Source of the DNA: Manis javanica
Taxonomy: Eukaryota > Chordata > Mammalia > Pholidota > Manidae
Length of the DNA: 64,000 nucleotides
NCBI RefSeq assembly: GCF_040802235.1
Contig: NC_133164.1
Coordinates: 90,140,302 to 90,204,301 of the forward strand
Reading direction: 5' to 3'
This document shows, piece by piece, positions 1 through 64,000 of this stretch. The first letter of the stretch is position 1; the number at the start of each line of letters is the position of its first letter. A program made the translations under genes and the position numbers. The notes under the pieces are model-generated. The model did not search any database. It had not been told where the DNA came from and was given only the letters and a program-made list of their open reading frames with translations.

Positions 1-359
1 TTTCTCAAGTATGCTTGAAAAGGCACTCTGTCCTGAATGTAACAAATAATAAGTAGGTGAAGGAAGAGATGATGTCACTACAGGCTGGTACCCAGCCACC
101 AGATGTAACGATGTGTCCATGTCTCCAGCTCCTTTCCACCAGGAGGGACACCTCCCTGACTCTCAACCACTGAGCAGATCTCCTATGCTTCCTGTCATTT
201 CTATCACAAGGGCTTGCCATCAGGGTTTCTTTGATCCGACACCCCATGCCACAGACCACGTTTACTCTATTTCTCTGTCCCTGAATTGAGCACAAAATTC
301 TTTTAATATATTTTTCTGAAAATAAAGCATGGGAAGATTATCTTATATAAAAGTGATGG
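1..359. other. Unassigned intronic sequence
   Basis: I see no repeat family, exon or regulatory element here that I can name. Open frames in this stretch are short and have no recognisable protein similarity. Confidence 0.4.
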
Positions 360-525
360 GCTTATCCTTATCTCATTGCTTCTCACAGCAACTTGTGCAA
401 CAGAGAGAAGAGGTCTATGTTAATAACCCCTATGTTACCCAGGAGGAATGGCAGGCCTTGGAGTAAGCCGCCCAGAGTCACACACCAAGGGAAGAGTCCC
501 TGCTAGTGGGGCCTGAGCATCAGAA
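360..525 (+). repeat. MIR SINE fragment
   Basis: The order of elements follows the MIR core: a 'ctcat..cttctcacagcaac' stretch, then 'taataacccc', then a 'cagagtcacacaccaagg' block like the MIR motif for the purine-rich 3' half. The copy is strongly diverged, as expected for this old mammalian SINE. Confidence 0.45.
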
Positions 526-1309
526 CAACAAATGCTTTTTCCCAAGGCCTTTTCTGTATCCTTCCTGACTCTGTCATCACTTGGATTGTGTAAGGAATAA
601 CAAAGATCATGTGGTAAATAATAATAACCCCTTGAGCATCTAAAGAAAATTAGACACAAGTTATCCTCTTTTTACACTTTGGTGCTAGAGCCAGAATCCT
701 GAGGAGAAGAGCAAGACTGAATGGGCTGAGCAGATAATGCAAAAATCCCACAAACACTGTAGGACTGGAGCAGAAAACCAGGGAGCGAGAAGAAAAACAT
801 AGGGAAGGGAGTTGTGGGAATGATCATTTTTCTTCCACCATGCAAAGTGTCAAGGGATAGAAGTTTTTAAAGGTGAGGGGGAGGCAGGAAGAAGATGAGC
901 AGCATGGTAAGGAAAAGAAATGGAGAGAAATGAAACAAGGAAAACAAGGAGGAGTTGGGGAAGAGAACAAACAGGAAGTAGTCAAAACCTTCCCAAGTGT
1001 TTTATGTGTTTTAAATATTAGATGGCCAGTACTTTATACTATATACTTCAGCATTCCTCTTTCTAGAAAAAGAAAGCCTAGGAAATACATAATTAAAGGA
1101 TATAAAATGATCTAAGTAATGGAAACAGCAAGCTGTGATATATACACTTAAATTACAAAATATAGGGAGTAAAAAACATGCAACTTGAAATCTGGAAAAG
1201 GACAAATTTTGATCAAATTATCTACTTTCAAGAGACACAGGACAATAAATGTTTAGATACCAGGGAAAAAAATTAACGCAAAGAAAAGTGCAAGAGATAA
1301 CTATGAAAA
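526..1309. other. Unassigned sequence with a purine-rich stretch
   Basis: No gene or named repeat was recognised. Bases 850-985 are strongly purine-rich (G/A) on the plus strand. The part after about 1000 may belong to the old L1 that follows, but similarity is too weak to assign. Confidence 0.35.
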
Positions 1310-2395
1310 TTAATTTAAAAGAGAAAGATATAATAGATAACATGACTAAAGACAGTTCTTTGAAAAAATAAACCATACTTAATGAGACTGATTTTAAGAA
1401 GAGAGAGAAATTTATTTGGAAATATCCACATAAGAATGTTAGGGAAAAGAAAATAGAAAAAGATTAGGAAAAAAAAAAGATTAGGAAAAGGAATACATAC
1501 TTACAGATCCAAAATAATTTAAAAAGACAATAAAAGAATATTATGAACAACCTTATAACAATAGATTTCAAGACTTAAATGGAAAGGGTAAATTCTTAGA
1601 AATATATAACTTCTCAAAACTGACCCAAAAAGAAATAGATATTGATGCAAAAAGAAATAGAAAACTAAAATAGTCCTATAACCATTCAATCAGTAGTTTA
1701 AAAAAAAGAAGCCCTCACAAAGGTAAATTTTCCTTCCTTCCTATCTACCTACCTACCTACCTATTTATAAGAAAGTTCTATTCATTATTCAAGGAACAGG
1801 CCACATAAGCTCTTCCAGAGAACAGCAAAGAGGGAATACTCCCTAGTTCATTTTATAAGGACAGTATAATCTTGATACTGAACTCTTGATGAGAACAGGA
1901 AAAAAAATTACAAGCCAATCTCACTCATAAACAGATGCTTAAATCCAAAAGGAACCAAATCAAGGAGAATGTTAAAGACAATACATCATGACCAAATTAG
2001 GTTTATTCCAGGTACACAAAGGATGGCTCATTGTGAGGAAAAGTCTAAAAATATGACTTGCCACCTTAACAAGTGAAAGAAAAAATTTATGATACTCTTA
2101 TTAGATGCCGAAAGACCTTTTAATAAAATTCAACATCCTTTCATGATAAATTCAATAACATAAAAGTGAAAAGGAACTTCATTAATCTGATAAAATGGTA
2201 TTTACTAAACATCATTCTTAACAGTGAATCATTTTAAGTTAGAAGCCTTTTTTAAGGGTCAGGCATGAATGAGGGTTCCCCACTATCTCAGCTTCTATTC
2301 AACACTGTCCTGAAGGCCCTAGCCGGTAACAGGAGCAAGGAAAATAAATAACAGGTAGAGAGATTGAAAGAAAGAACAAAACTAACTGTCTGCAG
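1310..2395 (+). mobile_element. Old L1M ORF2 fragment (linker to reverse transcriptase)
   Basis: The order of L1 ORF2 landmarks is visible on the plus strand: a 'ttctttgaaaaaataaa' block near 1355 (linker after the endonuclease), a 'gaacaaccttata..' block near 1540, 'actgacccaaaaagaaata' near 1620, 'catcatgaccaaattag' near 1985 and an 'aaaattcaacatcc' block near 2130 from the reverse transcriptase palm. The copy is full of stops and indels, so it is an ancient L1M relic. It ends near 2395, where L2-like sequence begins. Confidence 0.75.
1733..1765 (+). repeat. Short tandem repeat (CCTT/CTAC)n
   Basis: A short pyrimidine-rich microsatellite, with CCTT units followed by CTAC units, inside the old L1M fragment. 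Confidence 0.8.
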
Positions 2396-2439
2396 AGACT
2401 GAATCACAGTCCACATATTTCTTCTTTCTCATTCCCTAT

Positions 2440-2787
2440 TTATCCTCTGCACACTGCAAGCTGGCTTCTTCCTGTGTCTTGCTTCTAAAACTTTACTCAT
2501 CAAAGACTCCAATGATCACCTGCCTATCAAATCTAATGGACACATTTCAGTTGCCACCTCAGCCTCTTGGACAGCTTGTCTGCCTTGGCCTCCCCTGTAG
2601 CCTTCTCCTGACTTTCTGGCTGCTTTTTCTTAGTGTGTTCCACTGCCTCCCCTTCTTCCACTTGTCTCTGAATGTCAGTATTCAATCCTTTGATTTCAAA
2701 CTTTTTCAATCTGTACTTCTCCTAGGTGGTTATATTTACTCCTTTAGCCCCAGTCACCATGATTATTCAGGTGACCTCCCAATACTA
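2440..2787 (+). mobile_element. L2 LINE fragment, ORF2 3' part (left piece)
   Basis: Pyrimidine-rich sense-strand L2 sequence: a block on sports of 'cttctcctgactttctggctgc', the short exposed-protein motif region, and 'gattattcaggtgacctcc'. It continues at 3115 after an inserted L1 3' end, and both pieces together follow the L2 ORF2 order. Confidence 0.65.
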
Positions 2788-2804
2788 ATGATTCCCAATT
2801 TTTT

Positions 2805-3097
2805 AATTGGAGTATTGTTGATATATAATCTTATATTGGTTTCAAATAATACAACACAATGGTTCAACAATTACCCACATTATTAAATACTCACCTCCTC
2901 CAGAGAGGTTGCTATGTGTCAACATAGTAAGATGGTACAGAATCACTGACTATATTCTTCATGCTGTACCACCATCCCAGTGACTAAATTATTTTATGAC
3001 TGATAATTTTTGTACTCTATCCCCCATCACCCTCTCCACCCACACACCCCAACCCCTCCCCTACAGTAACCTCAAGTTAGTTCTCGGTGTCTATGAG
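2805..3097 (-). mobile_element. L1MA-type 3' end inserted in L2
   Basis: Read on the minus strand this is an L1 3' UTR end: G-rich 'ggggaggggttgggg', then 'ggtacagcatgaagaatatag', then 'accattgtgttgta..' and 'atatcaacaatactccaatt', followed by a short A-run. A duplicated target sequence flanks it: 2788-2804 (ATGATTCCCAATTTTTT) and 3098-3114 (ATGATTCCCAAATTTTT, one base different). The host L2 resumes directly after the second copy. Confidence 0.8.
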
Positions 3098-3114
3098 ATG
3101 ATTCCCAAATTTTT

Positions 3115-3575
3115 ATTGGACAAGTAAGGACGGTCTTCCTTCCACATTCTGATCTCCAAAAGTGAATTCATCCTCCCCTACTCCCTTTATTCCTTACTTC
3201 AGTCACTTTCTATCCAGTTACTTAGGCTATAAACCCGGGAGTCATCTATGAATATGAGGAATGAAGGAGAAAGTGGAGCCAATCTATTAACAGCTCCTGC
3301 TAGATTGTTTATTCTGAAGTCTCTCTCTGCTCCATATCTCCCTTTTCTTTATCACAGCCACAACTTGGTTCAAACTCTGATTCTCTGTCTCCTGAATTCC
3401 TCCACGTGGTCTTCCTCTCTAATCCTCATAAGGAGCAAAGCTGATTAAATCTCTCCCCTGATTAAAATCTATCAGTGATTCTAAATGCCTAAAATAAGAT
3501 TCAAATTATTTAGGCATACTTTAGAAAGCCTTTCAAGAAGACCCTGATTCTATCTAGCCTTGACTGGTATGTATC
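3115..3575 (+). mobile_element. L2 LINE fragment, ORF2 3' part (right piece)
   Basis: Continuation of the L2 copy: 'gggagtcatc' near 3237, the block on 'ctgattaaatctctcccctgattaaaa' near 3440 and 'taagattcaaattatttaggcatac' near 3495 match the order seen in L2 sense copies (late ORF2, before the 3' UTR). Confidence 0.7.
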
Positions 3576-5384
3576 GTTAAGGTACCTGACAAGGTAAACA
3601 CTGTATAAATACTTATTTAATTAAAGAAAAATTTTTACATAAAGTAGTAGATAGTAAATCTGGGTGGACCATTACAACAATGTATGGGGGTTACATCTTT
3701 ACCACTCTAGAGTTAAAATGAGAGGAAAATTATGTTTGCCTATATAACTCATTCAAAATTCATCAGATAGAGATGTCAGGTGCTACACTCTACTAGAGAT
3801 ACAAGACAAACACAACTGCATACAAGGTACAGTCTTGGTACCACTGTGAGATTTAAAAAAACCTGCCGGATAGATCCTGGGTCATATCAAGCATGACAAG
3901 ACTAATACACACACACACACACACTCTCTCTCTATCTCTCTCACACTCTCTCTCTTCATGTTCCTAAGTAAAACCTTATGTGTTTTTGTTAAATTCACAG
4001 AAGTTATCAAAATGAAAAACAGCTTCATCTTACATAAACTTCATTATTTATGTTTAACATGTCCTAGCTGCTTTCAAAATTAATAGGCAGTATATTTCTG
4101 GATTACATATACAACAAGCTAAAAATTTAGGAATAATGTGGACCAAATAAATATTGTAAATTGCTGCTTTTTAAAGTAATTAAAGTTTTTTGTCTAACTA
4201 CATAAAACTTACAGTATAGTGTTACATTTTATCTTCTCTGTATCATTCCAATTTTAGTATATGTGCTGCCAAAGTGACCACTGGTGTTACATGTTTTATC
4301 AATTATATGTCCAATACTTCAAATGTCCTTTAGCTGTATTTACATACTACCTTGAACATAATACCTGCATTTGCTTTTAATATGGTAAGTTTAATAAGCT
4401 TTTTAATTTTCCCTCATTCTGCAAGGTGCACAGATGAGGGCAGAAAGACTATGTGGGTCACATGCACCATCAGTGAAATTCCCTGAAATTAACCTTTAAA
4501 GAGCTTCTTAAGTGGGAAGACTAGAGTCCTGCAATTATTTTCACAGTGATACCAACTGCTTTAAGACCCCAGTCTAGTAATAACAGTACTGGGACAAAGG
4601 CTCTATGGTCTTCACGTTCAGATTAAATATCTGCTTAATCGGAACTGAGCTAATTTGCCCAAGCCATCATCTGCGGGGCTGAAATCAAACATTACTTGGA
4701 CCAGAGATTAACTCTGCTGCGTATCAAACTGAAAAGAAAATTTACATTCAGATCCCCATATTGTAGCCTGCACACTACTCCACCAGCACGCATTTCAAGC
4801 ATTTTTCCCATTTGAAAAAGATTTCTGCTAAGCAAAGCTATGTCTTAAAATGAAATGCCTTCTGTCTTTGAACCTAGTTAAAATTAAGAAACTTCTAATA
4901 GCTTTAATAACTCTCAAAGGCTGTATTTCCCAGGCATCTTCCCCTCCTTTCTACCCTCCCTCCAAATCCAGAAAAAAAACAGCAAACACAAAACACAAAA
5001 CAACTAGCCACATGCTCTGAATGTTAGGGAACGTGATTCTCCACTGGGTTAGGCTACAAAGAAAGCCTGTGAATAATCAAAAATCCCTGATCAAAACAAA
5101 GTTAACGGCCACCTCCCCACTCCCCCACCCCAGTATAATTTCTCTTTCTCTAATCCTGTCATGCATTTCCCCTAGTTTTCCTGGAATTTTAGCGGCCTCT
5201 GAAAGCGGTTGGTAAGTTCATCTCAATGTCAGCCAGGACAGAGCCATGCAAAAAATCACTAACTTGGAAGGTTATTTAGGACAGTAATGTCTTTCACTGC
5301 CTTACTCCTCCCACTCCTGCCCCACTTGACCCACTACCAATATTTAGCTGAAAAAAAAAATCTGTCCACCGGCTTCCGCCCCCT
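3576..5384. other. Unassigned intron before the CpG island
   Basis: Apart from the microsatellite at 3909-3956 I recognise no repeat or exon. A plus-strand GGTAAGTT at about 5210 looks like a splice donor, but no supporting exon was found. Confidence 0.4.
3909..3956 (+). repeat. (CA)n/(CT)n microsatellite
   Basis: Uninterrupted CA dinucleotides followed by CT-rich units (CTCT, CTAT). Confidence 0.95.
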
Positions 5385-6240
5385 ACCTACCCTCCACCCC
5401 TGGCTCTTCTGTGGGAACCCGACGCAAACAGAGAGCCCGACGACGACCCCGCGGGCAAGGAGGGCAGGGGCCCCGGCCTTCCGCGCCCCTCCCCGCACGC
5501 CTGCACTCCGCCCTGCACACTGGCGCCCAACTATTCTTGGATCTACTCACGTCCCCGGATCCGGGCTGCGCGCCCTGCCCCCTTTCTTCCCCAGCGTCCT
5601 CGCCCTCCGAGGCTGCCGGGCAGAGCCCCGCGCGGTCGGCACACACACCCACCTGGGCCGGACCGGACCCGGCTGGGCGCTCCGCCCTGCGCTCCGCGGC
5701 CAGCTCAGCACAAATGCGCCCGGCCTGTTCCCCGCCGCCTCTCCGGCCCGGCTGGGAGGCGCGGCCCGGGGCGGCACCGCAAGGTCTCCCGAGTCACCTC
5801 CGCGCAGCCCGCGCGGCTCCTGCCAGGTCAGCCGAGGCGCGGCCCCGCGGCGCTCCCTCCCGCGCCGGCGCCCCTGGGCCGCCAGGCAGAGCGCGGCGGC
5901 GGCGAGTGGCCTGCGGCAGGCGGCCGCCCCCGCCGTCGTCCCGCCGCTCCGCCCCCGGCCCCTCCCGCGGCGCTGCTCCCCGGAGGTGCAGGTCTGGCCC
6001 TACCCCGGGCAGCGGGGCGCGCTCGGCCCCTCGGCCCCCGCGGGCTGCCGGCCAGGAATTAGGGAAGGAAGTCAGGACACTGCTGCTCCCCCCAGCGGGG
6101 CTCCCGCCAGGTCCTGGCGTGGGCCGTCGCTCCCGCCCTCTCCTGGGGGGGCGGCCCTGACAACTTTTAGTGGCCAGCCCGCCCCGGGGCGTGAGCAGAG
6201 GGGTCCTCGCTTGGTCAGAGCTCTCCCACCTCCAAGATAA
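5385..6240. promoter_or_regulatory. OSBPL1A: CpG island, probable OSBPL1A short-isoform promoter
   Basis: About 850 bases are very GC-rich and dense in CpG, with abrupt AT-rich flanks on both sides. GC-box-like runs (CCGCCCC, GGGGCGG) are frequent. The island lies inside OSBPL1A, downstream of its exon at 12071-12181 when read on the minus strand. OSBPL1A is known to make a long protein (ORP1L: ankyrin repeats, PH, ORD) and a short one (ORP1S: mainly the ORD lipid-transfer domain) from an internal promoter. The position therefore suggests this is the ORP1S promoter and 5' exon. That is inference: no ORP1S coding exon lies in the window. The long open frames across the island are a composition effect. 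Confidence 0.75.
5541..5556 (-). promoter_or_regulatory. Candidate first-exon splice donor in the CpG island
   Basis: On the minus strand the sequence reads GGGGAC|GTGAGTAGAT, with a consensus-like donor after base 5551. It would end a non-coding first exon that starts inside the island and points towards the ORP1S exons expected beyond the window start. No transcript evidence is available, and other donors in the island are possible. Confidence 0.35.
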
Positions 6241-6999
6241 CTGACACGCAGGCTTACGTTTCTGATTCCAAAACAAAGACTAAGCAAGACTTCACGTATT
6301 TGTTTTGTGTTTATATACTTTCTGGGCCACCATTCGAGCATTGAGAAAAACAATAATATTTGTTTTTTATAATGTGAAACCTACCTATATGAAAAAGATG
6401 TTTTGTTATTCCATCTGGGCTTGGAGGGTAGACAAAGGCTCAAAGGCCAGAAAAACCCAGCACAGAAATAACTAGACTTCAGTGGGATGTGCAGGTTAAT
6501 GACATTCCTGGTGAACTTACAGGCTGGGGAAGGGGGATGGCACAACTTTTTGTTCCAACAGCAGTTTTAAACCTTTCTAAAGTGGATAAATCTGCCCTCA
6601 AACATTAGGAACAGAGTAATACTGAACAAAATGGAATGTTTCTTTGACAAGGTCCTAGGGTACTTTAACTTCACTGTCCCAACACTGGTAGCTGTATTTG
6701 CACTACAGATGTAAAATGTGTAAAAGATGACATAACACCATCCTCAGAAAATTCAGAATTAATGTCAGTGAGGTTTCCTGGTGTCTTTGCAAAATCAGTT
6801 TGCTTTTTTCTTTTCTTCCATTCTTGATAACTAAATAGTACTGTATTTCAAAGTCACATTTGGCACTGTGAGGAACCCTGGCTACAGAATCTTTCTCCCC
6901 TAAGCCCTGAAAATTAGAGAATGAACCCAGTTTACAAAAGTAATACTAGGCACCAAAAACAAAACAATGAACAAAACAGCCTACTTTGCTTTAGAAGGC
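6241..6999. other. Unassigned intron
   Basis: AT-rich sequence without a repeat or exon that I can name. Confidence 0.35.
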
Positions 7000-7135
7000 A
7001 ACTGACAGAGCACCTAGAATATGCTAGGCACTGTACTGAGGAACTTCACATAAAATAACTTATTTTCAGATTTCAAAATGGAATTCATAAATATATATTA
7101 ATTTGCTCAAGGTCCAGATAGTTTAGATTCTTATT
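7000..7135 (+). repeat. MIR SINE fragment
   Basis: Contains 'agagcacctagaatatgctaggcactg' followed by an 'acttcacataaaataacttatttt' block and 'ttgctcaaggtcc', which is the MIR order from core to 3' half. Confidence 0.7.
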
Positions 7136-7164
7136 ATTCTGAGCCAAAAGCTTATATTCTTTCC

Positions 7165-8200
7165 TTTGCATAATCAATCATTCATTAACTCTCTACTATT
7201 TGCCAAGTACTATGTTAGACAAAGATGCCACAAAAATAAGATAACGCTTACTTAAGGAGCTCCAGTTCAGTAAATATATAATCAGACAGGCAAATATATA
7301 ATGATACAATGTGATAAGTGCTACACTAGCAAGGAACTCATGGAATAGGAAAGACAGCTAAACCAGTTTTGAAGGGTATAACATGAATATGGTGGCAGTC
7401 ATCCAACAGAAGAATCCGGAGAACTTTACTAGAGTGGCAGTAGGGAATTTGTGCACCGGATGGGAGGAGAGTGAGTGAAGGGGGATAGACAGCTGAGAAG
7501 CAGGAAGTAAAAATGACAGGACTTGATTGAAGGTGGGCATGAGGAAGAAGGATGAACCTAATAAGACAGTTCCCCTGTTTCTGGCTTGAGTGACTAAACA
7601 GGTCTAATTCTATCTTTGAGTTTTTAAACACACTGGTTTTCAAATGCCTCTGGTATAACCATATGTAAACGTTCAAAAGGGAAATGAATATACTGGTTCA
7701 TACCTCAGAAGAGATGAAAGGTGGAGATATGAGTCATGGATTTCTGGCTGAAGGAGTGTGTAAGATCATCCAGGGAGCGTGCTGAGTGAGAAGGCCACCC
7801 ACAGAAACCCAGGGCACACTAACACTCAAGTCACAGGCAGCAGAAAGGAGGCGACAGAAGAAACCTGAGGAGGAACTCCTAAAGGGAAGAAGCTGGAAGA
7901 GGCAGGCGCCGTGGACATCACAGAAAGGAATTCCAAGAAGTGAGCAGTGGTCAAAATGCCAAATCTTTCAAAGACGAGCAAGATAATGTAAAAGTGTCTC
8001 CTGCTTCAGCAGTAAAGGAGCTGTCGGCAAGAATTATTTCAGCGGGCTAGGTGAAACAGAGAGCATTGTATTTTAAAAAATGGAACTGGAAAAGAGTGTA
8101 AGGAGATGGAAGGCCATAGGGAGCGCAGAACTCAAAAGAAGAAAGGAGCTGTTTTGAAGCAGGAGGAAGGACACGGATGCTTCCAACAAGAGGAAAGGAC
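7165..8200 (-). mobile_element. L2 LINE, long antisense fragment
   Basis: The plus strand starts with 'catcattcattaactctctactatttgccaag', the reverse complement of the L2 3' end, and continues through 'acttgattgaaggtggg', 'gtttctggcttgagtgact' and 'gagatatgagtcatgg'. These are reverse complements of successive L2 ORF2 blocks. The copy is fragmented by indels. Confidence 0.65.
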
Positions 8201-9589
8201 TAATAACTCAGTGGGGGTGGGGGGGCAGGCAGCACACGACTGCCTGATGTTTAACGAATGATTTTGCTCAGAGTAAAGGGAGATATAGGCCTGAAAGATA
8301 TAAACATTAGAAAATGAAAAACATGAGGAACACGGAATGACTAAAGAACTGCACAGCCCAAGAAGCTAAATGAACATTAGAGACCGTGACTTTATAGTTA
8401 CAAGCACACATAAGGGCATGATTACTCCCCAAAGACATCAGCATCTGGTCCTGGGCAGCAGTACCTTTCACACGGTTCCAATTTAGATCCTGAATCTTTC
8501 CATTACACCACAAACTTAGCATCACTTAGCATCCAAATCATACACTTGGGTTATAGCTGTTTGGCAGTCATGAAATTTAACATGGAAATATTTTACGAGT
8601 GAGTTTACATTAACGTTAAATAGGCAAGTTCCTACCTTAGAAAAACTGGTTTAACTAATACCACAAGAAACTCAATAATACACAGAACAAAAAGGGCACC
8701 AATGATGGCTTTGTGACATTTTAACCACTTCTGATACCACCCCTCTGGCGAGGAAAACTACAGAAACACAAATTCATAAAACCGGTTTTTAGACTTTAAA
8801 ATAGAACTCTCAAACAAGGTTGAAGAAAAATCACAGCATTCACATTCTGTTATGTTTCCCAGGTTATTTCACCCTAAAAACACCTAGTAAGTTTCTCTTT
8901 AGTACAACACAAACTTTACAGCTTATTGTACATATTGCAATTTTTCTCAACAAAAGTAGTGCTACTTATAAGTAAAATATCCTACATAATGACTCATTTA
9001 TGCAGATATCATATAGAAATCTTAAGTATCTGAGTCATATCAGAGCATCCCCAAATAAGCAAAGGACACCCACAAACCAGAGAAATAGAGGGCCCCAAAT
9101 CCAGGCACTAAGGCCTGTTGTCATTTTACCCTAAGTTGCTGATTCAGATTCTTCCTGTGGACATAATTTTACCAAGTTTGGCTATTTGGTTTTCTTTCTA
9201 CTGAACAGATTTTAGAAAGAGTAAATCAGAAGGATTCGATATGACCGCTGCCAGAGAGAAGCACACAATCCATCTAAATCAAGACAGAATTTTTTTAAGT
9301 CCATAAGGAACAAAAGAGAATAAAAGCATTAGCAGGACTGGGCCATTTATTTGAAAAACCCACAGTGCCATAAACACTATCTCCCACAGGTATCCCATAT
9401 TAAGGCAGACTAATTATGGACATACAAAAGGACAACCCTGAGGTATTCAGAAAGCAAAATTGAGTTGAAAAATTTTAGCTAACTAAATGCCTAACATTTA
9501 GAATAACTGTCATCAGAAAAGATTAGAATAAAAATTGGTTTTGCTGCCTTGTGGGCTGGGCTGTTACATCTGCTGGGTCCCTGTTTGGT
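8201..9589. other. Unassigned intron
   Basis: No gene or named repeat recognised. A short G-run is present at about 8212-8230. Confidence 0.35.
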
Positions 9590-9775
9590 GTCAGTTACCA
9601 AACAAGGTGTTTTGCCAACAATGTTCTCATGTACCCTTCAAAACATTCTTTTTTGGTTGATCACCACTTTAAACAGTAGATTATACTTAAAAACTGAGAT
9701 AAAGAGACATTGAATAGCAGAACCAGAAATCAGACCCAGGTCTCCATGAGTTCAAAGCTTACGATTGCCCTTTTA
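9590..9775 (+). repeat. MIR SINE fragment
   Basis: A diverged MIR: 'ctcatgtacccttcaaaac', 'taaaaactgagataaagagac', 'agcagaaccagaaatcagacccaggtct' and a final 'gcccttttagtaac' follow the order of the MIR 3' half. Confidence 0.65.
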
Positions 9776-10079
9776 GTAACATTTTCAGATAACAAATATA
9801 ATTTATGATGCCAGATAAATAAGGCATTACAGTACATCATTATTCCACTCTGACCTCAATTAAGCTAGTAAATTCCTATGCTGTAATTCTTAGCCATTTG
9901 AAAGACTAACTTCAATGATACCATTTATCTTTCCAATATTACTGGGGCCTCTTGTTGTCTATAATCATATTTCTCAGAAGAAAACCCCCAGATTCTACTG
10001 AGGGCTCCACAGAACTGATATTACGTAGAATTACTGAACAGGAATCTTGAAGAAATTCTCAAAATTTGAAGCAATAAAT

Positions 10080-10295
10080 TCCATTTACTAAATTAATACT
10101 ATGTGCCTTGCAATGCTCTATGTACATATTATTCATCTATGTACATTTGATTCCCAGGCCCACCATCAAGGTGGTTTGATTTCATTTTATAGAAACTTGC
10201 CCAAGGTCCCACAGTTGTTTTGGGGGAAGACTGAGATTTAACAGAGGTCCAGTAGACTTTCAGACTGGTGCTCTTAACTACTTTCTATCTGGTCT
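10080..10295 (+). repeat. MIR SINE, nearly complete
   Basis: 'atactatgtgccttgcaatgctctatgtacat', then 'aacttgcccaaggtcccacag', then 'agactggtgctcttaactac' follow the MIR consensus order from core to 3' end. Confidence 0.8.
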
Positions 10296-10529
10296 CCCCT
10301 ATTTGAAAGATAAAGATACCAAGATTTAGAGAACTCACGTAGCCCACTGTCACTTAAATAATAAGTAATAAGGATGAAAACAATGCAGTCATTCCACACA
10401 TCATCAAATTTTCTTTAGACAACACTACCTCTTCCCCAAACAAGATGAATTCAATGTTAAAGACACAAAAGCTCCAAAATACCATCAGAGAAAAGGGGTC
10501 AAAAGTGTTCATTAGACAGCATTATACAA

Positions 10530-10645
10530 TAACAACTGCTAGTTTTACTCACGACTTCCTATGTGTCAGGAGCCATACTGACCATTTTGCTACATTATCT
10601 TATTTAATCCTCCTGACCAATTCTAAAAGGCTGAAAGAGGTTAAC
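10530..10645 (+). repeat. MIR SINE fragment
   Basis: 'acttcctatgtgtcaggagccatactg' and 'cttatttaatcctcctgacc' followed by 'ggctgaaagaggttaacta' match the middle of MIR. Confidence 0.75.
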
Positions 10646-12070
10646 TAGACTAAACTTTAGGATCACATACAGATTTTCACAGAGAAGTGAGTACTTAGGC
10701 TATATTTTTAAGCAAATAGTTTAAAAATTAGCATAGGTTGGCTTCTCCAGAAAGTAAATCACTCCTAATCTCATGTTCACCTTAAATCTATACATCTCTA
10801 AAACGAAAAGTTATCAATACATCCATCAGGTACCACGTAAGAGATGTGAATGAAATTTGATTTTGCAATATAAACACTACCTGAATCCCATAATATCATA
10901 ATTCCTTCACTTCAAAGACGTTCTGCAATGCTGTCATCCTATTTAGATTTATTTAGATCACTAATTCATTCCTCATTTAAATAAGCTAAAATATGAAATC
11001 TGCAAACCACCAAAACCCAGAAATGCTGAAAAGTTTTCCAACAGTATTAGATGAATCAACCATTCAGAATGTTTAGTGAACAATATGTTTTCTGATAGCT
11101 AACAGAGTTCTGTTGAAAGACTCTGAGTTTATTTTAAATGAATTCAGACAATTTGCATATTTTTATTATTTTCCAAGTAAAATGATATATGAAATCTGTG
11201 GCATACACAACATGGTATTTGAATACATTTTATATGAACAAGGCTTTCATTCTAATCACAGAAAAATAAAATTTTAGAATTTTTACATGTAAGAGTAATA
11301 AGTGTTATACATATGCAAAACCATTTTTATCTATCCTACTTTACCAAAACCTAATCTCCAACCAAAAAGTACACATTAATTGCAAGGAGAATAAGAAATC
11401 TGGCATCTTAATCTAAAAAGTTGAAGATTAAACATGTATGTAGAAATTAACAAAATAAAAAAGCCTAATGCTATTTAGCTTTCACTAAAATAGTGAAAAT
11501 GGGGAGAAAACCATAAAACAAGAAAAATCCTAGTTGAGGCAACCGAAACAAATTTACAACTTTTCAGAGCTCAGAGAAAGAATTACTAATGGACATGCAT
11601 ACCTCTCTTACTCATATCTGGAAAAACACATGGCAAATTTTGGAATGGGAGAAAGCAGCAAGAGCACAAAAAGCATTCAACCCCTTAAGCTCAGTTCACA
11701 TAGGTGTGAGAGCCCTCTATTACCTAATAAGAGAACTGCATTTTTTATCATATAAAGGCCTTTAGTTTCTAGAATATTTTCACAACCCTCCTATTGAAAA
11801 TGTCACAACAGCCTGAGTAGAACAACTTGAAAACATACTTGCTAAATACGGCCATATAAATAAATGAGACAATATGAACTGACGTTTTATTCAGAATTAT
11901 CCTACTGAATCAAGAATAAGTAAGTTCTAAATTTCGGTGAAAAATGAAGCTTTCATTTCCTTTGTGAAAACTATTTTCTCCAACCTTTGGACAATGTGAA
12001 AGCAATAACTTACTGGATGATAAAGCATGTGACACCCAGGCAACTATTAAAAAATATAATTCCAAACTAC
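10646..12070. other. OSBPL1A intron, unassigned
   Basis: AT-rich intronic sequence with no repeat that I could name. Confidence 0.4.
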
Positions 12071-12181
12071 CTATCCCTTCTTGTTTAGTGAAGAGATTAA
12101 GGCAATCACTCAAAGCTACACAAGTTTTTCTAGAAGCTTCAGAGACAACTTCAACTTTCTGAAGAGATGATGGAAGCATTT
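12071..12181 (-). CDS. OSBPL1A: OSBPL1A exon, coiled-coil linker (open frame)
   Basis: The minus strand reads a pyrimidine-rich tract ending in TTTATAG, then 111 exon bases, then GTAGTT. With a G carried over from the previous exon the frame opens (E)MLPSSLQKVEVVSEASRK and runs to a CLNLFTKQEG block. This is near identical to what I know of mammalian ORP1 between the PH domain and the FFAT/ORD half (human has ...MLPSFLQKVEVVSEASRE...). No stop or frameshift is present. The exon belongs only to the long isoform ORP1L, an ER-late endosome cholesterol sensor that binds Rab7 and VAP. It joins in phase to the decayed exon at 23974-24055 (AAA G|AA ATG). Because that exon and others upstream are broken, this open exon may be a surviving fragment without function. 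Identification is from memory of the family, not an alignment. Confidence 0.88.
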
Positions 12182-12715
12182 CTATAAATAAGAAAAAATA
12201 TATACAATGAGTGGGGTTTTAAGTAATCTTTAAGTAAGACCACAAACATTTTTGTATCTACTGACTTCATGTTTCCTTCCAGCTGCCTTAAACAAAGCAA
12301 ATAGTATGTTCCATGGGGATCATCAGGGGCCTACTACATGCAGGGCACATAAGTTGGTACAGAAGAAGAAAGGATAAAGCCTTATCCTAGAAAGGCCTAT
12401 ATCCGACAAGGAAAAGAGCTGGGACTAAAAAAAAAAGTTTATAGGAATAAATAATATAATGGTTAGGCAAAGGAGCTGATAAGGAGGACTGATAGCACTG
12501 GCTATAAAACATTAACATTTCCTTTCATGATATTCTATGCCAGATAAATAATTTTATTCAAAAGCGAAGTGCTAAAAAGAGACAAAAATAATTCTGCAGT
12601 TGACATGATGGCTAATATATCTGGAGGCAGCATTAACTCAACTTCCTCTAATCACTATTTGGATAAATGTTTAGCATAAATAGGTTTTTAAACTCTCAAA
12701 AATGTGTCCCTATGG
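12182..12715. other. OSBPL1A intron; possible L2 remnant
   Basis: A stretch at about 12320-12420 ('ggcctactacatgcagggcac..') may be an antisense L2 3' end, but it is too short and diverged to be sure. Nothing else recognised. Confidence 0.3.
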
Positions 12716-13025
12716 AGGACCAGCAACTTTTTTTTTTTTTTTAGAGGGCGTCTCTCATATTTATTGATCAAATGGTTGTTAACAACAATAAAATTCTGTA
12801 TAGGGGAATCAATGCTCAATGAACAATCATTAATCCATCTCAAGCCTAATTCTCATCAGTCTCCAATCTTCTGAAGCATAACGAACAAGTTCTTACATGG
12901 TGAATTAATTCTTACATAGTGAATAAGTTCTTACACGGTGAACAGTACAAGGGCAGTCATCACAGAAACTTTCAGTTTTGATCACGCATTATGAACTATA
13001 AACAATCAGAGGACCAGCAACTTTT
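12716..13025 (-). mobile_element. Orphan LTR tail, 5'-truncated retrocopy with TSD
   Basis: Bases 12732-13009 are the reverse complement of the terminal part of the LTR that ends the two chimeric L1s (compare 53150-53420). The same AATAAA, the same last bases before poly(A), and a 15-base T-run at 12728-12742 (the poly(A) tail on the minus strand) are present. A perfect 16-base duplication, AGGACCAGCAACTTTT, flanks it at 12716-12731 and 13010-13025. The ends are those of L1 target-primed reverse transcription (poly(A), 5' truncation, long TSD), not of retroviral integration. Confidence 0.92.
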
Positions 13026-15009
13026 AGTGTATGTTTAAAGTTGAGAACAAAGAATTGTAACATCAGTACCTCCCTAATCCCCTAGAGAAAATCTTAGTCC
13101 ATTTATCCATTACCAAAACCCCCAAAACAGGAAGCAGAATGTTGGCAAGTGAAAGCTGCAAAACACACACACATCATTTACACAAAGCCTTCTATCCCAT
13201 CCCCACATTAGTGCAAAAATGTATTTAAGTTGAAATAGTTTTGGACTTTAAATTACACATTATGATCCTTTATATCTGTTCCTTCCATCAAATAAAAATC
13301 ATAACATTAAGAAAGCTTTTAATCTCTAAAAATAACTTAAAGACAAAAAGACAATTAAATTTGGAGCAACCTTTGTAATTCAAATAATCTTGATGTACTT
13401 CAAGCACCGAGCTTAAACATGGTAACTAAAGTTAATAAACAAAAGCAATTAAGTAAATCCAAATGTCAGCAGTTTGCAATTATTAGGCATAAGCAGTGGG
13501 TCCTATCACAAAACAAAAATTCAAATGGGAAACAGAAATTAAAACTATCAGGAACATACAACAAATTGTTTACAGTTATTACTTCTAGGCGATAAAATGG
13601 TGGTAATTGTATTTTTTTTAATTTTCCAAATTTTATAGGCATGCTACTTATTTAGCAAAGAGAAGTTCTTTTCTTGCAAAAGTTGTTTCTCACAACTCAG
13701 GCACAAGTGGGCAACAAAAGGAAAAGGTCAGAGTGAATGAGGTATGAACAACCTTTCATTCATGTCTGTATATGAAGATCAAATGAGAGGTTAGCATCTT
13801 TTTCATTTTATGGGATATAGTTTCCTAGTGTTAGCTATTCTTAGTATCATCCAAACAATTGAAAACTTCGATATTCTAAAATAAATTTGACATCACATAC
13901 CTTATTTTTCAATTTGAATCTTTAATATACATTGTGAAGATTTCTTCTGTATTTCATTACTAAGTAGCAGAGAGAACCATATGCCAGATGCCACATGACT
14001 TAAATAGTACCTCAACAGATGTCTCACACAGAGCTGTGGACAGAGTACTGTGAGGGGATGTTAAGGAGAAACAGACACAGCCTCTGCCTTCAGTTTTCTG
14101 GGTAATCTAGTAATTTTCCACTTCCATGGCACAAATGACAAGAAGATGGAAGCATAGTCATTCATGGATATATTTCTCTTTATCAAAAACTATCATATGC
14201 TTAATCATCTCCAAGTCTATGTTTTAGATATTTCACACATTAGATACTTACTGATCAGTATAAAACAAACATTAAATGTCAAAATAAAGTTTCAGGAACA
14301 CAAGTTTAAAAAGAAAACTGATTCTGCAAGCTTTCCAAAGATATTCTGCAAAAATATATATTGTTTTCGTAAGAATCCATATTGACAAAATGTCAAATCC
14401 TTTTGTCTAAAACAGAGTCAAAAGTTACCTAATTTCCCTGCCAACTTAATGTTCAAACAAGATTTTGAAATTCCTATTAACTTTAATGTACACTGACACT
14501 ATGATCTGGACTGATGAGCTTTGGCATATTCTGTAGGGCAAAGGGGGCAGTTGGTTCACTCTGGCATGCTTCTTATTCAATGATGTTTGCATATTGTTAT
14601 ATAAAAGGAAAAAAAACTGCTAAACTTCTACAAGTTACCAACTGGAAGTCACTGCAAATATGTTTTAGCCAGTTAATATTTAGAGACTAAATTACTATAA
14701 ATAAATGCAAAAAGACCAGTGTGTTATCATATTTGGCCTATAAGAACTGAACACTGTTAATTTTAATGGGAAAAGTTATTTTTTGTACTAAAAATAGTTT
14801 CAACTTAGGAAAGATGCTAGATCATATGTGAAAAGCTTAATTTTAGAGACATGTATAAAAAGCTTACAATCTGTCGTTTTCATAATCACACTGCATAATT
14901 TTTAACTGGTTAAGTTTTATAAAACTGTTGGGGAAATACTTGTGTCTTCTTATGTTAACTAAGTAAACAGATGGCCTCTATTGTTCTCTTAATGAAAAAA
15001 AATCTATAA
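13026..15009. other. OSBPL1A intron, unassigned
   Basis: AT-rich sequence. No exon was found on either strand, and no repeat family that I can name apart from short A-runs and a CA-run at about 13162-13172. Confidence 0.4.
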
Positions 15010-15245
15010 TCTTTAGCCTAACGCTTAAGACACTCTATAACCTGAATCAGTTTCAGTTTTCCTGGAAATACCTGTCTTCCTAGAAATACTCTACCTTACT
15101 GCCTCCAGACCTTTGTTCAAGATGTTCCCTCTTCTCTAAATATAGGAAATAATAATTAGTTATATTTGAAAATTTCCTCCCTTAACCAAAACATTTTTCC
15201 CCCCAAGGCCAAGTTCAAATGGCATCATCCACATGAAGCCCACAG
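15010..15245 (+). mobile_element. L2 LINE 3' fragment
   Basis: 'acactctataacctgaatcag', 'ctccagacctttgttcaagatgttccctcttc' and 'ccaagttcaaatggcatcatcc..tgaagcc' follow the L2 3' part in sense orientation. Confidence 0.7.
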
Positions 15246-15469
15246 GAGGGGAGAAGCTATCATTCAGTCTCACAAAGCAAAGAGGCAGGGTCCTGTGAAG
15301 GGCTAGACCCAGTGGAAGCAGAAATGGAAAAACTGCCCTTGGGCTCAGGAAAGCAGTGAAGGGCATTTTGTGCCTATTGCTCCAGGTGGGAATCATAGGG
15401 AATAGAAATACCTAACCTGTGGTACCCCTAAACAAGAAAATCCAATTTAAAAACTATTAGCCTGGAACC

Positions 15470-16440
15470 AAAAAAATGTTTACTGCCTCAACAGAAACAG
15501 ACACAAAACCACTGCATAGAGACACTTCCATAATCCAGGAGGCAGAAAAACAAGCCCCACTGAAGGTGAACTCTCAACAAAAAGTTAGAATCCATTGGGA
15601 GGAGAAACAATCCATCCTAAGGGACATTTATCAGACAAAAGAATTAGCTCCACAATAATTTGTAAGAACATTCTGAAAAAGGTTTACCATTTATATGCTT
15701 AAAGTATATAAAATATGAAAGAACATGTCTTTATGGAAAAAACTAAGACCTTAAAAAACCATCACCTAGAATTTCTAGAATTGTTAAATACAGTCACAAG
15801 GATTAGAAAGTCAAAGGATTAAACAGAAAAAGAGATCCAATTGAGAAACCAACTGGAAAAGAGATCTGAGAAATTAGTCAATCTAGCATAGAAAAATAGA
15901 AGAATGAGAAACTAAGAAGAGGGACATAAATTAAGAAGGTTCAACACATATCTGAGGAGTTCTGGCATTAGAGAATAGAAAGAAGCAGCAAAATTTGAAG
16001 AGATAATGGCTAAGAATTTTCCTAGAGTGAAGAGATAATAAATGAATCTTTAAATTAAAAACACAGTCCCAGTGAGATGTTCATTCATTGAATCAGTATT
16101 TCAGTGAGATGCTGATGTTGTTTGAACAAAAATTGTTCAAATTGTTTGACAATTTGAAACCTAGAGACAGAATAAAACTGTAAAACACCAAAGACAAAGT
16201 GAAGGTCTCTGAAGAAACAAGGGGACATTTTTTAAAGACACTGAAGAAATCATTCCTAGACTATCAGAAGCCAGCAGAAGTTGGGATCCCTTCTTTAAAA
16301 AGCTAATGGATGGTAACTATGACCTAGTGAGAATGAAATACAGATTTAGATGAGACAGATTCTACCACTCATGTACTCTCAATAATGGTACTCAAATATT
16401 CACCTGGAAAAAAAAAGAATCCAGTGAGAAAGAAGATACG
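15470..16440 (+). mobile_element. Old L1M/HAL1 ORF1-region fragment
   Basis: A-rich plus-strand sequence with landmarks of the ORF1 half of old L1/HAL1: 'ggaaaagagatctgagaaatt', 'gaagagataatggctaagaattttcc' near 15998, and a following 'aaattaaaaacacagtccc' block. The family (HAL1 or L1M) is not resolved. Confidence 0.5.
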
Positions 16441-16629
16441 TTTTTTAAAAAGGAGCGTTAACTGTGGAATCCTTATTGATAAAAGGATGCAAAACATTCC
16501 ACATGCCGATGGCTACTTCCCTGTATGGCTTCCCTCCATAAGGTCTCATTGACTTGTACATCCTTACGCTTACTACCGTGACACACAAATTTAGTACTTA
16601 TTCGTCCCTGAGTTCAAGAGAAATAAGAA

Positions 16630-17540
16630 ATAAATGTATAAGCTAGGTGAGTAGGTCATTCATTTTCACTCACTTAACAACACATACAGAGTGCCCATAC
16701 ATGCTATGCACGGGGTTAAGGTGAAGATAATCAGTGAATACTTCCTGCCCCCATGGAGTCTATATTCTAACAGGAGTGGTAGACAATCAAATATATATAC
16801 ATACCCAGTAAGCCTGGTAATTCAAAGAGAAAAATAAAGCAAGGTAGGGAGAGAGTAATTGTTAGGGGAATTGAAAATTTAGACAGGATGAGATATCAGT
16901 ACGGGTGCTAGCAGGAAAGAGCTGGTGAACTCAAAGGGAACCTGAAAATAATTTTAGAAGGAGATTATGCACAAACAGGAGGAGGGTGTGAACTAACACA
17001 CTGGCATGTGGGATAGTTATGACCCTGGAACAGAAGGGACAGTGCTGATGGCCAGAGTCAGGAGGTTATGTGTGAGTAAAGACCCGGGGAGCTAATGAAG
17101 TGAGTATCCTGAAGTCTTCCAGCCAGAAGGACCCCACAGCCCAGGCCAGAGGCAGCAGTATGCCAGCTGCTTTGAGAGATAGCCAGAAGGCAGGTGAGGC
17201 TGGAGAGGAACAAGCAGGGGTAACTAGGAGATGAGGACAGAGGTGAAAGGGGATTGGAAGGGTTTGCGGGCCACTAGAAAGACTCGGTCTCTCATTCTGA
17301 GATGACCTGGAAGCTACTGGGTGTTTTTAGTAAAGGACATACACAGTGCTGTTTCAGGGGGATTCCTGGAGCAGAGACAACCAGGGCAAGGGTGGAATCA
17401 TTTGGAGGGACAGTTGGGAGGGAGGCTGTTTTAAGTTCATGTGGGAGACGGTGGTGGTTTGGATCAGGGTAGCAACAGGGAAGGGAGTGAAAAGTGTGTT
17501 TACTCAAAGCCAGGATTTTGAGGAAAGAGTTTTAAGTGGA
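16630..17540 (-). mobile_element. L2 LINE, antisense fragment
   Basis: Plus strand begins 'ggtcattcattttcactcacttaacaac', then 'cccccatggagtctatattctaacaggag', 'agtaaagacc..' and 'gacctggaagctactgggtg..tttttagtaaaggacat'. These are reverse complements of the L2 3' UTR end and late ORF2 in the expected order. Confidence 0.7.
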
Positions 17541-18099
17541 TTAACAAAAATGCTTTTTCTTTAAGATTATTTATTTTAAATAGCTTTTACAAGTTTCTTC
17601 TAAATCAATCTCTTTACCCAGGGATTCACTATATACATAGAGTAACATGCTCTAGTATATGCATTAAAGCTGGCATGTAACTTGTATATTTTATTTGGAA
17701 ATAATTTAGCAATATATATAAGCTTAAAATGTTAATCTGTTTCACCCACTATTCCGACTTCTAAGAATCTTATGGTAATAAAGTCATGTGATCAAATATA
17801 AATGCCAGTATAACATGACTTACCATAGCCAAAAACTGGCTACTGCCTCTGGGTAAATTTAGAGTTGTACGGAAAAACAGACTGACTGCATCAACTTCAA
17901 AATCTTCTATTTCAAGACTTCAAGATGTCTTCCTAAAGTTTTATTAGTTTGGGTGATTTTTTTTTGCAAGCAGGCTTTTGCTAAAGATAAAATAGAAATT
18001 TCAATATTGTATTTATTGAACCTTGAATGATGTATTCGACACACATACATAAATTTTGGCATTCACCAAACAGGATTTAGGTTTAAGGTCCATTGAAAC
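17541..18099. other. Unassigned intron
   Basis: AT-rich, no exon or named repeat recognised. Confidence 0.35.
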
Positions 18100-18672
18100 T
18101 AAAGTATTTCAGTTGAGGACATTTTGGACTGAAAACACAGTTTGGGTCAAAAGCATTTATCTGTGACAGAATACAGTCGGGCTAACTTCAGAGGGTTTAA
18201 TGACTTTGATTTAATGACAGTGCAAAAGGAATATTCACTCAGTACAAACCGCACTTTGAATTTTCAGTTTGGGTCTTTTCCTGGACCCCTGATATGCAGT
18301 GTGATCCTCGCTGGGGCTCTGGGCAGTGGCAGTCATCGCAGCTCCCCATCAGCCACGCAACCACCATGCTGAACAGCCAGCAGCTTAGGACCGTTCTGCA
18401 CTCTGCATGTGACCATTCTGCTTTTCACTTTCAGTACAGTATTCAGTAAGTTATGTGAGTGTGTCAGCACTTTTTTGAAAAACAGGCTTTGTGCCAGATG
18501 ATTTTGCCCAACTGTAGGCTAAGGGAAGTGTTCTACGTGTGTTCAAGGTGGACTAGGCTAAGCTAGGATGTTTGGTAGTTTCGGTGTATCAAATGCATTT
18601 TTAAATTTATGATATATTCAACTTACAATGGGTTTATCAGGGCATAACACCATCCTAAGATGAGGAAGATCT
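18100..18672. mobile_element. Tigger-like DNA transposon relic
   Basis: The right half contains 'gattttgcccaactgtaggctaagg', 'ggtggactaggctaagctaggatg', 'atatattcaacttacaatggg' and 'ggcataacaccatcctaag', which match a common non-autonomous TcMar-Tigger element whose ends carry related 'cttacgatggg' motifs. No transposase frame remains. Exact family not resolved. Confidence 0.65.
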
Positions 18673-18939
18673 GTAATTGTAAATAAAGCTGAAAAAATCA
18701 GGTTGTGATGGGCAATGATGGTCCCGAGATGCCAGGGTAAAGACTGTGAATTTTACTGCATAATTACAAAGACCAATAAAAGTTATTTCAACAGAACATT
18801 TTTATGATCTAAAAAGTTCCTTCTAAAATTAATCTGGCGGCAATTATGCAGCCTTTCACAAATTTGAATTGGAAGAGTTCACAAATTTGAGTTGGAAGAG
18901 TTCCTGAAAGTCTTCTGATTCAATTCCCTTTAAGAATGG

Positions 18940-19065
18940 AATGCAAGGGTCCCAGAAGGCAGGGAGGTGAGAGGGGAGGCTGCTGCAGTAATCTGGATTT
19001 GAGGTGGTGCGGAGCTGAAGTATTATGGTGCAAGTTGGAATAAAAAGGAAAGGAGCTGAGTCTTA
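18940..19065 (-). mobile_element. Short L2 antisense fragment
   Basis: 'gctgctgcagtaatctggatttgaggtggtg' resembles the reverse complement of an L2 ORF2 block also found in antisense copies elsewhere. Short and diverged. Confidence 0.4.
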
Positions 19066-19790
19066 AAGTTCATAGTTTTGTACTAAAATGCAAGACAACT
19101 AATAATCAACCACAAGATACGGACTCTGTCCATAAACATTTTAATTTTACTACAGTTTGGAGCAGGAAGTGTACCTATCACTTTCTTTAATAAAACACAT
19201 GGTGCAGGATGATTCTGTAGAATCCTCCTTTGGCATGAAGAGCAACTCACTTACCTTCATCCCTCCAATTCCATTCATTAAATCACCTTTATCCCAATTA
19301 TTATTTATATAAAAATGCAGACTTATCTAAACCTATCTTTCAAAAAATAATGTTTATAATCATTTGTGTGTAAGTCCATTGAATTTTATTACAGATACAT
19401 GACATAGGGTTGTCAGATCACAGCCAAACATCTCAAAGTTTCCCAGATGGCACTGTCCAAAATGAAATTTCTCTTTTGTGGTATTGAATATTATTCATAT
19501 CTAAGAGCACAAATGATGTGTACCATCACTATGAGTGACATGTCATATAGATAATCCAAACCAACAGATTTGACTCCAGGTTTTGAAAAGCAACAATTTG
19601 GCTGTACTTCTGATATAATTTCTTCTTTGGCGCAACTTAAAGGAATTTACTACATCTTTTAAATGTTACTAATATTTCTTCTTACTTTTGATGGTTCAGC
19701 TCTGTGAATATGCTACTAACTACCAAATGGTGGACTTCAAATGGCTGCATTTTAGGCTCTGTGAATTATATCTAATGAAGCTGCTGTTTT
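19066..19790. other. Unassigned intron
   Basis: No repeat or exon that I can support. Confidence 0.35.
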
Positions 19791-20748
19791 AAAAGTCCTT
19801 TGAGGAGGGATTAAAGATGGCAGCATGAGAGGTGAGACAGAGACCTCCTCCTAAAACCACATATAATACGAAAATATAATTAATACAACTAATCCTGAAA
19901 GAGCAACTGAAAAGAAAGTTGTGCCAGATGACATACACCTGGCAGAAAGAAGAGACCTCACGGAACAGAGTAACATACCAAAGCCGTGACCTGGGGGGAC
20001 TAAAGCCCTTCCCCCACCCCAGCTCACCAGTGGAAGGAAGGAAAACAGAGCAGGGAGGGAGTGGAGGCCTGGGACTGCTGAATACCTAGCCCTGGAGATC
20101 TGCTTTGGGGGGCATGAACCTATATTGCATGGTGCTCTGGTGATTAGAGGGGTTGGAAAGCTAAGACAGAAGGAATAACTGGAGAGACTGAGATTCCAGC
20201 TGCTTGTGGAAAACAGTGATCCATATCTGACTCATCTAGGTGGACACACTGAGACACTTCCTAAAAGCAAGAGGGCTGCCAAAGGGGCAAGGACTGCACA
20301 GAGCTTACTGCTCAGGAGAAAGGACAGGTAAACAAAATTGTCTGGGTGCACTCTGCCCAGCAGGAACTTAAATGATCTTCAGGTGCTCCATCCCCCTGGC
20401 TGGTTACACAGTTCTAAGGCCCCCCACCAGGATATGCAGCTTGCTGTGCCTTTCTCCCTGCCAGCCCACACCTGGCTCACACACTGGAAGTCCTTGCCCT
20501 GGCATCACGCCAGCTAGAGGGAAGCCCCACCTATATCAGCTACAAATGCAAAACATAGAAGCTTACACCTGTGTGCTCGGCCCACTGGTTCTGGGAGTGG
20601 ACATGGGCATAGAAGCTGGGAAGCAGGAAACAACTCTTTCCTCCCCCCAGGCACCAGCACCATTCCCTGGGACCCCCAACATTGCTCCAGGGACTGAGCA
20701 GTTCCAGAGAGTAGAGCTTCTGGGCACTAGAGGATGCCATATACAAAT

Positions 20749-21487
20749 ATGAAACGTCAAAGGAACCTGGTTCAAAGCAAAATCTCAACAACACCAGAAA
20801 AAGGGTCAAGTGAGACTGAACTTCCTAAAAGAGTTTTAAAATAAAAATCATAAACATGCTACTGGAGGTACAGAAAAATATTCAAGAACTCAAGAATGAA
20901 TTTAGGACAGAGATCCCATCATTGAGGAACACAATGGAGGGTATTAAAAGCATATTAGATATGGGGGAGGAGATGATAAATGAAATAGAAATTAGAGAAG
21001 AGGAATACAAAGAAGTTGAGGGACAGAGAGAAAAAAGAATCTCTAAGAATGAAAGAATATTGAGAGAATTGTGTGACCAATCCAAACAGAACAATATTCG
21101 CATTATAGGGGTACCAGAAGAAGAAGAGAAAGAGAAAGGGAGAGAAAGTGTCTTTGAGGAGGTAACTGCTGAGAACTTCCCCAATCTGGGGAAGGAGATA
21201 GTCTCTCAGACCATGGAGGTGCACAGATCTCACAATACATGGGACCCAAGGAAAACAACATCAGGCTATCATCAGACTTCTCAACAAAAACCTTACAGGC
21301 CAGAAGGGAGTGGCATGGTATGTTTAATACAATGAAGCAGAAGGGCCTCGAAGCAAGTATATTTTATCCAGGAAGATTATAATTTAAATTTAACAGAGGG
21401 ATTAAATGATTTCCATATACACAGAAGTTGAGAGAATTTACCTCCCACAAACCATCTCTTCAGTGTATTTTGGAGGGACTGCTATAG
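20749..21487 (+). pseudogene. L1 ORF1 (decayed)
   Basis: RNA-binding ORF1 protein of the L1 at 19807. The ATG at 20749 starts a MKRQRN-like N-terminus typical of this L1 group, but in-frame stops follow near 20835. From 20856 a coiled-coil segment rich in Glu, Ile and Arg is readable, followed by the RRM start (LCDQSKQNNIRIIGVPEEEE). The C-terminal domain is frameshifted near 21250. It cannot make a full protein of the roughly 284 residues seen in the intact copy at 24516. Confidence 0.85.
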
Positions 21488-21724
21488 ATGGAAGTGTTCC
21501 TAAGGTTAAATAGCTGTAACCAGAGGAAATAAAAAGGAATAGACAAAGAGTACAGAATATGATACCTAATATATAAAGAATGGAGGAGGAAGAAAGGAGG
21601 GGGATTAAAAAAAAAGAACCTTTAGATTGTGTTTGTAATAGCATACTAAGTGAGTTAAGTTAGCCTCTTAGATAGTAAGGAAGTTATCCTTGAACCTTTG
21701 GTAACCACAAATTTAAAGCCTGCA

Positions 21725-22564
21725 ATGGCAATAAGTGCATACCTCTCAATAATCACCCTAAATGTAAATGGTCTGAATGCACCAATCAAAGACACAGAGT
21801 CACTGAATAGCTAAAAGAGCAAGACCCATCTATATGCTGCCTACAAGAGACTCACTTCAAACTCAAAGACATATACAGAGTAAAAGTGAAGGGATGGAAA
21901 AAGATATTTCATGCAACTAATAGAAAAAATCAGGTGTTGCAGTATTTGTATCAGACAAAATAGACTTTAAAACAGAGAAAGTCAAAAGAGACAAAGAAGT
22001 ACATTACATAATGATAAAGGGGTCAATCCAACAAGAGGATATAATCATTATAAATATCTATGCACCCAACACAGGATCACCTACGTATGTGAAACAAATA
22101 CTAACAGAATTAAAAGGGGAAATAGAATGCAATGCATTCCTTCTAGAAGACTTCAACACTCCTCTCACTCCAAAGGACAGATCAACCAGACAGAAAATAA
22201 GTAAGGAGACAGAGGCATTGAACAACACATTAGAATAGATGGACCTAACAGACATTAACAGAACTCTCCACCCAAAAGCAGCAGGATAATTTCCCAGATT
22301 CAAAAAGACATATGCACCCCTATGTCTATTGCAGCACTAGTCCCAATAGCCAAGATATGGAAGCAACCTAAGTGTCCATCAGTAGATGAATGGATAAAGA
22401 AGATATGGTACATATACACAATGGAATACTATTCAGCCATAAGAAAGAAACAAATCCTACCATTTGCAACAGCATGAATGGAGCTAGAGGGTATTATGCT
22501 CTGTGAAATAAGCCAGGCAGAGAAAGACAAGTACTAAATTATTTCCCTCATTTGTGGAGTATAA
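21725..22564 (+). pseudogene. L1 ORF2 (endonuclease joined to C-terminus, decayed)
   Basis: Starts at the ATG at 21725 with the endonuclease region (LNVNGLNAPIK-like start, LQETH motif, IYAPNTG, DFNTPL). Stops and frameshifts are scattered. After about 22288 sequence from the C-terminal end follows directly (DEWIKK and EYYSAIR-like blocks). The whole reverse transcriptase is deleted, so this copy cannot be active. Confidence 0.85.
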
Positions 22565-22922
22565 CAACGAAGCAAAACTGAAGAAACAGAACAGCAACAG
22601 ACCCACAGACTCCAAGAAGGGTCTAACAGTTACCAAAGGGGAGGGGAGGGGGAGTGCGGATGGGGAGGAAAGAAGAAGGGTACTGAGGGGTACTATGATT
22701 GGCACACATGGTGTGGGGGGGATCGTGGGGAAGACAGTGTATCACAGAGAAGGCAAATAGTGACTCTGTGGCATCTTACTATACTGTTGGGCAGTGACTG
22801 TAATGGGGTGGGGTGGGGACATGATAATAAGGGTGAATGTAGTAACCACATTGTTTTTTCATGTGAAACCTTCATAAGAGTATATCAATAATACCTTAAT
22901 AAAAAAAAAAGGCCTTAGAGGA

Positions 22923-23459
22923 TGAGGAGCACTAAATAATACAATATTCCAGCCTGTGATTAATAATTAACATCACTTAACTGCCATCTTTCTCAAAGCT
23001 ATCATTGCTAATAGAAATAAATGTTTGTGGAACTGAAGTAAAGGGATGCCCAAGGCACATCTGGATACATACATGCTATGTATGCTTAGTTTACTCTAAT
23101 ATTAACATTTCTTCATGTTCTCTGGGTACATATAAACTTCATAAATAAGAGGTAAATAAAAGAATCCACTGAGGGAAACTAGTTTACGATTAAAAATATT
23201 AGTTAATCATAAACCCATAAACAACTATATCAATTATATTTTAGAGGAGTTATTTATAAACACATCACAGCCAATGTCGAAAGCAACTATTAGGAGTGTA
23301 AAGGTGAAGGAGCATGACAATTTTTTAAATTCACAAAGTAACAATTTTGTGCCAATATTTAATTTTTGTGTTGGACTTTGTATTGGATGCTGTTTTGATC
23401 TTTGGAGTATTTATAGTCAACTTCTGATAATTTTGAGTTATTTCAAGAGTTACTGTTGA
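22923..23459. other. OSBPL1A intron, unassigned
   Basis: AT-rich, nothing recognised. Confidence 0.35.
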
Positions 23460-23690
23460 AAGGTAGATTAATCATTAGACAAGTTCATGTATAAATCCAC
23501 AGAATCATAAAAGGCCAAGACCTGTAAATAACCAAACCCTTCATTTATAAGTGGGGGGACTAAGTTCAGAGAAGTTAAGTATACTGTTCACAGTAACAAC
23601 TGGTAAGGGGAAGAGCAAAGGCTCCAGCCCAAAAGAGACTGACTCCAAAATCCAAGTCTTCTGGGATTCATAAGCAGAATTCTTATTACG
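23460..23690 (+). repeat. MIR-like fragment
   Basis: 'acaagttcatgtataaatccacagaatcataaaaggccaagacc', 'cttcatttataagtggggggactaagttcagagaagttaag' and 'ccaagtcttctgggattc' follow the order of a MIR-type SINE 3' half. Diverged. Confidence 0.5.
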
Positions 23691-23973
23691 TAGCCAAAAT
23701 TGATTTATAGTCCCAAAGTGTTAACTTTGTTTTTTTCTTAAAACATTATTAATCTACAAACCAAGCCTCCTCCATGAGTAGAAATTTTAAATACCCCTTT
23801 TAAAACTTCAAAATACTTTCTATCAAACATAATTCTGAATTCAAAACCAAAAATTACCTAAAATGTATAATCCACCAAAACTACAAAGGGTCAATATCTA
23901 TGATAATGGGGTGTGTTAAAAAGTGGGGTTTCTCTGGGGTTTTTTTGGTTTTATTTATTTATTTATTTTTAAC

Positions 23974-24055
23974 CTTTAGTCATGTCACACTCCTTAATCA
24001 TTTAGAGAAAGCTGGAAATTTCCCCATCTAGTTTCTGTTGGCATGTTTGTGATTT
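23974..24055 (-). pseudogene. OSBPL1A: OSBPL1A exon with premature stop
   Basis: Minus strand: a long T-rich tract ending CTTCCAG, 82 exon bases, then GTTAAA. Translation gives KSQTCQQKLDGEISSFL, then stop, then MIKECDMTK. This lines up residue by residue with the ORP1 linker that I know as KAQSCQQRLDREISNFL-K-MIKECDMAK. The only break is at 24002-24004, where a Lys codon (AAA or AAG) has become TAA. The exon ends in AAA G, in phase with the AA ATG start of the exon at 12071-12181. The donor (GTTAAA) is weak. A stop here truncates ORP1L before its ORD lipid-transfer domain, so the long isoform cannot be made from this allele unless the exon is skipped. Confidence 0.85.
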
Positions 24056-24143
24056 CTGGAAGAAAAAAAAAAGACAAAATTAAACTAATAAAGGATTTTT
24101 ACATTACATATGCTTTAATGTTTCTTTTAAAACTTTTAGTTCA

Positions 24144-24515
24144 GGGCGGAGCCAGGATGGCGGCGTGAGTAGAGCAGCAGAAATCTCCTCCCAAAACCAC
24201 ATATATTTATGAAAATATAACAAAGACAACTCTTCCTAGAATAGAGACCGGAGGACACAGGACAACATCCAGACCACATCCACACGTGCGAGAACCCAGC
24301 ACCTCCCGAAGGGGCAGCCCGAGCCAGGCCACGCTGACAGCAACAGCAGAGATAAACTCCATAGCAGCCAGGCAGGAAGCAGAAGCCCTGTCTGCACACA
24401 GCTACAGAGCACAAGCCACTAGAGGTCGCTATTCTCCCAGGAGGCCACAAACCAACAAAAAGGGAAGTTCTTCCAGCCGTCACTAGTCCCAGCTCTACAA
24501 ACTATTCCTATCACC
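24144..24515 (+). promoter_or_regulatory. L1 5' UTR, spliced form
   Basis: Begins with GGGCGGAGCCAGGATGGCGGCG, the diverged form of the YY1-type motif found at L1 starts. It is about 950 bases shorter than in copy 2. The join at 24314/24315 (GAAGGGG|CAGCCC) falls exactly where copy 2 has GAAGGGG|GTAAGA (donor, 45185) and GGAGGAG|CAGCCC (acceptor, 46134). The missing block includes the whole monomer array, so this copy most likely comes from a spliced L1 RNA. Confidence 0.85.
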
Positions 24516-25370
24516 ATGAAAAGACAAAATTACAGGCAAACCAAGATCACAGAGACACCAGAGAAGGAGACAGACCTAACCAGTCTTCCTGACAAAGAAT
24601 TCAAAATAAAAATCATAAACATGATCACAGAGATGCAGAGAAATATGCAAGAGAAATGGGATGAAGTATGGAGGGAGATCACAGATGCCAGAAAGGAGAT
24701 TACAGAAATGAAACAAACTCTGGAAGGATTTATAAGCAGAATGGATAAGATGCATGAGGCCATTGATGGAATTGAAACCAGAGAACAGGAACACATAGAA
24801 GCTGACATAGAGAGAGATAAAAGGATCTCCAGGAATGAAACAATATTAAGAGAACTGTGTGACCAATCCAAAAGGAACAATATCCATATTATAGGGGTAC
24901 CAGAGGAAGAAGAGAGAGGAAAAGGGACGGAAAGTATCTTGGAAGAAATAATTGCTGAAAACTTCCCCAAACTAGGGGAGGAAATAATTGAACAGACCAC
25001 AGAAATACACAGAACCCCCAACAGAAAGGATACAAGGAGGACAACACCAAGACACATAATAATTAAAATGGCAAGGATCAAGGACAAGGAAAGAGTTTTA
25101 AAGGTAGCTAGAGAGAAAAAGGTCACCTATAAAGGAAAACCCATCAGGCTAACATCAGACTTCTCGACAGAAACCCTACAGGCCAGAAGAGAATGGCATG
25201 ATATATTTAATGCAATGAAACAGAAGGGCCTTGAACCAAGGATACTGTATCCAGCACGACTATCATTTAAATATGATGGCAGGATTAAACAACTCCCAGA
25301 CAAGCAAACGCTGAGGGAATTTGCTTCCCACAAACCACCTCTACAGGGCATCCTACAGGGACTGCTCTAG
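24516..25370 (+). CDS. L1 ORF1 protein, intact (284 aa)
   Basis: RNA-binding chaperone of the L1 ribonucleoprotein particle. The frame is open from ATG 24516 to the stop at 25368, giving 284 residues (human ORF1p is 338). Order: a basic N-terminus (MKRQNYRQTK), a coiled coil at about residues 30-110 with heptad-like Ile/Met/Leu spacing (trimerisation), the RRM starting at RELCDQSKRNNIHIIGVPEE (about 115), and the C-terminal domain with REKKVTYKGKPIRLTSDFS and the REW/ILYPA blocks. It is the only ORF1 in the window that is open to the end. ORF2 of the same element is dead, so any protein could act only in trans. Confidence 0.93.
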   Translation: MKRQNYRQTKITETPEKETDLTSLPDKEFKIKIINMITEMQRNMQEKWDEVWREITDARKEITEMKQTLEGFISRMDKMHEAIDGIETREQEHIEADIERDKRISRNETILRELCDQSKRNNIHIIGVPEEEERGKGTESILEEIIAENFPKLGEEIIEQTTEIHRTPNRKDTRRTTPRHIIIKMARIKDKERVLKVAREKKVTYKGKPIRLTSDFSTETLQARREWHDIFNAMKQKGLEPRILYPARLSFKYDGRIKQLPDKQTLREFASHKPPLQGILQGLL

Positions 25371-25564
25371 ATGGGAGCACCCCAAAAAAGAGCACAGAAC
25401 AAAACACACAACATATGAAGAATGGAGGAGGAGGAATAAGAAGGGAAAGAAGAAAAGAATCTCCGGACGGTGTATATACAGCTCAATAAGCGAGCTAAGT
25501 TAGGCAGTAAGATACTAAAGAAGCTAACCTTGATCCTTTGGTAACCACGAATCTAAAGCCTGCA
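25371..25564 (+). other. L1 inter-ORF spacer
   Basis: A roughly 190-base spacer between the two L1 frames. It is longer than in human L1 and is conserved in copy 2 (47233-47427). Confidence 0.7.
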
Positions 25565-28500
25565 ATGGCAATAAGCACATATCTCTCAATACTCACGCTA
25601 AATGTAAATGGACTTAATGCACCAATCAAAAGACACAGAGTAATAGAATGGATAAAAAAGCAAGACCCATCTATATGCTGCTTACAAGAAACTCACCTTA
25701 AACCCAAAGATAAGCATAGACTAAAAGTCAAGGGATGGAAAAACATACTTCAGGCAAACAACAGTGAGAAGAAAGCAGGGGTTGCAGTACTAATATCAGA
25801 CAAAATAGACTTCAAAACAAAGAAAGTAACAAGAGATAAGGAAGGACACTACATAATGATAAAGGGCTCAGTCCAACAAGAGGATATAACCATTCTAAAT
25901 ATATATGCACCCAATACAGGAGCACCAGCATATGTGAAGCAAATACTAACAGAACTAAAGAGGGAAATAGATTGCAATGCATTCATTTTAGGAGACTTCA
26001 ACACACCACTCACCCCAAAGGATAGATCCACCGGGCAGAAAATAAGTAAGGACACACAGGCACTGAACAACACACTAGAACAGATGGACCTAATAGACAT
26101 CTATAGAACTCTACATCCAAAAGCAACAGGATATACATTCTTCTCAAGTGCACATGGAACATTCTCCAGAATAGACCACATACTAGCCCACAAACAGAGC
26201 CTCAGCAAAATCCAAAATATTGAAATTCTACCAACCAATTTTTCAGACCACGAAGGTATAAAACTAGAAATAAATTCTCCAAAGAAAACAAAAAGGCTCA
26301 CAAACATATGGAGGCTTAACAACATGCTCCTAAATAATCAATGGATCAATGAACAAATCAAAATAGATATCAAGGAATATATAGAAACAAATGACAACAA
26401 CAACACAAAGCCCCAACTTCTATGGGACGCAGCGAAAGCAGTCCTAAGAGGAAAGTATATAGCGATCCAGGCACACTTGAAGAAGGAAGAACAATCTCAA
26501 ATGAATAGTCTAACATCACAATTATAGAAATTGGAAAAAGAAGAACAAATGAGGCCTAAAGTCAGCAGAAGGAGGGACATAATAAAGATTAGACAAGAAA
26601 TAAACAAAATTGAGAAGAATAAAACAATAGCAAAAATCAATGAAACCAAGAGCTAGTTCTTTGAGAAAATAAACAAAATAGATAAGCCTCTAGCCCAACT
26701 TATTAAGAGAAAAAGAGAATCAACACAAATCAACGGAATCAGAAATGAGAATGGAAAAATCACGACAGACTCCACAGAAATACAAAGAATTATTAAAGAC
26801 TACTATGAAAACCTATATGCCAACAAGCTGGAAAACTAGAAGAAATGGACAACTTCCTAGAAAAATACAACCTTCCAAGACTGACCAAGGAAGAAACACA
26901 AAAGTTAAACAAACCAATTACGAGCAAAGAAATTGAAATGGTAATCAAAAAACTACCCAAGAACAAAGCACCCGGGTGGATGGATTTACCTCAGAATTTT
27001 ATCAGACATACAGAGAAGATATAATACCCATTCTCCTTAAAGTTCTCCAAAAAATAGAAGAGGAAGGAATACTCCCAAATGCATTCTATGAAGCCAACAT
27101 CACCCTAATACCAAAACCAGGCAAAGACCCCACCAAAAAAGAAAATTACAGACCAATATCCCTGATCAATGTAGATGCAAAAATACTCAATAAAATATTA
27201 GCAAACAGAATTCGACAGCATATCAAAAGGATCATATACCATAGTCAAGTGGGATTCATCCCAGGGATGCAAGGATGGTACAACACTCGAAAATCCATCA
27301 ACATCATCCACCACATCAACAAAAAGAAAGACAAAAACCACATGATCATCTCCATAGATGCTGAAAAAGCATTTGACAAAATTCAACATCCATTCATGAT
27401 AAAAACTCTCAGCAAAATGGGAATAGAGGGCAAGTTCCTCAACATAATAAAGGCCATATATCATAAACCCACAGCCAACATTATACTGAACAGCGAGAAG
27501 CTGAAAGCTTTTTCTCTGAGATCAGAAACTAGACAGGGATGCCCACTCTCCCCACTGCTATTTAACATAGTACTGGAGGTCCTAGCCACAGCAATCATAC
27601 AAAACAAAGAAATACAAGGAATCCAGATTGGTAAAGAAGAAGTTAAACTGTCACTATTTGCAGATGACATGATATTGTACATAAAAAAACCCCTAAAGAC
27701 TCCACCCCAAAACTACTAGAACTGATATCTGAATACTGCATAGTTGCAGGATACAAAACTAACACACAGAAATCTGTGGCTTTCCTATACACTAACAATG
27801 AACCAATAGAAAGAGAAATAAGGAAAACAATTCCATTCACCATTGCATCAAAAAGAATAAAATACCTAGGAATTAATCTAACCAAATAAGTGAATGACCT
27901 ATACTCTGAAAACTACAAGTCACTCTTAAGAGAAATTAAAGGGGACACTAAAAATGGAAACTCATTCCTTGCTCATGGCTAGGAAGAATCAGTATTGTCA
28001 AAATGGCCATCCTGCCCAAAGCAATATACAGATTTGATGCAATCCCTATCAAATTACCAGCAACATTCTTCAATGAATTGGAACAAATAATTCAAAAATT
28101 CATATGGAAACACCAAAGACCCCGAATAGCCAAAGCAATCCTGAGAAAGAAGAATAAAGTAGGGGGGATCTCACTCCCCAACTTCAAGCTCTACTACAAA
28201 GCCATAGTAATCAAGACAATTTGGTACTGGCACAAGAACAGAGCCACAGACCAGTGGAACAGATTAGAGACTCCAGACATTAACCCAAACATATATGGTC
28301 AATTAATATTTGATAAAGGAGCCATGGACATACAATGGCAAAATGACAGTCTCTTCAACAGATGGTGTTGGCAAAACTGGACAGCTCCATGTAGGAGAAT
28401 GAAACTGGACCATTGTCTAACCCCATATACAAAAGTAAATTCAAAATGGATCAAAGACCTGGATGTAAGTCATGAAACCATTAAACTCTTGGAAAAAAAC

Positions 28501-29387
28501 ATAGGCAAAAACCTCTTAGACATAAACATGAGTGACCTCTTCTTGAACATATCTCCCCGGGTAAGGAAAACAACAGCAAAAATGAACAAGTGGGACTATA
28601 TTAAGCTGAAAAGCTTCTGTACAGCAAAAGATAACATCAATAGAACAAAAAGAAACCCTACAGTATGTGAGAATATTTTCATAAATGACAGATCCGATAA
28701 AGGCTTGACGTCCAAAATATATAAAGAGCTCACACACCTCAACAAACAAAAATAAAATAATCCAATTAAAAACTGGGCAGAGGAACTGAACAGACAGTTC
28801 TCCAAAAAAGAAATACAGATGGCCAACAGACACATGAAAAGATGCTCCACATCACTAATTATCAGAGAAATGCAAATTAAAACTACAATGAGGTATCACC
28901 TCACACCAGTAAGGATGGCTGCCATCCAAAAGACAAACAACAACAAATGTTGGCGAGGCTGTGGAGAATGGGGAACCCTCCTACACTGCTGGTGGGAATG
29001 TAAATTAGTTCAACCATTGTGGAAAGCAATATGGAGGTTCATCAAAATGCTCAAAACAGACTTACCATTTGACTCAGGAATTCCACTCCTAGGAATTTAC
29101 CCCAAGAATGCAGCAATCAAGTTTGAGAAAGACAGATGCACCCCTATGTTTATCACAGCACTATTTACAAAAGCAAGAATTGGAAGCAACCTAAATGTCC
29201 ATCGGTAGATGAATGGATAAAGAAGATGTGGTACATATACACAATGGAATACTACTCAGCCATAAGAAGAGGGCAAATCCTACCATTTACAGCAACATGG
29301 ATGGAGCTGGAGGGTATTATGCTCAGTGAAATAAGCCAAGCGGAGAAAGAGAAATACCAAATGATTTCACTCATCTGTGGAGTATAA
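25565..29387 (+). pseudogene. L1 ORF2 (endonuclease-reverse transcriptase), broken
   Basis: ORF2 encodes the nicking endonuclease and reverse transcriptase. The ATG at 25565 opens MAISTYLSILTLNVNGLN. Endonuclease motifs are visible: LNVNGL, LQETHLK, IYAPN, GDFNTPL, SSAHGTFSRIDH and SDH. The RT active site FADD is intact at 27657-27668. The C-terminal zinc-knuckle-like block ([18 protein letters not shown]) is near 28950. The frame is broken by TAG at 26525, TAG in place of Trp near 26653, a one-base deletion near 26836, an indel near 26970, a frameshift near 27690, TAA near 27888 and TAA at 28753. The frame ends at 29387. Not functional. Confidence 0.92.
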
Positions 29388-29720
29388 GAACAAAGGAAAA
29401 ACTGAAGGAACAAAACAGCAGTGGAATCACAGAACCCAAGAATGTACTAACAAGTACCAAAGGGAAAGGGACTGGGGAGGATGGGTGGTTAGGGAGGGAT
29501 AAGGGGGCACGGGAAGAAGAAAGGGGGTATTAAGATTAGCATGCATGGGGGGGGGGGAGAAAGGGGAGCACTGCACATCACAGAGAAGACAAGTAGTGAT
29601 TCTACAACATCTTGCTATGCTGATGGACAGTGACTGTAAAGGGGTTTATATGGGGGACCTGGTATAGGGGAGAGCCTAGTAAACATAATATTCTTCATGT
29701 AAGTGTAGATTAATGATAAC
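29388..29720 (+). other. L1 3' UTR with G-rich tracts
   Basis: Starts after the ORF2 stop and contains several G-runs (29470-29570, including a run of about ten Gs), as is usual for mammalian L1 3' UTRs. It ends in 'gattaatgataac' plus A-run, without an AATAAA. The non-chimeric L1s in this window have CTTAATAAA in the same place. Confidence 0.8.
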
Positions 29721-30109
29721 AAAAAAAAAAAAGAAAGAAAGAAAGAGAAGGCAGATTACTCCCTGATAGGATAAAACTAACTGTAAATCAATGATTAATG
29801 CATGCTTTAAATATCCTTAATTTTGATCACTTAAAGGGTGTCAGATGATTGGCTATGGATGTACACTTTTCTGATAATATTACTTTCTCTTAAAAAAAAA
29901 AAAGCAGTTCCTGTGTGGTGACCTCCAATGAGTTCTACACAATGGTATAAAGGGTATATCAAAGTGTGGACAAAGGGTCTGTTTGTGTTTATACAGAGGA
30001 ACAAAGCCTAATTTGGCTACCCAGAAAATGAACTAAGATATGATATGAAAAAGAACTTCCAACATCAGCACTCTCTGGAAGAGTCATACCAGAAGATGAT
30101 CATCAAAAA

Positions 30110-30620
30110 AACCTCAACAAAGATCAAGGCGATGCTGCAGTTGTAGCTGCATTCATCCCACCGGTTCCTGCACTTGCCATTGGAATGAAGAAGGAGATAT
30201 CTAAGCTGGCCTGTGCATACAGTAAAACAACAAATCTGACTGGATCTATACTGTTGGAACTCAACCAAGAATTAGGAGAAGTGCAAATTGTGGTGCTCCA
30301 AAATCTTACAGCTACAGACTACTGTTAAAAGAACATATGGGATGTGAACAGTTCCCAGGAATGGGTTGTTTTAATTTGTCTGATTTCTCTCAGACTGTTC
30401 AAGTACAGTTGGAGAATATCCACTATATCATAGACAAATTTTCACAAATGCCTAGGGTGCCTAACTGGTTTTCTTGGCTTCACTGGAGATGGCTGGTAAT
30501 TATAGATCTGCATTGGTTATGTAACTGCATTCCTATTGTGTTAATGTGTGTGCGCAATTTAATTAGTAGTTTAAAAACCTATACATGCTTAAGTTACTCT
30601 ACAAGAAGATATGTCAAAGA
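30110..30620 (+). pseudogene. Endogenous retrovirus env transmembrane remnant
   Basis: The plus strand shows the pattern of a retroviral TM subunit: a hydrophobic Ala/Val-rich start, a heptad-rich stretch, an LQN block near 30300, then a Cys-rich loop and a Trp-rich membrane-proximal stretch (FSWLHW) before a hydrophobic segment. The loop has the spacing of a CX6CC motif, but the first Cys of the pair is Gly. Stops and a frameshift interrupt it. The SU subunit is absent. The gamma-type assignment is from motif spacing only. It is a fossil carried by the L1 and cannot make an envelope protein. Confidence 0.7.
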
Positions 30621-31207
30621 AATAATCAATCTTCCCATGTTTTCTTCCATCTGCTACCTCTATAGCTTTTCTTCTTCCTTCCTAATTACAATCCTTAAAT
30701 AGAATTTGTGCCTCATATCGAATTCACCGAGTATCATAACTCCTCCAAGTGGTAAAGATACCTCAAGACAAATGCTGGGCATAGAAGCCACAGGGCATAA
30801 ACCTGCAAAGAAGTAAAAAGCTCACCTTTTCAAACAATATGGCTTCTCTCTCACTTACCAATTTTACATTTCCCTGTATGGCCCCGGAAGATGACTGGTT
30901 AGCCAGAGATGGGTAAGATTCCTCAAGGGAGGAACAACCTAAGACAGGCACAGTTGCAGGAGGACCATCAGGTGAGAAATTGAGGATCAACAGAGGTGAG
31001 GCTTAGAACCTCAGCCCCCCTGTTTTGAGAGAAATCTTCTGCAGCCATGGATGTATTATTGCCCTTGTCTAGCTTGGATTAACACATAGTCTACAGGCAC
31101 ACACCTGATCATCTACATTTGCTCTCTTACAACACTAAACTATGTTTTCTACCTTTATCTTGCATCTACCTACCACTTCAGCATTTTATTTAAAATAATA
31201 ATAATAA

Positions 31208-31433
31208 TAAAGGGAGAAATGTGGGATTCACATATAAATTAAGTATAAAAATCAAATGAATATTCATATTTGACCCGATTGTGTATAGTTCATAATGCGT
31301 GATCAAAACCGAAAGTTTCTGTGATGACTGCCCTTACACTGTTCACCATGTAAGAACTTATTCACTATGTAAGAATTTGTTCAGCATGTAAGAACTTGTT
31401 CGTTATGCTTCAGAAGATTGGAGACTGATGAGA
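31208..31433 (+). repeat. ERV polypurine tract and partial 3' LTR
   Basis: A purine tract (AAAGGGAGAAA) is followed at 31220 by TGTGGGATTC, the expected TG start of an LTR. About 210 bases of U3 follow, including three near-copies of a 19-base unit with ATGTAAGAA. It stops in poly(A) before the AATAAA that copy 2 has. Confidence 0.8.
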
Positions 31434-31456
31434 AAAAAAAAAAAACTTTTAGTTCA

Positions 31457-32156
31457 TAGGTTGATACAATAATTGAGACATACTCCTAACAGAGAAAAAG
31501 AAGGTGAAAGAAAATTTCCCTAGAAATTGAACATTTAATCATATACGGATTAATAAAAATAAATATTTCTAAATTCTAAATACATTCAATATCTGTATGT
31601 AGATACCGTACAAGTATATCATTTCAAATAAATCATGATTTCTAATAAATCATGCTGCATTTTATTTCTGATTTATTAACACTTTTAGTAGACTTGATTA
31701 AATTCATCAAGGAATTAAAAATGCATTCCTTAAAAATATATTTTAAAAACTGTTAGTTAAAAAGAAATACAGATGGCACTAACATTTGGAAACCATAAGC
31801 TAATTTCATTCAGCAATCTGAGTGCACACAGCCCCTACATAATCCAACATTTTCTTAGTAAGTAGAAGCCTATAAAAACAAGGCAAAGTTAATTATAGAA
31901 AGCTTTCTCCCTTGCAATCTGAAATTCCTACTTTTAGATCCCTAAATGCAAAACATAAATTCAGTTTCATGATGTAATTTTCATCTTATCTTAGTATAGA
32001 TTTGGAAGTGGAAAATGAAAAATCATATAAATCCATTTATTAACAATGAAAATTTGAAGTTTCTTTTATTTGTATTTTACCTTTACAGAGGTAGGAAGAA
32101 TAAGCAAGAAAATTATCATTGCAAGTTGGTTGGTTATGACAATAAAAAACACTTAC
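31457..32156. other. OSBPL1A intron, unassigned
   Basis: AT-rich, nothing recognised. Confidence 0.35.
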
Positions 32157-32215
32157 TCTGAGACCCTTGACCTCTTTAACATTAGGCACACATCGTCATC
32201 AGTAGAGTAATATAT
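32157..32215 (-). pseudogene. OSBPL1A: Possible remnant of an OSBPL1A linker exon
   Basis: Minus strand reads 'attactctactgatgacgatg..', then 'ttaaagaggtcaagggtctcaga', then a good donor GTAAGTG. The spacing of an acidic (TD/DD) block followed by LK and a splice donor resembles the ORP1 linker I remember as ...LTDEEEED..SAADLKKSLE. This is the piece missing between the exons at about 39.6 kb and 24.0 kb, and it is in the right order. The similarity is short and could be chance. Confidence 0.3.
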
Positions 32216-33659
32216 TTAACCTTATGAACCTTCCCTACTTTTTACTCCTAACCTCAACTGGCTCATCACTAAGCATTTTTGCTCCCCCCAGATCAGACCT
32301 ATGTGCCAAGGTGACATAGGTAAGTACCCTTTCCTCCTTTTTCACCTTATAAATTTTTTAGTGTTTATGAAGCTCAGCTCAACCACAGTGGAATTATTCA
32401 TGGTACCAGGCAATGTTACATTAGTGACAGGCAATGTTCTCTTTAAAATCTGTTCCTCTGTTCTGAGAGCTCTAAGAACATAAGAATATAATTCACGTTT
32501 ATTTTTTTTGGAGAGGGGCGTACCTACACCATGCAATTTAAAACACCACAGAAAGGGAAATGGTATGCTGGATAATTTTTTCAGACATACCCTGTGAACA
32601 GAGGTTAAAGGCAGGGAAAACGTTGATCTGGAGGCACTAAAAACATGCACCACAACCCAATATACACTCATAATTTATTAATAGAAAAATCATCATTTCC
32701 CTCCATACATATTTAATACTCCTGTCCATGCACAAGTCAGTATTACTGTTTTCTCTTTCCGTCTCTATGGCGAAAGTTAGCTGGATGCATGAAAACAAGC
32801 TCTGGCTTCATTTCCATGCTGGGAATGTGTAAGAAACAACAGCTCTTGACGTGATACCTAAAGATGAGAATCACTCCCCACAGCACTGTCTCCAAACACG
32901 TGGATCACATCCCTCTTCCCTTAGCATGCCTATCTAACAGTTACTAAAAAAAGGTTTCCCTGATTGATGATTTTATTGTTTTAAATAGTATATAATAGGT
33001 CAACCGGAGATGATTTGATCTACATATACTGTTTTATACTTGGGTACAGTGTGTCTTCTGTTCAAAGCAGTTAGTGCCATTTAATTGGTACTAAAAAGAA
33101 CAGAAAGAGGTTATTAATACAATAAAATACAACATGTTCTCCTATTTGCTGTAATTTCCCTTATATTATTAAAAACCTAAAAACCTATTTGTGAAGGTTA
33201 ATGCCTGGGAATTCTCTGCAGAGCCCAGTATGGTGTCCATTCTTGACTTCTACGCCAATCACCTTAAGTCAGGGAGTCTTTTGATTTTATTTATACTACG
33301 TAAATGGGATCCCACTATGAGCAACGTTCTAATACCCAGTCTAACTGTGACAGTATTTTAAATACAAGTTATGTGGGCACGAACACAAGCACAGGACCAC
33401 ACCAACTGACAGAGGCCAGCAGGTCAGAGGCACCCAGGTGAGAGCTGCGCCACATTCACAACCCAGGGGATCCTGCCCTCCACCTGCCCACCCATGTTTC
33501 AGCTGCTGGCTTTGTTAGATTTAAGTTGATGTTAAACTACTTTGTGAACCCTGGCCTACAGGGCAGCTCAGACATGTGTATCAAGGCAGTGGATATGTTG
33601 TGGACAGGGTGGAAGAGAGGTCTTTATTTCCAGGCTATTTGTTACAAACAAGTCTCATT
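32216..33659. other. OSBPL1A intron, unassigned
   Basis: No exon or repeat family that I can support. Confidence 0.35.
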
Positions 33660-33985
33660 TGGTTAATGAAGAACAGAAGCACACTTTCTATTCAGCAATA
33701 AAAAGGAACAAACTACTGAAACCCAGCATAATGAGTGAAAGAAGGCAGGCACCAAGGGCAAATACCGTATGATCCCATTACATAGAATTCTAGACCAGGC
33801 GAAACTGACAGTGCCTGTAACACCAGAAAGCTGTGCCTGAGACGAAGGTGGAGGGGACTGTCTGGCAGGGGACCCAAGGGAATTACACAGGGTAGATATA
33901 TTTACCAAAACACATCAAACTGAAGGTAGAAAATGCACTGATTTTCTTGCATAAAAACTGTACCTCAATAATCTACATTTAAACT
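33660..33985 (+). mobile_element. Old L1M 3' end fragment
   Basis: 'tattcagcaataaaaaggaacaaactactgaaac', 'gcaaataccgtatgatcccattacat' and a final 'aaaaactgtacctcaataa' follow the ORF2 C-terminus and 3' UTR of old L1M elements. Confidence 0.65.
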
Positions 33986-34784
33986 TTCAAAACAGCAAAG
34001 TATAAAACACTAATAACTTTTCTCTTTGCAGAAAAGAGCCAGTATTGCAAGTGCTGTGACCCCAGTACTCATCTCCAGGTCTTCCTAACCCCCACCAAAC
34101 CCACTTCAAGTATAACCTCTACTCCATCTTCCCTCAAGCTAAGTCAACCCATAGAACATTTATTTCTGGTATCTGGTGATTATTATGGCCCTACTCTGTA
34201 ATATTCTTAATGTTTTATTTTGTAATATATATTTACACAAAGTTAAAAACAAAAAGTGAAAGGATATGAGGTAGGCATATGAGGGAGAACTGCCTATCAG
34301 TCCTAGAGTACCTTTCATCCCCACCCTCCCCAGCCTCAAAGCAATAACTGCTAATAATTTCTCATCTCCCCAGGGATGATCTAAGCCTACACAAATTTGT
34401 GTGTCCATCCCTGCTTTTTTTTCTCCCAAGTAGTAGCATATCAGACAGACCATTTTATACCTTTCTCTTTTCACTTAATTCTAAATCTTAAATATACCAA
34501 TAAATATATCAATATTTATATATCTGCTTCATTCTTGTATGGATGTACCAATCTATTTATAGTCCTATGTTGATGCATATTCATCTGTCTGTACATTCAT
34601 TTTAAATAGGAATTATTCTTAAGTTAGGGAAGTTTAATTTACTTTCTCATTTGGCTAAAATTTAGCATCTGCTCATTACTTCTTATAATACAAAGTTCAG
34701 ATTGTATAGAATCAAGATATCTTCAACAAATAAAATCCCCACTTTGCTAGTATCACCCCAAATTTAGAAACCTATTCATTTTGC
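33986..34784. other. OSBPL1A intron, unassigned
   Basis: AT-rich, nothing named. Confidence 0.35.
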
Positions 34785-34985
34785 CCAATAGAACTTTCTA
34801 TGATGATGGAAATATTCTCTACCTGCACTGTCCAAAGTGGTAGCCACATGTGACTACTGAGCACTTGCAATGTGGCGAGTTAAAATGAGGAACTGAATTT
34901 TTTATTTAATTCCAATTAGTTTGAATGTAAATAGCATATATGTCTAGTAGTTATCATACTGAATATAGTTCTAGTGGAGAAAAAT
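34785..34985 (+). mobile_element. MER5A-like hAT transposon relic
   Basis: 'gaactttctatgatgatggaaatattct', 'ctgcactgtccaaagtggtagccacatgtgactactgagcacttgcaatgtgg' and 'gaggaactgaattttttattt' match the MER5A order. Non-coding. Confidence 0.85.
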
Positions 34986-34989
34986 AACA

Positions 34990-37345
34990 GAATGTAGAAT
35001 TTCCAGAACTTAACATTCATAAGAGTAAGGATACAATCCAAAATTACTTGACATATGAGGAAGCAAGAAAATGAACACACTCTCAAAAGAAATTAATTAA
35101 AAGGCAAAAACTGTAAAGTAAATATACTATCTACAAAAGACAGAAAATAAAGATATACACAGGTTGAAAGAAAATGGACAGAAAAAGAGACACTATAGAA
35201 ACAGCATATGAAGGCCTGAATGGTTATATTAGTATCAGGCAGATAGATTTCAGAACAAAATTTTTACAGGAGATAAAAAGGGCTACCACATAATGATACA
35301 AGGGTCATTTAATCAAGAAGATAGCAAACATAGGTATGTATGTGATCAACAACAGAGCACAAAAACAATGCCATAAGCACAGCTGAAGATTTTAATACCC
35401 CTCTCTCAGCAATTGATACAATTAGTCAAAAATCAGCAAAGACACAGAAGATCTGAACAAAGGTACCACCCACCATGACTGAGTATTTATGGAATACTAC
35501 ACCTAACAATAGCAAAATACACATTTTCAATGCATTTACTAGGATAATCCATACATAAAGCCATCAAGCAGGTCTCAATAAATCTGACATGATACAAATC
35601 CTCTAGGATTTATTCAATGATCAAAATGGAATTAAATTATAACTCAAAAACAAGGTAATCAGGAGAACCCCAACTATCTGGAATTTAAACAACATACTTA
35701 TAAATATTCATTGATTAATAAAAGCAACTACAAAAGAATCAGAAAATATTCTGAACTGGATAATGAAAATACAATAAGCCAAAATTAGTAGGATAAAATT
35801 TAAATAGCTAAAAAGGAGGAAATACAACTTCATTTTGGGTAAAATGGCTCTGTTAGTAAAGACAACAGGTCTAAATCAATAAACTCAGTTTCAAATGTTA
35901 AATGATATGAGAGCAAATTAAACCTAAAACATGGAGAAATTTTTTAAAAAGAAAAAAAAACAATAGAAAACAAAAACAACAATAAATTTCAATAAAATTA
36001 AGAGCTGGTTCTTTGAAAAGATCGATAAAGTTGATAAACAGTTAGCCAGGCTGATTTAGGAAAGAGAAAAGACACAAATTACCAATATAAAAAATGAAAG
36101 AGGGTACACATTGCCTATCACACAAACATTAAAAACCTAAGAAGGAAATGTTATTAATGATGTTTGATAACCTAAAGAAATTTCTTGAAAAGTAAAAATT
36201 ACGAACATCAACCAAAGAATAAATAGAAGATCTGAATAGTTGTATAGCAGTTGAAAAAATTAAATTTTTAATTACAATCCTTGACACATAAAACACCTTC
36301 TGGTTCATGTGACTTCTCAGTGAATTCTATCAAGCCTTATAAACCTAATCCTACACAAACTCTTCCAGAAAACTGAAAGGGAATATTTTCCAATTTACTA
36401 TGTAAGACTGACTATGTTATATACTCTGATTCTAAAACTAGAGAAAAATATCACAAGAAAAATATAAACCAATAACCATCATGAACACAGAAGCAAATAT
36501 CCTTAAACTATTAGCAAACAGTATATTTAAATGGTAACGTATCATGACTAGCTGGGATTTATCCCAGCAATATAAGATTGGTTTAACTCCCTAATATCTA
36601 TCAATGTATTTAATCACATCAATAGAGCAAATAAGTAAAACCCTGAGATCATTTCAGTGATATGGAAAAAGCATTTAATGAAATTCAATGTATTTTCATA
36701 ATGAGGGCTCTCAGTAAACTAGGAAATTTAAAGAATTTCTTGAACCAGATGAATGGCATCTATGAAAAATCTATAGCTAATAACTCAGTGATGAAAAGCT
36801 CAATGCAATGCTTTGTACCTAACATAACAAAATAAGGATGTCAACTCTCACCAATTATATTTAAAACTGTATTGGAGGTCAATTCTAGCACAATAAAGCA
36901 AGGATAAGAAAGGAAAGGCATAAGTATTGTAAAGAAATATAACAATCCTTATTTACAGAAAACATGACTGCATAGGTAGGAGACTCTGAGGAATTCATAA
37001 AAGAGCTACAAGAACGAATGACTTTAGCAAACTTGCAGGACTTTAGGTAAATACTGAAAAAAGATTTTTGTACTTGTATATAATATCAGCAAAACAGAGC
37101 ATGAAAATTTGAAGTCTATCATGGTAGCTTCAAAAAATAAATGCTTAAGAATTTAGCAAAAAACTAAAAAAGGAAATGGAGGAAAATTTCAATGAAGGAG
37201 AGATACGCAATTCCATAGCTTGAAGGTCTCAATATTCCTAAAATAACAATCCTTGCCATAAACTTCCAAAGAGTCAATACAATCCCAATCAAAAGCAACA
37301 ATTCCACAACACTGGAAGACCAAAGACATACAACTAATTGAAAAG
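34990..37345 (+). mobile_element. Old L1M ORF2 (endonuclease and RT), decayed
   Basis: ORF2 landmarks in order: 'tggttatattagtatcaggcagatag' near 35220, 'cataatgatacaagggtc' near 35290, 'aagagctggttctttgaaaagat' near 36000, 'gctgggatttatcccagcaat' near 36551, 'gtgatatggaaaaagcattta' near 36657, and late RT/thumb sequence to about 37345. Many stops and indels, so an ancient copy. Confidence 0.8.
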
Positions 37346-37489
37346 CATTTATTCGAGAAAATCTGAATCTTATTAAGAACAGCAGGTGTTGGTGTAGTTT
37401 TAGCCTGGGTCCATTCCACTGCCCCCTAACTCTGTGGCACAATCATACTAAGATGGATCGTACCAAGCTTTGAATATTGGGGCTGACTT
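37346..37489. other. Unassigned join between old L1 pieces
   Basis: Short stretch between two old L1M fragments. Possibly L1 5' UTR, but not assignable. Confidence 0.3.
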
Positions 37490-38090
37490 TAGTCAGAGCA
37501 GGGCCTTGAAAACTCCAAGTCTGGGGCATTGCCAGAAAAACACAGCAATCTCAGTGCGACAATCAGGAATGGCCGACACCACAGCACAAGAGATCTGAAT
37601 ATCTGAATATTGCTGGGAGCACGCAACAAACTGGAAAATGACCAGAAATGTTACAGCTCTTTAAAGATGTCCAGAAACTAAAACTTTTGTATTTAAAGAA
37701 TTAAAAAATATAATGATGACAGTTCATCAAATAGAAAATGTTAACAAGAAGAGGCAAGTTATAAAAAAAAAAACAGATGGAAATTCTGGTGTTGAAAATT
37801 ACAAAAACTGAAATGAAAAATCCATTAAGAGAAAGAGAGACACAACAGAAAATCTGAGATGGCAGAAGGAAGAAACCATTGTATGGAACTATCACATGTG
37901 TCAACAGACAAGGGAGTCCCAGAAGAAGAGAGGAAGAAAGGATGAAAAAATATTTGAAGAAATAATGGTTGAAACCACACTAGTTGGGATGAGGATCTAA
38001 TAATGTATATAACTGCTGAATCACTATGTTGTATACTTAAAATCAATATAATATTGTCAATCAACTATACTTCATTAAAAAATATGAGAA
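37490..38090 (+). mobile_element. Old L1M ORF1 region joined to its 3' end
   Basis: ORF1-type blocks ('gaaattctggtgttgaaaa', 'gggagtcccagaagaagagag', 'tttgaagaaataatggttgaaa') run to about 37975 and are followed directly by an L1M 3' end ('gaatcactatgttgtatac..aactatacttcattaaaaa'). ORF2 is deleted. Confidence 0.65.
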
Positions 38091-38109
38091 AACAAAAGCA
38101 CAAGTGAAA

Positions 38110-38935
38110 AAAGAAAAAATAAATTGAAATATTTCAAAATTACAAATGTCTATGCATTAAAGGGCATTATCAACAAAATGAAAGGGTGCCCTACAGAATG
38201 GGAGAATATATTTACAAACAGCATGCTGATAAGGGGTTAATATCCAAAATATACAAAGAACTCCTCCAACTCAACAACAACAAAAAACAACCCAGTTAAA
38301 AGATGGGCAAAGGACGTAGGCATTTCTTAATATATACAAATACTCAATAGGCACATGAAAAGATGCTCAACATCACTCATCATTAGGGAAATGGAAGTCA
38401 AACTACAATTAAATATTACTTCACACTCATTAGGATGGCCAATACAAAAAGAAAAGAAAAGAAAAGAACAGAGGTGTTGGTTGGGACAAGGAGAATTGAA
38501 ATTGAAGCCCTTGTGCACTGTGGGTATGAATATAAACACTACAGCTGCTATGGAAGACAGTCTGGGAATTTCAGAAAAAACTGAAAATAGACTACCATAT
38601 GATCCAGCGATTCCACTCCTATCTATATATCCAAAAGCACTGAAAACAGGATCTTGAAGAGGTATTTGCATGCACCTGTTCAGTGAACATTATTCACAAT
38701 AACCAAGAGGTGGAAGCAATCTAAACATCTGTTGATGGATGAATGGAAAAAGAAAATGTGGTATATACACACAATTGAGTATTATTTAACTTTAGAAAAG
38801 AAATATTGTCACATGCATGAACCTTGAGGATATTATGCAAAGTGAAATATGCCAGTCATAAAAGGCAAATACTGCATGATTCTCCTTATAAGAGGTATCT
38901 AAAGTGGTTTAAGTCATAGAAACAGAAAGTAGAAT
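38110..38935 (+). mobile_element. Old L1M ORF2 C-terminus and 3' UTR
   Basis: 'aaagggcattatcaacaaaatgaaa', 'gataaggggttaatatccaaaatat', 'catgaaaagatgctcaacatcactcatcat', 'gattccactcctatctatatat' and 'tgtggtatatacacacaattgagta' follow the end of ORF2 in order. Diverged. Confidence 0.85.
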
Positions 38936-39579
38936 GGTGGAGAAGGACAATGAAGTGGTTGCCTGTGTGATCAGGCTGGACTGCTGGAGACTGCGACCAA
39001 GTCTGTGACTCCCACCAGAAGACCCACTGGTCTTCTGAGAGTGTTCACACTGAGGAAGGTTGGCACTGTGCCCCCCAAAACAGATGGGTGGCCACAGCAT
39101 GCTGACAGCCTTTAAGGACCTAAGTGGGAGACCAGAAAGTTTGTCTAGGCTCCAGTCTTAGACTAATCTCTAAAGAGGAAAAACTCACTTATTCTCCTGG
39201 TTGGTAAAAGTAAAACAGCCAGAAGTGAACACAGAGAACCTAAGAATCCTGATTTCAACATAGAGTTTAAATCTTAGCACCATTCAACTTCCATTATCCC
39301 ACTATACCCATGTACGAATACATGCATATGCACATGCATATATACATGAGAACACATACATACAGACACATACAAAACACTAAGGGCTCTGTATAAATGC
39401 TTTTGGATAGCTCATCTCTCATCCCACAATATGTGGAGATTAACAAAAGTGGATTATATTTTTAAAACAGAGATTCCACAATTTGTGTTATCAAATAAAA
39501 ACTTATTTTTTGTTCACAACTTGTTACTTGTTGTCAAATAAAAATCTATACAAGTGTTTTCTACCCCAAGATGTTACAG
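38936..39579. other. OSBPL1A intron, with a low-complexity stretch
   Basis: Bases 39308-39382 are a degenerate (ACAT/GCAT)n low-complexity run. The rest is not assigned. Confidence 0.5.
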
Positions 39580-39725
39580 AACAGTGTATACAAATGGTTT
39601 GGGGCAATTACTTGCAGAACTGATCTCACAGTTTTAACAAAAGACGCGCATATATTCCTAAGGGGCATACTGCTTGAGTTAGATGTTTGCATCCCTGGTG
39701 ATAAATATTATGAACTGCGTCAGGC
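39580..39725 (-). pseudogene. OSBPL1A: OSBPL1A PH-domain exon with indels and stop
   Basis: Minus strand: acceptor TTTTGAAG, then G CCT GAC GCA... translating to (Q)PDAVHNIYHQGCKHLTQAVC, the known ORP1 PH-domain sequence with one change. After that Cys (39665) the match breaks. The following codons give PLGIYARLLLKL and then TGA at 39626-39628, where ORP1 should continue TVKSTDSCLFFIK. The spacing implies a net loss of about six bases, and the TGA falls just after the FFIK-equivalent codons. The 3' end of the exon cannot be placed. The PH domain helps ORP1L bind late endosomes and phosphoinositides, and this exon can no longer encode it. Confidence 0.82.
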
Positions 39726-39831
39726 CTTCAAAATAAATATTAAATTATCAAGGCAAAAGGAAAAGAGGTAAGTGAAAACTTCTCTTTCAAATTTAGATAC
39801 TGTAATAAAGGTAAAGCCCCACGATACTTAG

Positions 39832-39905
39832 TGTTTCCTATACCATGAAAGGACTCCATGTTCTAACACTACCCAGAGTAATCTACAGCCAAAAAGTCTT
39901 GAACT
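39832..39905 (-). pseudogene. OSBPL1A: OSBPL1A PH-domain exon with lost splice donor
   Basis: Minus strand: TTTCCTTTAG acceptor, then 74 bases encoding SSRLFGCRLLWVVLEHGV and LSWYRK, then CA. ORP1 has SSRFFGWRLFWVVLEHGVLSWYRKQ here. Two changes stand out. The Trp of the PH core (GWR) is Cys. The intron begins CTAAGT instead of the expected GTAAGT (39831-39830), so the donor dinucleotide is gone. Exon phase still fits its neighbours (CA + G of the next exon = Gln), which supports the exon limits. Reading through into the intron hits TAA at once. Confidence 0.85.
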
Positions 39906-40745
39906 CTAAAGGAAAAATGACAGACTTTCAAGGCTGACACATCTAGACTGAAATACTTGACTGATAAAAAGTCATAATTAAGTTGTGACAGTTCTGAATC
40001 TTTCATCTAGAAATACTAATGAACATTAAAAAATGATCTAACATGCACTTAAGTATTGTTAGGGGCAGTAATGAAAACACAGCGCTACAGGGTCACAGAA
40101 ACAGAAGAAATGCCACACTGCTCAGATCAACAATGAACACCATTTATGGTCCTGACAATATTGTTTGGGGATATTTATAAGAAAGATATCAGTTGTGGGT
40201 TTCAAAGACAATTTCCTCAAAGCCCTGAATGAATTTCCAAAAAAAAAAGATTACCCTAAGTTTATTTTATACAAGCATATGTACATAAATATAGAGGGCA
40301 TACTTGCAAATGCAAAAGAAATTATGTTCTCTAAAACAGGTAATTCTACAAAATAACTGAACTCCAAAGCGCACAGAAAGTTAGAAGAAGATTTTTTATG
40401 TGTGTTCTGTGACAATTCAAAAGTTAAATCCCTCCTAAGTCCTTCCTGGTTCAATATTCAAAACAAAAATACTGTAATTCTATGATTAAGTAAGAAAAAG
40501 TTTCTCCTACTGTTTTCTGTACAAACTTGGTCACCTAAGTGTTAAACCATCAACATAAAAGACAAGATTGTTACGAGTGAATGACTAATAAAGTCCAGCA
40601 GTACAAGAGTTGTTTACATTATAAGATCCAAGAATAATTAAATCACATATATTTCAGAAACTGAAAAAAAATTTTTTTAGTAAAAATAGAACACCTGAGA
40701 ATAATTCTTTCTGGTGTTACAATTTAAAAAAACATCCCAGCCTAC

Positions 40746-40790
40746 CTTCCAGAGAGGGCCTTATTGTTTCAATTGAAATCATTTTTTAAT
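40746..40790 (-). pseudogene. OSBPL1A: OSBPL1A exon with stop and lost acceptor
   Basis: Minus strand ends ...TTG AAA CAA TAA GGC CCT CTC TGG AAG|GTAGG, i.e. LKQ-stop-GPLWK before a normal donor. ORP1 has ALKRYEGPLWK. The TAT GAA pair (Tyr-Glu) appears to have lost three bases, which creates TAA at 40761-40763. Upstream, where the AG acceptor and the codons for VIYKA should be, there is only AT-rich sequence with no AG in place. The exon lies in correct order between the ankyrin exon (40866-40927) and the PH exon (39832-39905). Confidence 0.75.
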
Positions 40791-40865
40791 TAAAAATGCC
40801 ATCTGTGTATTTCAAGAATTTAAAAATTTTCCTAAAACTTATTAATGCAAGCCATTACTACATAC

Positions 40866-40927
40866 CTTATTACCAATAAGAATGTGTTTCATTTCAGCCC
40901 CATGGGCAAGGTCAAGGGGTTTCTGAT
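40866..40927 (-). CDS. OSBPL1A: OSBPL1A exon, end of ankyrin domain (open frame)
   Basis: Minus strand: TATTTTACACAG acceptor, 62 exon bases, GTATGT donor. Translation from phase 2 is QKPLDLAHGAEMKHILIGNK, differing from the ORP1 sequence I know (QKPLDLAQGAEMKHILVGNK) at two conservative positions. It encodes the end of the last ankyrin repeat of ORP1L, the part that contacts Rab7 on late endosomes. Splice sites and frame are intact. The preceding ankyrin exons are not in the window. Since the next three exons are damaged, this exon may simply be too short to have taken a hit. Confidence 0.88.
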
Positions 40928-41593
40928 CTGTGTAAAATACAAGGGAAAAAAGCCATCAAGAGTTTACCGGTATTGTGAAATTGATGCTGTGACTGCAGCA
41001 CGTGATATTCTTTCATTATTCAGTCAACTACACCTTTTTCTTCTTCCAAATTACCTACCTGAAGTTGCCATCTCAATTTTTTTTCTACCCAAAATATGTT
41101 CAGTGGGATGGTTTCCCGTCTAAAGGAGCATCCTCGTTTTCGCCCTGTAGACTGGCAGAGCACAGTGGAGCGGCCAAAGCACAAAATTACCGTTTGTGCG
41201 TGGCTAGAGACGGTGGTGATGTTATAGCATCTTGGGCATTTCACATCCATTAAATAGGAACTGGGGCTCCGCTCTTCTTGTGTTTCCTCTTCTCTCCTTC
41301 TGGAGGGCACTGAAGGAGATCCTTTGCAAGAGGCATGTTCTCACTGGCAGGTCGTCACTGCCGGGAAGGTGCCGTCTCAGTTCCTTAAGGCTTCCTTTAC
41401 GGAAGCTACCTTGTTTGAAGGTGGGGGAGTAGGGGGTTGCCACTTTTCTTGCCTGTTTTCACATGACCACAATTATATGTGGTTTTTCTTATTGGAATAA
41501 GTTGATTAAGTAGCTATTAAACCAGAAATCAAGTTAACCTCAGAACACTCTGTACACATTCTGTTATCATTCAAGTTTAAGTAAAAAGACTGT
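40928..41593. other. OSBPL1A intron with a CpG-rich patch
   Basis: Bases about 41110-41410 are richer in G+C and CpG than the surrounding intron (GTTTTCGCCC, GCGTGGCTAGAGACGG, GTCGTCACTGCCGGG). No exon or repeat family was recognised. Confidence 0.4.
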
Positions 41594-42027
41594 ATTAGCT
41601 TCATGTTGCTGCTGTAAAATTACCATAGACTTAGTGGCTTGGAACAATACAAATTATTTCTCTTATAATTCAGGATGTCAGACATCTAAAATAAGTTTCA
41701 CTGGGCTAAAAATTCAAGGTGTTTTCAGGACTGCATTCATTCTGAAGGCTTTGGAGGAACCCATTTCCTTGACTCACCCACCTTGTAGATGACACCTACG
41801 TCCCCTCATTCACCATCCTGCCCTCCACTTAAAGACATATCGTCCAAACCTCTGCTGACAGCCTTACATTTTCTGCTTTTGATATTCTGATCCTCCCACC
41901 TCCTCCCTACACAGACCTTTGTTTGTTATTATGTTGGACCCACCTGGATAGTTCAGGATTCTTCCCCTATCTCAAGGTAACTCTAACCACTTCTTTAGGG
42001 GGTCATTTGTCATTCAGCCTACCACTG
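41594..42027 (+). mobile_element. MaLR-type (MLT1/MST-like) LTR
   Basis: Starts TGTATTAGCTTCATGTTGC, has 'cttagtggcttggaacaatacaaattat', 'cttataattcaggatgtcag' and ends near 'gtcattcagcctacca'. This is the ERVL-MaLR solo LTR pattern. Diverged and non-coding. Confidence 0.75.
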
Positions 42028-42509
42028 CCACTCTTAAGCTACCTCACCCGAGAACAAGTAGCAGAGATAGCTCACATAAGCTAAAGGTGTGGTGGCCCAC
42101 AACTGAAGACAAAAAAAAAAAAAGTGGTAATGTAGAAAGAATCAAGGTATTATGGTTCTCTTTCTCACCTTATGTATGCAAACACCATTTTGCTAAACAA
42201 AACAAACAGAATGTTTGTCAGTTATTGAGTTCTGACGTAAACAAGATGCTACATGAAGGGTGCAAGCTAAAAAATAATCGTGATTTCAAATACCTTCTAA
42301 TTACTACAGAAACAAAGGGTATATATAAAAATTTTAAACAAAAAGTGGCCCTTTCAAAATAACACATCAGATTGGAACGTTGAACACTGTTTATGCAGTT
42401 GGGTGATATATTCTATCAAATAACTTTTTTATAAATACCAAATGCCTGATATAAGTTGGGCTATTTTGTGTCAGTATCTCCTAGGGAGAGTCTGTTATAT
42501 GCAAATTAA
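42028..42509. other. OSBPL1A intron, unassigned
   Basis: Nothing recognised apart from an A-run at about 42110-42124. Confidence 0.35.
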
Positions 42510-43010
42510 CATTTCAGGCACTGAGGATTCAGCAGTGAACATGACAGAAAAAACTGGGGTGAGGCAGGGCAGGCACAGAAAAAGGGACAGACAGACATTA
42601 ATTAATAAAAATTATATAACAGATAATAAACCGTGCTATGCTGTTATTTTTTTAGTGAGTGACCTGACAGAGAAAGGACTGGGATACCACCTGAGACTGG
42701 AGATTGGGGGTTTGATCAGAGACTGCCTTTCTGAGAGGGCATTTAAACTGAGAGGAAGCCTTGTGAAAATAGAAGGGATGGGCATTCCATCAGAGGGAAC
42801 AGCTAATGCAAAGGCTCTGAGGTGAAACAACTTTATGGGCAAAAGATAAAAATCACAGAAGTAGAAAGAGGCCATGTCATGTAAGGCCATTATAGCCCAG
42901 ACCTTTGGGAACTAGCGTGAGGATTTTGGGTTTTATGATGGAAACCCATCAAGGGTTTTAAGTAGAATAGTAACATGATCTAACTTATGTTTAAAACTCT
43001 GTTAAAGTAT
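42510..43010 (-). mobile_element. L2 LINE, antisense fragment
   Basis: 'caggcactgaggattcagcagtgaacatgac', 'ggcattccatcagagggaacagctaatgcaaaggctctgagg', 'gaggccatgtcatgtaaggcc' and 'gattttgggttttatgatgg' are reverse complements of the L2 3' part in the expected order. Confidence 0.85.
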
Positions 43011-43107
43011 TTAAGAAAATTTGTAAGGATAACTGGGGTAATGTGAACTTGGACTATTTGATAATTTTGAGAAATTATTAATAGGATAATGCTATTGTGG
43101 CTGTTTT

Positions 43108-43238
43108 TTAATAGCTCTATTGAGATATAAGTTGCATACCATACAATTCACTCATTTAAAGTGTACAGTTCAATGTTTTTAGTATATGTACAGAGTTGTA
43201 CAACTAACAGGTGGCTATAAGTTGCACTTTTCTAAAAA
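43108..43238 (-). mobile_element. Old L1M 3' fragment (antisense), target of a later L1
   Basis: 'tttttaatagctctattgagatataagttgcataccatacaattcactcatttaaagtg' is the common antisense L1M 3' block. A young L1 3' fragment interrupts it from 43253. Confidence 0.75.
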
Positions 43239-44074
43239 AAAAAAAGCCCTGTCTTCCAACATCCAAAAGACAAGTAACAACAAATGCTGGCAAGGATGCA
43301 AAGAAAGGAGAACCCTCCTACACTGTTGACAGGAATGTAAATTAGTTCAACCATTGTGGAAAGCAATATGGAGGTTCCTGAAAACACTAAAAATAGAAAT
43401 ACCATTTGATTCAGTAACTCCACTCTTAGAAATTTACCCAAAGAAAACAAGATCCCAGATCCAAAAAGACATATGCACCTCTATGTTTATTGCAGCACTA
43501 TTTACAATAGTCAAGATATGGAAGCAACCTAAGTGTCCATCAGTAGATGAATGGATAAAGGAGATGTGGTACATAGACACAGTGTTGTATTATTCAGCCA
43601 TAAGAAGAAAACAAATCCTACCATTTACAAAAACATGGATGGAGCTAGAGGGTATTTTATGCTCAGTGAAATAAGCCAGGCAGAGAAAGACAAGTACAAA
43701 ACAATTTCTCTCATTTGTGGAGTATAAGAACAAAGCAAAACTGAAGGAACAAAACAACAGCAGACTCACAGAATGCAAGAATGGACTAGCAGTTACCAAA
43801 AAACGGGGGTAGGGAAGGTGGGTGGAGAGGGAGGAAGGGATTAAGGAACATTATGATCAGCACACATAATGTAGAGGAGTCACGGGGAAGGCAGTATAGC
43901 ACAGAGAAGACAAGTAGTGACTCTATAGCATCTCAATGCACTGATGGACAGTGACTGCAATGGGGTGGAGGGGGGACTTGATAATACGGGTGAATGTAGT
44001 AACTGCAATGTTGCTCATGTGACACCTCCATAGGATTGTTTATCAATGACACCTTAATTTAAAAAAAGACCTGT
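43239..44074 (+). mobile_element. 5'-truncated L1 (ORF2 end and 3' UTR) with TSD
   Basis: Bases 43253-44060 hold the end of ORF2 (ACTGTTGACAGGAATGTAAATTAG region, DEWIKE and YYSAIRRK blocks) and the 3' UTR. Flanks AAAAAAAGCCCTGT (43239-43252) and AAAAAAAGACCTGT (44061-44074) differ at one base. The A-tail is very short. No retroviral tail is present. Confidence 0.8.
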
Positions 44075-44689
44075 AATTTATAAATACACTGAAATATTTA
44101 TAGACAAAATAACATGGCATCTGGAGAGTGGGAATTATTGGTAATTCCTGAAGGAAGGTGATGAGTACATCAACAAATTATACTATATTTTTTAGGCTTT
44201 GGGAATGTCCATAAATTTTTTTTTAATCATGGCTGCTATGTAGAAAATGCTTTGTAAACGTGGGGAAGAAGAAAGTTGGAATACTAGTTACAAAGCGTTA
44301 GAAAGATACTGGTGGTTTGCACTAGAGAGTTAGTAGTAATATGGAGACAGTAGTAAATTAGTAGTAAACATGGGTTTGAGATGTTTAGAGGAAGAGTTCT
44401 AGGACTGCTCATGGGTAAAAGTTTGACTGTATATTACTTCTTTAGTGGAGAAAATACTTTAAATGTTAACTGAGAAATTAATAATCACTTTAGGTTTCTT
44501 AGCTACCACAGAGGAAGATGTTTTATGAAAAGGTCTGACAACTCTGTTATTTTTATTCTATGTACAGGGCACTTGTGAGAAATTATTCCTTTAGGCAGGG
44601 GAGGAAAAACAATGTGCTTTGTTTCACAAAATTCTGCCCTAATACCAAAAAATAAATTCTGAAGTCCTGCCAATAGCTGAAATACCAGC
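44075..44689. other. OSBPL1A intron, unassigned
   Basis: Nothing recognised. Confidence 0.35.
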
Positions 44690-44775
44690 ATAGGGCCTTC
44701 ATTTCTAGATTCAATGCCCGAAGTGGTTGGTACACAGTAAGAATTCAATAAAATGCTTTTTGAACTGAATGAAAT
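44690..44775 (+). mobile_element. L2 LINE 3' terminal fragment
   Basis: 'caatgcccgaagtggttggtacacagtaagaattcaataaaatgctttttgaactgaatgaa' is the L2 3' end in sense orientation. Confidence 0.75.
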
Positions 44776-45184
44776 AGCCTCCCTATCTGGATGGGTACCA
44801 TAACCAGTAATTTCAAAATTGCACTCATCTCCTATCAACCAACAAAATAAAAAACAGAAATGACCCAATATTTGAATTTTTGCATAATACAGATTTGTCT
44901 CTTAATGAGGAAACTAAAATCATCAACACTCCTCAAATAAATTTACACAGAATGTAATTTCAATTAGATGCCAACAATATTTTCACTAAGAACATTTTAA
45001 AAAGCAATTTTAGGGGCGGAGCCAAGATGGCGGCGTGAGTAGAGCAGTGGAAATCTCCTCCCCAAAACACATAGAGCTATGAAAATATAACAAAGAAAAA
45101 TCTTCCTAAAATAGAGACCACAGGACACAGGACAACATCCAGACCACATCCACATCTGCAAGAACCCAGTGCCTTGTGAAGGGG

Positions 45185-46134
45185 GTAAGATACAAGCCCT
45201 GACCCTGCGGGACCCGAGCGCCCCGCCCCCTGGCTCCCGGCGGGTGGAAAGAAACCGGAGCGGTTTTTTCTTTTTTTGGCGAGTGCTTTTTGGAAGCCTT
45301 AAAGGGACAGGGACCCCATTCCTAGGGAGGCAGGGTGGCGGGACCGGTGAGCAGGTGCCTGGGACCGGCACTTGAGGACGGAGGAAATTGCGCGTTTTTC
45401 CCCTTTTTTTTTCTCTTTTTGGCGAGTGCTTTTTGGAAGCCTTAAAGGGACAGGGACCCCAGTGCTAGGGAGGCAGGGTGGCGGGACTGGTGAGCGGGTG
45501 CCTGGGACAGGCACCCGAGGACAAAGAATATCCTGCGTTTTTCCCTGCGGGACCTGTGGGCGGGTGCCTGAGACCCGCACCTGAGTACGGACGAAATCGC
45601 ACGTTTTTCCCCTTTTTTTTCTCTTTTTGGCGAGTGCTTTTTGGAAGCCTTAAAGAGACAGGGACCCTGGTGCTAGGGAGGAAGGGGGGCGGGACTGGTG
45701 AGCTGGTGCCTGGGACCGGCGCCTGAGGACAAAGAATATCGCGTGTTTTTCCCTGCGGGACCAGTGGGTGGGTGCTTTTTGGAAGCCTTGAAGGGACAGG
45801 GACCCTGGTGCTAGGGAGGCAGGGCAGCAGGACCAGTGAGCGGGTGCCTCGGACCGGGGCCTAAGGACAAAAAAAAAATCAAGTGCTTTTTCCTTATTTT
45901 TTTAAAATTTTTTTTCTGTTCCCTCTCTCATTGTTGCTGTTGTTGTTTTGGTTTGGAGAGTGCTTTTTGGAAGTCTTAAAGGGGCAGGAGAGGTCACTTA
46001 GACCAGAGGCAGGGAATCTGGGGATCTCTGGGCACTCTAACCCCCAGGGCAGCAGGGAGCACAGAGGCCACTTACGGAGATAAACAGCCTCCCAGCCGCT
46101 TCCCCTCCAACGGGGCTCCACCATTTTGGAGGAG
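45185..46134 (+). other. Inferred 5' UTR intron
   Basis: A 950-base block starting GTAAGA after GAAGGGG and ending GGAG before CAGCCC. Copy 1 has GAAGGGG joined directly to CAGCCC, so these ends obey GT-AG with one base of ambiguity. The L1 at 57801 keeps the same donor (GGGGGTAAGATAC, intron start about 57974). The tract before the acceptor is only moderately pyrimidine-rich. Confidence 0.8.
45263..46000 (+). repeat. 5' UTR monomer-like tandem array
   Basis: About five imperfect units. Each has a T-rich start, 'ggcgagtgctttttggaagcc', 'ttaaagggacagggacc', a 'gctagggaggcaggg' block, 'gagcgggtgcctgggacc' and an AAGGACAAAGAA or GGACGGA block. Units begin near 45263, 45386, 45603, 45745 and 45884, with a partial unit at 45537. 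The L1 at 57801 has one recognisable unit ('gagtgctttttgaaagtcttaaagggac', near 58215), so the array looks expanded in the younger lineage. Confidence 0.85.
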
Positions 46135-46341
46135 CAGCCCCAGCCAGGCCATGCACAAAGCAACAGCGGAGATAAACCCCATAGCAACTGGGCAGGAAGC
46201 AGAAGCCCTGTCTGCACACAGCTGCCCAGCACAAGCCACTAGAGGTCGCAATTCTCCCAGGTGAGGAAGGCCACAAACCAACAAGAAGGGAAGCTCTTCC
46301 AGCGGTCACTTGTACCAGCTCTGAACACTATCTCTATCACA

Positions 46342-47232
46342 ATGAAAAGACAAAACTACAGGCAGACAAAGATCACAGAGACAACACCTGAGAAGGAGAC
46401 AGACCTAACCAGTCCTCCTGAAAAAGAATTCAAAATAAAAATCATGAACATGCTGACAGAGATGCAGAGAAAAATGCAAGAGCAATGGGATGAGATGCAG
46501 AGAAAAATGCAAGAGCAGTGGGATGAAGTCCGGAGGGAGATCACAGATGTCAGGAAGGAGATCACAGAAGTGAAACAATCCCTGGAAGGATTCATAAGCA
46601 GAATGGATAAGATGCAAGAGGCCATTGAAGGAATAGAAGCCAGAGAACAGGAACATATAGAAGCTGACATAGAGAGAGATAAAAGGATCTCCAGGAATGA
46701 AACAACACTAAGAGAAATCTGTGACCAATACAAAAGGAATAATATTCATATTATAGGGATACCAGAAGAGGAAGAAAGAGGAAAAGGGATAGAAAGTCTC
46801 TTTGAAGAAATAATTGCTGAAAACTTCCCCAAACTGGGGGAGGAAATAATCGTACAGACGATGGAATTACACAGAACCCCCAACAGAAAGGATCCAAGGA
46901 GAACAACAGCAAGACACATAGTAATTAAAATGGCAAGGATCAAGGACAAGGAAAGAGTTTTAAAGGCATCTAGAGAGAAAAAGGTCACCTATAAAGGAAA
47001 ACCCATCAGGCTAACATCCGACTTCTCGACAGAAACCCTACAGGCCAGAAGAGAATGGCATGATATACTTAATGCAATGAAACAGAAGGGCCTTGAACCA
47101 AGGATACTGTATCCAGCATGACTATCATTAAAATATGATGGCGGGATTAAACAATTCCCAGACAAGCAAAAGCTGAGGGAATTTGCTTCCCACAAACCAC
47201 CTCTACAGGGCATCCTACAGGGACTGCTCTAA
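46342..47232 (+). pseudogene. L1 ORF1 with a late nonsense codon
   Basis: ATG 46342 opens MKRQNYRQTKITETTPEKET. The coiled coil, RRM (ICDQYKRNNIHIIGIPEEEE) and most of the C-terminal domain are open. At 47119-47121 the codon is TGA where copy 1 has CGA (Arg), a CpG transition, so the protein would end at 260 residues after ILYPA and lose about the last 36 residues. A 33-base tandem duplication in the coiled coil (46459-46491, 46492-46524) adds 11 residues (EMQRKMQEQWD twice). The original stop is at 47230-47232. Confidence 0.9.
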
Positions 47233-47427
47233 ATGGGAGCACCCCTAAAAAGAGCACAGAACAAAACACACAACATATGAAGAATGGAGGAGGAGGAATA
47301 AGAAGGGAAAGAAGAAAAGAATCTCCGGACGGTGTATATAACAGCTCAATAAGCGAGCTAAGTTAGGCAGTAAGATACTAAAGAAGCTAACCTTGAACGT
47401 TTGGTAACCACGAATCTAAAGCCTGCA

Positions 47428-50400
47428 ATGGCAATAAGCACATATCTCTCAATAGTCACCCTAAATGTAAATGGACTTAATGCACCAATCAAAAGACACA
47501 GAGTAATAGAATGGATAAAAAAGCAAGACCCATCTATATACTGCTTACAAGAAACTCACCTTAAACCCAAAGATAAGCATAGACTAAAAGTCAAGGGATG
47601 GAAAAACATACTTCAGGCAAACAACAGTGAGAAGAAAGCAGGGGTTGCAGTACTAATATCAGACAAAATAGATTTCAAAACAAAGAAAGTAACAAGAGAT
47701 AAAGAAGAACACTCCATAATGATAAAGGGCTCAGTCCAACAAGAGGATATAACCATTCTAAATATATATGCACCCAATACAGGAACACCAGCATATGTGA
47801 AGCAAATACTAACAGAACTAAAGAGGGAAATAGACTACAATGCATTCATTTTAGGAGACTTCAACACACCACTCACCCCGAAGGATAGATCCACCAGGCA
47901 GAAAATAAGTAAGGACATGGAAGCACTGAACAACACACTAGAACAGATGGACCTAATAGACATCTATATAACTCTACATCCAAAAGCAACAGGATATACA
48001 TTCTTCTCAAGTGCACATGGAACATTCTCCAGAATAGACCACATAATAGCTCACAAAAGGAGCCTCAGTAAACTCCAAAATATTGAAATTCTACCAACCA
48101 ATTTTTCAGACCACAAAGGTATAAAAGTAGAAATAAATTCTACAAAGAAAACAAAAAGGCTCACAAACACATGGAGGCTTAACAACATGCTACTAAATAA
48201 TCAATGGACCAATGAACAAATCAAAATAGAGATCAAGGAATATATAGAAACAAATGACAACAACAACACTAAGCCCCAACTTCTGTGGGATGCAGCGAAA
48301 GCAGTATAGTATATACTATACTATACTGAGGAAAGTATATAGCAATCCAGGCACACTTGAAGAAGGAAGAACAATCCCAAATGAATAGTCTAACATCACA
48401 ATTATCTAAACTGGAAAAAGAAGAACAAATGAGGCCTAAAGTCAGCAGAAGGAGGGACATAATAAAGATCAGAGAAGAAATAAACAAAATTGAGAAGAAT
48501 AAAACAGTAGCAAAAATCAACAAAACCAAGAGCTGGTTCTTTGAGAAAATAAACAAAATAGATAAGCCTCTAGCCCAACTTATTAAGAGAAACAGAGAAT
48601 CAACACAAATCAACATAATCAGAAATGAGAATGGAAAAATCACGACAGACTCCACAGAAATACAAAGAATTATTAAAGACTACTATGAAAACCTATATGC
48701 CAACAAGCTGGAAAACCTAGAAGAAATGGACAACTTCCTAGAAAAATACAACCTCCCAAGACTGACCAAGGAAGAAACACAAAAGTTAAACAAACCAATT
48801 ACGAGCAAAGAAATTGAAACGGTAATCAAAAAGCTACCCAAGAACAAAACCCCGGGACCGGACGGATTTACCTCGGGATTTTATCAGACACACAGAGAAG
48901 ACATAATACCCATTCTCCTTAAAGTGTTCCACAAAATAGAAGAAGAGGTAATACTCCCAAACTCATTCTATGAAGCCAACATAACCCTAATACCAAAACC
49001 AGGCAAAGACCCCACCAAAAAAGAAAATTACAGACCAATATCCCTGATGAATGTAGATGCAAAAATACTCAATAAAATATTAGCAAACAGAATTCAACAG
49101 TATATCAAAAGGATCATACACCATGACCAAGTGGGATTCATCCCAGGGATGCAAGGATGGTACAACAATCGAAAATCCATCAACATCATCCACCACATCA
49201 ACAAAAAGAAAGACAAAAACCGCATGATCATCTCCATAGATGCTGAAAAAGCATTTGAAAAAATTCAACATCCATTCATGATAAAAACTCAGCAAAATGG
49301 GAATAGAGGGCAAGTACCTCAACATAATAAAGGCCATATATGATAAACCCACAGCCAGCATTATACTGAACAGCGAGAAGCTGAAAGCATTTCCTCTGAG
49401 ATCGGGAACCAGACAGGGATGCCCACTCTCCCCACTGTTATTTAACATAGTACTGGAGGTCCTAGCCACGGCAATCAGATGAAACAAAGAAATACAAGGA
49501 ATCCAGATTGGTAAAGAAGTTAAACTGTCACTATTTGCAGGTGATATGATACTGTACATAAAAAACCCTAAAGACTCCACTCCAAAACTACTAGAACTGA
49601 TATCAGAATACAGCAAAGTTGCAGGGTACAAAATTAACACACAGAAATTTGTAGCTTTCCTATACACTAACAATGAATCAATAGAAAGAGAAATCAGGAA
49701 AACAATTCCATTCACCATTGCATCAAAAAGAATAAAATACCTAGGAATAAACCTAACCAAAGAAGTGAATGACTTATACTCTGAAAACTACAAGTCACTC
49801 TTAAGAGAAATTAAAGGGGACACTAATAAATGGAAAGAATTAATATCATCAAAATGGCCATCCTGCCCAAAGCAATATACAGATTTGATGCAATCCCTCT
49901 CAAATTACCAGCAACATTCTTCAATGAATTAGAACAAATAATTCAAAAATTCATATGGAAACACCAAAGACCCCGAATAGCCAAAGCAATCCTGAAAAAG
50001 AAGAATAAAGTAGGGGGGATCTCACTCCCCAACTTCAAGCTCTACTACAAAGCCATAGTAATCAAGACAATTTGGTACTGGCACAAGAACAGAGCCACAG
50101 ACCAGTGGAACAGATTAGAGACTCCAGACATTAACCCAAACATATATGGTCAATTAATATTTGATAAAGGAGCCATGGACATACAATGGCAAAATGACAG
50201 TCTCTTCAACAGATGGTGCTGGCAAAACTGGACACCTACATGTAGGAGAATGAAACTCGACCATTGTCTAACCCCATATACAAAGGTAAACTCAAAATGG
50301 ATCAAAGACCTGAATGTAAGTCATGAAACCATTAAACTCTTGGAAAAAAACATAGGCAAAAACCTCTTAGACATAAACATGAGTGACCTCTTCTTGAACA

Positions 50401-51239
50401 TATCTCCCCGGGCAAGGAAAACAACAGCAAAAATGAGCAAGTGGGACTACATTAAGCTGAAAAGCTTCTGTACAGCGAAAGACACCATCAATAGAACAAA
50501 AAGGAACCCTACAGTATGGGAGAATATATTTGAAAATGACACATCTGATAAAGGCTTGACGTCCAGAATATATAAAGAGCTCACACGCCTCAACAAACAA
50601 AAAACAAATAACCCAATTAAAAAATGGGCAGAGGAACTGAACAGACAGTTCTCTAAAAAAGAAATACAGATGGCCAACAGACACATGAAAAGATGCTCCA
50701 CATCGCTAATTATCAGAGAAATGCAAATTAAAACTACAATGAGGTATCACCTCACACCAGTAAGGATAGCTGCCATCCAAAAGACAAACAACAACAAATG
50801 TTGGCGAGGCTGTGGAGAAAGGGGAACCCTCCTACACTGCTGGTGGGAATGTAAATTAGTTCAACCATTGTGGAAAGCAGTATGGAGGTTCATCAAAATG
50901 CTCAAAACAGACTTACCATTTGACCCAGGAATTCCACTCCTAGGAATTTACCCTAAGATCGCAGCAATCAAGTTTGAGAAAGACAGATGCACCCCTATGT
51001 TTATCGCAGCACTATTTGCAAATAGCCAAGAATTGGAAGCAACCTAAATGTCCATCAGTAGATGAATGGATAAAGAAGATGTGGTACATATACACAATGG
51101 AATACTACTCAGCCATAAGAAGTGGAAAAATCCAACCATTTGCAGCAACATGGATGGAGCTGGAGAGTATTATGCTCAGTGAAATAAGCCAAGCGGAGAA
51201 AGAGAAATACCAAATGATTTCACTCATCTGAGGAGTATA
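47428..51239 (+). pseudogene. L1 ORF2 with mutated RT active site
   Basis: ATG 47428 opens MAISTYLSIVTLNVNGLN. The endonuclease is fully open (LQETHLK, IYAPN, GDFNTPL, SSAHGTFSRIDH, SDHKG). At 48303-48322 a palindromic insertion brings TAG at 48307. Further breaks: a frameshift near 49290, TGA near 49480, and a deletion near 49838-49845 where copy 1 has extra sequence. The RT motif FADD is FAGD here (49534-49545), so a catalytic Asp is lost. From 49830 to 51047 a long open stretch covers the thumb and the zinc-knuckle-like [22 protein letters not shown] at 51229 ends it just early. Confidence 0.92.
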
Positions 51240-51572
51240 GGAACAAAGGAAAAACTGAAGGAACAAAACAGCAGCGGAATTACAGAACCCAAAAATGGAC
51301 TAACAGGTACCAAAGGGAAAGGAACTGGGGAGGATGGGTGGGCAGGGAGGGATAAGGGTGGGGAAGAAGAAGGGGGGTATTAAGATTAGCATGCATGGCG
51401 GGGAGGGAGAAAGGGGAGGGTGGGCTGCACAACACAGAGAGGACAAGTAGTGACTCTACCACATTTTGCTAAGCTGATGGACAGTAACCGTGATGTGGTT
51501 GTTAGGGGGGACCTGATATAGGGGAGAGCATAGTAAACATAGTATTCTTCATGTAAGTATAGATTAAAAATT
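51240..51572 (+). other. L1 3' UTR with G-rich tracts
   Basis: G-runs at about 51314-51420. It ends 'gtaagtatagattaaaaatt' plus A-run, with no AATAAA, as in copy 1. Confidence 0.8.
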
Positions 51573-51959
51573 AAAAAAAAAAAAAGAAAGAAAGAAAGAA
51601 AGAAAAGGGGGATTACTCCTTGATAGGATAAAACTATTGGTAAATCAAAGATCAATGCATGCTTTAAATATCCTTAATGTTGATCACTTAAAGGGTGTCA
51701 GATGATCAGCTATAGAGGTACTCTTTTCTGATAATATTCCTTTCTCTTAATAAAAAAAAAAAAAGCAGTTACTGTGTGCTGACTTCCAATGAGTTCTGCA
51801 CAGTGGTATAGAGGGCATGTCAAAGTGTGGGCAAAGGGTCTGTTTATTTCTATGCAGAAGATCAAGGCCTAGCTTGGATACCCAGAAAATGAACTAAGAT
51901 ACGATATGAGGAGGAGCTTCTGGCATCAGCACTCTCTGGAGGACTTGTGCCGGGGGATG

Positions 51960-52455
51960 ATCATCAAAAAGGCTCCACAGGGATCTGGATGATGCTGCGG
52001 TTGTGGCTGCATCCAGCCCACCGTCTCCTGGACTTGCCATAGGAATGAGGAGGGAGATGTTTAGGCTGGCATGTGCATACAGTGAGACAACGAATTTGAC
52101 CGGATCTGTACTGTTGGAACTCAACTAGGAGTTGGGAGGGGTGCAAGGTGTAGCACTCCAAAATCTTATGACTATAGACTATCTACGGTTAAAAGAACAT
52201 ATGGGATGTGAACAGATCCCAGAAATGGGCTGCTTTAATTTGTCTGATTTCTCTCAGACTGTTCAAGTACAGTTGGACAATATCCATCATATCATAGACA
52301 AATTTTCACAAATGCCTAGGGTGCCTAAATGGTTTTCTTGGCTTCACTGGAGATGGATGGTAATTATAGATCTGCATTGGTTATGTCACCATATTCCTAT
52401 TATGTTAATATGTGTGTGCAAATTAGTTAGTAGTTTAAAACCTATACATACTTAA
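51960..52455 (+). pseudogene. Endogenous retrovirus env transmembrane remnant
   Basis: Same remnant as in copy 1 (30110-30620). A hydrophobic Ala-rich start and heptad region are broken by a stop near 52125. The LQN block is near 52155. A loop with Cys spacing like CX6CC follows, with one Cys missing, then a Trp-rich membrane-proximal stretch and a hydrophobic segment, open to 52455. The SU subunit is absent. Being part of the L1 tail, it was copied by reverse transcription in cis with L1. No functional envelope is encoded. Confidence 0.72.
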
Positions 52456-53085
52456 GGTACTCTACAAGAAGATATGTCAAAGAAATAATCAATCCTCCCA
52501 TGTTTCCTTCCATATACTACATCTGTAGCTTTTCTTCTTTCTTCCTAATTACAACCCTTAAATAGAATTCGTGCCTCATATCGAATTTACCGAGTATCAT
52601 AATTCCTCCAGGTGGTAAAGATACCTCAAGACAAGTGCTGGGCGTAGAAGCCACAGGGCATAAATCTGCAAAGAAGTAAAAAGCTAACCTTTTCAAACAA
52701 TATGGCTTCTCTCTCACTTACCAACTTTACATTTCCCTGTATGGCCCCGGAAGATGACTGGTTAGCCAGAGACGGGTAAGATTCCTCAAGGGAGGAACAA
52801 CCTAAGACAGGCACAGTCGCAGGGGGGCCATCAGGTGAGAATTTGGGGATCAACAGAGGTGAGGCTCAGAACCTCACCCCCCCCCTGCTTTGAGAGAAAT
52901 CTTCTGCATCCTGGATGTCTTGCTGCCCTTGTCTAGCCTGGATTAATACTTAGTCCATAGGCACACACCTGATCATCTGATCATCTACATTTGCCCTCTT
53001 ACAGCACTAAACTATGTTTTCTACCTTTATCTTGCATCTACCTACCACTTCAGCATTTTATTAAAAATAATAATAATAATAATAA

Positions 53086-53420
53086 TAGAGGGAGAAATGT
53101 GGGATCAACATATAAATCAAGTACAAAAATCAAATGAATATTCATATTTGACCTGATTGTTTATAGGTCATAATGCGTGATCAAAACTGAAAGTTTCTGT
53201 GATGAATGCCCTTGTACTGTTCACCATGTAAGAATTTATTCACTATGTAAGAATTCGTTCACCATGTAAGAACTTGTTCGTTATGCTTCAGAAGATTGGA
53301 GACTGATGAGAATTAGGCTTGAGATGGATTAATGATTGTACATTGAGCATTGACCCCCCTATACTGAATTTTATTGTTGTTAACAACCATTTGACCAATA
53401 AATATGAGAGATGCCCTCTA
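53086..53420 (+). repeat. ERV polypurine tract and 3' LTR (U3-R)
   Basis: Purine tract AGAGGGAGAAA, then TGTGGGATCA as LTR start at 53098. U3 includes a 19-base unit (like CACCATGTAAGAACTTGTT) in three near-copies at about 53220-53282. AATAAA at 53397-53402 is followed after 18 bases by poly(A) at 53421. The end at the R poly(A) site and the absence of U5 are what a polyadenylated RNA would give, not an integrated provirus. Confidence 0.88.
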
Positions 53421-53441
53421 AAAAAAAAAAAGCAATTTTAA

Positions 53442-53701
53442 ATGCTATCTTGGAGAATAAACAGTAAGAACATCAAAAAGAATCCCCCGAAAAGAAGAGT
53501 AGCAAGGGGATGCCATATCAGATACCAAAATACTACCAAAACAGTCAGTCATTAAGTGAGTGATTCTGGTGAAAGAAGAAGCAGATGAGTCAATGAAAGA
53601 AAACAGAAAACACAAAAAGAAGATAAATTCTTAAAACGCCTGAGGAAAGCAAAATGAAACAATGGAAAAGATCGCTTGATAAAGGGTGTATGCAATCTTA
53701 C
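53442..53701. other. OSBPL1A intron, unassigned
   Basis: Nothing recognised. Confidence 0.35.
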
Positions 53702-54290
53702 GGAAGCAACCTCAGTGTTCATCAGTAGATGAATGGATAAAGAAGAGGTGGTACAGATACACAATGGAATATTATTCAGCCATAAGAAGAAAACAAATCC
53801 TACCATTTGCAACAGCATAGGAATGAGCTAGAGGGTATTATGCCCAGTGAAATAAGCCAGGCAGAGAAAGACAAGTACCAAATGATTTCCCTAATCTGTG
53901 GAGCATAACAACAAAGTAAAAACTAAAGGAACAAAACAGCAGCAGAGTCACAGAACCCAAGAATGGACTAAGAGTTAACAAAGGGAAAGGGACTGGGGAG
54001 AGTCGGTGGGAAGGGAGGGAGAAGGGGGAAAAAGGGACATTACGATTAGCAGACATAATGTAGGGTGGGCACAGGGAAGGCAGTACAGCACAGAAAAGAC
54101 AAGTAGTGACTCTATAGCATCTCACTGCACTGATGGACAGTAACTGTAATGGGGTATGTAGGAGGGAATTGATAACAGGGGGAATATAGTAACCACGGTG
54201 TTGCTCATGTGAAACCTGAGCATAAGACTGTATATCAATGATTAACAAAATAAATAAATAAGTAAAGGATAAATAAATAAATAAATAATT
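53702..54290 (+). mobile_element. 5'-truncated L1 3' end
   Basis: Starts inside the ORF2 C-terminus ('ggaagcaacctcagtgttcatcagtagatg'), continues through the 3' UTR ('acattacgattagcagacataatg', 'acagtaactgtaatgggg') and ends in an (AATA)n tail at 54240-54290. No ERV tail. Target duplication not clear. Confidence 0.85.
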
Positions 54291-54309
54291 GGGGAGGAGG
54301 GGGTACACG

Positions 54310-54842
54310 ATCTGAGAGTTACATCCTTTCGCACCCTCCCTTCACTCATCCTGCTCCTGACCCTCCAACCACAACCACGGATGGGTAGGCTTCACCCCCT
54401 TCTCCAGCAGAGCCTATCTGCCTCTTGCCCTGGGCGCCCTTGTCCTGGCTGCAGGCACCCTTGCAGTCTTCTTCACATATGCAAAGGGCTTTCCAATTCC
54501 AGAGCTTTCACACTCTCACCCTCTGCCTTCCAGGCTCTTCTGCCTGATGTCCTTGTCTCACTCTTCACTCAACTCACTTTTGCTCACGGTCACTTCAGAC
54601 AAGCCCCTCCCCCTTGCACCCTCTCCCCACTGTCCATGCTCTCTAGCCCCTCCATCTTATTTTGTTCCTCTGAACCTCACTGCCTGATACTACATAAGTA
54701 TTTATGTTTTGTCTATCTCCTCCCACCAGAATATAAACTCCAAGAGCATGGGGACTGTTAGGTCTCGTTTGCTGCTGATCTCCAACATCTGCCACAGTTC
54801 TTGGCAAACAGCAGTGGTTCAGCATTTGATGAATGAATGAAC
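54310..54842 (+). mobile_element. L2 LINE 3' end
   Basis: 'atgcaaagggctttccaattcc', 'ccttccaggctcttctgcctgatg', 'cagaatataaactccaagagcatggggactg' and the terminal 'gcatttgatgaatgaatgaa' are the L2 3' UTR in sense orientation. Confidence 0.85.
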
Positions 54843-55919
54843 ATGATTACAGATAAACTAGGGCAAAACGGAATTGAGTATTTACCACATCTCTACCTAG
54901 GCTTTGAAGTGTTAGAAAAACCAAAGAGGATCATCAAGTTTGATTAAGAATTTAAAACAAAACAAAAAAAGTCTAAGAAATTTTAGCCACAGAAAAACAG
55001 AAATAATCACTGTCCTTATCACTGGAGTTCTGGAGGAGAAATTTTATTATACCCATGTGAAATACTATCCAGAGGCAAGCCATGGAGACTATGCCTCCAG
55101 AGATGATATGGAAAAACTGCTGAAGTTGATAAATCAAGTCAACATTTACAACACATACAGTAAAAGTAGCCTTGGACAGCACTTTCTGAAGCCTTTCTCA
55201 GCCCACATTCTCTTGCCATCTCTGAGCACTGCCCTTTTAGAACCTTATGGCCCTGTCCCCAGCATCCTGCAGACTGTACCAGAGGCAGACACCTAACACA
55301 AAATGAGCACCATCAGATTATCTCCCACTGAAATTTAAAACGAGGGTTAGGAGATCCTGGTGTACTGACTGGAGCTGCAGAACAGCCATCTTCCATCATG
55401 TATGCTAGAAAACAAAAAGGCTGATCTGCTGAGACAGAAATGAGAGATCATGTGAGAGACATACGCACACAGCGAGCAGCAGCTGTCTTAGCTCCTAACA
55501 GCTTCCTAGTGCTTGACTCCATCCCTTCTGATGCCGCTTCCTGCTTGGGAACATCACAAGCTACCTCTGAACTCTTACATTAATGGTATAGGGCCTTTCT
55601 TTTGTCTATCCTGGAGTTGGTATTTATTATTTAAAACTTTTAAAGTCTACCATAGAACAATAAAAAATAAAAAACTGTATCTTTGAATTTGGGGGTAACA
55701 GGTGATGACTCACTTTTGGTGCCTACATTTTCCTCATTTCCACCATAAACTTCAATTTTTAAAAAATGTTCTAAAATAGGTATGACAATACAGTAAGAGC
55801 ATATATAATATGCCAAAGTGATGGAGCTTGTATTCAGGTAATTTATGATTTCTCCATTTTTAAAACTTTCTATAATGCAGAGGATATTGCTGTTATAATT
55901 TTTTTAATTATACTTTTCT
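54843..55919. other. Unassigned sequence with a 118-codon open frame
   Basis: A plus-strand frame at 54940-55296 is open for 118 codons, but has no motif that I recognise and no splice or promoter context. The rest is AT-rich intron with nothing named. Could be chance or an unrecognised repeat. Confidence 0.35.
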
Positions 55920-56603
55920 CAGTCATCTGTGGAGCATAAGAAGAAAGCAAAATTTTAACCTGGGAAACCCACTCCTCGGAATTTACCCAAAGAATGCAAC
56001 TTCTCAGATTCAAAAAGATATATGCACCTCTATGTTTATCACAGCACTTTTTACAATAGCCAAGATATGGAAGCAACCTAAGTGTCCATCAGTAGATGAA
56101 TGGATAAAGATGTGGTACATATACACAATGGAATACTATTCAGCCATAAGAAAGAAACAAATCCTACCATTTGCAACAACATAGATGGGGCTGGAGGACA
56201 TTGTCCTCAGTGAAACAAGCCAGGCAGAGAAAGACAAATGCCAAATGATTTTGCTCATTTGTGGAGAACAACAATGAAGCAAAACTGAAGGAACAAAATA
56301 GCAGCAGACTCAGAGATTCCAAGAAGGAACTAGTGGTTACAAAGGGGATGAGTGTGGGAGGGCATGTGGGAGGGAAGGAGAAGGGGATTGAGGGATATTA
56401 TGTTCAGTACACATGGTGTGGGGGATCATGGGGAGAACAGTGTCGCACAGAGAAGGCAAATAGTGGATCTGTGGCATCTTGCTGCACTGACAGACAGTGC
56501 CTGCATTGGGGTATGGGTGGGAACTCGATAATATGGGAAAATGTAGTAACCACATTGTTTTTTCATGTGAAAGCTTCCTAAGAGTGTATACCAATAATAC
56601 CTC
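55920..56603 (+). mobile_element. 5'-truncated L1 3' end
   Basis: Holds the ORF2 end ('cactcctcggaatttacccaaagaatgcaac', DEWIK and YYSAIRKK blocks) and a 3' UTR to 'agagtgtataccaataatacctc' plus A-tail. A second L1 piece follows directly. Confidence 0.85.
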
Positions 56604-57048
56604 AAAAAAAAAAGAAAAAAAGAATAAAGCAAAAACTGAAGGAACAAAAAAGCAGCAGACTCACAGAACCTAAGAATGAACTAAGAGTTACCAAAGGGAA
56701 AGGGACTGGGGAGGGTGGATGGGAAGGGAGGGAGGAGGGGAATAAGGGGCATTATGATTAGCACACATAATGTAGGGGAAGGCACAGGGAAGGCAGTATA
56801 GCACAGAGAATACAAGTAGTGACTCTCTAGCATCTTACTATGCTGATGGACAGTGACTGTAATGAGGTTTGTGGTGGGGACTTGATAATAGGGGAAATGT
56901 AGTAACCACAATGTTGCTCATGTGATTTTATATTAATGATACTAAAATTAAAAAAATTGAAAATAGATGAACTTCTTCTTCTTTTCCTTGCTCTTGATTT
57001 GTTAATAAATGAGACCTTGTCTTGAGAAAAAAAATTACACTTTTCCAC
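56604..57048 (+). mobile_element. L1 3' UTR fragment and linker
   Basis: 'aaaactgaaggaacaaaaaagcagcagactcacagaacc' starts a second copy of the L1 3' UTR, which runs to about 56960 and ends in an A-rich stretch. The last ~90 bases ('cttcttcttttccttgctcttg..') are not assigned. Confidence 0.75.
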
Positions 57049-57800
57049 TCTAATACCCAGATGAGGCAAACACACCACAAAAAAAGAAAATTACAGTCCA
57101 ATACCCGTGATGAACACAGATACTCAACAAAATATGAGCAAACCAAATCCAAAAGTACATCAAAAAGATTATCCATCATGATCAAATAGGACTTATTTCA
57201 GGGATGCAGGATGGAACAACATTCAAAAATTCATCAATATCATCCAGCACATCAACAAAAAGAAGGACAAAAATCACATGATCATCTCCATAGATGCTGA
57301 AAAAGCATTTGACAAAATTCAACATCGATTCACAACAAAAATACTCAACAAAATGGGTATAGAGGGCAAGTACCTCAACATAATAAAGGCCATATATGAC
57401 AAACCCACAGCCAACATTACACTTAACAGCAAGAAGATGAAAGCTTTTCCTTTAAGATTGGGAACAAGACAAGGATGCCCACTCTCCCCACTTTTACTCA
57501 ACATAGGTCTGAAGGTCCTAGCCACAGCAATCAGACAACACAAAGAAATAAAGGGCATCCAGATTGGCAAGGAAGAAGTTAAACTGTCCCTGTTTGCAGA
57601 TGACATGATATTGTACATAAAAACCCTAAGGAATCCACTCCAAAAGTACTAGAACTAATATCTGAATTCAGCAAAGTTGCAGGATACAAAATTAATATGC
57701 AGAAATCTGTTGCATTCCTACATACTAAGAATGACTTAGCAGAAAGAGAAATCAAGAAAACAATTCCATTCACAATTGCATCAAAAAGAATAAAATACCA
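57049..57800 (+). mobile_element. L1 ORF2 reverse transcriptase fragment, target of a later L1
   Basis: RT core with [27 protein letters not shown] and [11 protein letters not shown] (active site intact) between about 57278 and 57625, then the thumb start. At 57800 another L1 begins inside it. It has a frameshift near 57625 and stops upstream. Confidence 0.88.
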
Positions 57801-58795
57801 GAGAGAGGAGCCAAGATGGCAGTGTGAGTAGGGCAGAGGAAATCTCCTCCCCAAACCATATATTCTTTTGAAAATACAACAAATGCAACTACGCCTAAGA
57901 GAGAGACCAGAAGATACAGTACAACAGCCAGGTTACATCTACATCTGCAAGAACTCAGCATCTCACAAAGGGGGTAAGATACAAAGCCACAATCCAGCAG
58001 GACATGAGCACTCTCCCCACCACAGCTCACTGGTGGGAGGAAAGGAGTCAGAGTGAGGAGGGTGTGGAAGCACAAGAATGCTAAATAACCAGCCCTAGTA
58101 ATCTGCCCTGGGAGCACAGGCACACATCGCATGGTGTACTAGATATTAGAGAAAGGGAAAAGTAAAATCTGCAAGTGGATTCCCACAGCCAGCTCCCATG
58201 GGACAAAAGAAAAGTGAGTGCTTTTTGAAAGTCTTAAAGGGACAAGTGCTTCACAGCTGGATGGAATTTCCCTGGCACACTCAGTCCAGCAGGCTGGGAA
58301 TCCTGAGGAACTTCAGGCATGCTAACCCCCTGAGTGGCAATGCAGCTCTGAAGGCCCTCATGGCAATAAGCAGCCTGCCATTTGTTCCACCCAGCCGATG
58401 CGGCCCCGCCACAGTGACAGAGCAGCCAGAAAGCAGCCCCACCCACAGAAACTGCCCAGAGTCTCCTCATAGCATGCAGCTACGAGGGCCAGACCCACAG
58501 GCCACCACCATTATGCAGCTGCCCGGCACAGATAGAGGAAGCTGGGGCAAGGTGCGAAGGGGTGCCCTTCTCACAGGAGAGCACACCCAGCACTCCTGCC
58601 ACTCCCTACAGGGCTCTGGGCTACCCCAAGGGCCTCCCTGCCAACAGCAGCTCAGGGGGTTAACCCAGAGGCTGCTCCTGGTCTGCAAGTAACTGACACA
58701 GGCAGTGGAGAAGGGCAAGGTGACCAGCAAGCAGGAAGGGACTTTGTTCTCCCAGCTGACACATGCATCACCTGCCTATGACTTCCTCTATCACC
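57801..58795 (+). promoter_or_regulatory. L1 5' UTR
   Basis: About 1.0 kb with the YY1-type motif CCAAGATGGC at 57811-57820 and the conserved splice donor GGGGGTAAGATAC (about 57970-57982). One monomer-like unit is present near 58205-58255, so there is no tandem array. Confidence 0.8.
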
Positions 58796-59646
58796 ATGAA
58801 AAGGCAGAAGAATTTGGTCCAGTCAAGAATCACCCAGACAACCCCTGAGAGAGGGCCTGGGGAGATATATATAACCAATCTTCCTGAAAAAGAATTCAAA
58901 ATAAAGGTCATAACCATGCTGATGGAACTGCAGGGAAATACGCAAGAGCTAAGTGATGAAGTCAGGAGGGAGATTACACAAATGCAACAATCTCTGGAAG
59001 GACTTAAGAGCAGGCTGGATGAGGTGCAAGAGACTGTTAATGGAATAGAAATCACAGAACAGGAATACAGAGAGGCTGAGGCAGAGAGAGATAAAAGGAT
59101 CTCCAGGAATGAAAGAATATTAACATAACTGTGTGACCAATCCAAACGGAACAATATTCACGTTATAGGGGTACCAGAGGAAGAAGAGAGAGAAAAGGGA
59201 TAGGAAGTATATTTAAAGAAATAATTGCTGAAAACTTCCCCAATGTTGGGGAGGAAATAGTCTCTCAGAACATGGAAGCACACAGATCTCCCAACACAAG
59301 GGACCCAAGGAGGAACAACACCAAGACATACAATAATTAAAATGCAAAGATCAAAGACAAGGACAGAGTACTAAAGGCAGCCAGAGAGAGAAAAAAAGAT
59401 CACATACAAAGGAAAACCCATCAGGCTATCATCAGACTTCTCAACAGAAACCTTACAGGCCAGAAGACAATGGCATGATATATTTAATGCAATGAAACAG
59501 AAGGGCCTTGAACCAAGAATACTGTATCCAGCACAATTATCATTTAAATATGAGGAGAGACTAAACAATTCCCAGACAAGCAAAAGTTGAGGGAATCTGC
59601 CACCCACAAATGACCTCTACAGGGTATTTTAAAGGGACTGCTCTAG
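58796..59646 (+). pseudogene. L1 ORF1 (decayed)
   Basis: ATG 58796 opens MKRQKNLVQSRITQTTPERG. The coiled coil is open to RISRNERIL, then TAA at 59126. The RRM (LCDQSKRNNIHVIGVPEEEE) follows in frame, with another TAG near 59201 and frameshifts near 59310 and 59380. The end of the frame is at 59644. Confidence 0.9.
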
Positions 59647-59959
59647 ATGGAAGCACTCCTAAGGCTAAATAGGTGTCACCACAGAAAATAAAATCACAGC
59701 AAAGAAAACAGACCAACCAAATACTAACTAAAGGCAAAAAATAAAATAAACTATTCACAAAATCAGTCAAAGGAAACACAAAAGAGTACAGAATAAAACA
59801 CCTAACATATAAAGAATGGAGGATGAGGAATAAGAAGGGAGAGAAATAAAGAATCATCAGACTGTGTTTATAATAGCTTAATAAGTGAGTTAAGTTAGAT
59901 GGTTAGATAGTAAAGAAGCTACCCTTGAACCTTTGGTAACCACAAATCTAAAGCCTGCA

Positions 59960-62900
59960 ATGGTAATAAATACATATCTTTCAATAATCACCCTAAATGT
60001 AAATGGACTGAGTGCACCAATCAAAAGACAGAGAGTAATAGAATGGATAAAAAAGCAAGACCCATCTATATGCTGCTTACAAGAGACTCACCTCAAACCC
60101 AAAGACATACAAAAACTAAAAGCGAAGGGATGGAAAAAGATACTTCATGCAAACGATAGTGAGAAAAAAGCAGGTGCTGCAGTACTTGTATCAGACAAAA
60201 TAGACCTTAAAGCAAAGAAAGTAACAAGAGATAAAGAAGGACATTACATAATGATAAAGGGCTCAACCCAATAAGAGGATATAACCATTATAAATATATA
60301 TGCACCCAATACAAGAGCACCAACATACCTGAAACAAATACTAACAAAACTAAAGGAGGAAATAGAATGCAATGCATTCATTTTAGGAGACTCCAACACC
60401 TCACTCACTCCAAAGGACAGATCCACCAGACAGAAAATAAGTAAGGACACAGAGACACTGAACAACACACTAAAACAGATGGACCTAATAGACATCTTCA
60501 GAACTCTACACCCAAAAGCCACAGGATACACATTCTTCTCAAGTGCACATGGAACATTTTCCAGAGTAGATCACATACTAGGCCACAAAAAGAGCCTCAG
60601 CAAAATCCAAAATATTGAAATTCAACCAACCAACTTCTCAGAACACAAAGGCATAAAACTAGAAATAAACAGTACAAAGAAAACAAAAAGGCTCACAAAC
60701 ACATGGAGGCTTAACAACATGCTCCTAAATAATCAACGGATCAATGACCAAATTAAAACAGAGATCAAGCAATATATGGAGACAAAGGACAACAACAGCA
60801 CGAAGCCCCAACTTCTGTGGGATGCAGCGAAGGCAGTTCTAAGAGGAAAGTAGCAATTCAGGCCCATTAAAGAAGGAAGAACAATCCCAAATGAATACTC
60901 TAAAGTCACAATTATTGAAACTTGGAAAAGAAGAACAAATGAGGTCCAAAGTCAGCAGAAGGAGGGACATAATAAAGATAAGAGAAGAAATAAATAAAAT
61001 TGAGAAGAAGAAAACAATAGAAAAAAAATCAATGAAACCAAGAGCTGGTTCTTTGAGAAAATAAACAAAATAGCTAAGCCTTCAGCCAGACTTATTAAGA
61101 GAAAAAGAGAATCTACACACATCAACAGAATCAGAAATGAGAAAGAAAAAATCACAATGGGCCCCACAGAAATACAAAGAATTATTAGAGAATACTATGA
61201 AAATATATAGGCTAACAAGCTGAAAAACCTAGAAGAAATGGACAACTTCCTAGAAAAATACAACCTTCCAAGACTGACCAAGGAAGAAACAGAAAATCTA
61301 AACAGACCAATTACCAGCAATGAAATTGAATTGGTAATCAAAAAATTACCCAAGAACAAAACCCCAGGGTCAGATGGATTCACCACTGAATTTTATCAGA
61401 TATATAGAGAAGACATAATACCCAGTCTCCTTAAAGTTTTCCAAAAAGTAGAAGAGGAGGGAATACTCCCAAACTCATTCTATGAAGCCAGCATCACTCT
61501 AATACCAAAACCAGGCAAAGACCCAACCAAAGAAGAAAATACAGACCAATATCCCTGATGATCATAGATGCAAAAATACTCAGCAAATATTAGCAAACTG
61601 AATTCAAAAATACATCAAGAAGATCAAACACCATGATCAAGTGGGATTCATCTCAGGGATGCAAGGATGGTACAACATTCAAAAATCCATCAACATCATC
61701 CACCACATCAACAAAAAGGACAAAAACCACATGATCATCCCCATCGATGCTGAAAAAGCATTCAATAAAATTCAACATCCATTCATGATAAAAGCTCTCA
61801 ACAAAATGGGTATAGAGGGCAAGCACCTCAACATAATAAAGGCCATATATGACAAACCCACAGCCAACATCATACTCAACAGCAAGAAGCTGAAAGCTTT
61901 TCACCTAAGATAGGGAACAAGACAGGGATGCCCACTCTCCCCACTGTTATTCAATATAGTACTGGAGGTCCTAGCCATGGCAATCAGGCAAAACAGAAAT
62001 ACAAGGCACCCAGATTGGCAAAGAAGTCAAACTGTCACTATTGGCAATGACATGAAATTGTGCATAAAAAACCCTAAATTATCCACTCCAAAACTACTAG
62101 ATCTAATATCTGAATTCAGCAAAATTGCAGGATACAAAATTAATACATAGAAATCTGTCTTTCCAATACAATAACGATGAACTAGCAGAAAGAGAAATCA
62201 GGAAAACAATTCCATTCACAATTGCATCAAAAAGAATAAAATACCTAGGAAAAAAACTTAACCAAGGAAGTGAAAGACCTATACCTTGATAACTACAAGA
62301 CATTCTTAAGAGAAATTAAAGAGGACACTAACAAATGGAAATTCACCCCATGCTCTTGGCTAGGAAGAATTAATATTGTCAAAACAGCCATCCTGCCCAA
62401 AGCAATATACAGATTCAATGCAATCCCTATCAAAATACCAACAGCATTCTTCAATGAACTAGAGCAAATACTTCTAAAATTCATTATGGAACCACAAAAG
62501 ACAAATAGTCAAAGCAATCCTGAGAAGGAAGAATAAAGTGGGGGGATTACACTCCCCAAGTTCAAGCTCTACTACAAAGCCACAGTAATCAAGACAATTT
62601 GGTACTGGCACAAGAACAAACCCACAGACCAGTGGAACAGACTAGAAAGCCCAGATATAAACCCAAGTATATATGGTCAATTAATATACAATAAAGGAGC
62701 CATGGATATACAATGGGAAAATGACAGCCTCTTCAGCAGCTGGTGTTGGCAAAACTGAACGGCTACATGCAAGAGAATGAAACTGGATTATTGTCTAACC
62801 CCACACACAAAAGTAAACTCAAAATGGATAAAAAATGTGAATGTAAATCATGAAACCATAAAACTCTTAGAAGAAAACATAGGCAAAAATCTCCTCAGTA

Positions 62901-63760
62901 TAAACAGGAGCAACTTTTTCCTGAATGCATCTCCTTGGGCAAGGGAAACAAAAGCAAAAATGAACACATGGGACTACATCATGCTGAAAAGCTTCTGTAC
63001 AGCAAAGGACACCATCAGCAGAACAAAAAGGCATCCTACAGTATGGGAAAATATATTTGTAAATGACATATCCAACAAGGGGGTAAAATCCGAAACATAA
63101 AAAGAACTCACATGCCTGAACACCCAAAAAGCAAATAACCCTATTTAAAAATGGGCCTAGAATATGAACAGACACTTCTCCAAAGGAGAAATTCATATGG
63201 TCAACAGGCACATGAAAAGATGCTCCACATCACTAATTATCAGGGAAATGTAAATTAAAACCACAATGAGATATCACCTCACATCAGTTACTCTGGGCAA
63301 CATAGAAAAGACTAGGAACACAAATGCTGGTGAGGATGCAGAGAAAGGGGAACCCTCCTATACTCCTGTTGGGAATGTAAACTAGTTTAACCATTGTGGA
63401 AAGCAACATGGAAGTTCCTCAAAAAACTAAAAATAGAAATACCATTTGACCCAGAAATTCCACTCCTAGGAATTTACCCCAAAAAAAACAACTTCTCAGA
63501 TTCAAAAAGACATATGCACCCTTATGTTTATTGCAGCACTATTTACAATAGCCAAGATATGGAAGCAACCTAAGTGTCTGTCAGTAGATAAATAAAGATG
63601 TGGTACATATACACAATGGAATACCATTCAGCCATAAGAAAGAAACAAATCCTACCATTTGCAACAGCATGAATGGAGCTTGAGGGTATTAGGCTCAGTG
63701 AAATAAGTCAGGCAGAGAAAGACAAATACCAAATGATTTCCCTCATTTGTGGAGTATAAC
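59960..63760 (+). pseudogene. L1 ORF2 (decayed)
   Basis: The ATG at 59960 starts the endonuclease (LNVNGLSAPIK, LQETHLK, IYAPN, SSAHGTFSRVDH). Stops include TAA at 60272, and frameshifts lie near 60850, 61210, 61540 and 61910. The RT active-site region near 62036 reads as disrupted ('ctattggcaatgacatg', a lost base in the FADD codons). Late blocks are present to the ORF2 end near 63755. Not functional. Confidence 0.9.
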
Positions 63761-64000
63761 AACAAAGCAAAACTGAATGCACAAAATAGCAGCAGACTCA
63801 CAGACTTCAAGAAGGGACTAGTGGTTACCAAAGAGGAGGGGTTGGGGAGGATGGGTGGAGAGGGAGGGTGAGGGGGATTGTGGAGTATCATGATTGGTGC
63901 ACATGGTGTGTGCGGGTCACGGGGAAGACAGTGTAGCTCAGAGAAGACAAATAGGGACTCTGTGGCATCTTACTAGACTGATGGACAGTGACTGCAATGG

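Follow-up and report, generated by a model that had tools for sequence, protein, structure and literature searches.

An L1 with a retroviral tail inside one target site duplication

The 64-kb window, i.e., the whole stretch of pangolin DNA that was analysed and to which all coordinates refer, contains on its plus strand a composite element (copy 1) in which an L1 whose 5′ end looks complete runs directly into a tail of retroviral character. The L1 (45013–51572) comprises a 5′ UTR, ORF1, ORF2, and a 3′ UTR, as delineated from the sequence, its open reading frames, and Pfam. The ORF1 frame matches Transposase_22 (E 6.3e-24), two ORF2 pieces match Exo_endo_phos (1.7e-22) and RVT_1 (1.9e-18), and a third ORF2 piece has no Pfam family match. 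Since ORF2 is split into several frames, copy 1 cannot be regarded as intact. The boundary between 3′ UTR and tail is formed by an A-rich stretch with GAAA repeats (51573–51606), which also occurs in a second copy described below.

The tail begins with a part that lacks a family match in PDB and Pfam searches (51607–52000) and continues with a remnant of a retroviral env transmembrane subunit (TM; 52001–52455, start approximate), identified by a PDB match and a profile. A spacer (52456–53097), whose 3′ end is by eye a purine tract (53087–53097), leads to an LTR-like part (53098–53419), which would correspond to U3 and to R as far as the poly(A) site, without U5. The poly(A) of copy 1 (53420–53431) starts 17 bases past an AATAAA at 53397–53402; a first-pass annotation of the locus had placed this signal correctly and counted 18 bases to the end of the tail.

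Copy 1 is bordered by an exact 14-base target site duplication (TSD; AAAAAGCAATTTTA) at 44999–45012 and 53427–53440, the right repeat sharing the final five A's of the poly(A). The duplication, which the first-pass annotation had already located outside the L1 5′ UTR and the tail poly(A), encloses L1 and tail together, and its left repeat lies at TTTT/AAAA, the usual L1 endonuclease site. Matches of at least 14 bases occur in 26 of 198129 random flank pairs and in 15 of 99082 flank pairs anchored on poly(A) runs in the window, both rates being inflated by its richness in L1 repeats.

Two further tail-bearing insertions in the window

Self-BLAST of the window and a TSD search located a second composite on the plus strand (copy 2; 24144–31441) with its own exact 15-base TSD (AAAACTTTTAGTTCA; 24129–24143 and 31442–31456), again at TTTT/AAAA. 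Its L1 (24144–29726) is without 950 bases of 5′ UTR that are present in copy 1, and passes into the A-rich stretch and the tail (29727–31432) at the same junction as in copy 1. Positions 24310–31434 align to 46130–53312 of copy 1 with 91.8% identity over 7222 columns, unbroken across the junction (BLAST), and the first 171 bases at the 5′ end of copy 2 form a separate BLAST alignment (87.7%). Divergence of the 5′ UTR is taken from BLAST, as MAFFT wrongly placed a large gap there and the corresponding row was dropped. BLAST finds no similarity at E 0.01 when the 800-base flanks of copy 1 are compared with those of copy 2. With differing exact TSDs and dissimilar flanks, the composites are therefore separate insertions, and segmental duplication of a single composite is ruled out.

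The third copy (12732–13008, minus strand) is a 5′-truncated insertion consisting of the terminal 0.28 kb of the tail and a poly(A). Its 17-base TSD (AAAAGTTGCTGGTCCTC) lies at 13009–13025 on the 5′ side and at 12715–12731 on the 3′ side, and its target site, ACT/AAAA, is likewise of the L1 type. Alternatively, copy 3 could have arisen by retrotransposition of a retroviral mRNA and not be a truncated composite. It ends 17 bases after its AATAAA (12765–12760), so this spacing is common to copies 1 and 3, two of the three copies. In copy 2, the poly(A) precedes that of copy 1 by 103 alignment columns, and no AATAAA is found there. The first-pass annotation, which had described a single insertion and missed copies 2 and 3, is thus to be revised to at least three insertions in the window; its proposal that the LTR serves as the 3′ end-forming module agrees with copies 1 and 3, where AATAAA set the end, but not with copy 2.

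A probable alpharetrovirus-like env remnant and a putative LTR

The assignment of the env remnant, which had been proposed before, was borne out by structure-linked sequence searches. As a single sequence, the piece at 52129–52452 matches the ASLV TM in the PDB with E 3.4e-5. With the TM piece of copy 2 as query, 22 of 33 candidate protein clusters from public protein sets matched; a profile of 18 members, composed of 16 of these clusters and the two window pieces, matches the ASLV TM with E 3e-13. The tail TM thus appears to be related to the TM of ASLV and to be alpharetrovirus-like. In Pfam, neither of the two window TM pieces matches a retroviral family, one giving nothing and the other an unrelated hit, while among the 18 profile members two match TLV_coat (best E 0.016) and three GP41 (best E 0.055). 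The TM piece found no match among phage records by tblastn.

The part from 53098 onward is putatively an LTR, a label given because a purine tract is followed by TG (near 53087–53099), because the part is placed after env, and because it carries the AATAAA described above. BLAST of the tail detected no paired LTR in the window. Neither exact LTR patterns nor the TM profile had a match in viral contig or genome contig sets, and an Rfam scan of the whole window was equally without a match. The first part of the tail, which we took to resemble the C terminus of a retroviral integrase, gave no integrase match in the PDB (two pieces) or in Pfam (nine tail pieces), nor did its first ~390 bases show any pol match in these two databases.

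Divergence of the two composites

Comparison of copies 1 and 2 gives 155 differing sites out of 1468 (10.6%) in the tail (first part and env region) and 34 out of 327 (10.4%) in the L1 3′ UTR; with CpG left out, the counts are 155/1642 for the tail and 31/320 for the 3′ UTR. This equal divergence is consistent with descent from a single ancestor in which both parts were already present. Divergence is uneven along the L1, with only 8 of 317 differing sites in the inter-ORF stretch, and the match of tail and 3′ UTR is therefore no proof of joint descent. The remaining comparisons gave 56/744 sites for ORF1, 175/3779 for ORF2, 26/206 for the stretch before ORF1, and 18/226 for the LTR-like part.

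By codon position, differences amount to 20/10/37 in ORF1, 10/9/14 and 10/10/20 in two parts of ORF2, and 17/15/23 in the TM, all of them small counts in which indels may have shifted some frames. The ORFs thus lean toward third positions and the TM hardly does, suggesting that the TM is a passenger free of apparent constraint. The TM reading frame is moreover broken in both composites, by a stop in copy 1 and by a frame shift in copy 2. With broken frames and this distribution over codon positions, a role of the TM as a third ORF under selection is unsupported.

Relatives beyond the window

A minus-strand reading frame that crosses the junction (51389–51673) served as probe for the same arrangement elsewhere. 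One of 14 candidates matched, the 140-residue protein P0143 from an 836-base ENA-derived contig, which can be aligned on either side of the junction (63 identical residues out of 77). As P0143 crosses the same junction, the composite cannot be explained by misassembly of this window. For ORF1, the copy 2 frame was used as query, and the best 120 of 703 matches were listed. Eleven of the first 17 are named, all of them from Manis javanica or M. pentadactyla (63–91% identity); the first named relative from outside Manis among the matches listed comes from a bat (38% identity). The window is accordingly very probably of pangolin origin.

Probable capture of the tail by L1 read-through

In both composites, one TSD surrounds L1 and tail, and no duplication was seen around the L1 alone or the retroviral part alone. 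As this is found in two independent composites, L1 and tail arrived as one reverse-transcribed RNA, as the first-pass annotation had claimed for L1, env remnant, and LTR of copy 1. Occurrence of the same tail in more than one copy further argues for a lineage rather than a single accident. We consider it probable (roughly 0.8) that the composites belong to a pangolin L1 lineage that carries a 3′ tail captured through L1 read-through, that is, by 3′ transduction.

We infer read-through as the capture step along the following route. A founder L1, oriented like an endogenous retrovirus that contained it or lay immediately downstream, would have been transcribed past its own poly(A) region, and the transcript would have been cleaved at the retroviral AATAAA. 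L1 enzymes would then have copied the composite RNA to new sites by target-primed reverse transcription, making the tail part of the copy. In daughter elements, transcription of L1 and tail would have continued to the AATAAA of the tail, which may thereby have become the 3′ end of the lineage. Copies 1 and 2 have the hallmarks of 3′ transduction, with a single TSD enclosing the L1 and its downstream sequence and with the final poly(A) in terminal position. Both also retain before the tail an L1 poly(A) remnant, the A-rich GAAA stretch, as is expected if the old L1 poly(A) was carried along. The same junction combined with different TSDs, seen in the two composites and complemented by P0143, is characteristic of a transduction family. 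The TSDs, the A-rich stretch between L1 and tail, and the common junction are all accounted for by read-through, and no new mechanism is needed. The share of new germline L1 insertions with 3′ transductions is put at ~20% in one source (PMC6425141), and a figure of ~15% is given in another (PMC10883270). Accordingly, the process itself is known, and the unusual part is that the tail was kept as the 3′ end through several copying rounds. AATAAA is absent from the 3′ UTR of both composites, copy 1 having ATTAAA twice. The idea that capture followed from loss of an AATAAA belonging to the L1 itself was rejected: by eye, only one of three uncut tail-less L1 ends listed has AATAAA near its A-rich end, and its absence is therefore not peculiar to the composites.

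The same route could also have produced just a small transduction family, numbering a few dozen copies like those of humans and concentrated in this window by chance. The largest human transduction family known by 2019 is reported to have 14 members (PMC6425141), and P0143 is the only further junction-crossing protein that was found. Two composites plus one tail per 64 kb would nevertheless be very improbable with a few dozen copies in the whole genome, and 22 public clusters of TM remnant proteins speak for larger numbers, though ordinary retroviruses may be among them. On balance, we regard a small family as unlikely. For a large lineage with a read-through tail, the size was calculated from the two additional insertions with a tail in the remaining ~55.6 kb of the window, taken as typical, and a genome of ~2.5 Gb. 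If the window is typical, the number of insertions would lie between some ten thousand and a few hundred thousand; counting the other composite alone brings the lower bound down to about a thousand. Tail-bearing insertions are probably many, which is as much as one L1-rich window supports.

Less probable still is an origin by template switching or RNA joining, in which the L1 enzyme switched from a retroviral mRNA, its template at the time, to the poly(A) of an L1 RNA, the resulting chimera then founding the lineage. Such a jump would leave the A-rich stretch and then the tail directly after the L1, with no clearly non-retroviral genomic flank in between, as is seen here. Chimeras of L1 with other RNAs are documented, but those described in PMC13174262 join the other RNA on the 5′ side of the L1, which is the opposite order, and read-through is far commoner. 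In addition, the ~390 first bases of the tail, with no match to a retroviral family, could be genomic flank, and only read-through would explain flank at this position. Nested insertion of an L1 into an old retrovirus at each locus, with a fortuitous outer match instead of a real TSD, is highly improbable despite the pangolin provirus ERV-Gamma.b9-Mpen, reported to hold an L1 in its env/3′ LTR interval (PMC12584738), as both composites have exact TSDs at L1-type sites outside L1 and tail and as one junction at two unrelated loci with dissimilar flanks would require the same event twice.

Returning to the lineage with a tail captured by read-through, a more far-reaching version is about evenly balanced between true and false. 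It holds that the composites represent an autonomous pangolin L1 subfamily of thousands of copies or more that uses a retroviral LTR as its 3′ end. The LTR poly(A) signal would then have taken over 3′ end formation, and the LTR would have spread without retroviral integration.

Comparison with known composite elements

In SVA elements, an env/LTR piece forms the 3′ end, and the element stops after the AATAAA of the LTR. The SINE-R part of SVA derives from an LTR element (PMC13174262). The pangolin composites resemble SVA in being mobilised by L1 enzymes and in having a retroviral env/LTR piece at the 3′ end; if the LTR label is correct, two of the three copies, which stop 17 bases after AATAAA, would have an SVA-like end. 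In contrast to SVA, which is non-coding and contains a VNTR and Alu-like parts, the body of the composites is an L1 with ORF1 and ORF2.

Human L1 transduction families such as the chr11/chr3 family, described in PMC6425141, share with the composites that L1 and downstream sequence are moved as one RNA, that insertions have separate TSDs, and that the tail marks descent. The chr11/chr3 family is given there as 14 members, and its retroviral part (HERV-H) as a 5′ transduction, whereas the tail here is ~1.8 kb long, combines an env TM remnant with an LTR-like end, and occurs three times in 64 kb. ERV-Gamma.b9-Mpen provides a pangolin example of an L1 upstream of an LTR, the arrangement that the founder would have needed. 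By its description (PMC12584738), it is set apart as a member of a gamma lineage in which the L1 follows env, while the TM considered here is alpharetroviral-like and lies downstream of the L1.

Searches of open-licence papers turned up no description of an L1 lineage that ends in env TM and LTR, and the pangolin sections of Dfam and Repbase may contain the parts. The first-pass annotation had likewise known of no described mammalian L1 family with this architecture; what it had not named is that capture of the tail would be ordinary 3′ transduction. If the lineage is large, L1 can retain a captured retroviral end over many rounds of copying, which would bear on the origin of composite elements such as SVA and on the relation between L1 fitness and poly(A) signal strength. 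In that case, LTR sequences in this genome would have been spread by L1 enzymes, and some of the LTRs counted when retroviral activity is dated may in fact be L1 insertions.

A further case of a retroviral env sequence moved by L1 enzymes is antelope ARTenvV, which is described as a lone mRNA retrocopy without an attached L1 and which, like copy 1, has a 14-base TSD and an A tail (PMC9604959).

5′ UTR and 3′ end of the composite copies

The second composite (24144-31441), which shares its L1/tail junction with the first (45013-53419), lacks 950 bases of the first copy's 5′ UTR (45185-46134), the gap lying at 24314/24315. The absent stretch starts with GTAAGA and finishes with AG, which gives the gap the look of an intron removed from the L1 RNA before its insertion; a deletion at a short shared sequence may also account for it. 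The 5′ UTR of the first copy further contains an imperfect tandem array (45253-45913) of some four units, each approximately 140-210 bases long, which resemble the promoter monomers of some L1s.

At the 3′ end of the second copy, poly(A) starts 103 alignment columns upstream of the site used by the first copy and by the 5′-truncated, tail-only third copy (12732-13008, minus strand). There is no AATAAA where this poly(A) starts, within 31410-31446.

A possible founder arrangement

In the published pangolin provirus ERV-Gamma.b9-Mpen, an L1 sits between env and the 3′ LTR (PMC12584738). A layout of this kind could found a composite of L1 and retroviral tail.

Further repeats and a neighboring L1

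The tail of the first copy carries a short duplication (52969-52983) and three repeats of a 19-base tandem unit (53219-53285). Another L1, with its 5′ end present, occupies 57807-64000, where the window end cuts off the remainder and leaves the 3′ part outside; in a BLAST of the window against itself, it matches the first copy at 85% over 4.1 kb.
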